Source: Isoetes taiwanensis | Taxonomy: Eukaryota; Streptophyta; Lycopodiopsida; Isoetales; Isoetaceae | Assembly: GCA_021234155.1 (NCBI GenBank) | Contig: JAJEKV010000003.1 | Span: 34,457,166-34,521,165 of the forward strand | Direction: 5' to 3' | DNA: 64,000 nt | In this document: in pieces, positions 1 to 64,000 of the stretch | Position numbering within the stretch: the first letter of the stretch is position 1 | Layout: each line of letters begins with the position of its first letter | Made by a program: the position numbers and the translations under genes | Notes under the pieces: generated by a model | Told to the model about the DNA's origin: nothing | Database searches by the model: none | The model's input: only the letters and a program-made list of their open reading frames with translations

Positions 1-244
1 CAAGATGTTTGTTTGGCTGTCCATAAACCTCCCTTTGTTACGGCACACAAAACGTAAATACCGCCATCGCCTCCTAGCACCAGCTCGCCTTCTCTCTCAA
101 TGTGTTAGGGTTTTGGAGAACCGCCTTGAAGCCATATCGAAAGGAGATGGAACAAAATCGTGGCCGTCTTGGCCGAAATGATCCACGCCGTCCCGATTTA
201 GGGCGATGCACAACGGACAAACACTATAATTTTATAATATAGGA
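1..244 (-). mobile_element. Helitron 5' terminal region, cut by window edge
   Basis: This stretch matches 21244-21497 almost base for base with small indels. That region is the 5' part of the complete Helitron at 18624-21497. Read on the minus strand, the element starts TCCTATATTATAAAATT at 244 and is followed on the plus strand by T, which fits insertion between A and T. The host sequence after 244 (TTAAAG, then about 150 bases) recurs without an insertion at 1068-1205. The rest of the element lies outside the window. Confidence 0.75.
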
Positions 245-405
245 TTAAAGAAAATTTAATAGTTTTTGTAAGACAATGCTATCCAAAGGTGTGCTTACTC
301 CCATGGAGATCCTCAAGCCATCTTTAAGGTACTTGTAAGGGTGCCCAGCGTTGCTGAGCATAGGCGGAGAACTTGTAAATGACATGAGAGAATATAATAT
401 TATAC
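245..405. repeat. Direct repeat, copy 1 (pair with 1068-1205)
   Basis: About 150 bases recur at 1068-1205 in the same orientation. The two copies bracket the LINE fragment at 433-1068. Copy 1 holds a fuller Helitron 3' end remnant (332-360) than copy 2, so the copies differ mainly at that spot. Confidence 0.75.
332..360 (-). mobile_element. Helitron 3' end remnant
   Basis: On the plus strand CTTGTAAGG is followed by the imperfect hairpin GCCCAGCGTTGCTGAGC. This is the reverse complement of the Helitron 3' end seen intact at 12507-12535, with CTAG changed to CTTG. Only about 40 bases of element remain before host-like sequence resumes. At 1152 an even shorter scrap (CTAGTAAGGGTGC) stands at the equivalent position. 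Confidence 0.6.
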
Positions 406-432
406 TTCATATTATTATATAATATTATTATT

Positions 433-1068
433 GCATGCGCCCACTATTATCATATTCTCTGTCGTATGCTTCGCCAAATTTTTGCCTGCCATGAGAGAAA
501 CTTTATAGTTGAAGGTGGCTATAATTCTTCTGTGGTCTATTGGTTTTTGCCCCATTGCTACATCACCTTCCAACAGCACCAGAGTGCTACTGTAATCAGG
601 GAGTCCATCACTTTAGTACATTTGATCATTGCAATCCGTGGCCATTGCATGTCATTGATCGAAGCCAAAACTGATTGATACGGGGGCAGAAGAGCATATG
701 GTCGATGCTCTCTGCTTCAGAACATCCTAACGGGCAGCCCACAGTTTTCCTTTTGTATAAACGGGTGAGAGTTGGCAATCCTTCCTTCCATATCTTTTTG
801 GAGCACCAGGAGTTCTAGCAGTGCACTAGCTGAGGTAAAAGTTCGTCCTGATCCAGCCCCAAACTCCCTTTTACTTTAAATGGTTCTCTGACTAGCATTA
901 ACTTGTACAGAGTTTTGACCTTGTAACCCTTGCACTCCATGCCTTTCTCATCTTTTAAGATCCATGTCTCTGTTGTTCCAAGGGTTCCTGACACCACATC
1001 TATCCTTCTGATAATTGTCTTGTACAGCCTTCTATTTGTGAATGTGTCTTCCACTTTATTCTTTATTA
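433..1068 (-). pseudogene. LINE (L1-type) ORF2 C-terminal fragment with zf-RVT region
   Basis: The minus strand encodes part of a LINE ORF2 after the reverse transcriptase, ending in the zf-RVT zinc-binding region. The 815-1068 part encodes residues such as RRIDVVSGTLGTTETWILK, which are also encoded at 21861-22415. The fragment is about 70-95 percent similar to the longer LINE copy at 21498-23542 and has indels and a deletion relative to it (about 770-800). It cannot encode a working protein. It is flanked by the direct repeats at 245-405 and 1068-1205. Confidence 0.8.
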
Positions 1069-1205
1069 AAGAATTTAATAGTTTTCGTAAGACAATGGTA
1101 TCCAAAGGTGTGCTTACTCCCATGGAGATCCTCAAGCCATCTTAAAGATACTAGTAAGGGTGCGAGAAATTGTAAATGACATGAGAGAATATAATATTAT
1201 ACTTC
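1068..1205. repeat. Direct repeat, copy 2 (pair with 245-405)
   Basis: This is the second copy of the repeat described at 245-405. It contains CTAGTAAGGGTGC at 1152, a stub of a Helitron 3' terminus whose hairpin has been lost. Confidence 0.7.
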
Positions 1206-1901
1206 ACAAAGTTTCTCTTGGGTATATTTTTTATCTTCCTTTTCTTAGTGGTTTTTAGATATTATTGATATGTAGTTGTCATGACCTGAACAAAATTTTT
1301 TGAAGCAATATATATTTCCAAAACAACGGTGAGCATCATTATCCATAAAAAATTGCATCATGAGCGTCAAGATTGAAGAGACATAAAAGCGTGGAATTTG
1401 GCATTTTGGGATGTTATATACAATGTTGCTAACAAAATAAAGAGGTTTCTAGTAGAAAACGATAAAAGAAAACAAGGTCTTTCACAAGATGGGGTTGCCC
1501 TCCCGGTTTCTTGGGTGAAGTGGCCTAAATATAACCTGCGTGAAGTGTGAGAAGCACCCTTGCATAGATAAAAAATAAACGGATGAAAATTTGACCTAGC
1601 ATACGACGCACCATTACCATACAATTTATAATTACCATACAATTTATAATTACTTAAAGGTTTTACAAAGCATATCCCATATATGAGTTGTGCTCCTATA
1701 CAACAATATATACATACTCTAGAGTACAATGCATTTGCACATGGATACAACTCTAATGGTTAGGAATAGAAAGTATTTGACTAGTCTCACCAATGATCTT
1801 AGCACCACATACATTGATTATGACAAAAACCTACCATCGGTTGGGAGACGTGGGTGGGTGCAAGTCCCACCAACCTTGCCTTCAAAAAAAAAAAAAAAAA
1901 A
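1196..1901. repeat. Duplicated block with Helitron empty site
   Basis: This block matches 8672-8755 joined directly to 12536-13171. The join corresponds to position 1261/1262, where the text reads TTTTTAGATA then TTATTGATATG without a gap. In the other copy a 3780-base Helitron sits at exactly that point, so this is a paralogous pre-insertion site. The block ends in a run of about 18 A. A 127-codon open frame on its minus strand (1367-1750) is conserved in both copies, but frame-changing differences between the copies make coding unlikely. Confidence 0.85.
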
Positions 1902-1902
1902 A
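1735..1902 (+). mobile_element. SINE-like retroposon end with poly(A) tail
   Basis: ACTCTAATGGTTAGG near 1750 resembles a tRNA A box. GGTGCAAGTCCCACC near 1862 resembles a B box. The sequence ends in poly(A) at 1885-1902. The box spacing of about 110 bases is wider than in a tRNA, so this is a weak SINE call. It recurs at 13006-13171 with a different 3' flank, and the poly(A) marks the junction there too. Confidence 0.4.
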
Positions 1903-2879
1903 CTAGTCAAAAGCACGTTTGATTACTTTGCATAGCAAATTGCAAGATTTGGAGTCATACATTGGATTGGACGTGATGTGTAGTTTCTCTTCTCTGCAAT
2001 CACATTTGAAATTCAATGATCATGTTCTAAAGCACAACAATTACGGATAACTCATGCACCAATCATTTAAATTGGAATATCTTTCTGGAGAATGAAAAGA
2101 GAACGTAATACTTACTTTCACATCAAAGGTCCTGAAGCTTTGCTTGTAAAAAGACGTTGATGGCATGCCTATATTTTATCTGCCACTGTCACTCATTATG
2201 CCATTAGCACAATCTACTTCGTTCTATGTGTAAAGGGCACCAATGAAAGCAAGCAAGCATACATCCCACTCATATTGCGAGGTCCTTTTATTGCCTGCAA
2301 ATTTTTAGACTAGGCAATAAGGACATTTTGAAAGAGGAACTTTTTCCCAAAGAGCTTGCGTAAGAATTTCCTCATCTGATTTCTTGCATTGGTGAATGGC
2401 ATCAGATGCCAACGAAGCTTTAGTTTGATCTATTTCCCCGCATGATCGACTTAACATTAACCGTAAAAATCCGAATTTTTAACGAGCAAATCATCCTTAA
2501 ATGACTCTATAATGCTAAATGCCTGCAATTATGCATCCGAGAGAGCTTACTAAACAACTATCTAAGAGATCTTATACACACATGAAAGAAAAAAGCACCC
2601 TCATGCATACGGGCCTTTTTGGGTTTACGATGGGTTGTAGAAGGTAATCCAAGTGTCCGTGAGTGAAGTTGGCTATGCATGAACCTCGCTTTGAAAGCAA
2701 AAGATCTACGCCCCCCAAAATCGCCAACATGACAACATCATCCCCGCAAAACAAAAGCATGGGTAAGACAAGACCTTGGGCCCACCGGCACCAAAGGATA
2801 CCTTCGCAACCACCGCAGTAACCAGTCTTAACACCAACCAAAGCTCACATACCACCAACATAGCCATGTTGGATCCAAG
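1903..2879. other. No supported gene
   Basis: AT-rich single-copy sequence within this window. No open frame here has recognisable motifs. The 2572-2841 minus-strand frame looks like chance. Confidence 0.5.
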
Positions 2880-3010
2880 ACAAACATAAGCCACCAAGGC
2901 TCCAAAATCATACCAGATAGTTCCATATGAACATAAGCCACCAAGGCTTCCAAAACCATAAACCAATAATTCCATAGAAACATAAGCCACCAAGGCTCTA
3001 GCATCATGAT
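2880..3010. repeat. Minisatellite, three 48-49 base units
   Basis: The phrase CATAAGCCACCAAGGCT occurs at about 2884, 2932 and 2981, with related spacer sequence between. The overlapping minus-strand open frames (2706-3161 and 2828-3049) are shadows of this repeat: they repeat the same short peptide and resemble no family I know. Confidence 0.8.
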
Positions 3011-6000
3011 CAGACAAAATATCAGTAGCCAAGAAAGGACATATAGCAAGGGAAAACAGAGAAACTAGAAAGACAAGCTTACATATCAATAGAGGGAAGA
3101 AGGAGGGAGGGTGGGAGGGAAGTGCGCTCTGGCAAATTCCAAAAATGGAGATGCGAAACAAAGCGCTGATGCAAAGAACCTAAAAGGCACGCTACTAATA
3201 ATAAGGGTCCGGCAGCTTGCCAATCGTTGATTATATCCCTTAGTTTAGAAGTCCATTTACCATCTATTCGTTGAAAAACGAAGGTAAATGTGACTTCTAG
3301 AGCTAAGAAACAAGATGGACAACATGGCCTTTTTGGGCTACTCCATAACTAGAAACATGCCGATAAAGAGGCAGAGGGCAAGAGAATACCATTTTGAAGT
3401 CTTCGATGGCAACAACGGAAACAGATTTGGATCAAGGTCAAGACCCAAAACACGGTGTGATGTAAAAGTCGCCCCTTTACACTTAAACATTCATAATCAT
3501 TTTAAAACCCAAACACTTTCGAACTACACACTTTAGGCATAAGACCCACGTGACCATATGACAATGCGATAAAATTGCAGATTAAAGATAAACAAACCAA
3601 ACAAGATAAGGTAATAAACTAGAGGTAGGACAAGCTAGATAGATAGACAACTGAAAAATATTATTTAAAGAAGTTAGGTTATAGCCAAATGGTGCATATG
3701 GAAAAAGGAACAATCGATGAAATCCAAACTTCTAGCTTCTAATATTGAGAACAACCTTGGCACGTGCTTTCTCAGGTAGTGACAGACTATTGCTAGCAAC
3801 CAAAGGTTGAGGCACAAAGGGATGAAAGACTAAAATGAAAAATGATGATATGGTTAGAAAAAATAGGATAGGCAAAAGGAGATAGGGCTAGGCTGATTGG
3901 TGGGATCACCAAGACCGTGCAAAGAAGAGGGGTGCATGATTTACAATGCAACAGAAATGACACCTAGATGGTAATCTCCACAAAATCAATATAATTTCCT
4001 AACGATAGCATCTTTAGTAAAACATTATAATACAACCAATTCTCCAACAAATCTCGAGAGCTATGGTTAACACCAACTCACTAGAGGTATAATGGTCAAG
4101 CAAAACTATCTGCCAGCTATGAAGAATCGTGAAGAACATGAACAAGGGTGAGAAAGTGCATTTCATATGCATTACAAGCAGAGGATACGTTAGTTGCAAG
4201 GGAAAACATATAAAGGGTACAAAGATGACAATAAAAGATGTTGTAAAAGCAAAGCAAGGATATCAAACAGGGTATTAACACAGGTCTAAAGCTATAAATA
4301 CACCACAAATACTACTAGATACAAGAAGTCCATATATGGCAGACGCAACTAGAATTCAACCTCTCTTCAAATATGGCAACTTGTCCTAGTTCACGATTTT
4401 GTAGAAGTTGTAAAAGGTTACAGAAAATAATCAAACAAAGAAAATAAGGATTAATCTCACCTAAGATTGTAATTCCTACCACTATCTTTCATTACAATTC
4501 TATCTTCAAAACAAATGTCCACTACATGCAATCTCTTCAATATGTAATCTTGTAGAGGCAACTATTAGAGGAAGGAGAGACTTAAAAACACAAGAAGCTT
4601 GAATAAGATATTAAAGTACGAGCTGGAAGAACTACAATGGCGTTAACATTGTTTAACCACCATGTTATTAATTGGAAAGCATGTTTTTAAAAGAAAAATC
4701 AACGTAATATCGTTGCAATTTTAATATTGACCCTCAAAACAAATCTAAGCAATTCTTTAAATGCAAACTCTTCAACACAACAAATTCTATGAGAATGCTA
4801 GCAAAGGTAAAGGCCAGGGCTATGTAGGTTGGATACAACCACAATAACAGATAATAAGTCAATTTAACAAGTATGGCTAAAAACGTCTAATAAAAGTTAC
4901 TTCTAATTAAATAAATGCTAAAACGTATCCCATGGGCGGAGTGAAAACGTAGAGGAACAATTGACTAATATATATTTCCAACCCGATAGAGCAAGAATTT
5001 AGACAAACAATTGATCAAGATATATGCTCCCAAAGCGAGGTCTTCAACATTCATTAACTTATTGTCATCAAGACTGCTATATCTTTTACCAAGGATCCCC
5101 ATAAACCTTGAATGATTATCCATAAATGCAAAAACTAGGCAATAGCTTAGAGCCAACTTACCACATCACAACATAAGAGCCCCAATAGACATAAATATAA
5201 GGGATGGTAGAGCAACCACATATGCAACAAGAAAACTTGTTCACTAGAATTATAGATCCAACTCACAGATTATTCAAGTCTAAACTAAATTGAAAGTTCT
5301 ATCCACCATCAACTATGACCAAAGATTCAATCAGCTCCTAGAGACTCAATGGAGAAACCACTTGGAACCTCACAAAGTTTGCCTTGCAATTTCTGTTCTA
5401 TACTATCAGGGCCAAGAGAATTCCGTGAGTAACTAGCTGATTTTTTCAACTAATGGAAACAATAATCTATTGCAATTCACTGCAGGAATCCAGAAACTAT
5501 CCATACATTCCTCAAAAGAAGAAGTTGTGCCTCTATAAGCTAATCTTACAGGACCTTAATATTTGCGTACGGATTCAAAAACCTCTGCCGATGTAAACAA
5601 CACTAATAAACTACTTCAAAGAATTCAGAAATGTTTAGCTGCTGTAAAGTAAAGTCCAAGCACCATAAGGAAGAACGATATTCCATAGTTTCAAGGAAAT
5701 ATATGCTGAACCAGAATTTATTTTTGCTTGGATTTCTACTCGGATGCTAGAATGCATGTTTGTCTAGCCTACAACGAGATCACCAAGCTTGCAGCCTTAT
5801 GCGAAGCCAGTGGGTCATGGTAATGGCGAGCTTCTCTAATAATATCTCTCCTGTAAGAGCAGAATCTTCCCCTTTGAAAACTAATTAGACTATCAAATCT
5901 GTGATTATTGGATACAAAAGGTCACCATACCTTAAATTATCACCAAAGTAGAGCAAGTGCTCAAGCTCAAACCATGATTGATAGCATAGAACTAACTGAA

Positions 6001-6742
6001 ACTTAGCACAACACATCATAAAAGCTAAAATAGATGCAAGCAAACAACAAGTGACATCCAAAACAGACCTATACAAGTGTCCGAGTTTCATCAATCTGTG
6101 AAAAAATGAAAGGAAAACATACACCATACACAAAAGAAGTTGAAGAATAACACTCTATAGCAAGATATTGCAAGCCTCAATTTAATAATAGGAGGATCCC
6201 AGAATCCACAAAAAACTATAGTAGAGGTAACAAGGAAAGATATGGCGACGGCAACAAAAGAAAATAACCAGCAATATAAGCTAATTAAACTTATTATAGT
6301 AGAGAAAATAAGACAACAACTTAGCTTATCTGGAATAGCATAGTCCGCCGTCAAATGTCCGCCCGCACTGAGATCTCTTCACAGAGAATGGTGAGCAGCA
6401 TCAAATCTCACAAAACCTGTCAAACTTGTTCGCTGCAAAAAAGTCTTTACTCTTGTAGAGCTGACAAAGGAATTCTTCTCTGCTCGAGCCTGTGGGGAGA
6501 TGATCCCCAAAACAATGGCCACCTTCACTCTTGTAGAGCCAGTCAATACAATACTAGATAAAGTTGTTGTCTGTCATGTCTCGTAGGAATTTGCCCAAAG
6601 AAATTGTCACATGAAGGCAATTGTAATCCTCAAATTCAAACACCAGGTTAAACAAGAATCAGATGTCTGGCAAGAATTGTCCCAAGCACTATGTAATGGA
6701 CACATTCACAAGCACTCACTCTGCAGAAATCTTCATGCTTAC
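3011..6742. other. AT-rich intron-like or intergenic sequence
   Basis: I find no supported coding exon here. It may include introns of the COP1/SPA-type remnant at 6743-6932, which lies on the minus strand, so its downstream exons would fall here. I looked for the next WD40 blades and did not find them. A 40-base segment at 3120-3168 (GCGCTCTGGCAAATTC onward) recurs at 7858-7903. Confidence 0.45.
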
Positions 6743-6932
6743 TGCAATGAAGTTACTTGATCCAGGATTGCACTTGACAGAGCAGATATTTGCTTTCATC
6801 TCCATATTTAAAGCACTAGTTTCTTGTCTTGCGCACCACAATTTTACCTTGCCGTCATCACTTCCAGCATTGTGGAATATGTTCCAGAGAAGCCAACACT
6901 CCATGCTCGTTTTTCATGTTCCTCATATAACT
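6743..6932 (-). pseudogene. COP1/SPA-type WD40 exon (frameshifted)
   Basis: Read on the minus strand, the exon encodes YEEHEKRAWSVGFS, then after a frame change GSDDGKVKLWC and MKANICSVKCNPGSSNFIA. These match the WD40 part of plant COP1 and SPA proteins, which form the light-signalling E3 ubiquitin ligase complex that targets transcription factors in the nucleus. The exon ends at GCA|GTAAGC, a good splice donor at the place where this family has an intron. A small indel between the two blocks shifts the frame. I find no RING, kinase or other WD40 exons, so this is an isolated, broken exon, perhaps carried here by a transposon. COP1 and SPA cannot be told apart from this piece. Confidence 0.75.
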
Positions 6933-8043
6933 TCCTAATATAACTTTCTAATAGTGCCGAACTTATATGTATGAGAGCATCCCACCAACACCAGAACTGT
7001 GAAGCTATAACTCTGGTGACTGCTACCAAAAGAAGCTAAAAGAGAACCAGATTAAAAGCTCCAAACTTTAAAGGAAGGGAACAAGCCAGTTCAAAGGAGA
7101 AAATGGTAGATAACGAGCCCTTGTTTATCACAGGTAACGGACAGGCACCAAATGAGGCAAAGTGTCGTAGCATCCATCCATGGCAGTCAGTCAGAAAATT
7201 TCCACGAATGAAATGGTTGAAGAGCATGCGGAAAAGAAGAAGGATCGCTCCCCTAATACTTCTTACGGCTCAAGAACAGCATAAAAGGAACAACTCAGAT
7301 GCTTGAAGTAACGGCCCTTTTGGGCTTTCCTAGCCAAGATACAAATGAAAATACTGAGAACGATGTAAAATAGGCTGGAGTGGCATTCCTGTGCAACCAA
7401 AATAAGCTGGACCGAACCCTGAGAAACTAAACCATTCTTGAAAACATGCTCTGTGCAACCAGAAAGGCTGGACTCGAACAGTAAGAGATCGACTTGCTCT
7501 TAAAACCAGCCCTTGAAAACCACAAACAAATTGGTCCTGCCCTGCTCTTGCATGAACGACCCTGAACAAATGAAATGACCAAAATTCTTCTCTGGACAAA
7601 ATAACTGCCGATTCAGGCAATACTATCGCGATTGTAAATGCTTGTTGTCCCGCCAGCAATTCCAGAAGGAGCACAGACTGTAAAGAAGTCGTTGTTGGCA
7701 CCCTCGAATATCCATAAAAGACCCAATTGCAAGAGGGAAAGCAAACAACAGAATCGAAAATCGAAAGGGAAAAAATACGGCAAAAAGGCCAGAAGAAGAA
7801 TGGGCAAGATGATCTACGTCAAAACGAGATGATCTCCAAAAATTTCTAGAACAAGTGCGCTCTGGCAAATTCTGGAAATGGAGATGCGAAACAAAGCGCC
7901 CCTGAACACGCTGGAATTTCCATGTATTTTCTTCACCGTAGATGGAATCAAACGGTTGGAATAGCATCCACTTGTAAAAAAATCCCACTTGGCGTCAACG
8001 TGGACACTCTAAAATTGCTTCAAAGTGTCAACTTGTGTTTGTG
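6933..8043. other. No supported gene
   Basis: The long minus-strand frames at 7330-7988 contain no motif I recognise. Several overlap in different frames, which argues against coding. The interval could be the 5' side of the COP1/SPA remnant but holds no matching exon. Confidence 0.4.
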
Positions 8044-8640
8044 CAAACGTGCTAAAAAAAAGACAAACTAAATACAAGAATAAACTAGAATATTCAAGTG
8101 AGCTCGTAAAATAATCAAATGGGAGCAGTAATGTGATGTGCCAACATTCATAAAGTCACGCTTTTGTGGCATAGCTATAGATTAGCCAGAACAAATATCC
8201 AATGACAATATCAACACATATACCACGTATGAATGTCTTAATTTTAAATGCCTTCCTCTTTCCTACAAGATCTTGAAATCTCAAGTTGTCTTGGTTATAT
8301 TTTAAAGCATATGTTATGCCACACATATGCCCATGATCAACTATTCCAACCACGTTTGCACACCCATTTACAGCCTTGTTACGCTTTAAAGACCATGCCA
8401 AATACTACAATATGACATCACGAGAGCATTTTTAGGATCATAAAAAGGAATTTGTTATCACAAAAGCAAATATTTTTTTTTAAATTGATCCAAGTATAGT
8501 GGCAAAAGAAATTGTGTTCTTAGGCCCAAATTAACTTTTGTAATCATGTTTATATTTATCAAATTTATAAGGATTTTATGAAGTTCGTGCTAGCATTATT
8601 CTGGCTTATGAGGAGCAACATATTATAATAGTACTAAAAC
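8044..8640. repeat. Tandemly duplicated segment, copy 1
   Basis: About 590 bases recur at 13156-13733 with few changes. Copy 1 begins at an A-run (CTAAAAAAAAGACAAAC). In copy 2 the same sequence follows the poly(A) that ends the block at 12536-13171. This suggests a tandem duplication of 8044 to about 13170 mediated by the A-runs. The second copy stops at about 13733. Confidence 0.8.
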
Positions 8641-8671
8641 TTTTGTACTTCACAAAGTTTCTACTGGAGTC

Positions 8672-8755
8672 ATAAATTATACTTCACAAAGTTTCTCTTG
8701 GAGTCATAAATTGTTGTATATTTTTTATCTTCCTTTTCTTAGTGGTTTTTAGATA
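8672..8755. repeat. Left half of block split by Helitron (pair with 1196-1261)
   Basis: This matches the sequence just upstream of 1261 and ends AGTGGTTTTTAGATA. It continues at 12536 after the Helitron. It also contains an extra short duplication around ACTTCACAAAGTTTC (8647 and 8682). Confidence 0.8.
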
Positions 8756-9195
8756 TCTTATATTATAATGTTTTAGTGCAAGTAATGGACCACGCCCTAA
8801 TGTGAACGGTTCGGATTGATCTACCCAACGGTGCAGATGATGCCACGTTAAATGCCTTTTTAGCCAAAAAAAAAGCAAAAAAAAGGGGTTTGGACGTATT
8901 ATCCTGCTCTGCTTCGTTGCGTAATACGGTCATTGCTATGGAATAGGTGGACCGTGCACAATGTTTTTGGCCGAACAGCGAGTAGATGGGTGGATCGTGC
9001 ACTGAAGATTTCATCAGTCTCTTCATCTAAACATAAACATGAGGAATTAATAACATATATAATGTTTAGGTTTGCTTCCTATGCGATCATCTTGACGTGC
9101 TGTAATTCTTAACGCACCTTTCGACCCTCATTGGAACTGCTTCAATCTCATATCCATGACTTTATCGCGAGAGCGTAAAAGGTGATGGCTCCAGG

Positions 9196-9684
9196 TTTGG
9201 GTTAATTGGGCGTTCCATTGTTTGCGAGAAATTGAAGGCCTTGAAAACATGTTTTACACCGGTTGGATTTATTGAAGTATATGCTTGGCACTCCAACGGC
9301 AAACGATCTCCGGGGTATGATCCTTTCTTTAATCATAACATGGAATGCTATGATTGGGTATTCTTTGTCACTTACGAGAAATAGGATAGTGCATTGCATG
9401 TTTTGAGCCATTGGTTTTTCAATCTATTTTGATCCGTTAGATAGGCGGTTGTTTTATCCGCTTTTGATTGGGGTTCAGGCTTCCTGATGCACATCCCATG
9501 CATTTCGGTCCTCAAACAACTCTCATTGAATCTGGCCGCTTAAATCATTTGGAGCCGTACTTTAAAAGGGCGGATGTGGGTTAATTGGGTGTTCCATCGT
9601 TTTGCGAAAATTACGTCCCGTGAAACGATCTCCGGGTATGATCCTTTCTTCAATCATAACATGGAATGCTATGATTAGGTATTG
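9196..9684. repeat. Internal direct repeat within the Helitron
   Basis: Two related segments (9196-9360 and 9576-9684) share GGTTAATTGGGYGTTCCAT, CGATCTCCGG and AATCATAACATGGAATGC. The second copy is shorter. Confidence 0.75.
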
Positions 9685-9832
9685 CCGTCCGTTAGAGATG
9701 GCAATATATTATTTTCAAAACATGTGAAGCCAAATGCGGTAACTTTTATTATCATGCTATGCATGTACAAGCTCTAGCAGGTCTAGGAGAAGGCAAGCTC
9801 TTTTGGCCGGGCATCACACGAAGTATAGGCGC

Positions 9833-10989
9833 CTCAAAGCAAAGGCTGCGTTGGACACTTGAACTTCATGGCGCTTTGTAAATTGGGTTGCTTAACTTGG
9901 TGGTTCATAAAGTAAGTATCAAACTGAAATTCATATAATTGCAAGCTTTGAATAGTTGAATCAAATTGCATTCTATGCTTGAAGAGAATCAAGTTGTCTC
10001 ATTCTTTACTTATCCTTCCTTTCCAATTTGTTTCTTTGTGCTCTTGAGTACGTCATATTTTAATCTATCGAAGCAACCCGGTATGCATGATATTATAAGG
10101 ACTCGATCCAAACCCAGGTGTGTAAAAATACAAATTGAAGGAGTTTTTAATTCTTAAATAGATATAAAGGTTAGAGTATGTGAGCGGACTTGGGGACCTG
10201 TAAACAAAATATGAAGTGACTTGGGATTTGTTATAAACAAAGTGCGGATGCAATGAAGCCGAGGCCAATGATTATATGCATCACTCTTACGCTATCGGAT
10301 ATTTGGTATATAATGCGAGCAACTCAAAAAGGAGTTTTGAGTATGATGGAGATGTAAATCTTACTATTTACCATATAAAGAGTCATTTGCAAGAAATGAT
10401 CTTTGTATTTACGCCAATTATACTTCCCATTTTGTATAATGATTTATTATGTTCTATTTGCGTAAATATCTTCTAACAAAATATTTCCCAACAACTCTCA
10501 ATGGTAATTAGGGATTGGCGACATCATGGCCGTTCCTTATTCATTTGTTGTTCATTGGATAATTACGTTGGGCATATGTTTGAAGGAAACCCCAAGCAAC
10601 CCAAAGGCGGGCCCTTTTGGATAATGCTGCATAAGTTACATTCCTAATTTCTTTTAATAAATGTAGAAAATGCTTTTTAGTTTAGAGTAAGGTACGTAAA
10701 TGACATAGTTTTGGTGAAGGGTTTTAATAAGTACATCTCTTTATTAAGTCATTTTATGCATGTTCCAGAGGGACACAAATAATAGAAGCATTGCGATTCT
10801 GATTGAAGTTCGAAGTGACTTCATGAGCAGCTTGAGGTAAGCTATAAAACAGTTGAAAATTTATTCCTCAAGGGATTACTGATTGGTTTGTGAAAACAAT
10901 TTGCCGTTCAAAGGCATTTACAAGTATTGAGGCTCAAGGAAAATATTTGCAAAAGATATTGGAAGAACAACAAAATGAACAAGATTCTT
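9833..10989 (+). pseudogene. Captured MYB-CC (PHR1/PHL-type) transcription factor fragment with introns
   Basis: Four exon pieces are in order. Exon 1 (9833-9911) reads QRLRWTLELH then, after a frame change, RFVNWVA and LGG, followed by GTAAGT; this is the first half of a GARP-type MYB domain. Exon 2 (10319-10392) reads ATQKGVLSMM then LTIYHIKSHLQ, the second half. Exon 3 (about 10790-10836) ends LHEQLE before GTAAGC. Exon 4 (10905-10989) reads VQRHLQ then IEAQGKYLQKILEEQQ, the coiled coil and LHEQLE-linked region that define MYB-CC proteins. Family members bind DNA and many control phosphate-starvation responses. Exon junctions fall where family genes have introns, so the capture was of genomic DNA, not cDNA. 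Stops and frameshifts in several exons make it non-functional. Confidence 0.88.
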
Positions 10990-10999
10990 AGCTCTATCT

Positions 11000-12480
11000 A
11001 GAGCCTAAATGGGTCAACAGAACATCCCGATTTAGATGTTGATGCTTTTGAACCAAGTTCAATTACTTTAGCCAAGGATGATTCTCTAACATTAGTGTTC
11101 GGTTGCTTGAGGCAAGGATGATTCTCCACCGTTAGTGCCTTTCTCATCTGCTGAAGGCGCATAAGAGGATGATGATAATCCAAAGGTGGTGGCATTGAAA
11201 ATTTGACAATGCAAGGAGTTTGCAAGCCTCCACCTTCTAAAAGATGCAAACTAGATGTGTGCGAGCCAAAATGGCGGTATAATATGGAGGGGGTGATACT
11301 GATTACACGAGTGATTATTACATGCATTTGTATCGGGCAATACCTACACAACATGGATCATTCGATTATCTTTGTGCATACCTCCACAAACAATGTTCTT
11401 AATGGTGTAGATCATGAATGAAGACCATTATAAGGAAGTGATGGCGGGGAAGATGAGCCCGTCATCAGGAATGGTTATTTGAGTTGCCCGAGATGAAGAA
11501 CACCCTTGAGAGCCCGAAATCTTGACAAGTTCTGACCCAATAAACTTCAAGTGGGGACTTTGCTTTTTGAAATTAGACCTCGCTTTGCTTCTTTTGCTTT
11601 TGCAAGATCATTAGAGCGTTCTTGGTTGAAGAACAAAAAATTGTGGAAAAGGTATTGAAGATTCACAAGGCAAAAGAAAAGCACTCGCTAAAGCACAAGC
11701 TTAAGTTCTGCTTGCTCATAGAAAAGTTGAATTGTCTTGCAGAAATAATTTTACCGAACTCATTTTGTAGTCAGTGCATTTTCCTCTTGATGACAAACTA
11801 CTTACAAATAAGGTGATACGCATTCAAAAAATTGAATTCTAAAAACATATAGACTCAGGCCAAATTTTCATTTTACTTGGAAAAAAAATGTAACTACAAG
11901 GGAGCATAAGTGTGCAAGAGATTTAAGAGGCATTTATAGTGGCCTTTAATATTTGGTTATTAATGTTTGTAGACATGGGTGGAATCTGGTATTTGCCATC
12001 CAATGCCCCTCACCCAAATATTATAACGAATTCCTTGAAAAGAAGACATAGGTAGAATCTGTTCCTTCAAATTTGCTATCAAATGGCCTTCATCGAAAAT
12101 AGTAAGAAAACCAAGTACAACGTATGAGGTTGATATTTTAAGATGATTTATTAACAATTTGTATTGTAGTGCTTTTAGGTTCTGTTGGGCCCAGCCTTGG
12201 GCCAGTACTTGAAGCATCTCTCAATCCCACTACCCGGTGAGACGCAGAGCCATTGTGGTATGATATGTGCCACTTTTAGCATGTGGCAATGTGGAGACCT
12301 AACAATTGCTATGAACAAGCATCATCCTATTCTACTCAAAGCTCTCAGATAGATACCGATGCAACACTATCTAACATGAAGGAGCTAGATGTCTTAAAGA
12401 CATTGTTATACCTTTGAAAAGTTTCCGCTATAATAAAAAATTAAATAGTTGGAATATTCCCGCAAGCTTTTCTTTTGCGA
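11000..12480. other. Helitron cargo of unknown origin
   Basis: The sequence after the MYB-CC coiled coil may include the C-terminal part of the same captured gene (for example KRCKLDVCEPKW near 11240 on the plus strand). The short frame at 11622-11816 is lysine- and glutamate-rich but not recognisable. No further family motif was found. Confidence 0.35.
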
Positions 12481-12535
12481 CCAAAAACTTACAGGCTCCA
12501 AACATATGCCCAGCAACGCTGGGCACCATTACTAG

Positions 12536-13171
12536 TTATTGATATGTAGTTGTCATGACCTGAACAAAATTTTCTGAAGCAATATATATTTGCAAAACAA
12601 CGGTGAGCATCATTATCCATAAAAAATTGCATCATGAGCGTCAAGATTGAAGAGACATAAAAGCGTGGAATTTGGCATTTTGGGATGTTATATACAATGT
12701 TGCTAACAAAATAAAGAGGTTTCTAGTAGAAAACGATAAAAGAAAACAAGGTGCTGCGCACAGAGGGTTGCCCTCCAGTTTCTTGAGGGTGAAGTGGCCT
12801 AAATATAACTGTGAAGTGTGAGAAGCACCCTTGCATAGATAAAAAATAAACGGATGAAAATTTGCCCTAGCATACGACGCACCATTACCATACAATTTAT
12901 AATTACCATACAATTTATAATTACTTAAAGGTTTTACAAAGCATATCCCATATATGAGTTGTGCTCCTATACAACAATATATACATACTCTAGAGTACAA
13001 TGCATTTGCACATGGATACAACTCTAATGGTTAGGAATAGAAAGTATTTGACTAGTCTCACCAATGATCTTAGCACCACAGACATTGATTATGACAAAAA
13101 CCTACCATCGGGTGGGAGACGTGGGTGGGTGCAAGTCCCACCAACCTTGCCTTCCAAAAAAAAAAAAAAAG
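12536..13171. repeat. Right half of block split by Helitron (pair with 1262-1901)
   Basis: This matches 1262-1901, including the SINE-like end and poly(A) (13156-13171). Indels near 12750-12800 disrupt the minus-strand frame relative to the first copy. Confidence 0.85.
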
Positions 13172-13733
13172 ACAAACTAAATAAAAGAATAAACTAGAAT
13201 ATTCAAGTGAGCTCGTAAAATAATCAAATGGGAGCAGTAATGTGATGTGCCAACATTCATAAAGTCACGCTTTTGTGGCATAGCTATAGATTAGCCAGAA
13301 CAAATATCCAATGACAATATCAACACATATACCACGTATGAATGTCTTAATTTTAAATGCCTTCCTCTTTCCTACAAGATCTTGAAATCTCAAGTTGTCT
13401 TGGTATATTTTAAAGCATATGTTATGCCACACATATGCCCATGATCAACTATTCCAACCACGTTTGCACACCCATTTACAGCCTTGTTACGCTTTAAAGA
13501 CCATGCCAAATACTACAATATGACATCCCGAGAGCATTTTTAGGATCATAAAAAGGAATTTGTTATCACAAAAGCAAATATTTTTTTTTAAATTGATCCA
13601 AGTATAGTGGCAAAAGAAATTGTGTTCTTAGGCCCAAATTAACTTTTGTAATCATGTTTATATTTATCAAATTTATAAGGATTTTATGAAGTTCGTGCTA
13701 GCATTGAGGAGCAACATATTATAATAGTACTAA
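13172..13733. repeat. Tandemly duplicated segment, copy 2 (pair with 8044-8640)
   Basis: This is nearly identical to copy 1. It follows the poly(A) directly and ends where the unit of unknown gene fragment (13738 onward) begins. Confidence 0.8.
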
Positions 13734-13737
13734 AACT

Positions 13738-14311
13738 GATTCTGGTCATGTTCTGGTCATGTTCAACAAAACTGAGGGTGATGTAATGCAACCGGCATCT
13801 TACCATTTGACGCTCACTGTGCAACTCCGCAATCTAATGCTCACTTTTACGGGCAAAGCTGAAGCTGATTTTGCAGGAAAATATGAAGGTGCAGGGCGGA
13901 ACCTTTGCGAAACCTTTTCTGGCTGGCCAAACTCTTAGAATTTACTACCGAATTCACTCTCACTCTCAGTTCAAAATCAAAGGTAACGTTACCACCGAAT
14001 TCAGTTCCAATCGACGTCCACGTCCCATTCAATGATGCCTGGCATCACTGCTTAGGCACATTCACCGGTTCTGGCTCTGGTGCCTTTGCAGGTCCAGGTA
14101 TAGGTATACCTGACGGTACCTACAAGGGACCCGGCAAGTGGTCCGACCCCTTCCCGCTCCATCCCTGATTTTGATTTAGACAGTAGCTCTTTACCGTTAT
14201 AAGGTTTTCCCTACTGGGGTTTTTAATCCTGAATGGTAATTGTAGTAGTTATTTTGTCTAATAAATTGGTTTTTATGGAAGATAAAAAACATAAAATGTT
14301 CCTTTGATTTT
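13738..14311 (+). pseudogene. Unidentified gene fragment, unit copy 1
   Basis: This is the first of four related copies (others at 16094-16834, 17759-18623 and 23543-24403). The plus strand encodes MFNKTEGDVMQ-like and then GAFAGPGIGIPDG and KGPGKWSDP before a stop. A shared 3' sequence (CAGTAGCTCTTTACCGTTATAAGG onward, broken here for length) follows. I do not recognise the family. Copies 1 and 2 share about 550 bases. Copies 3 and 4 share a different upstream exon but the same C-terminal codons and 3' end. This copy lacks its start. Confidence 0.5.
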
Positions 14312-14669
14312 ATTTTTTTTTCGGAGGCAGATTTTTTATTAATAGAGAAATGAAAGTTAGAGATAAACAAAAATTACAGATAAACAAAATTACAAGACAC
14401 CAAAACGAAATTCACCTAATCCAACCTAGGCTAGAGAGTCATCATCACCATCTCTTCCTAGCTCGGCCCATGCACACTTGAAGTATTGGTAGAACCCACC
14501 CTTGCATGCGCCCACTATTCTCTGTCGTATGCTTCGCCAAATTTTTGCCTGCCATGAGAGAAACTTTATAGTTGAAGGTGGCTATAATTCTTCTGTGGTC
14601 TATTGGTTTTTGCCCCATTGCTACATCACCTTCCAACAGCACCAGAGTGCTACTGTAATCAGGGAGTCC
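14312..14669 (-). mobile_element. LINE fragment (3' end), unit copy 1
   Basis: This matches 21498-21900 of the longest LINE copy, with an internal deletion. It follows the unknown gene fragment exactly as the other LINE copies follow theirs. It diverges at 14670. Confidence 0.75.
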
Positions 14670-14779
14670 ATGAGTCAGAAATTTATGGCAGATTGTCACT
14701 TGTTATAATACGTATGCAGGGATTAACGTTATTTAAATCAGAAAAGTAGGAGACTTGGATATTGGGGATGAGGCAATCA

Positions 14780-15372
14780 TCACAAGGATGATTCTGCTTG
14801 GCTCTATGTTTTTGTGTTGCATTTTCTCAAAATATTCCAGAGCCATAAGACCGTCTCCCTGTTGCGCATACCCTGTAATAATTGCATCCCATGACACTAC
14901 ATTTGGACTATGCAATTCATTGAAGACTCTATCTGCCTCTTCAAGACTGTTACACTTGGCATACATATCTAATAGTGTATTCCCCACGCAAATGTCCAAC
15001 TGGTATCTATTTTTTATAACTTGACTATGGACTATCCTCCCTTCATATATCGCTCCTATGCTTCCACATGCTTTCAAAATGCTCAAGAATATGACTTCAT
15101 TTGTTTTCACACCGTTCTCTTGCATTTTCTGGAAACAGTCTGTAGCCAGAGAAGCTTTCCCATGCTGCAACAATTGCACCCCATGATATCACATCTTTGT
15201 CAGGAGATCTCCTGAAGGATTTGGAAGCCTCTCCTATGTCCCCACATTTGGCATACATATCTATCAGGGTATTCCTCAGAACATTATCTGATTGGAAACC
15301 GTTTTTTATTACTTCAGCATGAATAAGCTTGTTGTTTGCTATCGAATTAATGAGGGTACATGCTTTCATCAC
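14780..15372 (-). pseudogene. PLS-type PPR protein fragment
   Basis: Two overlapping minus-strand frames join into one PPR stretch after a frameshift near 15170. Repeat signatures include NTLIDMYAKCGDIGEA, DVISWGAIVAA, NTLLDMYAKCNSLEEA, NVVSWDAIITGYAQQG and ALEYFEKMQ. This is the alternating P, L and S repeat pattern of organelle RNA-editing and processing factors. About four to five repeats remain. There is no start, targeting peptide, E or DYW domain, and homology stops near 14790. It is a truncated, frameshifted gene copy without introns. Confidence 0.85.
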
Positions 15373-15743
15373 TCACACTCACATCACTCCAATCACTCAC
15401 AAGCTCTTTTATCATCACAAGGATATGCTTCGTCGAGATTCTTTTAGGTTTTTTTGGTGGCTTTGTTGGAAAGAGGAAGAGCTGGTTGACATCGGGTTGG
15501 ATACACGTGGAAAGAGAAGCAAAAAGATAATTTCAATGGATATCTAATTTTAATAGCCATCGATGCAAAAATATAGAAATTTAATGGTCGAAAGTGAAAT
15601 ATGATGGCATGGCATACCTAGGCACCTCGGGTTAGGCAACCCTGCTAAAGATCGGCATATCCTTGGAAGCAAATTAGTCAATTATAACTAGTCGAAAAAC
15701 ATAATATGTAAGTAAATGATAACAATAGTTTACCTTGCAAGTG

Positions 15744-15745
15744 AT

Positions 15746-15782
<37 letters not shown>

Positions 15783-15992
15783 TATTTTAACGTCACGCCA
15801 CTAGGCAGCATCCAACTGGACATGTGACCACACACCACACTACATTACTTGGTTGGGCCATGCCCCCAACCACTTTACATTGCGTCTGTGGGTTTTGACA
15901 CCCAACAGTTTAGAGTGCGATTCTGGGCGGACTCGAACTCGAGACCTATAGTTGCTAGACCTAGTGTGTTACCACTAGACTAAACGCCCAGA
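15744..15992 (-). mobile_element. tRNA-derived SINE with (TATC)n tail
   Basis: On the minus strand the element starts at about 15992 with CTGGGCGTTTAGTCTAGTGG (A box TAGTCTAGTGG) and has a B box GAGTTCGAGTCC about 40 bases later. These are the two internal RNA polymerase III promoter boxes of tRNA genes. The rest is unrelated to tRNA and ends in about ten TATC repeats (15745-15783), a typical simple-repeat SINE tail. I could not find a clear target-site duplication. Confidence 0.7.
15745..15783. repeat. (GATA)n microsatellite
   Basis: Nine to ten uninterrupted GATA units form the tail of the SINE. Confidence 0.95.
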
Positions 15993-16093
15993 CGCAAAAA
16001 TCACTGCAAAGAGATGAATACTTGATCAATGCTTGAAATTTTAGTTAGATTCATGGATTTGATAAATATAATAATGCAATGTGAGATCACCAA

Positions 16094-16834
16094 GTGGCGC
16101 TATTTCGCTCAAGGCATCCAATCGATATTGCTCCCAATTTCAGGTCAAGTAGAAGTTCATCTGATCTAGACAAGAATTCCGTCAAGGAGACTGCGGCTGA
16201 TGGAAAGCTGCTGAGTCAGGAGGTAGAATCTTTGGATGAGGGTGATAAAACTGATCATGAGAGGTCTTACCTAGCAACCGCCATGGTCATGTTCAACAAA
16301 ACTGAGGGTGATGTAATGCAACCGGCGTCTTATCATTTGACGCTCACTGTGCAACTCCGCAATCTAATGCTCACTTTTACGGGCAAAGCTGAAGCTGATT
16401 TTGCAGGAAAATATGAAGGTGCAGGGCGGAACCTTTGCGAAACCTTTTCTGGCTGGCCAAACTCTTAGAATTTACTACCGAATTCACTCTCACTCTCAGT
16501 TCAAAATCAAAGGTAACGTTACCACCGAATTCAGTTCCAATCGAGGCCCACGTCACATTCAATGATGCCTCGCATCACTGCTTAGGCACATTCACCGGTT
16601 CTGGCTCTGGTGCCTTTGCAGGTCCAGGTATAGGTATACCTGACGGTACCTACAAGGGACCCGGCAAGTGGTCCGACCCCTTCCCGCTCCATCCCTGATT
16701 TTGATTTAGACAGTAGCTCTTTACCGTTATAAGGTTTTCCCTACTCGGGTTTTTAATCCTGAATGGTAATTGTATTTGTCTAAATTGGTTTTTATGGAAG
16801 ATAAAAAACATAAGATGTTCCTTTGATTTTATTT
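16094..16834 (+). pseudogene. Unidentified gene fragment, unit copy 2
   Basis: The 124-codon frame at 16094-16468 starts MALFRSRHPIDIAPNFRSS, has an acidic and serine-rich stretch, and runs into the part shared with copy 1 (MFNKTEGDVMQPASYHLTL). It stops at SGWPNS. The next frame (16435-16698) ends GAFAGPGIGIPDG and KGPGKWSDP. Either an intron or a frameshift separates them. Copies 1 and 2 are nearly identical from about 16275. No known domain was recognised. Confidence 0.5.
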
Positions 16835-17758
16835 CATCATCAATGATGTCCTTTTACCAATCTTGAAGTCATAGTAAGTTGCATTTGGAAGCAACATAGG
16901 CACCGAAGCCTTACCTTTAGGATGACATTTCATTAAGTTATACTTGATAAACTACATGGCTGGGGATTCTACCCGCTGTAAGGCCCGCCAAACTTGCTTC
17001 GCTGCTAGAACTTGAGATTGAGTCCATAGGTCTTTGAGGCCTAGACCTCCATCACTTTTATTCCTGCATACTTCTGACCATGCTAGTTTAGGAAATCCTT
17101 CCCATAGAAACTATTATGTTGTTGTACTGCGTCTGAAGGAAAGAGCATCAGTAGATGTGACAAAAAACAATTGTCCCCAGGTAGCGAACTTGCAAGCCAA
17201 CGTGAATACCAAACACAACAGGATGTCATGTTTTGCCCATATTAATGGCAGCAATAATGATGTCATTTTTCCTTGGTGCCCTCCATGTGGTCTGGTGGCT
17301 AACCCAATTCCTAAAGTGGCCATTGTATAATCTTTCTATTATGCAGCCAACGTTAATGAGAGCAAAATCTTTCAGTAGCAGCAAAGTTGGAAAGATGAAA
17401 ATTGCAAAGTAATCTGGTGTATCAGCACCTATTAGCTTAGAAGCAGGAGGGTCATTGCTACATCCCGTAGGAAAAGCAAAATCTCCAATATGAGTGCCTA
17501 ATATAAGTGAAGGGAGCATTCGCAAACCAAATCCACACCGTAGTTCTTTCTTCCCTCATGCTGGCTGCACCAAAATTGCCCCTAGTTTAGGTTCTCATCT
17601 GCAAGTGGTTGACCTTCAGAAGTTGATACATCCTGTTTAGATCCCATGCTTATTGCAAAAATATGTCAAATCCAATCTGAAAGCATTTGTCAGAAACAAT
17701 GGCCCAATCTTTTTGCCCACAACTGGTTTTATTGCATTTTAACATCCAGAACATCACA
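16835..17758 (-). mobile_element. LINE fragment (middle part of ORF2), unit copy 2
   Basis: This matches 22608-23542 with many small indels. It lacks the 3' third that copy 3 retains: the unknown gene fragment's 3' end joins directly to CATCATCAATGATG. The minus-strand frames (17114-17525) are fragments of the region after the reverse transcriptase. It is bounded on the right by a Helitron-type TC end at 17759. Confidence 0.75.
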
Positions 17759-18623
17759 TCCTATATTATAAATTTTTAGTGTAAGTGTTGGACCCAGCCC
17801 TAAATCCAAAGGCTGGGATTTAGGGTTGAGAATTTATGGTTGAGATTTGGACACCTAGGAACCCTAAAATAAACAAAAAGGTCGTGAGGTTTTTTTTTTG
17901 CTATGGCGGCTAGCCTACTTTGCCACCAAACAGGGCCCTGTTTATGGTTGATCGTTTAAAAGTGCTCAAAAAAGAATGTGGATCAAGCGCCACATCTCTG
18001 GCTATGGCGACCAAAAAACCTTTTGCTCCTCCATTACTCTGTGCATAAATAGGGGAATATGGATCCAGCGGCTGCTCTTTTGTTTTGTCTCAGTTCGGCA
18101 CTAGGATGGGGACAGGCTACTATCCATCAACGGGAAAGCCGGGATCTCTTCAACCAAATGTATCAACGGCTTGGTTTTGGAATCAAGGGAGATTATCCTC
18201 TCTCTGCAGTGATTATGTCTAAATATTACAACACTAAAACCAGAGGCGCTTTTGTTGATGTGGTTTTCGCCATGCATGCAAGGAGTCGAATTCTCGTTAC
18301 CTGCGAGTTTGATTGTGATTTCATCAGGATTCAACATCGCATATTCAAGACCTCCCTTTTTCTTAGATCCAGGCGGTTGGGTCCACTGCCACAGAGGCAG
18401 ATTCTGGTGCCTTTGCAGGTATACCTGACGGTTCCTACAAGGGACCCGGCAAGTGGTCCGACTCCATCCCCCATCCCTGATTTAGACAGTAGCTCTTTAC
18501 CGTTATAAGGTTTTCCCTACTCGGGGTTTTAATCATGAATGGTAATTGTAGTAGTTATTGTCTAAATTGGTTTCTATGGAAGATAAAAAAACATAAAATG
18601 TTCCTTTGATTTTATTTTATTTA
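17759..18623 (+). pseudogene. Unidentified gene fragment with Helitron-like 5' border, unit copy 3
   Basis: It starts A|TCCTATATTATAAATTTTTAG, the same form as the Helitron 5' ends, so this unit probably derives from a plus-oriented Helitron whose 3' end is lost. The frame at 18059-18508 starts [19 protein letters not shown] and continues [19 protein letters not shown] and [19 protein letters not shown] frameshift near 18275 breaks it before the shared KGPGKWSDS ending. CATAAATAGGGG lies just upstream of the ATG. I do not recognise the protein. The second complete Helitron interrupts its 3' flank. Confidence 0.5.
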
Positions 18624-18897
18624 CTAGTAAAGGTGCCCAGCGTTGCTGGGCATAGGTTGGGAGCCTATAAATGTTTTGGCCGCAATGGAAAAAGCGTACA
18701 GTAATGATGGTGTCCAGAATTGTTGGGCTTTACTTAGTAGACGATACACACACATGTATTTTCTACACGCACACCCTTAAAACTGCGGATCTTGGCCAGC
18801 ACGAAACCTTGGCCTTCGGATTGCAGCATCAAATGTCAACCGTTGGATCACTTTTGTTGAAGACACTTTGATTGGACCACACAACTTCATAATATAT

Positions 18898-18930
18898 CTA
18901 GGAATAGTGCCCAGCATTGCTGGGCAAATA
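18898..18930 (-). mobile_element. Second, internal Helitron 3' terminus
   Basis: CTAGGAATAGTGCCCAGCAT then TGCTGGGC is a second hairpin-plus-CTAG terminus about 275 bases inside the complete element and in the same orientation. It may be an older 3' end that replication read through, or the remnant of a nested copy. Confidence 0.6.
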
Positions 18931-20520
18931 TTGTGAACATGTCAACAATACGTGGTCTTCATTCTTTTATCACACATGCAACCTTAATAACGATTTGCTA
19001 TAACCAAATGCATGTTAAACAAAAAGAGCATAAGTAGGTGTGTATATATGGTACTTTATTCACTTAAAGCAATGATAGAGAGAAACTTTAATAGTCATAT
19101 AGGAAGCAAGTTGGCATTGTTGATGGACTAAAGTTGGAACCCTTGTAACTAAATTTTTGTATGCTTTCTAAGCTAGATTGTTGTTGAGAAATATGTGTAT
19201 GTTCCAAATATCTAAGTTTAAATTTTTAGCATATGAACTGTACGTTATAACTATGCAATGCTATTGCATTTTTTAAGGACCTTGTTTCCCCTTGCATTGA
19301 AAAAGTTTCCCCTTGCACTGAAGAACAGGATGATTGAGAAAGAAGTTATTGATCTGCCGTGTGTAGAGGTCTTAGGATTGAAAAGGGTTAATGATTTCTT
19401 TTCTTTTATTTCATTCGTTAGTTTATTTTTAGTTTATTTTTATTCCGTTGAATCTAGACACACATTATCCACTTTGTCTAACATTATCACATAGAAATGA
19501 GCATCATGGGGAAAATGGTGTAAATCATCTCTAAGAGTAGTTGCAACAACAACAACAATTGCCGATTTTACAACTAAGGGGCGGGGCTTTCACATACTTA
19601 TGCTTCTTGCAACAAAGATGGGAACTTGCAATCCTTCTTTTCATTTTTTTCTAAAAGGTCGGCATCTAGACCAGACCCATGATGATTTACCGATGAAAAT
19701 AAGAACGTCATCTTCTTGAAGATCCAAGCACTAAACTTTGCTTAATAATAGAAGTCAACCGATAAGAACCTAACAGAGCTAGGAAGCAAAGAGAAAGCAT
19801 AGAATGAACCAATATCATATTGGTTCTAAGCAGAAACAACTGTAATTGCAACAAAGGATCATGTTATTGGAAAGCTTAAACCAAGCCCGACACATGCCAG
19901 AATCGCATGCGTTTATTCAATAGATTGGTTGGTAAATGGTGGAAAATATGACGTCTCTGCAAACATATATTGTGTATAACTCTGTTTTCAGAGGCAAAAA
20001 GCATGGTCATGTATCCGATAAGTGACTCACCTAGTACTCCTTTGCTGGATCAATAAGTGTACTAAAATTTACCTTGCCCATTCATGTTTTAAAAAATCTG
20101 GACTGCAAACCCTAGGATGATCTTGCTCTCCATACTGTGCAATACATAATAAAAATGTGACTTTTGCAGCAAACACATTAGACGGTGTTAAAAAACTTGT
20201 TCTTTCCATGCTTCCACATTTCATGTGCATGTTTTAGCTGGATACACGCAAATCCGCATAATAGAACCTTTGCAGATGCTTGATGTCAACATGTTGTTCG
20301 CCTTTCCTGCACCAAGCAATAACTCCAAGCTAAAGTTTGTTAAGAATAAACAGGGCAAAACTTTAAACGACATACATTGTAACAATCAATCATGCCATGT
20401 GGGTTTCATATGCTCTGTTCCAATCCCTGTTCCCCAAAAGAGGTTGGGCATAAAAACCCTATGCACAAAATCCAAATTCTTCAAATAGTATCTGGCCTTA
20501 AGAAAGAATCCGAAATAAAA

Positions 20521-20714
20521 CTATCTAACTAAACTCAAGACTTGAGAGATGCTGCCTTCAAAAATGCGAAATGTGTGAATTGTCCGATCCTTGCACTTGC
20601 TCCGCCAAGCAAACCCAATCGTATTCATGATCTTAGGAATTAGAGCAACACAAAACCATACATTGACCTCTTCTTGCCACAACTCTCTGAAGAGTTCAAA
20701 AGTTAGACTCAACC
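20521..20714 (-). pseudogene. Captured exon 2 of unidentified gene
   Basis: On the minus strand a splice acceptor (TCCTTGCAG) precedes an open stretch reading SLTFELFRELWQEEVNVWF and ALIPKIMNTIGFAW. It lies downstream of exon 1 at 21002-21079. The reading looks like real coding sequence with no stops for about 60 codons, but I cannot name the family. Confidence 0.45.
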
Positions 20715-21001
20715 CTGCAAGGATTACCGTCAAAACTTATTACAATTCCCATGCTCAAGTACTTTAAATTCTACATATCCAAGCTCCGGATCCATGTGCA
20801 GTTCAAGGCAATATTAAGAGATTAAAAACTTACTTCAAATTTCGACCCTCAGATTCACTCAAGCATTAAGGCATGAATTCAGCTCTGTGAATTCTCATTC
20901 AGAGTATGTGAAGCCGAATTTGAAGAAATGGATGGTGCCTGAAAGACATGAATGAAGCTAAAATTAAACCACGAAGCTTCAAAGAAGTACGCATTCTTAC
21001 C

Positions 21002-21079
21002 TTCAATCTTGAATGCTAAATCGTCGTGGCACGGCATAGCGGAAGAGTCACCTAAGCGGCGAAGAGGTGCGGAGGCCAT
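21002..21079 (-). pseudogene. Captured first exon of unidentified gene
   Basis: An ATG at 21079 opens MASAPLRRLGDSSAMPCH and DDLAFKIE, then the donor AAG|GTAAGA. The upstream sequence looks like a 5' untranslated region or promoter and lies between the exon and the Helitron 5' end. Exon and element share orientation, so the gene's own promoter could have been captured. Function unknown. Confidence 0.45.
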
Positions 21080-21497
21080 CTTGAACTCGAAGTATATGAG
21101 TAGGACTGACGGAAGGACGGCGGAAGATGGGTGATGAGAGAAAAATCCACCGATCTGACTCCAGCTCGGCTGTTTGGAGGGCGGCATTTACGGTTTGCTG
21201 CTGCAATTCATATGGAGTAGCGGCGGATCCTTCAAGTTACCATCGCCCGACATCTTTGTTTGGCTGTCCATAAACCTCCCTTGTTCTTTTAACACAAGCG
21301 TAAATACGCCATCGCCTCCTAGCACCCGGCTTCGCCTTCTCTCTCAATGTGTTAGGGTTTTGGAGAACCGCCTTGAAGCCATATCGAAAGGAGATGGAAC
21401 AAAATCGTGGCCGTCAGATCTTGGCCGAAATGATCCACGCCGTCCGATTTAGGGCGATATGCACAACGGACAAACACTATAATTTTATAATATAGGA

Positions 21498-23542
21498 TTT
21501 ATTTTATTTTTTTGGAGGCAAGATGTTTAGATTTTTTATTAATAGAATGAAAGTTAGAGATAAACAAAAATTACAGATAAACAAAATTACAAGACACCAA
21601 AACAAAATTCACCTAGTCCAACCCAGGCTAGAGAATCATCATCACCATCTCTTCCTAGCTCGGCCCATGCACACTTGAAGTATTGGTAGAACCCTTGCAT
21701 GCGCCCACTATTATCATATTCTACATGCATTTTGCTTAGCCTAATTTTTGCACGCCATGAGGAGAAACTTTATAGTTGAAGGTGGCTATAATTCTTCTCC
21801 TGGTCTATTGGTTTTGCCCCATTGCTACGTCACAGCGGTGCTTCCAACAGCGCAGTGCTCTTATGTCGGGGAGCCCATCACTTTAGTACATTTGATCATT
21901 GCAATCCGTGGCCATTGCATGTCATTGATCGAAATTCCCAAGATGGCCGCTGCCCAATGCCAAAACTGATTGATACGGGGGCAGAAGAGCATATGGTCGA
22001 TGCTCTCTGCTTTAGAACATCCTAACGGGCAGCCCACAATTTTCCTTTTGTATAAACGGGTGAGAGTTGGCAATCCTTCCTGCCATAACAGCCACTTAAA
22101 AGTCTGAATCTTTTTGGAGCACCAGGAGTTCCAGCAGTGCACTAGCTGAGGTAAAAGTTCGTCCTGATCCAGCCCCAAACTCCCTGTTACTTTAAACGGT
22201 TCCCTGACTAGCATTAACTTGTACAGAGTTTTGACCTTGTAACCCTTGCACTCCATGCCTTTCTCATCTTTTAAGATCCATGTCTCTGTTGTTCCAAGGG
22301 TTCCTGACACCACATCTATCCTTCTGATAATTGTCTTGTACAGCCTTCTATTTGTGAATGTGTCTCCCACTTTATTCTTTATCACTGACCATGAGATCCA
22401 TCTGTTGTGTTCCAAAGATCAGAGGTCGTTGAGGATATGAATCCCTTTAGTTTGCCAGATTGAGGCTGATTTAGGATGTACCATAGCAAGAGGAGCTCCA
22501 TCTTTGTTGCCGACATGCTCATTCCAGAAGAGTGAATGGGCACCTGTTTCCCAAGGCAGATCCTTGAGCCTGAACCACTTTGAGACCTTTTGCCATGCTG
22601 CTAGCAAATATCTCATCATCAATGATGTCCTTTTACCAATCTTGAAGTCATAGTAAGTTGCATTTGGAAGCAACATAGGCACCGAAGCCTTACCTTTAGG
22701 ATGACATTTCATTAAGTTATACTTGATAAACTGCATGGCTGGGGATTCTACCATTTGTAAAGCCCCGCCAAACTTGCTTATTTGCTAGAACTTGAGATTG
22801 AGTCCATAGGTCTTTGAGGCCCTAGACCTCCATCACTTTTATTCACCGCATACTTCCTAACCATGTTAGTTTAGGAAATCCTTCCCATAGAAACTATTAT
22901 GTTGTTGTCTTTAGCGTCAAGGAAAGAACATCGATAGATGTGACAAAAACAATTGTCCCAGTGTGGCGAACTTGCAAGCCAGCGTGAATGCCAAACACAC
23001 CAGGATGTCATGTTTTGCCCATATTAATGGCAGCAATAATGATGTCATTTTTTCCTTGGTGCCCTCCATGTGTGCATTGGCTAACCCAATTCCTAAAGTG
23101 GCCATTGTATAATCTTTCTATTATGCACCAATGTTAATGAGAGCAAAATCTTTTCGATAGCGTTAAAGTTGGGAAGATGAAAATTGCAAAGTAATCTGGT
23201 GTATCAGCACCTATTAGCTTAAAAGCGGAGGGTCATTGCTACATCCCGTAGGAAAAAGCAAAATCTCAATATGAGTGCCTAATATAAGTGAAGGGGAGCA
23301 TTACATAAACCAAATCCACACACCGTAGTTCTTTCTTCCCTCATCTTTGTTTGCACCAAAATTCCCCTAGTTTAGGTTCTCATCTGCAAGTGGTTGACCT
23401 TGAGGTTGATACATCCTTTTAGATCCCATGCTTATTGCAAAAATATGTCAAATCCAATCTGAAAGCATTTGTCAGAAACAATGGGCCAATCTTTTTTGCC
23501 CACAAACTGGTTTTATTGCATTTTAACATCCAGAACATCACA
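21498..23542 (-). pseudogene. LINE (L1-type) ORF2 C-terminal half, longest copy
   Basis: The minus strand reads in fragments, 5' to 3' from 23542: RT-thumb-like region (FLWEG-type motif near 22890), GLxxKDLWTQSQVLA near 22820, then the long frame 22754-22419 (WFRLKDLPWETGAHSLFW), then 22415-21861 with KTLYKLMLV, FKWLLWQEGLPTLTRLYKR and the zf-RVT motif GCPLGCSKAESIDHMLFCP. This is the post-RT region and zinc-binding domain of plant L1-like retrotransposons. A frameshift near 22417 and several stops break it. The RT catalytic part and ORF1 are missing. Its 3' end abuts the unknown gene fragment, as in copies 1 and 4. Confidence 0.85.
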
Positions 23543-24403
23543 TCCTACATTATAAATTTTTAGTGTAAGTGTTGGACCCAGCCCTAAATCCAAAGGCTGG
23601 GATTTAGGGTTGAGAATTTATGGTTGAGATTTGGACACCTAGGAACCCTAAAATAAACAAAAAGGTCGTGAGGTTTTTTTTTTGCTATGGCGGCTAGCCT
23701 ACTTTGCCACCAAACAGGGCCCTGTTTATGGTTGATCATTTAAAAGTGCTCAAAAAAGAATATGGATCCGGCGGCCACATCTCTGGCTATGGCGACCAGA
23801 AAACCTTTTGCTCCTCCATTACTCTGTGCATAAATAGGGGAATATGGATCCAAATTTTGCTCTTTTCTTTTGTATCAGTTCGGCACTAGGATGGGGACAG
23901 GCTACTATCCATCAACGGGAAAGCCGGGATCTCTTCAACCAAATGTATCAACGGCTTGGTTTTGGAATCAAGGGAAATTATCCTCTCTCTGCAGTGATTA
24001 TGTCTAAATATTACAACACTAAAACCAGAGGCGCTTTTGTTGATGTGGTTTTCGCCATGCAAGGAGTCGGAATTCTGCATGGTACGCGAGAGTTTTGATT
24101 GTGATTTCATCAGGATTCATCATCGCATATTCAAGGCCTCCCTTTTCCTTAGATCCAGGCGGTTGGGTCCACTGCCACGAGGCGGTCGATGCCTTTCTGG
24201 GTATACTGCCGGTTTCTACAAGGGACCCGACAAGTGGTCCGACTCCATCCCTCATCCCTGATTTAGACAGTAGCTCTTTACCGTTATAAGGTTTTCCCTA
24301 CTCGGGTTTTTAATCCTGAATGGTAATTGTAGTAGTTATTGTCTAAGTTGGTTTCTATGGAAGATAAAAAACATAAAATGTTCCTTTGATTTTATTTTAT
24401 TTA
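23543..24403 (+). pseudogene. Unidentified gene fragment, unit copy 4
   Basis: This is nearly identical to 17759-18623, including the TCCTACATTATAAATTTTTAG border after A. The frame from 23844 reads [19 protein letters not shown] and continues as in copy 3 to [12 protein letters not shown], where frames break. The plus-strand 3' part encodes GPDKWSD-like residues in another frame. Its 3' flank carries the Helitron empty site at 24403/24404. Confidence 0.5.
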
Positions 24404-24607
24404 TTTATTTTATTTTTTTGGAGGCAAGATGTTTAGATTTTTTATTAATAGAATGAAAGTTAGAGATAAACAAAATTACAAGACACCAAAACGAAATTCA
24501 CCTAGTCCAACCTAGGCTAGAGAGTCATCATCACCATCTCTTCCTAGCTCGGCCCATGCACACTTGAAGTATTGGTAGAACCCTTGCATGCGCCCACTAT
24601 TATCATC
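24404..24607 (-). mobile_element. LINE fragment (3' end), unit copy 4
   Basis: This matches 21498-21713 with a short deletion and ends at TATTATCAT. Beyond 24607 the sequence is new. Confidence 0.8.
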
Positions 24608-25431
24608 TTATATTCCATTCCTAGCAGCCGCTGCAGTGGTATACATCAACAAAAGTTGTTCACGGTTTCCCAAATTGCCTTGGTTTAGCTTCCTCTGCTC
24701 TTCGTGACTTCTACACTCAACATTAAATTTCATCAACATAAAAGTTCTATCATAAATCTAGGACCCAATTTAATACTGCAAAGAAAAAGAATATATGACG
24801 GTAATGAAAAGTATTAATAGAGAAGCATGCGCTGCAGCAAGTTCCGGAAGGAGATCTGCTAAAGTAGCGTGATGCTTGGACAAAAATACGGTAAGGTTAA
24901 GCCCTAAGGATTTAAATGCCACATGGCAGAATAGTAATCCAAGAGATCCGATATAGTTCCAGGAAATGAATAGACCCACGACCAAGTACTTACCTCGAAA
25001 GAAAATCCACAAAAAATTGAAGATACAGGCAGCGCCCTTGGACGACTGTAACCAAGAAGATGAAGAAAGAAGCCGGTGTATTATAGAAAAGGATACTCCA
25101 GTAAGAGTGCTTGCCCTAATCGGGCTAAACGTACTTGCTTTAAGCTTTTCTGAAAATCGCATAGCATCCACAGATAGACCTTGATGAAGCTATTGCTATG
25201 CCGGATTTGGTCTTTTTGCATCATATGGAAATGTTGACGCCTTCAAATCTACCCTCAGATCCCAAAACCTTGCTGCAAAGTGAGAAGAGTCGACGTGCTG
25301 CACTTCGGCTGATGGAAGAAATAAGAAGCATTAAAACGTGGAATTTGTTGGGACCGTTCGATCTAGTTTGGTCGTTCATGGGCGTTAGATCTAGGGCAGG
25401 ATACAACACCCTATAACATTATAATATAGGA
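24608..25431 (-). mobile_element. Helitron fragment with 5' end only
   Basis: On the minus strand it starts TCCTATATTATAATGTTATAG at 25431 (written here in part), with T next on the plus strand, so it has the family's 5' end. No hairpin-plus-CTAG end is found to the left. Cargo includes an exon-like minus-strand stretch (about 25175-25000) ending at the donor GAG|GTAAGTAC, and an arginine- and serine-rich frame (25221-25409, MLLISSISRSAARRLFSLC) that could be a targeting peptide. Neither was identified. Confidence 0.55.
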
Positions 25432-28400
25432 TATGTTAACAAATCTGAATCTTCTAGACCCCATTATTGCAAACTGAAGAAATGATTTAAATGATTAAAT
25501 AATTTCCTGCTATAGTAAAATTCAAGTCGAACCATTGAGCATTGAATAGTCCTCATTCATTAATTAAAGAATTTCCTAGCAAGTCTTCTTATGGTGTTAG
25601 TGGCTTTATTTGCGCATATATTTCATGCATTGCTAGCAAGTAATAGATTGATTCAAATTGATCTTAGTTGTCTCTTGAGAATTTTAACAATTTGATATCA
25701 TTAGCCACCATTTTAGTTTAGGGTATAGACGCCATTTGGATCAATACCCATTTGGTTCTTCGGGTAATAGTTTGATTTGCTTTCTATGGATTTGAATCGT
25801 GAGGAACAGCAATTAGTTTGTTGTTGGAAATTAGGAGTGATTGGTTTCTATGGATTTGAATCGTGAGAAAATGGAACGAAGAACTGATTAAGAGGATACA
25901 ATTTGTAGCACAACAATTAGTTTGTTGTTGGAAATTAGGAATGGATAAGCTATCAATTTATATATTTTTTATGAATGGCGTTGTAAGATAACCAGTGTGC
26001 AGATATAAATACAAAAGGAGGAGATGTGAAACATTGCAATTCCAGTTCGATAGTTGATGTTGGAGAAGAAATTAGCAGAAGATTTATGCCTATATCGCAA
26101 CTAGAAAAAAAAAAGTTTTGGAATTATCTATGTTTTTGGAAGGCCTTTTCCAGCAGAAAATTTCTTTTTCCGACAAACACACTTGGCTCTCTTCTCCTCA
26201 GGATAGAATTTATCCGCATTTTCGGTTCAAATCAAGCTCAAATTGCCCAATTGCAAGCTGAAAACATTCATTTCGAGCTCAATTTGAGCGATTTGCACAG
26301 GAATTTCCATTAATTCCTACTCTGGACTGCCATGGATCAAAAAACAAGAAATAATCCAACAAGAAATATTCCAGCTGCACTTGCATCAGAAGTTAGGGAA
26401 AGGAATAAGTAGACCCTCAGGGAATCCACCTAATTATTTTTTTCTTATTTAGCTTCCTGCATCGCTCTTCAGCATACAACGTCGGCATAGTTTCAACCTC
26501 AGCAGAAGAGCTCGAAAGCATTGAAACAGGGCTTTACAGAAATTTGATTCAAAACCTCATTTTTGACGGTCTGTGCCCTTTAATTCTACCACTAGGGACT
26601 TAAACTATTCAGAGAAGCAAAGGCGATGATAAGCTTAGCAGGCTCCAAAGCACGATAAATTTGCAGCAATTTGAAGCTAGTTCCGTTCCGGCTCTGCTGT
26701 TAAGACTAAATCCTTTGCAAATCCATCCCTCGAACTTCCTCATGAATGCAAACTCAAAAACCCTTTACTCCATGGTGTTTGAACCATTAAAAGCTAAATT
26801 ACTCCTTTAGGGATCTTGAATGCCTATACCCATTAGACACTATTCTAAATATGCCTAAGGGGGAGACATTGGCTACTATAGTTTGTGCATCTACGTAACC
26901 CAAGACGTTGCGCAATAGACAACCTGGGGTAACAACCACGCTTTGAGACTAATTTATATTCCAACTCTTAATGCATGATCCCATCTTGCTCAACACTCAA
27001 TGCATGTGAAACTTTCTTTCGTTCGTACATACATCTCTAGCACAAGCATCTGCCATCCATTGACGATTCTTTTCTGGAAACACGTGCATGTAGGTTTGGC
27101 GCCTTGTCTATGCTGTCTTCAAGAATTTCATAAACTTAGGGAGTTTTTATGGGCAATTGCATGAATGAATATGATATGGTAAGAATGGGTTAACCATGTA
27201 ACATTAACTTTCCAAATTCAAACGGGTCATAACTTTAACACCACCTTAGTTAGACGCAATACTGACAAAGCCATAACGGATAACGCTTATATGTGCAGAA
27301 AATATGCATATGCTTTGTGTAGACAAATGTTGTGAAAATTTAGGAACATAAAAAAGAGTGAGTTTCAAACAGCTCAACTTTCCAGTTGCAGACAAAATTG
27401 CAACAAACATTATAGTCTTTCTATTTCATTATGCACAAACAAAAGTAACTTGGCAAATTAAGTAAACTTACGATCCAAACAACAAGAAAGAATCACAATT
27501 TCAATGACATTTCAATTGGAACATATTATTCATAGTATTGTTTCATATGTGCATAACCCAACAAAAGAATATGACTTTAAAAACATAAGAATTGCCAAAC
27601 TTGCAATATTGACATATCAAAACAGACATCTACTTGGTTCATCTTCCACAAGGTCAAGGACCAACGTGTGAGACCCCCTTCAAAATATCTATATTGACAT
27701 GGCCCTTTACTCAGAGTCACATTTCAGTTCGACTGCCACGGGTTCATAGATACCTTAGAGACATTAATTTAATGTTGAAGCGTCCCGAAGTGGTTATCGC
27801 GAATCTTTGCCTCGATTCGATCGGCTCTGTTAGCATCGAACCATTCGCCGAAGCAATGAGGACATGGTTGATGTCATCGCGGCGCCTCTTAGCCGCGGGA
27901 AAAAGAAGCCCGCGGTCTCCATCCGCAAAACCACTGCAGACCTGCCTTCATCTTTGCTTGCTGAATTTGCTCCTCCTCCAACGCTTGGATCTGTGCCAAA
28001 ATATCACGATCATGAACACCTGGAAGACGTCCCTGTCGAGAATGGAGCAGGTCCCGATACAAAGTGTCGGTAAAAGCACGACTGCTGCTGCGGACTCGAC
28101 CCACTCTTTGGCAAAACCCTTGACGCCGCAGAATTGCATCCACTATGCCGGTCATACCTCGGCGTCGATTGAAGGCGGTTGTCCAAGTATTCTTGCAACC
28201 AACTTGAAAGTCGGCATCCTTTAAGAACTTCACGTTCAAAAAAACACGTCCTTCCGGCCGCCGGCTAGCTGCGAGGGCTCGTCACGAAATGAATTGCGGA
28301 TGGTGGTCCGGCCCCGAATTATCTCGAGATAGAATCGAAAAGAGACACGGAAGTCTTCAGGAGGTCTAAGTTAGATATTGGGGTACAAAAAGCGTGAAAG

Positions 28401-28885
28401 CGGAAGCGGAAAAGCATGCTTGGCCTTGCGACGCACCTTTTCGATTTCAGGCGCGCCTTTTCGAACAATGATTTTGATTGTCGAGAGGTGTAATTATTCG
28501 CGCCCATTGTTACTAATTGAATTATGCAGACCAATTTGCTCCCCGATTGCACCGATTCACGCATTTTACAAATTGAAGCATCTTCTTCAAAACTTGCTCG
28601 ACTTCTTTGTTTCTTCTTTGCTTTTTTTTAAGTATCTTCTTTTCTCATGGCTGGTGAAGGAATCATCCCACACAAAAATTTGAAATGGCTGGCGAGAAAA
28701 TGTCACTACTTGATGATGATGGCCCCAGAGCAGTGTTTGGTCTGAGCCAATGGTTTCGAGCAAAATCAAAATCTACTATGTTAAGCCCTCATTTGAAGCG
28801 AGAAATTGGGCGGCTTGATCGATTTCTTGTATGGAGATGGAGGTGTCGAATAATGAATTGAGGAAGCTAGTAGCATTATCATTTG
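25432..28885. other. No supported gene
   Basis: Mostly AT-rich. A more GC-rich island (27630-28300) has overlapping long frames on both strands, among them 27634-28224 plus and 27889-28239 minus. None shows a motif I know and both strands cannot be trusted, so I leave it uncalled. A duplicated phrase TTAGTTTGTTGTTGGAAATTAGG occurs at about 25815 and 25917 (given here in full as two short near-identical stretches). Confidence 0.4.
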
Positions 28886-28889
28886 CATG

Positions 28890-30525
28890 GGAAAATCAGT
28901 AGTCGGCGAGCATAACCCCGAGGCTCATCGGGTTGATTGGGATGCTTACAAGAAACAGGAGTCAATGTTTGGTCCAGGAGAAAAAGGGATGACATTGATG
29001 TTAAAAAAGAAGATGTTAAAAGGATCAAAACTACAGTTCCTTCATGCCAAAGTACACCTCTAGCTTCAGGCAGATCAACACCTCAACTTGAATTTAAGGG
29101 GAAAGCAGGTCAGTCTTCTGAGTTTTTACGTTTCCAATTTAAGTTTCAACATTTCTTTGATTGAAGAGGAGGTTAGTAAGTTGGAAACAGATTTAGAACA
29201 ATTGTACAACCGATCCGGTAAAATAATTAGTACCATTGAGGTAGATAAGAACTCTTTAGCAAGGGAAGAGAGGATGATTGAGCATGGAAGGAATCGAGAT
29301 AGCAAGAATGGAGAATGAGTTGTATGCGCTTTGAATGCCAAAGGGACACAAGAATAATGGAGACTGACAGAAGCGGATGATTGAAGAGTTAAAGCAAAAA
29401 TAAGTGGTGAAATATATTTTTGCTCTAAACTGGAGGCTTGCCTTCCAAAGGTTATTATTGGTGTTGAAGCATTACGAGGAGAAGGAAAAGAAGGAAAGAT
29501 CAAAAACTTCACTTTGGAATTCAGATTCATGAGGAAGGCGGAAATACTTAGAAGCTGGTAGACAATTGATGGACTCGAGGATATATCAAAAATGTCTATC
29601 ATAACTATGAAAAGCGTGCTGTTACTGGTTTCATGGAAGATGCATGTCTTTGCATGTGGATTGGTCTTCAATCCAAATATAAATTGAGTATGGCATTACC
29701 ATGTGAACATGTCTATCACTTGGCATCTTTGCATGCTTTTGTATGAAAAGAAGACATGCTTGGTGTTTTGAAGGAAGTTCCTGGGAAAGTTTTTTTGTGG
29801 AACTTGGTCTAGAGGTTCTTGCAGGTGAAGAAGACTTGCAGTTCAAAGCGAGCGATTAAAGTGCATTTGAGGTAGGCACTAGTAGTGCATTTGCTTCATC
29901 CGATAAGTTTTCCAATCTTGTCACACATGGCTTCACACGTGGCTTCACCTTTATTATTTAATAAAGCACACGTGGCACCTGAAGGAATGGCTTCACGCAT
30001 ACGAGTCACCAAAAAATGTTGGTTCTACTGCATCAGCTCAAGTGTCACCAAGTCCAGTAAGGAAAGCTGTAGAAGCTTTGCAGAAGGTAAGACTTTGATA
30101 TTTCTTATTTGTGTTTTAACTAACTTAATCTCATTTAAATTGATTTGTGTTCTAAGCAGCAAAGTTCTGTAATTCAGCTTAGTAAGGGGCCAGCAAAAAA
30201 AAGGATAAAACGTTCACGTGTTGTTGAGAGCAGTTCAGAAGAATATTATGAACAACCTGTACAAAAGGTTCCCGCAATTGACATTAAGACCCGGGTTGAG
30301 GAGTGCAAGCTGCGGGGAGAAAGTTCTACCATGCACATGTAGATGTTCACGTAAGCAGTGATGAAGAACAAGCAAATGAAGATGCTGAAGATGCTGAAGA
30401 TGCTGTTGAGAAAGGTAAGGGTAAGGGTGAAGCAGCAGTTGAAATGGAGGTAGCAACAACAAAAGTCAAAAAGAAGATTGGGAGACCCTCAAAGAAGGCG
30501 CCACCTCGGACAAAAGCAAATAGGT
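28890..30525 (+). CDS. Putative upstream exons: coiled-coil and AT-hook protein
   Basis: Several plus-strand coding stretches suggest exons, with frame changes between them. They are NPEAHRVDWDAYKKQESMF (about 28910-28970), KKEDVKRIKTTVPSCQSTP (29005-29060, donor-like GCAG|GTCAGT), and LIEEEVSKLETDLEQLYN followed by a basic and acidic coil (29160-29315). Next comes SPKNVGSTASAQVSPSPVR ending LQK|GTAAGA at 30088. Last is an exon after CTAAGCAG at 30160 with KKRIKRSRVVESSSEEYY, and in another frame an acidic stretch and KKKIGRPSKKAPPRTKAN before a stop at about 30525. GRPSKK is an AT-hook-like DNA-binding motif. Together they look like one nuclear protein, possibly joined to the FCP1-like frame downstream. 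The exon structure is my inference and at least two frame breaks are visible. Confidence 0.45.
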
Positions 30526-30762
30526 GATCAAGTTGATATTATTGTGAAAATGTTAAATGGTAGTTCGTGGTTACATTTCTCAAAGATATCAAGTCATTGA
30601 GTTAGTTTCAGAACATAACATATTGTGGTGTATGTGAAATACTGTTTTAATTGTTTTATGTTGTTTGAGAACATTGTTTGAATATTGTAATTCTGTTTTC
30701 TTTAATTAATGACTTTTTTTAATTCATGTTTAAGTCATGTTGATGTTTAAGTTTCTTTTTTA

Positions 30763-31539
30763 ATGAATGTTGCAGAGGATTTAGAAAAGAAAAAACTTGT
30801 CATCTTAGACATTAATGGAGTTTTGGTCAACACCTTCCAAAAAAGAGCAAGAGTAAAGATTCCACCAGGGCTCAAGAAGTATTACGCAGCAGGGAAAGTG
30901 GTTATTTGCAGACCTTTTTTACAAGAGTTCTTGGATTGGAGTTTTGAAAGATTTGAAGTTGGGATTTGGTCTAGCATGATGAAACACAACATTATACAAA
31001 TCCTTAACAGTATTCTGCCAGCACACTACATTGCTAAATTCAAATTCATTTGGGGTCAGAATGAATGTGAGGTGCTGCCTTTCATGTTTCCAGGCAGTGC
31101 AACCAAACCAATATTTATGAAGCCAATTGTCAAAGTTTACACAGCGTTTAATGATGTACAGGATGTTGTGCTTGTGGATGACTCTTTGTACAAGACTTTC
31201 TTGTCCCCACCAGACACATGCTTAATAGTTGAGAGCTTTGACAATGAGGAAAATGATAAGGTATTCAACTACATAAAAGCATGTTTGCACACTTGGCTTC
31301 ATTCAAAGAATCCTCAAAAGTGGTTGCACCAGCAGCTTCATGTTGATGTGGTCAAGGAAGTAGACATCAACATACTCAAGCTTACTGTTGACCACTTGAA
31401 AGAACTTGCAAGATGGAAAGTAGCAATTGAGGGAAGCATGCAATTGGTGAAAGATATTGTTGGTGTTGCAGCTGATATTATTGTAAATGAACAGGATGAA
31501 CATGCAAGAGAAGAAACAACACGGGATTATCCATACTGA
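30763..31539 (+). CDS. FCP1/NLI-interacting-factor-like domain protein
   Basis: This 258-residue frame is intact. From residue about 9 it reads KKKLVILDINGVLVNTF, the first motif of the plant FCP1-like (NLI-interacting factor) branch of the HAD phosphatase superfamily. It continues with VICRPFLQEFLDWSFERFEVGIWSS (shown here only as family hallmarks RPF and VGIWSS), then LVDDSLYKTFLSPP, the conserved DD motif near residue 145. The usual catalytic DxDx(T/V) is DINGV here, so the second aspartate, which normally acts as general acid, is asparagine. Many plant members have this DxNG form, and catalysis is uncertain. The start lies just inside TTTTTAATGAATGTTGCAG; since TTGCAG is a splice acceptor, the frame from GAGGATTTAG is more likely an internal exon than a true start. 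A minisatellite follows the stop. Confidence 0.8.
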   Translation: MNVAEDLEKKKLVILDINGVLVNTFQKRARVKIPPGLKKYYAAGKVVICRPFLQEFLDWSFERFEVGIWSSMMKHNIIQILNSILPAHYIAKFKFIWGQNECEVLPFMFPGSATKPIFMKPIVKVYTAFNDVQDVVLVDDSLYKTFLSPPDTCLIVESFDNEENDKVFNYIKACLHTWLHSKNPQKWLHQQLHVDVVKEVDINILKLTVDHLKELARWKVAIEGSMQLVKDIVGVAADIIVNEQDEHAREETTRDYPY

Positions 31540-31680
31540 TCAGACCAACATTGAAGAGCCCGATCGGACCAACATTGAAGATAATTGATCGGACCAACAT
31601 TGAAGATCTTAGATAAACAGGGAGGAAACTGCAAGAGAAGAAATAACACAAGATCAGACCCACATTGAAGATACTGACTT
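31535..31680 (+). repeat. Minisatellite at gene 3' end
   Basis: GATCRGACCMACATTGAAGA occurs four times (about 31538, 31561, 31587 and 31653). The preceding codons GCAAGAGAAGAAAYAACAC are also repeated (31503 and 31631). The 3' end of the gene has thus been locally duplicated. Confidence 0.85.
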
Positions 31681-32420
31681 TGAGATGTAAATTAAGAACT
31701 TCATGTAACTTAAGATGAAACTTAAGATATAACAGCTGTTTCTTTGTGAAGACTGGATATGAGTACATAGCTGTACACTTTTGTAACAGAACGGATATTA
31801 ATGTAAATTCAAGGTTTCAGGCATTTACCTACACTTGTCTGAGATCATCATTTGTAAACTTTGTTCATTTGTAAACTTGCAATCTGTTTTTCCAGTCCAT
31901 CAAGTCTTTTTCGAGAAGTTCATCAAGTCATAATAGTTAGCGATAATGAAAAGCATGTAAGGCGAGACAAAGCATAAGTATGAAAAAGCGGACCTAACAC
32001 CTTTTCTTTTAAAGCTGTGACGACAAGGAACATTTGTGCAGCAAAGAATTTGTTAGTTTTCATTGATAACGAATTGTAAAGAGTATAAGAAAGAATATAT
32101 GGCGGAAAAAGCCCGGTGTACATCTAAAAACTCAACTACGCTTCTTGAAGCAAAAGCGAGAAAAAAGCGGGCGCCGAAATTAGCACTCTTTTGGAAGGGA
32201 TGCCATAACTTTTTGGCATGTCTCTTCACTCATCTTGAAACCTTGTTACCAAGATTCTCCATATCAAACTTCACACAGCATGTCGACAAGGTGGCTATAC
32301 AAACTAACAACCGGCTTGTCCAATAGCAACTCAAATTGGAGTGCATCTGTTTCTTGTAGTAATGGCGGGAAACTATAACTTCTCCTACACCAAATCACGT
32401 TTCCCAAGCATCTTCATATA
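31681..32420. other. No supported gene
   Basis: AT-rich. It probably includes the 3' untranslated region of the FCP1-like gene. Short frames lack motifs. Confidence 0.4.
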
Positions 32421-32423
32421 TAT

Positions 32424-34285
32424 CTAACAATGTGTGTTTAGTCTCGTACACCTAAGAACATAAAAGTCAACTCCCTCATCATCTTCTGGATGTGCATTTA
32501 CAGCAAAGTTATCTCCAACTTCTAGAAGAGAACTAAGGTAATCTACTTCTTCATCTTCTTCTTCTTCATCTTCTTCTTCTTCCCCACGACTAATTCTTTG
32601 TGGATGTTTCTCCGACCTTGAGAATTCATCTTTGGTTTTGGTTACTTTGTGAGCCATGCTCCCAAACGTGCTTTTGTTGTTGCAATCATCCCTTTTACCA
32701 TGAAAGCAATAGGAACAATAGCAAGAGAGGCACCTCAAAGCAACTTTTGCGGGGTTCTTTTGTCACATGGTCTGATGCAATGAAGTTTAGAGCTCCCACG
32801 TAGTGTTTTCCCACTCCTTCCTTTCAGATTTGTCTACACTTTGGGGATCAATATGCCAAAAGAACCCGCAATATAAAACAGATTCATGCAACTTCAAATC
32901 TAAGAAAAATCTAAGAAAAACAAGAATTTACCTTCTTATATGAGGGTCTGGTGGATTGTTCATCATGTACCAGTTCATGAAATCGACAATGTCTTTGGCA
33001 CACTCCAATTTCCAGGACTCATACTTCAATTGCTCTCTTGCCAAAACCCTTTTCAATATTGCACCTTGTCCATCATGTTCTTGTGCCAGTGGCAAGATTG
33101 TGCCTCCCTCTGAATTTTAAACTGTAATTTTCAGCAAAAGTCAATTACGAGAGACAATTGCATCTTCGGGAAAGGTATCCAAACACGTCCCGAATTGCTT
33201 TTGCTTTGCCATTAATGCCACATAATTGTGTGTGACAAATTGTACCATTGTCTTGGAGGCATGCTTCATGAACTGGGGCAGACTCTCGTTCTTGTATGCA
33301 AGTCTTGTTACTTTTGTTGGTTTCCTCCCTCCCATTTTTTTTCTTGGTAGTCTCCTTCATGTATCCAACTTCTTGGCCGATTTCGGACCATGAACATTTC
33401 ATGGGTTTGAAGTTTGTTTAAAAAGCTTGTCTGCGAGCACAATTTAATTAAGTCAAACGAGAATACCTTTTCAAAATTTGTTTCCATTCCACCTTGTGTC
33501 AGTTTCCATCTTCTCCTTAGGACAAAAAAGCAAACCTGTTTATAACACCACGATTAAAGTTCTTGGCGGTAATATCTTTAAACATCATAACATTGAAGAG
33601 ACAAACTTAAGAGTATCTTTTCAGCCCACAATCTTTGCATGCCAACTCTGAGACATTGATGTTTTGTGCCATTCTTCATCTTCTTCTTTAGAAGCGGACC
33701 ATTTGCCTCCAAAATCACTAGTGGATTTATAAACATGGTTCTTGGCACTACAAAAGTTACCATCACCACAAACAAACACAATTACAATTGCATTCTTTGT
33801 GCACCCCATTTGGATCTGTTTCGATTTTGTTGAGTGCTTGCATCACATACTCAAAGTGCATGTGCTATTGGCGACATGAGGTCTCTTTCTTTTAAACGCC
33901 TCACAAAGATGGCTTCCAGCACAATTCAAATGTCTTATTTGTGAAATCTTCAATTCATTGAATTCCTTTTTGAAGGCCATGTAAAATTGCAACTATAAAC
34001 AAAGGTAAATCTGAGTTCAAAAAAAAATTAAAAGCAACAATATAGTAAAAGCGAGAACAAAGCGGTAAAACATATAAAGCATAATAATTACGAGAAATTT
34101 CAAAGCAGTTGTATTGGATGATCAATTTTTTCACCATCTTTTTGTAACAAACTTTCTCACATGCTTTACGTATGGTGAGACTCTTGTGTTTTCTGTCAGA
34201 ACTTGTAAAGCGAGAATTCTTAACCTCATCGCTTATTGCATCCGATCTCTTTTTCCTTAAAACATTGACCACGGACCACATTTAT
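32424..34285 (-). pseudogene. Decayed multi-exon gene with DFAENY-like motif
   Basis: Minus-strand blocks in order: SDAISDEVKNSRF (34240), VIVFVCGDGNFCSAKN and KWSASKEEDEEWHKTS (33780-33640), SLPQFMKHASKTMVQFVTH and YVALMAKQKQF with TFPEDAIVS (33290-33145). A one-base shift then gives IDFA and ENYSLKFR. Next are KYESWKLECAKDIVDFMNW (33030-32950) and an acidic EEEEDEEEEDEEVDYLSSLL (32570-32520, shown in part) ending GVDFYVLRC. The DFAENY motif after a leucine/histidine-rich helix recalls an uncharacterised, possibly transposase-derived protein family with an RNase-H-like core. Stops and frameshifts between blocks mean it is broken or exonic pieces remain. Identity is tentative. Confidence 0.45.
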
Positions 34286-34361
34286 GTTCTACCATTACTA
34301 TTCTTCTGGTTGCTGCAATAAGAGATTTTCTTGATACATGAAGGAGGCATGCAACTGCAAA

Positions 34362-34820
34362 CACTACAAGGGATCAACGTAGATAATCGACATTTGTCCG
34401 TCGATTATCGACCTAAACAGTCGACAATCGGCCCGGTCAACGTCGATCGTCTACATTGACCATCAAACGTCGATCGGTGACCATTGAACGTCGATCATCG
34501 GCCTTTCGGTTGAGTGGCGTGTAAGCCTTTGGCCTCGTGGCATGCCTATCTGGTCGCCCGACTGACGGCGTGGGTCGCTTGGCGTGGCGTGGAGCGTCGA
34601 TCATCGGCGTTATTATCGATGATGACATGGCATGCGTGGCCGGCCGATGCCTCTCGTGGTCCCCAGCAACGGCGTGGGTCTTGGCGTGGCGTGGAAACGT
34701 CGATGATCGATGTTGTGTCGAGATGACGTGGAATGCGTGGTCTGGCCGAGGCCGACGTGGTCGCCTGCGTGGCATGCCTACGTGGTGTTGAACGTCGATG
34801 ATCGACGATGTTTTTGGCGG
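34362..34820 (+). mobile_element. CACTA (En/Spm) element left terminus and subterminal repeats
   Basis: The element opens with CACTACAAGGGATCAACG at 34362. CACTA is the diagnostic terminal motif of this superfamily. The next 450 bases hold at least ten direct and inverted copies of an ACGTCGATSATCGRC-type motif (for example near 34430, 34465, 34490, 34600, 34690 and 34795). These are typical of the subterminal repeats bound by the element's own DNA-binding protein. Coding remnants follow from about 37.7 kb. I could not find the matching TAGTG end to the right, so the right border is unknown. Confidence 0.85.
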
Positions 34821-35418
34821 GAACCCGAGAGGGTATTTATGTTCATTAGGGATTTTTTGAGATCATAAAAGGGCCTTCTAAGAATTGCTGACTAAGCTAT
34901 ATGAACTACCAATCAGAAAACAGAACTCGTAATCCATTATTAAAAGCGGTTATAACTAACTCAACTTTGGATCACATTTTTCTAGCATAAGTGTTGATGA
35001 GAAAAGTCCAAATGAGCTCTTGTTTGGTGCAATAGATAGATCTCATTGAGATCTTTCAAATCTTGGGTGGTTTTGCATATCTTTTTTAGCCCCAGGGGAT
35101 AGTAAAAAATAGTAAAAACCATATTTTTTGGAGTTTTGACAATCATAAGTGGCTAAAATATGTGCAAAGCACCTAAGCTTGGAAAGATATCAACGAGGTC
35201 TATCTATTTCACTAAACGAGAGCTCATTTGGACTTTTCTATCAATAGTTATGCTAGAAAATGTGATCCAAATCTATTAGTTATACGTTTTGCTTGATCGA
35301 CCCTGTCGAGCTCGATTTCCCGTTGGTAGTTCATTTATCTTCATTTGGCTTAGTTGGCATGTTTTGAAGGCCCTTTTTTAATCTCAAAAAAACCCTAATG
35401 GGTAGGTTGATCCAGATA

Positions 35419-35825
35419 CTGGTCAGCTCCATCCCGAATGGAGAGGACTATAGTATCGGGTTCAGGCCTACCTCAATCATATTGTCTATAAATTTTAAAA
35501 AAGTGTGGGGTAACTTGATCAAAGATGCACTGGCCGGCTCCATCCCGAATGGAGAGGACTACGTGTATCGGGTTCAGGCCTACCTCAATCATATTGTCTA
35601 TAAATATTACAAATTGTATGAAGGGTAGCATGATCAAGGTACTGGTCGGCTCCATCTCGAATGGAGAGGACTAGGTGTATCGGGTTCAGCCCCACAATTA
35701 GTGGTTGCTAAACATTACAATATGGGTTTAGGGTTGCATGATCAAGGTACTGGTCGGCTCCATCCTGAATGGAGAGGACTAGATGTATCGAGTTTAGGGG
35801 CCCTCAATCAAATTAGATCTAAAGT
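35419..35825 (+). repeat. Four 110-base tandem repeats with small hairpin
   Basis: Units start at CTGG at 35419, 35530, 35642 and 35751 (periods 111, 112 and 109). Each carries CTCCATCCCGAATGGAG, a hairpin-forming palindrome, then GGACTA and TATCGGGTT. A related single unit (CTCCACCTTGAGTGGAG, GGACTA) occurs at 63424-63450 in the second CACTA relative, so the motif belongs to the transposon family. The 76-codon frame here (35398-35628) only reflects the repeat. Confidence 0.9.
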
Positions 35826-37750
35826 CACATTAATACATTAAATTAGTTTTATTAATATTTTTGCTTGTAGTAAACAACATGGACAAACGTCGAACATTCA
35901 TGAACGTAAAATGCAACAAAAAGCCGCAAGATTGTTAAATGGCGATCGGTATAAAGATGTTACTCCAACAATTGCCACAAATAGTCCACTTAGACCCGGC
36001 GGTCCGAGAGTCTTCCCAGCGGCCTTTAGTGGCATGCACGAAAATGAATGCCGCCCGGCGATGTACTAGAAACATGTTTTCAATGATTGCCAACTTATCC
36101 TAATAAACTTTTTTCGCTTGTACTTGACAGAGCGGCTTTTATTGCAATTCTTGCGATGTGCAAAGGACAAATAAAACGGATGAGAAAGACTATCATCGAT
36201 CACGTTGATAAATACGTGAATGGTCGATAAATCCACCGCTCTCCCCGATGCACATGTCGGATATTCCAACGAGGTACGCTCAACTACTCTCACGCATTTT
36301 GAATCGACATCTCAACTTATTTTACTTGCATTTTCTTAGGAAGAAACGAGAATGAAGTGAGCTCGAAGCAATATGTAGATTTTGGGGCCATGTTGTCCTT
36401 GGAAGCAGATGATATTGACACCATAAATGCTTTCATAGAGAACCCGGCAAAAAGAAAGCCATCAACTTCTGCAAAGAGTATCCCATTACGTGATAGAACT
36501 CGGCGTGCGGTGGCGTATACGGTTCTAGGAAATAACAACGTTCACCACAATTGAATGTACTAGATCCCGTGGAAGAAAAATAGCATTCCACAGAACTAGT
36601 CCATTTGCTAAAGCCTTTTAGCATTTGGTGATCGTAAAAAATTGGTATATGGCCTAGAGGTAAGCCAATTATTTATGGGGAGCCATTTACATATTGGGGT
36701 AGGCGATTTCTTGATTAAAACTAGTCGTCCCCGTGCTGGTCCGGGATTATATATTATGACAAATATAAAAAGTCAAAGATGGCACGAGTGTTCCTTTGAT
36801 GCCATATGTAGGTCCCGAATACAACTTCGGAGGCTTGGCATAAATTGAGTAAGCACCGATTGGCGATGCTCATCTATGGCCTAAATTCTAATGCACGAAG
36901 AATAGCCGGACCCGATAACAAAGAAAGATTTGAAATACATTGATGGTCGCCCTCAATTACATGGAAACCTTTGTCGCTTTTATTAATGACTCTATCGAGA
37001 ATCCGAAGCTACCAATTGTGATTTCGCCGAGGCAAAAAGGACCAAGAAGATTTCTTTAGGCGGAAAATTGAAGGGAGATATATTATGGTAGATGCTATAA
37101 AGAGTCTTCGTGTTGGTGATGAATTGTTCATTCAAGATGAATACTGGTGAGACCAATACCGTAGGGTCTTTTGATGATGTACTTTCGAATTATAATTAAT
37201 ATAAGTTGTGTTGTCCTTTGTGGGAGTCTTACCATGTATTTAATTATTATTTTGTGGAATGAAATTATATGATTATTATCCTCAATAAGTGGCTTGCTTA
37301 AGACGTGGAAATTTATATTTCTTATATTACAACATGTTTAAGAACCCACCAAGCCACGCCTCAATGCATGTAACATATATTTTTTTGTATCCGGCAATCG
37401 GGCTGGGCGAGTGGATATGAGACCACATCCAAGCGTCACGAATTGGCGACATCAAGAGTCATTGCGGCTAGCGTAAATAGAATACATCGAGCAATATGGT
37501 ACAAACATCTCGGCACAACATATGATGAAGAGTACAACATCGAAGAGGACGAACAACGATGAAGACGACGAGCACAATGATGAAAACGACGCCGCCACAT
37601 GGAGGTTGAGGAACCCATGGCCGACATGTTAGATCGTTCGACCCGATCTTCGACAACGACCTCGACGAAGAAGCAAATACTCCTATTGACGGTCATGAAG
37701 ATTTATATGTAGGGGCAAATCAGATCTAGATTGGCAACATCTTTATTGAT
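35826..37750 (+). other. CACTA interior, 5' part without clear coding
   Basis: A splice-acceptor-like TTGCTTGTAG precedes an ATG at 35890. A matching arrangement (GGTTTTGTAG then ATG) is at 63582 in the second element. Short open stretches exist, such as MQQKAARLLNGDRYKDVTP near 35911. An acidic run YKHLGTTYDEEYNIEEDEQ at 37499 may belong to the transposase N-terminus. No complete protein is readable. Confidence 0.4.
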
Positions 37751-37754
37751 ATTA

Positions 37755-39430
37755 AACCTTCAAGCCAAATTCAAATGGAGCAACGCCAAAGTACGGCTTT
37801 GTTACGGTAAGTACACTTGAAATCACCAAGTTAATTGAATTCGTGATTGAATGAATGTATCCGTAAACAAAGACTTCATGCGGGTTATTACAAGAGAAAA
37901 TACTCCCACAAGGGAACACTATACCTAGGAGCCGCTGATGAAATAAAAACATATTGGCAAGTAGTGGTTTGGGATACCATAGGATTCATGCTTGTCCAAA
38001 TGATGACATGGTATATTATCCAAATGACATCTACAAGGACACAAAACGTGCCCTAAATGTGGTGCTTTGCTAGGTACAATCAGACGCAACCGGAAAGACC
38101 GTCCCGATAAAGGTGGTTCGCTACTTTCCATTGATCCCGCGCGATAAAGCTATTGTTTCGATGTGAGTCTCTAGCTTCGCCATGGGTTGGTGTGTTTGCT
38201 AATCGTCAAGTGACAATATGCTTCGTGTGGTTAGTGACCGCAAGCAATGGAAGCATATTGATGAAACATGGCGGAATTTGGAAGTGAGTCACGAAATCTC
38301 GATTAGGTCCGCAACGGATGGCGTTAATCCTTATGGACGCCAATTAACCGCATGGTCAACGTGGCTAGTGGTGTTAATCAACTACAATCTACCCCCATGG
38401 TTGCTAATGAAGACTAGCCATTTAATGGTTGTCTTACTAGTACCAGGACCTAAAAAGCCAGATACACTAGATCCATACCTCAAAATAGTTATTGATGAAC
38501 TTTTGGTACTGTGGAGTGTAGGTATTGAAGTTTATGATGTCTCAAGAGAACTCCATGCGGAACAAAGATTTACCTTGAGAGCAATCCTGATGTGGAAAAC
38601 GAGTGATTGGCCCGGTTTGTATGAAATCTCCGGACTCCAAGTGTCTGGATATACTGCATGCCACTTGTGTGGGTTTGAACAATTGAATTCATGCCGGTCA
38701 ACGGCATTGCACAAGAATGTCTATGCAAACTTCAGGAGATTCCTACCACTTGAAAATCGACTTCGATACGTAGGCCCAAGAGACAAACATTGCACTGAAG
38801 GACCTCCCAAAAGGTTGACAATGAAAGATTGGGGTAACCAATGGGATGCCGCAAACAAAGGAAAAAAAAAGTCATGAGAAGGACAAACAAGTCAGGGGAA
38901 TGAAGTGGAAATCATCCTTCTTCCTTCTACCATATTGGACAGAATTGAAGATCCATCATCTTCTTGATCCTATGCATATCTTCAAAAATGTTTCGTCGTC
39001 CATTTGGAGGCACGTCACAGGACGTAAGGACACAGATGCAGCGCGGGAGGGTCTACAAGAAGCTGGATCGAAGGCTAAAGCATGGCTAAATGTAGAAGAA
39101 GGAACAAGGCCACAGGTCGATTGGATCGTGTCTAGAAAAGGTATGAAGCCCGCTCGAGATGCGATCAAGGCTATAAAGACCTCACGATATATATGCATTC
39201 GTTGTAAAATGTTTTCGAATCGAAGGGGAGTTAACAGGGGTTGAAATCCCAATGATTGGCATAAGATGCTTGCGCGGTATGCTTCGCTCATTATCGTTAG
39301 TTTACATTGTATGTTACAAGTACTCTGAACGCAAACATAATTGCATTCGACATGTGCGCTTTGTTATGCCTATTGTTCTAAGAGGTCGTCTCGGCGACGG
39401 TCCACTACATGCAATATGTCTCCCTATCGA
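37755..39430 (+). pseudogene. CACTA TNP2-like transposase (Transposase_21), decayed
   Basis: Ordered matches to the TNP2 family are: LNLQAKFKWSNAK (37755), GLGYHRIHACPND (37963), VVRYFPLIPR (38110), then the open frame 38218-38877. That frame has WKHIDETW, RSATDGVNPYG, NYNLPPWLLMK, VLLVPGPKKPD, LRAILMWKTSDWP, ACHLCGF and RRFLPLENRLR. The next frame (38846-39244) has LPYWTELKIHHLLDPMHIF and KNVSSS. Near 39241 NPNDWHKML matches the family's GLKSHD-type motif. TNP2 cuts and moves CACTA elements in the nucleus. At least four frame breaks and a possible intron (GTAAGT at 37816) separate the pieces. The element is not autonomous as it stands. Confidence 0.9.
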
Positions 39431-39539
39431 GTTTTTCTAGGTTCGCATTGATTTTGAAATCACTTTATTTGACTTGATTTTGAACTCTCACAATTTGTTT
39501 TTTTTCCTATTGACATGTAGATGGATTATAAAAAAGAGA

Positions 39540-40060
39540 TTCCAACAATAGAAATTGCACATGCGAACTAAGGTGGTTGAAGCATGTTGTATGCTCGAGA
39601 AAGAATTCCCAACGAGTTTCTTAGACATACAAACTCACCTATTAGTTCACTTAGTGGATTTAAGTGGAGCTTGCAGGCACAACCAATCCCTAGGTGGATG
39701 TTTTTCATAGAACGATTTTTAAAGGTCCTCAAGGACTTTGTGCGCCCGAAGGCAAGGCCCGAGGGATGCATGGTCAAGGTTGGTTAGCCCGAGTCATTAT
39801 TCTATGTCACCGAGTTCTTAGCCGATCTACACCCCAATGCTCCACGATTATGGACCGATGAAGACAACCCGACTATAATTGAGAAGTTCCCCGAAGAAGA
39901 CCGCAAAGCAAATTTTTCACAATAGAGGAACAAGCGAAAGTCAATAAGTTTCTCATCTACAACTCCACTCACATGGAGAAATGGATAAAAGGTACGATGA
40001 AGCAAAAACAAAAAAAAAGAGATGATGAGAGAAGACGCTTATCGACAAAAGTATCGCGAA
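39540..40060 (+). pseudogene. DUF4218 region of CACTA transposase, decayed
   Basis: The frame at 39584-39787 reads ARERIPNEFLRHTNSPI and then PIPRWMFFIERFLKVLKDF and VRPKARPEGCM. RWM-ER-LK-KARPEG is the signature of DUF4218, which follows the TNP2 domain in plant CACTA proteins. After a stop, YVTEFLADLHPNAPRLW and YNSTHMEKWIK continue in other frames. Same strand as and just downstream of the TNP2 part. Confidence 0.85.
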
Positions 40061-40374
40061 ACAACCATTTCCAAATGATCTAGAGGCTATGCCAAGTGAT
40101 ATAAACAACTAGAGGCTGCAAGGGAATGCGGGCTAACATGTTTCTAGTGAAGAATTGGCATATACTAAAGGCGGTTTGCTTGTGTAAGGTGCAACTTTAT
40201 ATATAGTTATCATTTTCGTTTTGTTATTTTGAACGCTTTGTTTTCTTTCTTTATAGTATAATTCATATGCATCAATGTGGTCTTCTGGTGCTCACTTCGA
40301 CGGAAAAGCACGGATGAAGGAAAACGACTTATGATTGTGGCATATCAAAGAAAGTTTAGTACGGCTTTGCCGGA

Positions 40375-40780
40375 CCGGTAGTGCACTTCAAATCCAAATG
40401 GCCAATGTTGGAATGGATTGGAACTATTAAGACTATCATTGAGGTAGCGTATTCAAAGCAATGTTGTTTGATGTAGAATGGTTTGATCTTGTATGTACCG
40501 GTGCTCATGCCACGATACGCAAAGATCATAGTGGTTTGTATTCACTAGATTCGACTTCGCCGATATCGTGGTCAAGACACCTTCTAGGGGTTGAGCAATG
40601 TGAACATGTATGTTTACTTAGATTTAATAAATTTTATATATGCGAATACTAAATGAGCTAATGTAATAGAGGTTTGTAGGTCACCTTCATTCCGCATCCT
40701 TTGCAAGATACTTGGTGGTTTGTAATTCCGTGTAAGGCTCGCCTCCACAGATATTTGAAGGCCAAGAAGAGATGATGAAT
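40375..40780 (+). pseudogene. DUF4216-like C-terminal region of CACTA protein
   Basis: The frame at 40461-40652 reads MLFDVEWFDL, then a variable stretch ending SWSRHLLGVEQCEHV. About 40685-40765 reads FIPHPLQDTWWFVIPCK and ARLHRYLKA. The F-x-VEWFD and late cysteine/lysine pattern fits DUF4216, which comes last in CACTA transposase ORFs. The order TNP2, DUF4218, DUF4216 is as expected. Confidence 0.65.
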
Positions 40781-40910
40781 GAATATGGAGGCTAGACTAT
40801 TTTTATGATATGAGACCATCATTGTTTGAACTTGCAATTTGTATTAATATTATATTTTTTCACATATGAATAAGAAAATACTTTGACACGATTATTTGTG
40901 TATACTATAG

Positions 40911-41379
40911 GCAACTACAATTAACATTATTAACATAAACCATTGCATTTAACACATTTAAATTAAAATCCCCTTAAAACCCTTTGGTTTGGGTGCATAT
41001 TCACACCTGGGTTACTCCGGCAACGAGAGCTGTCCGGATGGGCATATTTACCCTTTTATTCCAAGATCTGGACCGTATATAGCGATCCTCGCTTGTGGGG
41101 TATGCATGTACAAGTTTTTGTATACTGTATATTAAGGTTTGCAAAATACTATAAGGTTTGAGAGAATGTACTTAATGGTGTTAATTTTATACATGTATTG
41201 TAAATGGGGCTCTCGCTGCCCTACGTAACCCCCCGTGTGAATATGCACCCAAACCAAAGGGGGTTTAAGGGGGATTTTAATTTAAATGTGTTAAATGCAA
41301 TGGTTTATGTTAATAATGTTAATTGTAGTTGCGTGTTAATTGTTATATTAAAAAAAATTTTGGGCCCTTCGGGCCCTAA
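40911..41379. mobile_element. Foldback (long inverted repeat) element
   Basis: The left arm 40911-41029 and right arm 41208-41332 are near-perfect inverted repeats of about 120 bases (for example CATTATTAACATAAACCA against TGGTTTATGTTAATAATG). The right end continues through TTTTGGGCCCTTCGGGCCCTAA, a GGGCCC hairpin. A related end lies at 61322-61520. It has no coding. Size and structure fit a foldback MITE. Confidence 0.85.
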
Positions 41380-43800
41380 CTAAAGCAAACATAAATAAAC
41401 TTTATGGGTGTAAACATTAATTACTAAAAAGCACAATAACATCAAAACAAACAAATTATTTCCATTGCATACCAATAGCCGCCCAAATATACGCAAACAC
41501 ACTGTTATAAAATGGGCAAGTAGATTCAAAGGCAACTTCAGAATAACAACCAGCGGATACAATAGTGTCATCAGTGGAGCAAGAAGCTGTAAGAGTTTTG
41601 GAGTGCATGGTAATCATTAGTTAAAAAGGGAGAAGATACACAGTAGAGTCCAAGTATTTAAATGCATTGCCAACTCAAATAAATACATTGTATGAACAAT
41701 AACCATATCCACTGCACTCAATGTGATTAAATTAATGTGATTAAATTAATGTTTCAACCTAATCGTAACAACTTACATTATGTTGTTCAACATTGAAAAA
41801 ATCCTTTGTACTCTTGCATTGATGTCTATACGATTCCAGACACCGTAAGAATGCCATGCATTGATATTTACATGTTTTTGTACATCAAATTTGCTATTTA
41901 AGTATAAAACTAAATTGTAGAATATTGACTTTTTTACCAAAGAAGCCACTGACAACCTCAAGTATACCTTTGTCATTCCCCGAACATAAGAGAAATACCA
42001 ACAAATGCCAACCGGACATGTGATCTGCTACCCAAAAATAAGGACCGATTCCCAACGCTACCGGTCTCCATACTAGCCAATCCTCCAAATAATTCCAACT
42101 CACATGTTGCAGCTTTGTACCTTCTTTTTTTTTTTTTTCCCGACCTTAACATTTGACTCCATGTTCTATCGTAGCTTAGCGCCAAACAATAAATCTCATC
42201 TCATTTCTCTTATCAAATGTTGTATGTCATATCAAGAATTATGCCAGAATCTGCAAATACTTAAAAAGAAAAAAAATTTGATGTACAATGTTGTGTTCTA
42301 GGTAAGATAATTATCCCTTTTAAAAACAAGGATAATAGGATCCAAAATTGAGGCTTACCGTGGTTTCTCTTTACATGGGCAATGTTTTCTCTTACATGGG
42401 CACCGGCCGAATATACCCGCCATACTCAAAGATCAAGAAGAGGAATAGAAACCATTTCATCCTTCGAGATTTTTAGCTTGGGGGCCTCCAATATATATCG
42501 TAAACCAGTCGCTTGTTTCCTTTATTTCTATAATTGATGTGTGTTCTCAAGACGCTTTGTAGAGAGCAATGCAAATCATCATGTCTATTATGGGCATCAT
42601 ATGTCATAGCTAACCAGATCTGAACTGGAAGTGCAAACAACATGGGTTACTAGTTACAAAGTCTAACAAATTCCATCTTCAAACTCCTCGCCATTTTGTA
42701 AGGAACAACACTTACCCATCCACCAAGAATTGACATAGCTGGAACATTTGTTAATGCACCCTCAAGAAATTCAACAGATTTATCATACATGCCTCTTCCA
42801 TAAGCTCAAGTGACCCATGTCAAACATCTTCTCTGCTTGTTTCCTTCTTTTCGTTTGCTCTTTTGCCCACAAGAAAGAACAAAGTGAGTACTAGATTAGG
42901 CTTAGTTTTGGGATGACTAAAAGACTGAACACAGTGGGAATGTTTGACTGCATGGCGAAACAGATAATCTAGCTAAATGAGAGAGGCTCAGAATTAAAAT
43001 AAGAAAGGTAAACAATGATGAAACTCATGAAAAAATAATCAGCCAGCACGCCATGAGTTTTAATTGCACCGTTTGCTTCTTCATCTTCAGAACTAATGCT
43101 GAAGCAATGTAATGCGGCCAGCCAGACGCAAGCACACTAAATGAGCATCTTCCTTTCGTTCAGATCCATCATTGCTGAAGCAATCCCGCCAATAAGCTTA
43201 TCATGCAAGAGCTAGAAGCAAAAAGGAGAGAGGAGAGAATCTATAAAGGAAATTAACGTTCCACTTATCTTGTAGTTCCATCGTTGTATGCCCATAGAAC
43301 CCATCGAAATGCAACATGAAATAGAAGGAAAATCGATCTGCAAAAAAAAATATAAAACAAAAAGAAAATTGATTCTGCAAAGGAATAGAGGCATGTTCGT
43401 ATCATTTTTTTCATTATCTACGAATACAAAACAAAAGGAAAATCGATCTGCAAAGGAATGGAGACTAGAGGCCTGGGAGTATAATTTTCACGATCTTAGT
43501 TTGAAGTCTCGTGCTCTTGATTACTTACGAGAACAGACCCATAATAATGTCGGAGCTTGCCATAGCTCACACCGGATAACCGCTACCTACGTAAACTTCA
43601 TTCCCTCATTTGCAAATTTTTAAGACAAACCTATTCCGCAACTGCATGGGCTTCACCTTCGACTGCAGAAGAAAGGGAGGCAGCTGGATATGCTAGATAT
43701 TGCAGCCGGATTCCCTAAAGTTCGATAATGCAGAAACATTTTTGCCTTGGCTCCACCAAGGCCTTTCCGAAACCCTTGTTCACGTTTTGTTTTTTTTCAC
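41380..43800. other. No supported gene
   Basis: AT-rich. Some minus-strand frames (41894-42185) are open but overlap one another and show no known motif. The frame at 43288-43623 repeats the phrase GGAAAATCGATCTGCAAA and is probably noise. Confidence 0.4.
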
Positions 43801-43806
43801 GAGAAA

Positions 43807-43865
43807 AGGGCTTTCATTATAAGCCCTTGGATCTTAATTCAAAGAGGGCTTTTTTTAAAGCCCTC
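43807..43865. repeat. Two adjacent hairpins
   Basis: AGGGCTT-TCATTAT-AAGCCCT (43807-43827) and AGAGGGCTT with TTTTTT and AAAGCCCTCT (43842-43865) are perfect inverted repeats 15 bases apart. They lie just outside the inverted repeat that flanks the satellite region. Confidence 0.85.
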
Positions 43866-43919
43866 TGATCTTAACCATTGAGAAGGATGAAACAAAATTT
43901 GCACAAATTGCATGTAAAA

Positions 43920-44042
43920 ACTTGGTGCACTCTAGATGTACTGATTAGTATGCCTCGTGTAATACGCCCATGAAATCATATGAAAACCATGCCAAAAAAC
44001 ATATAAAATCACAAAAAAAAACCCCTGTTATTTTGCTACATA
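43920..44042. repeat. Inverted repeat flanking satellite region, left copy
   Basis: The reverse complement of this segment matches 58905-59030, sharing GTGATTTTATAYG, TTTTTTGGCATGG, ATGATTTCATGGGCG, GGCATACTAATCA and ATCTAGAGTGCAC. The two copies face each other across about 14.9 kb of satellite and nested insertions, so they may be the terminal inverted repeats of one large element. Confidence 0.8.
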
Positions 44043-46414
44043 TGGGTGAAGTCCAATCGCCTGACTGCCCGAATGGCCTCTACCCTCTTTGGAGAAATTG
44101 ACCCTTGGTCCGTCTCTTGGGGTATGGCCTCTACCCTCCCTTGAGGCCTCCACGCAAAGTCCTGGACTCGTTCGGATTGGGGAAGGGTGCCGCCCAACAA
44201 CAAAGTACCGGGGCCCGGGCGGTGTGTTGGCACCCTTGCCCTTGCCGGATCCGGCCCAGACCTTGCACCGCGTGTCCTTGCGTAGAGGGAGGATTTGGCG
44301 CTTGAAGGCGGAACCTTTAAAACCACGTAGGGGCAGCTTTGCCCGCGCCCTCTCCCAAAGGCCCTCGACGACTGACGGGCAGCTTCCCTCGCCTGTTGCG
44401 AACCGACCGTTCCAATGGACTCGACGCCCGATTATGCGAGGGGACCAAGGCTTGGACTGGGTTCGGTGGAAAGGGTGTCTTGGCCCGGCAAAGCGGCCCG
44501 CAGACGGGGCGGGTGTGTTTGCATTCCTGCCCTTTTCCGATCCGGCCGGGACCTTGGTACGCGTCCTCGCTGGGGAGGGATGTTGACGCTTTAATACGGA
44601 ACCTTAAAACCACCCTCGAGGGGCTTGTCCCAGCCGCCCCTCCCCAAAGGCCGCCACGACGGACGAGGATTTCCCCTTCGGAACCGCCGAACCGACCGCT
44701 TCCAATGGACTCGAACGCCCAAGATTATGCGTATTACCAAGTTTCATGCGTAGACCACCCCATCTCCAAGAAGCTCCAAGCCTCATATCCAAAGACTCGT
44801 GAGTCAATTGGCTTGGGAGGTGGTCAGTGGAATACCGCCATGTGTGGCGCTCGTGTTCCCTTTTTTGGAGAAATTGACCGTAACCTGGTCACTAGGGTAA
44901 TGCCGCCATTCCGACATAATGGCGAAGTCGAATCGCCATTCCGGAGACCCACGACTGCCCGAATGGCAAGACCCTTTGATTTTCGCACAACCGGGCTCAA
45001 AGCACGCCAAGGTTTGGCAAGCTCGGCGACGAATCTTGAATTTTTTGGAACCTGCCGGGCGGGGCCATTGAAAGGAGGATGATGAACCGAGCCGGGAGGG
45101 ATGGCATTCGCATGGCTCCACCTGAGGAGCGGCAAGTCACGGGCTCCCTCGAACTTTTTGGGGTCCGCCTCTTGGGGTATGGCCTCTACCCTCCCTTGAG
45201 GCCTCCACGCAAAGTCCCGGACTCGCTCAATTGGGAAGGGTGCCGCCCAACAACAGGCCGGGGCGACCCGGGCGGGTGTGTTGGCACCCCTTGCCCTTGC
45301 CTGGATCCGGCCCAGACCTTGCACCGTGTCCTTCGTAGAGGGAGGATCTTGGCGCCGAAGATCTGGAACCTTAAAAACCCGTGGAGGCAAATTGTTCTCA
45401 ACGCCCTTCTCCCAAAGGCTCCCCGACGGCGGGCAGCTTCCCCAGCCCTGGGACTAGGAACCGACTGCTCCAATGGACTCGGAAACGCCGCATTATATGG
45501 GGGACCAAAGGCTTGACTCGTTCAATTGGGAAAGGGTGCCGCCTATCAGAACCGGGGCCGGCGGGTGTCGGCACCCTTGCCCTTCCCGATCCGTCTGGAC
45601 CTTGCATAGTGTCCTCGCCTAGAGGGAGGATGTTGACGCTGAAATACGAACCTTTTAAAACCACCCCGGAGGCAGTTTGTCCCGAAGCGTCCCTCCCCAA
45701 AGGCCGCTGACGACGGACGCGCAGACTTCCCGCCCCCCTTCTCCGAAGCCTTGACCGAAATGTTCCAACTGGACTCGAGCAGCTGATAGTGCACAGTTAC
45801 CAAGTTTCAGCGTAAGACCACCCCATCTCCAAGAAGCTCCAAAGCCTCTTATCCAAAAGACTCCACAGTAGTCAATTGGCTTGGGAGGTGGTGGCTGAAT
45901 ACCGCCATGTGTGGCGTTAGCGTGTTCCCTTCTTTGGAGAAATTGACCGTAAACCTGGTCACTAGGTAATGCCGCCATTCCTGACATAATGGCGGTCGAT
46001 CGCCATTCGTCATTCCCCACACCCAATAGCAAGACCCTTGGATTTTTCGCCTGACAACCGCCAAAGCACGCTACGGTTTGGCAAGCTCTGTAGGACGGAT
46101 CTTGAATTTTGGAACCCTCGCTGAAGGGGGCCATTGAAAAAGAGGATTCAACGGCCAGATAGACGAACCGAGGCCGGAGGCGGGCATTCGTCTGCGGCTC
46201 CCCGAGGAGGTGGCAAGTGCAGGCTTCCTCGGGAACTTTTTTGGGGTCCGTCTCTTGGGGTATGGCCTCTACCCTCCCTTGAGGCCTCCACGCAAAGTCC
46301 TGGACTCGTTCGAATTGGGGAAGGGTGCCGCCCAACAACAGGCAGCCGGGACGGGGGGGCGGGTGTGTTGGCACCCTTGCCCTTGCCGGATCCGTCCAGG
46401 ACCTTGCACCGTCC
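44043..46414. repeat. GC-rich 1.07-kb satellite array, left part
   Basis: The landmark CTTGGGGTATGGC recurs at about 44117, 45172 and 46254 (periods about 1055 and 1082). Each unit has two related halves of roughly 500 bases, both holding TTCCAATGGACTCG, GAGGGAGGAT, CCCAAAGGC and GGTGTGT-GGCACC blocks. One half holds GGAGAAATTGACCGT and the hairpin GCCATTCCGACATAATGGC. Base composition is far more GC-rich than the surroundings. Open frames here change between units, so they are not genes. Units differ by many one- and two-base indels. Confidence 0.9.
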
Positions 46415-46454
46415 AATTATGGGTTGGGTGCTTTGACCACTCAGCCATGGATGC
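46415..46454 (-). pseudogene. trnI-CAU: 5' half of plastid-type tRNA-Ile(CAU)
   Basis: Read on the minus strand, GCATCCATGGCTGAGTGGTC and AAAGCACCCAACCCATAATT give the acceptor 5' strand, D arm and anticodon arm with CAU, as in plastid trnI-CAU. The anticodon of the working tRNA is modified so that it reads AUA. The T arm and 3' half are absent, cut at the satellite junction. It is a dead nuclear copy. Confidence 0.8.
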
Positions 46455-46670
46455 TAAATATATTTTATCCAAATCATTCTATGGAGTATACTCGTACTTC
46501 TCAATTGAATGAAAATAATAGTTAAAAAATTTTTTTTTATTCAAATACAATGTTAATTTTACATTAACATTATGATATTTCTATTTTTTATGTAAGCCTT
46601 TCGGCTCACGTTCCTTCCAATTTGATATCATATATTCCTTAATTTAATTGTTATTAATCTCTTTATTTCC
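46415..46670. other. Plastid-derived DNA (NUPT) scrap
   Basis: It begins inside the anticodon loop of a reversed plastid trnI-CAU and continues into about 215 bases of AT-rich sequence typical of plastid spacers. It lies between satellite DNA (ending CACCGTCC) and GTGTCC, which is also the satellite's own next six bases. It was therefore inserted in the array, six bases from the point where the 6.85-kb element inserted. Confidence 0.7.
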
Positions 46671-46755
46671 GTGTCCAACAAAGTTTAAAATGAAACGCAC
46701 TTATTTGCTGCAAACGCACTTCAAAAGGAATCTTTGAAAGATTCCCTAAAATTCC

Positions 46756-47270
46756 CTTAAAAAATGCCATTTTCTTGGTATATTTGTGACAAATGTGACA
46801 ATTTGAATATTTTAGGCACTATTTTTGGAGGGGAATTTGAACTCAGCTTTCATTCAAAATTGTTTGGTACCATTTTTTGGCCTCCTAGTTTGGTTTGAGA
46901 AACAGTAATATTTTTAAGGACAAAACAAAATAGACATTGAAAAAAAACAACAAGCGCTAAGAGTGCCCAAAACGATTTAGTTCAAAGTTTATGAATTCAC
47001 TACAAAAATTATGAACAAAATTGCAAAAATGCAACACATTTTGATATTGCCTCAATGAAGCAAATATTGTCACCTTAAAGTATGCCTCACACGCAAAGTT
47101 GAAGTTGAAGATGTTTAGCTTTGCTTTTATACACTTGCTCTTATTTTGCTCCTCCAAAATTGCTATAGACTTACAGATACCGCATGGCGGCGTATGTATC
47201 TAATCTGGACTTTTTAAACTTTGTAATTTATTTGTTCTCTCGTAGTCCTTAGTTTCTTCCAAATAAATTT
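46756..47270. other. Left arm outer segment, no supported gene
   Basis: AT-rich. The minus-strand 66-codon frame (46957-47157) has no recognisable motif. Its mirror position in the right arm holds a different, longer frame. Confidence 0.4.
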
Positions 47271-47273
47271 CAA

Positions 47274-47541
47274 GATGGTATAAATTTATATACCTCAATA
47301 GATAGTAATATGTGGACATAGTATGCTAGAGAGTTTGCACGGTATAAATTTATACCAAAGAAGACTTGAGCGATATAGATTTATACAACAAAAAGAACTA
47401 TAAAATTTATACAAAAAAGGACTCGAAAGCAAAGATAAATTTATACCGCAAGAGGATCCAAGCGGTATAAATTTATACCCCAAAGAGGATTTGGCGGTAT
47501 AAATTTATACCGCAAGAGTTTTCTGATAAATTTATACCAAA
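47274..47541. repeat. Array of GGTATAAATTTATACC palindromes
   Basis: At least eight exact or slightly altered copies of the 16-base palindrome GGTATAAATTTATACC occur (near 47275, 47339, 47370, 47400, 47428, 47462, 47493 and 47525). They are spaced about 30-65 bases and separated by AAGAGGAT-type spacers. A weaker trace (GGTATAAATATATAA) is at 52303 in the opposite arm. Confidence 0.9.
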
Positions 47542-47554
47542 GATATCCATATAT

Positions 47555-48060
47555 ATATATATATTCTTATGTTTGTCCTCCTGAAATCCGACCGTTGATC
47601 CGAGATCCTACGGCTCACGTGGCTTTGGGACGTATCCTCTGCCCCGATGGCTTGGGAGTTTGTGTATAGACTATATGTAAGCGATCCCACGGTCCAGGTT
47701 GATTTGATCCCCGATCGCCGCTCCAAGATCCCACGACTCACATTGCTTTGGGACACATCCTACGTGCACATGGTTTTGGGAATTATATGTAATCGATCCT
47801 ATGGTCCTGTTGTTCTTGATCTTGATCGTCGATCTAGGGATCCCACGGCTCATGTTGCTTTTAGATTTTTGCCACATGGCACGATATCTCCCCTTGATCG
47901 GGTCCAAGATCCTACGCCCACGCTGAATGCTCGGCCCTTTAAGGAAAGGCTTTTAAAATTTTTATGTTGTGTGGGGATTTGAACCCCGGTCATTGAACCC
48001 CAACCCCATTCTAACCACTAGACCAAACATTAATTCTATGAAAAATTTATGTTTCAAATA
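47555..48060. repeat. Left arm inner repeat (pair with 51840-52275)
   Basis: This is the inverted partner of 51840-52275. Inside it the motif GATCC-YACGGCTCACGT or its partner CCYACGGTCCAG recurs four times or more, so the arm itself is built of shorter repeats of about 80-110 bases. Confidence 0.85.
47972..48026 (-). other. tRNA-like A-box/B-box module, left arm
   Basis: The minus strand reads TTGGTCTAGTGGTTAGAATG (A box TGGTCTAGTGG), then about 20 bases, then GGGGTTCAAATCCCC (B box GGTTCAAATCC with a 5-base stem). It lacks a full acceptor stem and a proper anticodon arm, so it is a SINE-like head or tRNA relic rather than a tRNA gene. Its partner is at 51889-51946. Confidence 0.65.
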
Positions 48061-48099
48061 TACTTAAGGGTAACAATCCGCTTTTAGATAAAATGGAGT

Positions 48100-48600
48100 A
48101 TAACATTCTAACTAGTTCAAAAGAGTTCTAGAATGTTCGAAGGCTCTAGAAAGTTCTAGAATCTTCTAGAAAGTTCCAAAATATTCTAGAAAATTCTAGA
48201 ACATAAGAGAATGCTGGGGAATCTATGAAAATTCTTCCAAAAGTTTCAAATTGTTCTAATAGGTTCTAGAATGTCCCAGAATGTAGGAATCCATGGGAAG
48301 GTAAGAGAATCTAGGGAAATACTTCCAGAAAGTTCTAGGATATTTTGAAAGTCTCAGAATGTTCCAGAAAGTCTTAGAATGTTCCAGAAAGCCTTAGAAT
48401 GTTCTAAAAAGTTCTAGAATGTAAAGGAATCCAGGAGAATCTAACGGAATCTAAGAAAATCTCATAAAATGTGAGAGAATCTAGGAAAATATTTACAAGC
48501 CTAAGGGAATCTCTTAAATTCTAGGGGATCTAAGGGAATCTTCATAAAATCTAAGGCAATCTAGGAAAATGTTGATGAAATCTTAGAGTATCTAAGGGAC
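48100..48600. promoter_or_regulatory. Heat-shock-element array, left arm
   Basis: The segment is made of degenerate 10-base repeats built on TTCTAGAA. Perfect nTTCnnGAAn arrays occur: TTCTAGAATGTTC at 48126-48138 and a five-unit run, TTCTAGAATCTTCTAGAAAG then TTC, at 48154-48176. Heat shock factors bind three or more such alternating units. The rest decays to AATCTAGGAAAATC-type units. No gene start follows at once, so regulatory use is unproven. Confidence 0.6.
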
Positions 48601-49143
48601 TCTTTACGGTGCCCAGCGTTGCTGGCATAAGTTGGTAGTCTATAAATGTTTTGCAGGCAATGAGGAAAAGTAAATTATGCGGTCCAAGTCCATAATGTGA
48701 ATACACGATAGTGTATTGAGTGCATGAAAATACCCAATATTTTCTTTTTTTGTAGTTTTTGGCAATCAAGTGACCTTCCAACATCTAAGCAAAATACTCA
48801 ATATTTTCTTTTTTTTTGTAGTTTTTGGCAATAGTCCTTCAACATCTAAGTAAATTATGTGGTCCAAGTCCATGTAAAAGCTTAGAATGTGAAATTTGAT
48901 ACATGATAGTGTATTGAGTGCGCTAACTTGTTTATGAAACAAATTTCAGATAATTTTGTTTTGATAAAAGCGCACCAAGACGTAGAGATGAATTGGAAGT
49001 TGGTTGGAAAAGTAAAAATTAGAAAAGGCCATGTTATTAAACAAAACTGGACCAAAGCAGACAGCTAAATGCATTAAAATGTTGGGCCCCGAAAGAATCT
49101 ACCCCATAATTCCAAATAATGCCACTTCAAGATATCTAGCCAT

Positions 49144-49196
49144 GAGGTCATCAATAATAGGTTTAGATGAGGTCATCAATAATAGGTTTAGATGAG
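49144..49196. repeat. Two 25-base tandem repeats
   Basis: GAGGTCATCAATAATAGG plus TTTAGAT is present twice in tandem inside the Helitron. Confidence 0.9.
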
Positions 49197-49479
49197 GCTT
49201 GTACTCTGAATCACAACATTGACCATAAATTGTAGATCCCCAGTTTTTGCTAACTGGAGAGAAAGCTTGAGAGCTTAAAAGCATAATAAGAGCAAAGACA
49301 TCATCAATAGAAGAAAAATATTAGTTAAGCTCGGAAAACTTAAATTTATACTTCAACCACAATATACAATAATGCATTCTTGCCTACTCGGATCATAAGC
49401 ACGCCTTAAAACCCTCGAGGTGTATTATCATACGGGCCAATTTATCCATTACTTACCAAAAGGTGTGCAAACATTGCGG

Positions 49480-49610
49480 TGTCGAGAAGACACAGAACAA
49501 CTTTGTATAAAATATTCATCAACTACAAAATGCCGGTACTACCGGTAATGTGTAGAAGACACGAAACAACTTTGTATAAAATATTCATCAACTACAAAAT
49601 GCTCTAGGGT
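49480..49610. repeat. Two 69-base tandem repeats
   Basis: GAAGACAC-GAACAACTTTG through AACTACAAAATGC is repeated with few changes (starts near 49480 and 49549). Confidence 0.9.
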
Positions 49611-49755
49611 GGTAATGTCTAGTCGATGGCAATTTCAGCAAGCAAGAGGATCTCCATTTGGCCTCCAATCTTGGCAACCACACGCAAACATTGTGAATGA
49701 TTTTTAAACCGTATTCCCATTAGCGGCTCTATTTTTATCCGCGTGTTAATATGAA

Positions 49756-49915
49756 CCTCTAGTTGCCTTCATGCACTCAGAAGCCAGAAAAGGTCAAATA
49801 TCATTGCCTTAAATAACTTCCACATAAGATCCTCTAGTTGCCTTCATGCACTCCCTAAGCCACGTAAAAGATCAAATATCATTGCCTTAAATAACTTCCA
49901 TAAGATCCAATAACG
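49756..49915. repeat. Two 75-base tandem repeats
   Basis: CCTCTAGTTGCCTTCATGCA through AAATAACTTCCA-TAAGATCC occurs at 49756 and 49831. Confidence 0.9.
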
Positions 49916-50018
49916 GATGTTAAAAAAATTAACGCATTTGAGCATGAATCTCTACCTAGTTGGCATGTCGCTTAAAGCAAACATTGTCTTATGTTTAAGG
50001 TCTTGTAATATCGGTTAA

Positions 50019-50340
50019 GTGCATGAAGAGCACCAAGCGCAAAGTCTGCATAAGGCCTTAATGCACCATGCTTTTCCATGTTTATATAGTCATCCGACCT
50101 GTCCATCTTTGTGTGCGATGAGAACTCCATCCGTGAATCACCTTGAAGAGAGAAAATATCACTTGGTGCATGAAGAGCACCAAGCGCAAAGTCTGCAGAA
50201 GGCTTAATGCACCATGCTTTTCCATGATGGTGTCCATCTTTGTGTGCCGATGAGAACCCATCCGTGAATCACCTTGAAGAGAGAAAATTCAAGCACAATC
50301 GAAGGCCTTAATGCACCCTTTGCTTTTCCATGCTTACATA
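50019..50340. repeat. Tandem repeats of about 147 bases, two and a part
   Basis: GTGCATGAAGAGCACCAAGC starts units at 50019 and 50166. A third partial unit begins near 50300. The 62-codon frame at 50019-50207 simply repeats the same peptide. Confidence 0.9.
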
Positions 50341-50404
50341 GTCATCTTCTTTGTGTTCATAGTCACCTTGAAGAGTGCTTGAATATTTTCCGCCTCAGCT
50401 ACAA

Positions 50405-50740
50405 AATCCAAACCTTTGAAGATCATCACCGGTATGGAGCACTATTTGGAAGATTTGGCAACATGTTCCTCCAGCTCAATAGAATGGCAAGACTTGCGGC
50501 TGGGTAGAAGGCTAGCACCTTGCAAGATCTATTGTAATACAAAACTGCATACAATTTCAAACGAAATGAAGCCGGAAGGCCATACTTGCAAGCAAAAGAA
50601 AATCCAAGATTACACAGCCGCCATATCAGATCATCACCGCATGAAGCACTATAGTTGGAAGATTTGGCAACATGTTCCTACAGGTTCTACAACAGAATGG
50701 AAAGACCTGTGGCCTGGCTAGAAGGCAAACACCTTGCTTG
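50405..50740. repeat. Two diverged 110-base repeats
   Basis: GATCATCACC through TTGGAAGATTTGGCAACATG and GTAGAAGGCTAGCACCTTGC recur at 50420-50523 and 50630-50740. The two copies read in different frames, so neither is conserved as protein. Confidence 0.85.
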
Positions 50741-51155
50741 CTAAGATTTTTGCCATATATATCGCATACAATTTCAAACGAAGTGAAGTAGAACCATAGC
50801 CATACTTGCAAGATTACCCCGCAGAGCCATATCAAATCATTGCCGAATACCCGGATCACTATAGGCAAAATTAGGGAAACTATTTTGGAATGAATGGATT
50901 GTATAGTCGCCTTGGTAATCTCCGAATCCATGGCCGAGCAAACCCACCCCAATCTTTTGGGAAGCAAAGCAAAACCATAGGGCCATAGCCACAAAAACCA
51001 TTTAACCCTAATAATACGCCCAAACCCCTTTTTTATGCTTTTTTTAGCTAAAAAGGCTTTTAACGTGACATCATCTACACCGTTGGGTAGATTAATCCGG
51101 ACCGCCCAATTTAGGGCGCGGTGCACTACTTACACCAAAACATTATAATATAAGA

Positions 51156-51524
51156 TATATATAACATATATATTTACATATATATACAAGAAATTTAACA
51201 CGTCCTATGGCGCATTGTTCGAGTTTTAGCATGTTCTTACGGGGCAAGGTCCTGTGTTCAACATTCTATGTACTATATTTAGCATTCATGAATATTCCCC
51301 TAGATTCTCTTAGAATTTTCTATTTTGATTGAGGTGCTTACCCATGAGCATTTAGAACCTTCCAAAATAATCTATTTTGGATCTGTGCAACATTTTTAAA
51401 ACACTTTCTATTTTTAGACTGAGGCGCTTACCCTGAGCATCTAGAACATCTTTTTTTTTCAAGATTTATATTGTACACCTTTATTATGAAACATTTTAGA
51501 ACATTCTATTGTGGCTCTTTGCAA
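51156..51524. other. Centre of the inverted-repeat element, no gene
   Basis: AT-rich, with TATATA stretches directly after the Helitron. It holds a diverged pair of segments around GAGGTGCTTACCCATGAGCA (51330) and GAGGCGCTTACCCTGAGCAT (51421). Confidence 0.5.
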
Positions 51525-51840
51525 AATGTTAAAAAAACTCTAAGATTTCATCAAGATTTTCTTAGATTCCCTTAGATATTATGAAGATTCCCTTAGATTC
51601 AACTAGATTTTAAGAGATTCCCTTAGACTTGTAAATATCTTCCTAGATTATCTTACAATTTATGAGATTTCCTCAGATTCCCTTTAATTCTCCTGGATTC
51701 CCTTACATTCTAGAAATTTCTAAAATATTCTAGAACTTTCTGGAACATTCTGAAACTTTCAAGACATCCTAGAACTTTCTGGAAGTATTTCCCTATTTCC
51801 TTACTAGGATGTTATATTCCATTTTATCTTAATTAGGAAA
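51525..51840. promoter_or_regulatory. Heat-shock-element array, right arm
   Basis: This is the inverted partner of 48100-48600. At 51728-51760 the units run TTC, GAA, TTC, GAA, TTC, AAA, TTC with two-base spacers, that is five perfect alternating units followed by one mismatch and one more match. Having strong elements in both arms makes chance less likely, though the arms share ancestry. Confidence 0.6.
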
Positions 51841-52275
51841 TTCCCCTTAAGTATATTTGAAACATAAATTATTTATAGAATTAATGCTTGGTCTAATGGT
51901 TAGAATGAGGGGTTGGGGGGTTAATGACCAGGGTTCGAATCCCTCCAATAACATAAAAAAATTTAAAAGCCTTTCCTTAAAATTTGTTGAAAATACCAAG
52001 GCCCGAGCATGCAATGTGAGCCGCAGGATCTTGGACCAAGGATTATGATCAATCTGGACCGTAGGATCATGTAGGATATATCTAAAGCAACGTGAGCCGT
52101 CGGATCTCGGACCGACGGTCAGGATCAAATCAATCTGGACCGTAGGACTGCCGTACACATATTATATGTAAACTCCCAGGCCATCTGGGCCGTAGGATAT
52201 GTCCCAAACCCACGTGAGCCGTCGGATCTCGAACGGACGGCCGGATAAGCGCGACAAACATAAGAACATATATAG
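51840..52275. repeat. Right arm inner repeat (pair with 47555-48060)
   Basis: This is the inverted partner of the left arm. It contains GTGAGCCGTCGGATCTCG twice (about 52091 and 52214) and related phrases elsewhere. Confidence 0.85.
51889..51946 (+). other. tRNA-like A-box/B-box module, right arm
   Basis: TTGGTCTAATGGTTAGAATG gives the A box. GGGTTCGAATCCC gives a perfect B box with stem about 40 bases later. As in the left arm, it lacks the rest of a tRNA. Confidence 0.65.
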
Positions 52276-52627
52276 ATCAGATATCCGGAAAAAAAAAGTC
52301 TTGCGGTATAAATATATAATAAAGTCTTGATGTATATATATAAATATATATAATATACATAAAATATGTAGTCCAGGAGTATAAGTTTATATCGTGCAAA
52401 ATCTTGTGGGGTCTTTCTTGCTCCCAAAGGTTTTTGCAACTTAATACTGTTGAAATAACACACTTAAGGGATAATTTTATGCGCTTTTCTTAGTTTTTAG
52501 TTCAAAAGTTCTAAAATAGTTCTAAATTCTCCGACCTTTGTAATGCAATGTTAGAGCATAAATTAGTCTAATCCCGTTGTTATTTTTACTTTTTTTTTTC
52601 TACACACATGCTAACTTCACTTTAGGG

Positions 52628-52976
52628 CAAACTCAAAATTGCTACTAAAGGCAAAGGACCCCAAAATGTTATGGAGACACATGTGTTCAACGAGAAGGAA
52701 ACCACGAGTTTTGTCCATAGGGGTGCGAGGAGTAGCAACCCCAAAAAGTTTACCTATTTCTTTGCAAAACGACAAAAAAGCAAGATAGACAAATACTTCT
52801 CAGGAGAAATGTGCGCGGACGCTTCACCGCTACAGATGATGGAATTGTGCTTGAAGACTCTCAACATTGACAAGGAACTTGACTATCTTCTCAACATCAC
52901 TATATTGTGGATTGGTATTGTGCAAGCCCAAAGACATGATAAATACATCTCCGAGAACAACAAAAAGGCCATGTAA
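52628..52976 (+). CDS. Hypothetical protein inside inverted-repeat element
   Basis: An open stretch encodes about 110 residues, from GKLKIATKGKGPQNVMETHV (near 52626; ATG at 52671) to NNKKAM. It includes PKKFTYFFAKRQKSKIDKYF and LKTLNIDKELDYLLNITIL. The composition (basic start, amphipathic helix end) looks protein-like but I do not recognise it. It lies in the outer right arm on the strand pointing out of the element, the only candidate coding part of the element. It is too short for a transposase and has no visible partner exon. Confidence 0.4.
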
Positions 52977-53529
52977 TCACACAGCTTCACTACTTCAACC
53001 GCTTCCCCAAGATAAATTTATAACGGCATCGTCGCTTGGAACTTCAACTAATCAAGCTTGATTTCATGGATGTATTACCATTTGTAATACCATATGATGC
53101 AAAAACAATAATTTTTCATTCAAGCAGTTTGTTCAACTGTCTCCCAATGTCTTTTAAGGTCAATTAGGATGTTTAGCCAAAATGGTTGTGAAATAACAAA
53201 TTTTTTGTCTTCTATAACAACCAATATAAATGTTCTAAGGGATAAGATACAAAAGCGTCTAATTTTATCATATGAGTTTGCCCCATAATAAATCTTTGGC
53301 TTTCAGTAGTGGTCCTTTTCCCTCTAAAATGAGATATTTTTCTTTGTTGTTCTTCTCCTTAATGTTAAGTCTTCCTAAAATGTCTGTTTTCATAAGCAGT
53401 TTTATAAATCTTTAGACACAAGATAGTAAAAGAGTCCTTTTTAGGGGTATTTTAGAATTTTGTAAATTTTTAGAAGGAATCTTTCAAACGCACTTCTTAA
53501 ATAAGTGCGTTTCATTTTAAACCTTGTTG

Positions 53530-56500
53530 TCCTTGCGTAGAGGGAGGATCTTGGCGCCGGAGACGGAACCTTTAAACTCCATGGAGGAGGCGGTTTGCCC
53601 TCAACGCCCCTCTCCCAAAGGCCCCGACGACGGACGGGCAGCTTCCCTGCCCCAGAATTGCGAACCGACCGCTCCAATGGACTCGGAACGCCGGGCATTA
53701 TGCACGGGGACCAAGGCTTGACTCGTTGAATTGGGAAAGGGTGCCGCCCAAAGAACATGCGGCCGGGGACGGGGGCGGTGTGTGTTTCGGCACCCTGCCC
53801 TTTCCGATCCGTCGGGGCGTTGCGTCCCTCGCCTAGAGGGAGGATGTTGACGCCGATCGGAACCTTAAGACCACCCGGAGGCGGCTTGTCCCGAGCGTCC
53901 TCCCCAAAGGCCTTGACGACGGACGGGCGACTTCCCCTTCTCGGGGACCGCCAACCGACGTTCCAATGGACTCGAACGCCCGGCATTATGCGGGTTTACC
54001 AAGTTTCGGGCAGAAGTCCACCCCATCTCCAAGAAGCTCCAAAGCGCCTATCCGGCCTCGTAGTCAATTGGCTTGGGAGGTGGGCGTGGAATACCGCCAT
54101 ACGTGTTGCGTGTTCCCTTCTTTGGAGAAATTGATCGTGTAACCTGGTCACTAGGAGTATCTACCGCCATTCCGGACATAATGGCGAAAGTCAATCGCCA
54201 TTCCGAGACCCCCGACTGCCTAAATGGCAAGACCCTTGGATTTTTCGCTGCTTCGTCAAAGCACGCCAAGTTTGGCAAGCTTCTACGGACGGATCTTGAA
54301 TTTTTGGAACCCGTTCGAGCAGGGCCATTGAAAAGAGGATTCAACGGCCAGATAGGCGAACCAGCTTCGAGGATCGGCATTCGCACGGCTCCACCCGAGG
54401 AGCCGGTGGCGTGAGGCTCCCTGAACTTTTTGGGGTCCGGCCTCTTGGGGTATGGCCAGGCCCCTCCCGCCCCTGAGGCCTCCATGCAAAGTCCTGACCT
54501 GCTCGAATTGGGAAAGGGTGCCCAACAACAAAAGCGGCCGGGGCCAGGGGGCGGGGTACCCTTGGCACCCTTGCCCTTGCCGGATCCGTCGAGGACCTTG
54601 CACTGCGTGTCGTCCCGCGTGAGAGGGAGGATCTTGACGCCTTAAGACGGAACCTTAAAACCACGTGGAGGCGGAAGTTGCTCAACGTCCCTCCCCAAAG
54701 GCCCCGACGACGGACGGCAGCTTCCCCGCCAGAATTGCGAACCGACTATTCCAACGGACTCAGAACGCCGGCATTATGCAGGGGACCAAGGCTTGGACTG
54801 CTCAATTGGGAAAGGGTGCAGCCCGGCAGTGGCGGCGGGGCGGGCGGGTGTGTGGCCCTGCCCTTTTCTGGATCCGGGTCCGGGACCTTGCACGTGTCCT
54901 CGCCTAGAGGGAGGATGTTGACCTTGTGAATGGAACCTTAAAACCACCCGAAGCGGCTTTGTCCCCAGCCCTCCCCCAAAGGCCGCGACACCGGACGGGC
55001 AGCTTCTTCCCTCAGAATCAAACCGACTGTTCCAATGGACTCGAATGTGCCTAGGCATTATGCGAGGTTACCAAGTTCAAGGGGTGAAGACCACCCCATC
55101 TCTAAGAAGCTCCAAAGCGCCTCATATCCAGCACTCCTGTAGTCAATTGGCTTGGGAGGTGGCTGTGGAATACTGCCATGTGTGGCGTTCGTGTTCCCTT
55201 CTTTGGAGAAATTGACCGTGTAACCTGGTTACTAGGGTAATGCCGCCATTCCGGACATAATGGCGAAGTCGAATCGCCATTCCGGAGACCCCGACGTCCG
55301 AATGGCAAGACCCTTGATTTTTCGCTGTAACCGCAAAGCACGTCATGCTGTTTGGCAAGCTCTGCCGGACGGATCTTGAATTTTTTGGAACCTGCTCGAA
55401 GCAGGGCCATTGAAAAGAGGATTCAACGGCGAGATAGACGAACCAACGGGGAGGCGAGGGCATTATTTCGCACGGCTCCCACGGGAGGAGGTGGCGTCGC
55501 TCCCCTGAACTTTTTTGGGGTCCGCCTCTTGGGGTATGGCCCCTCTACCCTCCTTGAGGCCTCCCATGCAAAGTCCCCGGACTCGTTGAATTGGGAAGGG
55601 TGCCGCCCAACAACAAAAAATGGGACCAGGGCAGGTGTGTTACACCCTTGCCCCGCCGGATCCGTCCAGGACCTTGCCGCGTGTCCTTAGCGTAGAGGGA
55701 GGATCTTGACGCCAGAAGACGGAACCTTAAACCACGGGGAGTGTTTCTTGCCCTAACGTCTCTCCCAAAGGCCCCGACGACGGACCGGGCGGCTTCGCCC
55801 CGAACCGAACTGCTCCAATGGACTCGAACGCCCAAGATTATGCAGGGGACCAAGGCTTGACTTGCTCGAATTGGGAAAGGTGCTTCGGAACGAGGGGGCC
55901 GGGCGGTGTGTCGGCACCCTTGCCCTTCCGGATCCGTCCAGACCTTGCAATGTTGTCCTCGCCAGAGGGAGGATGTTGACGCCTATCACGGAACCTTAAA
56001 AACCACCCGGAGGCGCTTTTGTCCCGAGCGTCCCTCCCCAAAGGCTCGTGATCCTTGAAGATCGCCCAATGGACCTGAAACGCCCAAAGATATGCAAGGG
56101 TTACCAAGTTTCACAAGGCAGAAGACCACCCCATCTCCAAGAAGCTCCAAAGCGCCTGATATCCAGCACTCCTGTAGTCAATTGGCTTGGGAGGTGGCTG
56201 GAATAACCGCCATGTGTGGCGCTCAGGTTCCTTCTTTGGAGAAATTGACCGTAACCCGGTCACTAGGTAATGCCGCCATTCCCGACATAATGGCGAAGTC
56301 GAATCGCCATTCCGAGACCCCGACTGCCCGAATGGCAAGACCCTTGGATTTTCGCGACAACCGCCCAAAGCACGCCATGGGTTTGGCAAGCTCGGCGACG
56401 GATCTTGAATTTTTGGAACCCGCTCGGAAGGTGGGCCATTGAAAGGAGGATTCAACGGCCAGATAGACGAACCGAGCTTCGGGAGGGCGGGCATTCGCGT

Positions 56501-58470
56501 ACGGCTCCACGGAGGAGCGGTGGCAAAGACGGGCTCCCTCGAAAACTTTTTGGGGTCCGCCTCTTGGGGTATGGCCCCTACCCTCCCTTGAGGCCTCCAC
56601 GCAAAAGTCCTCGACTCGCTCCCATTGGGGAAGGGTGCCGCCCAACAACAAAATGGCCTGGGGGGGGGGGGTGTTGGCACCCTTGCCCTGCCGGATCCGG
56701 CCCAGGACCTTGCAACCGCGTGTCCTTGGCGTGAGGGGGAGGATCTTGACGCCGAAAGACGGAACCTTAAAACCACTGGGGAGGCGCTTTGCCCCGACGC
56801 CCCTTCCCAAAGGCCCGACGACGACGGGCAGCCTCCCGCCCAGAATTGAACCCCACGGTTCCAATGAACTTCGAACGCCGGGCATTATGCGAGGGGGACC
56901 AAGGCTTGGACTCGCTACTGGGAAGGGTGGTGCCCGCCTAAAGAACCGGGGCCGGGCGGCGGGTGTTCTACCCCTGTTCTTCCGGATCCGGCCCAGACCT
57001 GTAATGCTGTCCCCGCCTAGAGGGAGGATGTTGACGCCAGAATCGAACCTTAAACCCACCCGAGGCAGTTGTCCCGCGAGCGTCCTCCCCAAAGGCGCTG
57101 ACGGCCGGACGGCGGACTTCCCTTCGTAATCAGCGAACCGATTTCCAATGGACTCGAGCCGCAGGCATATGCAGGTTACCAAGTTTCAGCGGGCAGAAGA
57201 CCACCCCATCTCCAAGAAGCTCCAAAAGCCCTCATATCCGGCACTCCTCAGAGTCAATTGTGGCTTGGAGGTGGGCTACGGGAATCTTGCCATGTGTGGC
57301 GTTCGTGTTCCCTTCTTTGGAGAAATTGACCGTGTAACCCGGTAACTAGGGTAATGCCGCCATTCGGACATAATGGCGGTTCGAATCGCCATCCCGGAGA
57401 CCTCGACCGCCCGAATGGCAAGACCCTTGATTTTTCGCACAACCGCCCAAAGCATGCTTCGCGGTTTGGCAAGCTCACGGACGGATCTTGAATTTTTGAA
57501 CCTCGCCGAGCGGGGCCATTGAAAGGAGGATTCAACGGCCGATAGATGAACCGAAAGCCCGGGGGGGCGGGCATTCGCAAGCACGGCTCCGCGGAGGAGC
57601 CGGGTGGCGTCGGGCTCCCTCGAACTTTTTGGGTCCGTCTCTTGGGTATGGCCTCTACCCTCCCTTGAGGCCTCCACGCAAAGTCCCCGGACTCGTTTTG
57701 AATTGGGGAACAACAAGCGGCCCGGGGGGGTGTGTTGGCACCTTGCCCTTTCCGGATCCGGCCCAGACCTTGCACCGTGTCCTTGCGTAGGGAGGATCTT
57801 GGCCAAGACGGAACCTTTAAAACCACGGGGAGGCAGCGCCCTCAACATCCTCTCCCAAAGGCCCTCGACGACGGGGCCAGGCAGCTTCCGCCCCCTGCAT
57901 TGCAAAACCGACTTTTTCAATGGACTCGAACGCCGGGTTATCGCGGGGACCAAGGCTTGGACTTCGTTGGTTGGGAAAGGGTGCCACCCGACAAATGTAC
58001 GGACGGGGGGCGGTGTGTCGGCACCCTTGCCCTTTCCTCGATCCGTCCCAGGACCTTGCAATGTCCTCACCTAGAGGGAGGATGTTGACGCCGGTCACGG
58101 AACCTTAAAACCACCCGAGGCAGTTGTCCCGGCGCCGCCCCCCCAAAGGCCGCTGACGACGGACGCGCAGCTTCCCCTTCTGAATCGCGAACCACCGTTC
58201 CAATGGACTCAGAACGCCGGCATTATTGAGGTTACGAAGTTTCGCGGGCAGAAGACCACCCCATCTCCAAGAAGCTCCAAAGCGCCTCATATCCAGCACT
58301 CCTGTAGTCAATTGGCTTTGGCTGTGGAATACTGCCATGTGTGGCGCTCATGTTCCCTTCTTTTGGAGAAATTGGCCGTGTAACCTGGTCACTAGGGTAA
58401 TGCTGCCATTCCGGACATAATGGAGAAGTCGAATCGCCATTCCGGAGACCCCTGAGGAGGCGGATTGTTC
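53530..58470. repeat. GC-rich 1.07-kb satellite array, right part
   Basis: This continues the left array in the same orientation and phase: it resumes at GTCCTTGCGTAGAGGG where the left part stopped. The landmark CTTGGGGTATGGC (CTTGGGTATGGC in the last unit) occurs near 54443, 55529, 56563 and 57640, periods about 1086, 1034 and 1077. About 4.6 units are present. The many frames (up to 319 codons on the minus strand) differ from unit to unit because of indels and are not genes. Confidence 0.9.
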
Positions 58471-58904
58471 CAAGGGAAGCATTGATCGTGAAAAAAATCA
58501 TATTGATATGGAGATTCTAATTCTGCGTGGCGCCCCCGTGTAATGCAGTCTTTTTAGTGACCATGTCACGGTCAATTTCTCCAAAGAAAGGAACTAGGAT
58601 ATACACCATTTATGTTGTCTTTATCTAAGCCATGCAACAGAATAATATTTTGGCGTTCCACCCTTATCTCCATCTTCAATACTTGACATACTTGGCTTTG
58701 ACTGTCATCATCTAGGCAAGAATCTGCTCCATCCTTTTCTTTCTCTACTCTTTGGTTTTGATTGTCATCAACTATCTCAGCATTATCTAAGCCATGAGTT
58801 AAATTCGAGCTCATAACCCTACCCCAAGAGACGGACCCCATCGAACATAAATTAATTCGACATGTCCGGTGAGATTGCACATTCCAATTGGGATTTTAAA
58901 TTTC
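58471..58904. repeat. Array edge with reversed satellite scraps
   Basis: Two short pieces of satellite appear in reverse orientation: GTCAATTTCTCCAAAGAAAG (58571) and CCAAGAGACGGACCCC (58823). Between them is an internal direct repeat around TTTGRYTGTCATCA and TATCTAAGCCATG (58624 and 58789). The 102-codon minus-strand frame here includes this repeat and is not convincing. Confidence 0.65.
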
Positions 58905-59030
58905 TATATTGAATATGTAGCATTATAATGTGGGTTTTTTTTTTGTGATTTTATACGCTTTTTGGCATGGTTTTTATGATTTCATGGGCGATTGCAGGCA
59001 TACTAATCAAGATATCTAGAGTGCACACCT
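58905..59030. repeat. Inverted repeat flanking satellite region, right copy
   Basis: This is the partner of 43920-44042 in inverted orientation. Confidence 0.8.
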
Positions 59031-59169
59031 GGATTCTCATATTTAAATGGCATTTTATCTATGGTTTTGCAATGGTTTTGCCTTGCATGTTTTGTTCCTT
59101 AAAAACTTAATTAATTTAATTTTATGGAGGCCATGCAAGCAACGGTGGCATTCAACTTTAGGGTTGGAG

Positions 59170-60690
59170 TTTAGGGTTCGTGGAGAAGGGATTTAGAGGA
59201 CCATTTCTCGCGCTTTGTTCTCGCTATGGCCGCAGTTCTCGATAGCTATTTGGCGATGGCATGAATGTCGTATCACGCTAATGGAGCCTGTGATCAAAAT
59301 TTTTCTTGTCCCGCATCCAAAATCCCGATCCGGATTCCACCCGCCAATGTCTTGTCCGCCGGCCAAATCATCGAGAATCGTGAATAGGAGTTGCTTGCTA
59401 TGAACATATCGAAGTTCTTGAACAGTCGATTAAACTACGCTAGCTTGCCCACATGATCGTTTGATTTTACGTGAAATTACAGGACAAGCTTCACCCTCGC
59501 CAAGCTTCTAGGTTTTACTAGTGAAGGGGATTTAGAGAACCAATAGGTAACGCGAAAACCACTTCGCTAGCAATTCATATGAATTATTCGCCCGCCCAGA
59601 TGCTTTGGCATATGAATGATCTCGCATGTTGATTCGTATTGTGCAGCAAAACCTACGCTTTTCGTTACCCAAACGTTGAGAAGCTTAGCCGTTAGATGGG
59701 CGAACAGTTGTTGCTTCTATTCATCGACCCCCGCGATCAAGTTTTGAGTTGTTTGACAATCTCGCATTTGTCACATGGGAAAACCGTGGTCCGCAGGGGG
59801 ATGGGCTCGATAAATAAAGAAGTTGAGTATATCTCGCATTATTACTAGCTTTCGGGGAATCGGTTGCAATGATATCGGGGTATGCTCAATCTGAAAACTT
59901 TTGATGGTCATTAAATGTCTTGGAGATATGCAAGATATGTCAAACCAAGTGAAGTGACATTCCTTACTGTCCCTTTGCATGCGCCATGCGGGTGCTTAGT
60001 GGATGAAGGGCGAAGACACTTCATATCTATGAGGGGAGAACCATGGCATCATACCGGATACCGGGCCACTACGGTTGTATGATTGACATTCTCGATCGAC
60101 CGGGATATTTGCTTGAAGCGGTTTACCAGATGTATGAAACCGTAGATTATTTACTTGAGATCTTTGACCTGACACGCAGTAGAACATATGGAAATGTGAA
60201 GCTAGGTCAAGAGTGCTTTGATCAAGTTATTGAACTGGATTTACACGCGATGCAAGTGGCTATGTTCTTATGTCGGGGCATTTACTTTAATCTTTGGTAT
60301 GGTAAAAGATCTTGAAAATTGAAGAACTAAGGTTTCATGCACATGATTGGAAGAAATCTGCCAAGGCATGGATAGAGGTTAATAATAAGGTGCATGAGTT
60401 TATTGTTGGTGATAAAAGTCACCCTTCCTGATAAAATATCTAACATGCTGAAAATGTTAAGTAATAAAATAAAAAGAGGTCAAGTTATACACCAAAGCTT
60501 AACATGGTATTCCCGGCAAATAATGACGATGAACAAAAGAAGATGCTTTGTGTGGACAATCATGGAAGTTAGTAGCTTATGGAGGGCTTGTCGATGCGCC
60601 TCCTTACTCTTATATGAGCCACGAAAATCTTCGAAAGTGTGCATGGATTGTCATATTGGGCAACAAACAAGTCCGCGAAGATGCTGAGTA
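59170..60690 (+). pseudogene. DYW-type PPR protein, decayed
   Basis: Ordered pieces on the plus strand are ISGYAQ-like (59868), PSEVTFLTV (59951), VDEGRRHFISM (60000), GHYGCMIDILDRPGYLLEA (60060), and YGNVKLGQECFDQVIELDL (60187). Then come WIEVNNKVHEFIVGDKSHP (60370), the E/E+ motif, and a DYW-deaminase scrap with AYGLVDAPPYSY and VCMDCHIG (60570-60660). DYW proteins edit organelle RNA, and the DCH motif is part of the zinc-binding deaminase. Many stops and frame changes are present, and the HxE region and final DYW triplet are not seen. Upstream of 59850 I cannot make out further repeats. Confidence 0.8.
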
Positions 60691-61321
60691 GGGTCCAATA
60701 TGGCGGGGCACATTCTTCGGGTTCACTTTTGCTTTTTTGTTCTTGTTTTTTTTTTGCGAAGGAGCGAAATTTCAAAACCCTTGCCTGTATAAAAGCTGCT
60801 CCAAATACGCCCCTACCCTTGCCTATGATCTTCTCATTCATTTTTTTGAAAATTCTTTCCCTTTTGGATCTCTGGTGCTCCATAAGTAATTTGTTTTTTA
60901 GTTTCATTCACCTTTTGGGTTTACAAATGTCTTTGTTTTTTAGTTTCATTCACCTTTTTGTCTTGGCTATGGACCTTTTTGTGATTCTTTGGAAAAAACT
61001 CAATACTTCAAGTATTTGAAAACTATAGCATCTCGACCTTTGCGATTATTATAATACCATATCATGGTTATTTTATTACCATTTCATATATATATATTGT
61101 TTCATATTGTATCTGATGTATTATTGGAGAAGATTTACCCACTAAACAACTTGAAGTGCTCCAACTTGGATATTTATAGGGAAGCAAATAGAAATAATCA
61201 ACACAATGAAATTGATATTTTATATCACAAGGATTTGTATGTGGAAAGGCCGCATTATTTCATGCTTTTTTAGAAAGAAAATCATAGGAGTTTGCATGTT
61301 TTACATGTTTTCGTTTGTTTT
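60691..61321. other. No supported gene
   Basis: T-rich plus strand. The 126-codon frame (60639-61019) is low-complexity phenylalanine/leucine-rich and unlikely to be a gene. A 25-base phrase around TTTTTTAGTTTCATTCACC is duplicated at 60895 and 60934. Confidence 0.45.
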
Positions 61322-61520
61322 TTAGGGCCACGGGGACAAAATTTTTTAGTATAACAACCAACACATAACTACCCATTAACATTAATTAACACAACCATTG
61401 GGTCCAACACATTTAAATTAAAAATCCTTAGACCCCTTTGGTTTGGGTGCATATTCACACAGGGGGTGGCGTGGGACAACGAGTCGTTGGATAGGCATAT
61501 TCACCTCTTATTCCTTAATC
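61322..61520. mobile_element. Foldback element end (relative of 40911-41379)
   Basis: TTAGGGCCACGGGGAC, a poly-A/T stretch, then AACACATTTAAATTAAAA and TTTGGTTTGGGTGCATATTC match the right end of the 40911-41379 element read in reverse. Only one end is found here, so the copy is truncated or its other arm has decayed. Confidence 0.75.
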
Positions 61521-62440
61521 TGCAAAACGTAAAGTTCCTTTGTAACTTATGCAAGTACAAAATTTGCTATATATAGGATCTTGATTTTGCAATGCTATGT
61601 AGATGAGTGCTCCCAATCATATGCAAGAGGAATCTTTGCTATTCCCACTTCAATCCAAGACCGAGCCTATCTAACAATAACATCCTTAGATTGAATATGA
61701 GAATATAAGTATAAAATGCTAGAACAAAAGATAAGCGATTATAAAGATCAAAACTTGAACAAAATACTCAAATATTCTCAAATACTTATCCAATGTAAAC
61801 AGTACACTCGAATACTTATCTAAATAAACTTGAATACACCATGATTAGAGTACAAATATCAACGCCAAAAAATGCCGGGATCGTGAGGTTGCCTCAAAGG
61901 TGGAAGAGGAACAGCCTCACACTCAATGTCGTCGCCACATACAATAATGCCTTCAAAGAAATTCAGCTCCCGCAAATAATTTGCCAACTTCTCTCAAATC
62001 TTGGGCGGTCGTGTGCTCCGGAGGCAAAGCTATTGTATTCATCTCTCTTCTTCTTCTTCTTGACTCTATTTGGTCTTCTATTTCCTCCTAATGCTTCATC
62101 TTATGAATGCACGATAGTTCTGGAGGATTTCATCGGGGAGCCGGGCCCGATCAACCATACTCAAACGTCTTTCCAATGGCGTTATTGTTTATAGTAGTAA
62201 GCGAGCCATCCCTGCATCCTCACATTAGAAGAGCTACAAATAAAGAGTACAAACCGATAATGAAACAAGGGAGTGATTGCGGAGAAAGGAAATACAAATG
62301 TAACCTTAGATCGCTCCAAAGGCCGGGATGCTTGCTAGAACTAGATGTGAAGCGGCCAAGCTCTTGTTGCCTCAACCAAGAATATTTAGGCGGCTAGGGT
62401 TTTGGATGTCGGGGTTTTGCTTCAATTCGAACCTTTGTAG
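61521..62440. other. No supported gene
   Basis: The frame at 61841-62194 is open for 117 codons, with a hydrophobic segment near its middle (SLFFFFLTLFGLLFPP). No family is recognised and it sits on a TCTTCTTC-rich stretch, so I do not call it. Confidence 0.35.
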
Positions 62441-62473
62441 GTACAATTAACTTTTTTTTTTTTTTTTATTTAT

Positions 62474-64000
62474 GTTTTGCCAGCGTCGATATTGACCCGT
62501 TTTTGTGGTATATCCGTCGAAAGATCGGCGTTTATCTTGAAACGTCGTTTATCGGCGTCGAGGCGTCGATTACCGGCGTTGCTCTATAATATTTCGGAGC
62601 GAGTGCGGAAAACCGGTGACCTATTCGAGCAAGCAAGAAACTTGGAGGAGCATTTATTCGGCGATTTTTGGTGTCCATCGGTCTTGAAGCCCATTTCCTT
62701 TGCCAAAACAAGCTCGGAAGGTATGTGCTTGGATCAACCATCTCTTTTGAATCCATGCTTGTTTTTCCAAGTTTTGGGGCTTTATGTTCTTGTTGTTTGT
62801 TCTTCCCATTCTCATCAATCTTGGCCTCTTTTAGTTAATTCTTCCATCCCCTTTCCATTTTTGATCCCTTCCAATGTTTTCTATCCTCATATTTGCCATG
62901 CCTTTTTTATTCTTGCTTCTTTGCTCTTCCAAATTCTTGCTTCTTCTTCCTTCTTCAAATCCTCCTCTTCTATATTCTTTCAGAATTCTTACATCCCTTC
63001 CTCTCATCATCTCTTCCTCTATTTCTTCTTCTTCTTTTCTTCTTCATCATCCTCCTCCACTTTTTCTTCTTCTTCCTCCTCCTCCTCCATTCTTCTTCTT
63101 GAATTCTTTTCATCATTCGTTTTTTCCTCTTCCCTCTATTCTTTTCTTTAATCGATGAAGGGGGCTTCCTTTGTTTTGTTTTTCTTTTTAATGCAAGGTC
63201 GATGAACGACCTTGCAATGTTTATTTCTTACTTAGTTTAATATTTTTTTTCTAACCATTGGATGTCTTGTTTTGCATGCATAACTCCTAACAAAATCGTT
63301 GCTTTTACTTGACGACAACGAACACCTTGTACTTATTCGGGTAAAATTTATTTTTAATACGTTTAAGTTTAATGCTTTGTTTAGGTTTAAAAACTTGGGG
63401 AGACTTGGGCAAGGGGTATGGTGGACTCCACCTTGAGTGGAGGGGACTAAGTGCTTAGGGTCCAAGCTCACCTACTACTCTTGTAAATTTATTTGCTAAT
63501 GTATTTAGGTTAATCCACGAATCCTTTTTTTCTTTGTATTTTTTATGCATTGTCGATAAATTAGTTTAATTTGGTTTTGTAGGTATGGCCCAAATGTGAA
63601 GACACAAATGCTTAGTGAGATTAGGCGTGTGCTCATAAATGAGATATGTGCCAACGAAAGTCCCTATTGGAGGCATAAAAGCGTCAACGTCTGAAACCAT
63701 TTTGTAAGGCATGTCCAAAGGAAGTGTCAAAATGAGTTAGCATCAAAATGGCCGGGCCGGGAGGAAATGTTGACATCTCTTACAACACACATGTAAAGTC
63801 AATGTTTGGAAACCCCATGGTCGAACCGGAGACATGTTTGAACCATTGATCGACTTCAAAGTCCCAATGCAAAGGCTGGAGTGTCGAGGAATGGGTAGCT
63901 AGTTGGAATTCCTCCAAAAGCGGCGTCTGGATCACAAGAATGTCATTAAGGATCTCAATGCCGTCGGTTGGAGATAATAAGAAGCGCCTTGCATCAAGGG
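62474..64000 (+). mobile_element. 5' part of a second CACTA-family element
   Basis: GCGTCGATATTGACC, GATCGGCGTTTATC, AACGTCGTTTATCGGCG and GCGTCGATTACCGGCG (62484-62580) resemble the subterminal repeats of the element at 34362. At 63424 a hairpin motif CTCCACCTTGAGTGGAG then GGACTA matches the leader repeats at 35419-35825. The intron-acceptor-like GGTTTTGTAG and ATG at 63582 mirrors 35879-35890. The terminal CACTA is not visible; a T-run at 62450-62467 lies where it should be. Coding parts would lie beyond the window. Confidence 0.6.
63020..63110. repeat. (TTC/TCC)n low-complexity tract
   Basis: Pyrimidine-rich TTC and TCC repeats. They create the long serine/phenylalanine-rich frame at 62477-63151, which is not a gene. 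Confidence 0.9.

Follow-up and report, generated by a model that had tools for sequence, protein, structure and literature searches.

A composite, non-autonomous Helitron with two stacked 3′ termini in Isoetes taiwanensis and the head-to-tail orientation of Helitron junctions in its genome

Canonical plant Helitrons, as described for the maize elements of HelitronFinder (PMC2267711) and the wheat Xuan-Feng elements (PMC13286980), start with TC, end with CTAG, occupy A|T targets without target duplication, carry a 16–20-bp hairpin located 10–15 bp from the 3′ end, and include non-autonomous members beside those that bear RepHel. The element from Isoetes taiwanensis that we describe here shares these traits but differs from the canonical plant elements in having two stacked 3′ termini. 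Related arrangements are in print: PMC2267711, PMC4778049, and PMC5148889 between them report Helitrons that abut head to tail, bypass of the terminator, 3′ ends formed de novo, and composites attributed to self-insertion.

The element was studied within a window of 64,000 nucleotides (the whole stretch of DNA that was analysed), in which it occupies positions 18624–21497 of the minus strand and is 2,874 bp long. An initial annotation, made from the sequence alone, had placed a second Helitron on the opposite strand here; its coordinates proved exact, and every terminal feature that could be tested is present. Read on the minus strand, the element begins with TCCTATATTATAAAATTATAG and ends with GCCCAGCAACGCTGGGCACCTTTACTAG. 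Its 5′ terminus, TCCTATATTATAA (21485–21497, −), carries the 5′ TC and adjoins a host A, and its outer 3′ terminus, GCCCAGCAACGCTGGGCACCTTTACTAG (18624–18651, −), is the end in use and adjoins a host T. The 3′ end is CTAG, at 18624, where Helitrons have CTRR and usually CTAG. The outer hairpin has an 8-bp stem and a 3-nt loop and lies 10 nt from the 3′ end, where a hairpin of 16–20 nt at approximately 10–15 nt is expected; its DNA fold has a z-score of −3.78, and 0 of 200 shuffled sequences were equally stable. Comparison with the empty site places an A before the element and a T after it, with no target-site duplication. Note that one base is ambiguous, because the final A of the left flank is also the last base of the element on the plus strand, and this base was assigned by the TC/CTAG convention. 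Exact hairpin-plus-CTAG ends occur three times in the window (shuffle mean, 0.00), and 5′ 13-mers with no more than one mismatch occur seven times, compared with 0.16 expected by chance.

Six open reading frames of the element were compared with Pfam, and none gave a match that reached a curated cut-off, so that the element is non-autonomous. Matches to DUF4024, MIT_ATG1, and Rep3_C fell below threshold and were taken as chance. A missing RepHel is compatible with, and does not exclude, membership among the Helitrons. The earlier description of the element as complete is accurate from end to end but does not extend to coding content, and the structure is a composite with two 3′ termini. Helitron2/Helentron elements, described in part in PMC5148889, insert at T|T targets and are bounded by short, asymmetric terminal inverted repeats, with a hairpin either at each end or at the 5′ end. 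This identity was rejected for the present element, which has an A|T target, a 3′ CTAG, and, in the parts examined, a hairpin at the 3′ end only. With its termini, a gap-free empty site, and two other full-length copies at 92% identity, the element is very probably a non-autonomous canonical Helitron1-type composite of two modules, here called A and B, that was inserted at A|T after the host region had duplicated.

The left host flank (16830–18623, +) is 93.5% identical to 22609–24403, and the right host flank (21498–21717, +) is 91% identical to 24403–24606, both in the next copy of the host unit. Position 18623 was joined to 21498 and aligned with this sister unit, whose empty site lies at 24391–24421 (+). 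The alignment contained 0 gaps and 0 extra bases at the 24403/24404 junction, the two discrepancies that the initial annotation had named as grounds for abandoning the exact empty site that it proposed. The same annotation had proposed dating the insertion after duplication of the host unit, and this order is upheld by the presence of the element in one unit of the pair and of the exact empty site in the other. Divergence between the host units (K2P 0.064 over 1,985 sites) is uneven, with the left side at 0.069 and the right at 0.015. A third unit, at approximately 14102–14640, also lacks the element; its T-rich tract is altered, and hence it does not constitute an exact empty site.

The host unit itself bears a Helitron-type 5′ terminus at 17759–17771 (+), which recurs with one mismatch at 23543–23555 (+) and has the family signature TTTTAGTGTAAGTGTTGGACCCAGCCCTAA downstream. 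No 3′ end matching this terminus was found within the window. It may represent a truncated older Helitron, with the studied element nested inside it. The host unit also contains a retroelement remnant, an open frame at 21864–22418 (−) with a reverse-transcriptase zinc-binding domain (zf-RVT, E 5.7e-9).

The first Helitron of the window (8756–12535, +) has the same type of 3′ end as the studied element, and the junction of its empty partner near 1262 is gap-free. The two were said to match at both ends. Approximately 70 bp are indeed shared at the 3′ end (87%), with no match listed beyond that stretch, but the first Helitron begins with TCTTATATTATAA, which is one base different from the 13-mer given for the 5′ end. 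A second copy of the studied element (G000 C1034:34454599–34457409, 92%) lies mostly to the left of the window and reaches it with its 5′ end (1–244, −). Its empty site is at 870–1163 (−); the joined flanks of this copy are 94.7% identical to window positions 1163–870, with no gap at the 1065/1066 junction; a single gap, of 2 bp, falls within a run of T 8 bases from it. An empty partner thus lies within the window for each of three elements that are inside it or reach into it, and the claim that independent empty sites make the family robust is strengthened by the further one for the 92%-identical copy. Additional 5′ ends of the family are present at 25419–25431 (−) and 51143–51155 (−), and a relaxed scan of the window found no 3′ partners for them. 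Elsewhere in the window, GC-rich (∼58%) blocks at 44107–46412 and 53525–58452 contain repeats ∼1.05 kb apart that are 74–92% alike, and a 320-aa open frame inside them had no Pfam match at E 0.01.

Module A comprises element positions 1–2600 (2,600 bp; 18898–21497, −) and closes with its own hairpin and CTAG. This inner 3′ terminus, GCCCAGCAATGCTGGGCACTATTCCTAG (18898–18925, −), is absent from the initial annotation, and the DNA fold of its last 47 nt has a z-score of −3.08. Module B, the 274-bp 3′ module (18624–18897, −), opens with ATATATTATGAAG right after the inner CTAG and is found behind several differing upstream sequences. The A|B fusion, in which the inner CTAG is followed by ATATATTAT, exists in eight copies, namely the studied element, L001, L002, and L004–L008, with L008 carrying ATAG in place of the inner CTAG. 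The base after the outer 3′ end is T in all eight. The 5′ ends of the studied element, L001, L003, L005, L006, and L007 are preceded by A, that of L002 lies directly after the CTAG of another Helitron, and that of L008 was not found. Because eight copies share the same fusion, the composite moves as one unit from the 5′ end of A to the 3′ end of B. Moreover, the empty site lacks both modules and has no 5′ fragment of B beside it, which indicates that A and B arrived together. A 33-bp gap removes the inner hairpin from L001 and L002; the hairpin is also missing from L008, imperfect in L005–L007, and intact in L004 and the studied element. An intact inner hairpin is thus no bar to bypass in at least two copies, and inner-hairpin loss fails to explain bypass in either of them.

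Relatives of the separate modules were also recovered. Elements in C103 and C31 share ∼80% identity with A, end in a 3′ terminus at the corresponding place, and lack module B; they are probably duplicates of one insertion, because their flanks are shared. The C103 copy is inserted, in the same orientation, in the 5′ end of another Helitron between TCCTA and TATTATAATG. What precedes module B varies: in L013 it is the 3′ end of a different Helitron, in L014, L016, and L017 it is a hairpin-like stretch, and in L018–L027 module B is the terminal part of a longer repeat, without a hairpin ahead of it. We did not take module B to be an independent mini-Helitron, as its relatives start with TATATTATAAAG after various upstream sequences and a TC start was present in 0 of the loci read. 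Comparison of L001 with L002 revealed differences of 16.8% at element positions 201–400, 10.8% at 401–700, and 8.1% at 1301–1600, and a difference at 1 of 1,040 compared sites at positions 1801–2874. Dating of the insertion from whole-element K was rejected in view of this uneven divergence; the copies are mosaics, and dating by whole-element divergence is therefore unsafe. The alternation of near-identical and 8–19% diverged stretches in L001, L002, and element positions 201–700 suggests recombination or template switching among related Helitrons.

We counted Helitron ends and their junctions by exact pattern on both strands of the whole genome. The 3′-end pattern GCTGGGCAN6CTAG, which excludes G at flank position 14, matched 5,705 times (9 for the reversed-pattern control), and the 5′-end pattern TCYTATATTATAA matched 7,315 times (control, 454). 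Exact head-to-tail junctions, CTAG|TCYTATATTATAA, number 145 (control, 0), where random A|T targeting predicts ∼0.2, an expectation that uses a number of A|T sites extrapolated from the window. When 0–30 bases were allowed between the two ends, 188 matches were obtained, the 145 included and a few sites counted more than once. By the same exact-pattern count, head-to-head junctions number 0 genome-wide; with a spacer of 0–30 bases they occur at 7 loci, none of which has a spacer of 0. One of these loci has a 2-base spacer, so that near-perfect palindromes are evidently neither lost in assembly nor overlooked by the tool. Because AT is palindromic, a plain AT preference would yield both orientations, and the one-sided count suggests that a directional feature is recognised.

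Other arrangements of Helitron ends were encountered in the same searches. The doubled 5′ start TCYTATCYTATATTATAA (TCYTA|TCYTATATTATAA) has 413 exact matches in the genome, compared with 9 for the reversed pattern, which seems to exceed what nested insertion at that offset explains. The corresponding right-hand junction, CTAG|TATTATAA, accounted for just 8 of 100 places, the first of 703. At five of the 40 head-to-tail junctions that were read (L041, L043, L057, L061, and L067), the 3′ end of an inverted Helitron, preceded by A, breaks the downstream Helitron 18–25 nt in from its 5′ terminus. A stretch at G000 C1:815274–830596 holds five to seven TCTTATATTATAA ends in one orientation, ∼2.4–2.7 kb apart, suggesting a tandem array of a Helitron-bearing unit.

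The history of the studied site could be read in other ways. An element present in only one of two host units either arrived after the duplication or was lost without a scar from the other copy, and we regard scarless loss as the less likely. Helitron excision has been proposed in maize (PMC2267711) and rice (PMC4683698), and the unit at 24403 might accordingly have been occupied once and then vacated by precise excision or deletion. The junction is nevertheless gap-free and scarless, two further elements of the window have equally clean empty partners, and precise loss in every case is a less simple account than insertion, which leaves former occupancy of this unit very unlikely. An even slimmer chance attaches to the suggestion that the two 3′ termini were assembled at this site by sequential insertion, with B arriving first and A then entering the 5′ end of B. 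Same-orientation insertion into the 5′ terminus of another Helitron does occur, as in L009 between TCCTA and TATTATAATG, but the same A|B fusion is found in seven other copies, and the left flank at the studied site is the sequence of the empty site, with no remnant of TCCTA.

The head-to-tail junctions likewise admit more than one origin. Arrays of this kind have been termed reminiscent of rolling-circle concatemers (PMC5876387), and concatemers have been proposed in bats, as reported in PMC2267711, so that repeated rolling-circle rounds of one element might have produced them. However, 40 junctions that were read from among the 145 (taken from the head of 100 listed in contig order, with some skipped, and thus not a random sample) join 38 distinct upstream/downstream pairs when compared outside the conserved 45 bases. 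Most of them would therefore be separate events between different elements, and a concatemeric origin appears quite improbable. A somewhat better, though still small, chance can be given to the amplification of a few composites as units, by which head-to-head pairs could not be multiplied; the studied element, with its eight copies, is just such a composite. The 38 distinct pairs among 40 read leave little room for this process, with the same reservation that these junctions come from the head of the list and not from a random draw. On this pattern, oriented insertion at 5′ ends already in place is favoured, rather than concatemer formation.

Target flanks were compared with the 5′ end of the element itself. 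At the family level, T is the first base of 99 of 100 listed 3′ flanks, and A is the last base of 18 of 20 fetched 5′ flanks, the two exceptions being duplicates of one another; C is present at −2 in half of these 20. For shuffle tests, 3 duplicates, 1 non-T flank, and 19 flanks resembling other Helitron ends were removed from the 100 to give 77, and a strict set was reduced by 13 more to 64. The 77 flanks exhibit position-specific bias, with a summed divergence of 1.11 compared with a maximum of 0.63 in 2,000 shuffles. At flank positions 4–10, the match to TATATTA, the sequence of the element's own 5′ end in that register, is 3.56 of 7 compared with 2.73 after shuffling (z 6.0; strict set, z 4.5; 0 of 2,000 shuffles as high), and other registers from 1 to 7 gave 2.2–3.0. 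When the 5′ end of the element was scored by log-odds against the flank matrix (76 flanks), permutation gave a weak result (P 0.05 and 0.12; for the strict set, 0.17 and 0.30), and the 3′ flank of the studied element, TAAATAAA, is a misfit to the 5′-end-like motif. Some of the signal could also stem from old, decayed 5′ ends of Helitrons that remain in the flank set. The partial resemblance of target flanks to the element's own 5′ end is, as a pattern in sequence, suggestive only.

Candidate sources of the enzyme are present elsewhere in the genome (1.66 Gb), where 150 matches to Helitron_like_N were scored of 1,813 candidates. A 994-aa open frame in C23 combines a PIF1 helicase with part of Helitron_like_N; downstream of it is the 3′ end GCCCAGCAACGCTGGGTACCGTTACTAG, which is of the same type as that of the studied element and is followed directly by the 5′ end of another Helitron; this RepHel-bearing element is delimited at its 3′ end alone. 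Because of the shared terminus type, we tie the RepHel of C23 to the studied element, and judging from this likeness the RepHel relatives of the genome are a plausible source of its enzyme.

These considerations can be assembled into a model. RepHel, presumably supplied in trans by such relatives, would nick at the 5′ TC, and unwinding would continue past the terminator of A and halt at that of B. The released strand would be inserted at A|T, with rolling-circle copying assumed from membership among the Helitrons. A 5′-end-like sequence would guide target choice, such that the 5′ terminus of another Helitron would be an ideal target. In circle junctions, the CTAG of a Helitron is joined to its own TC, as described in PMC5876387; here the incoming CTAG would be joined in trans to a resident TC, in the manner of circle closure. 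The resulting head-to-tail stacks, all in one orientation, could in turn move as composites that have an extra 3′ terminator, as the studied element would have done. We put forward only tentatively, and with somewhat less than an even chance of being right, the central proposal that the Helitron enzyme picks targets by its own 5′-end rule (A followed by TNNTATATTA), that a resident 5′ end serves as its best target, and one that is orientation-specific, and that joining of CTAG to TC in trans gives rise to stacks and composites.

The locus provides a clean, datable insertion for which the sister unit displays the pre-insertion state. It is also a natural case of terminator bypass with an intact inner hairpin, and as such is informative about whether the hairpin by itself is enough to stop transposition. 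The excess of head-to-tail junctions (145 exact versus 0 head-to-head, with mostly distinct pairs among the 40 read) addresses a question that the literature leaves open, namely whether Helitrons that abut one another arose as concatemers or by insertion, and what their order of arrival was. If target choice copies 5′-end recognition, Helitron landing sites would be partly predictable, and stacking would account for new 3′ ends of Helitrons. Such a rule, if true, could be tested with purified RepHel protein and short DNA targets.

A full-text literature search (papers, as distinct from reference repeat databases) returned 0 papers with the 5′ 13-mers and the hairpin sequence. The orientation count and the target resemblance were likewise not found in literature searches, whose coverage mostly excludes subscription papers, and their novelty is unproven. 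The maize Helitrons No.1 and No.2 (PMC2267711) resemble the junctions described here, in that CTAG is followed directly by TC, the elements differ, and no concatemer is involved. As presented there, they are one pair whose order is unclear, whereas the present genome has 145 junctions, 38 distinct pairs among 40 read, and 0 in head-to-head orientation. For Helraiser/Helibat, PMC4778049 describes the creation of new 3′ ends by bypass of the existing one, as well as an AT-rich target that is strongest on the 3′ side, both as seen here. A target resembling the element's own 5′ end was not met in the parts of that paper that were consulted. The natural bypass example given there is missing its palindrome, whereas the studied element retains an intact inner hairpin, and its downstream terminator, unlike that of Helraiser/Helibat, is another Helitron-type end, the resulting fusion having been amplified. 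The composite FoHelis of Fusarium (PMC5148889) offer a further parallel, in that self-insertion is proposed to yield multi-terminus elements; as described, these are Helitron2-like elements that combine a single 3′ terminus with several 5′ termini, whereas our element has one 5′ terminus, two 3′ termini, and Helitron1-like ends. The studied element belongs to a known kind, and its composite structure has precedents among these systems.
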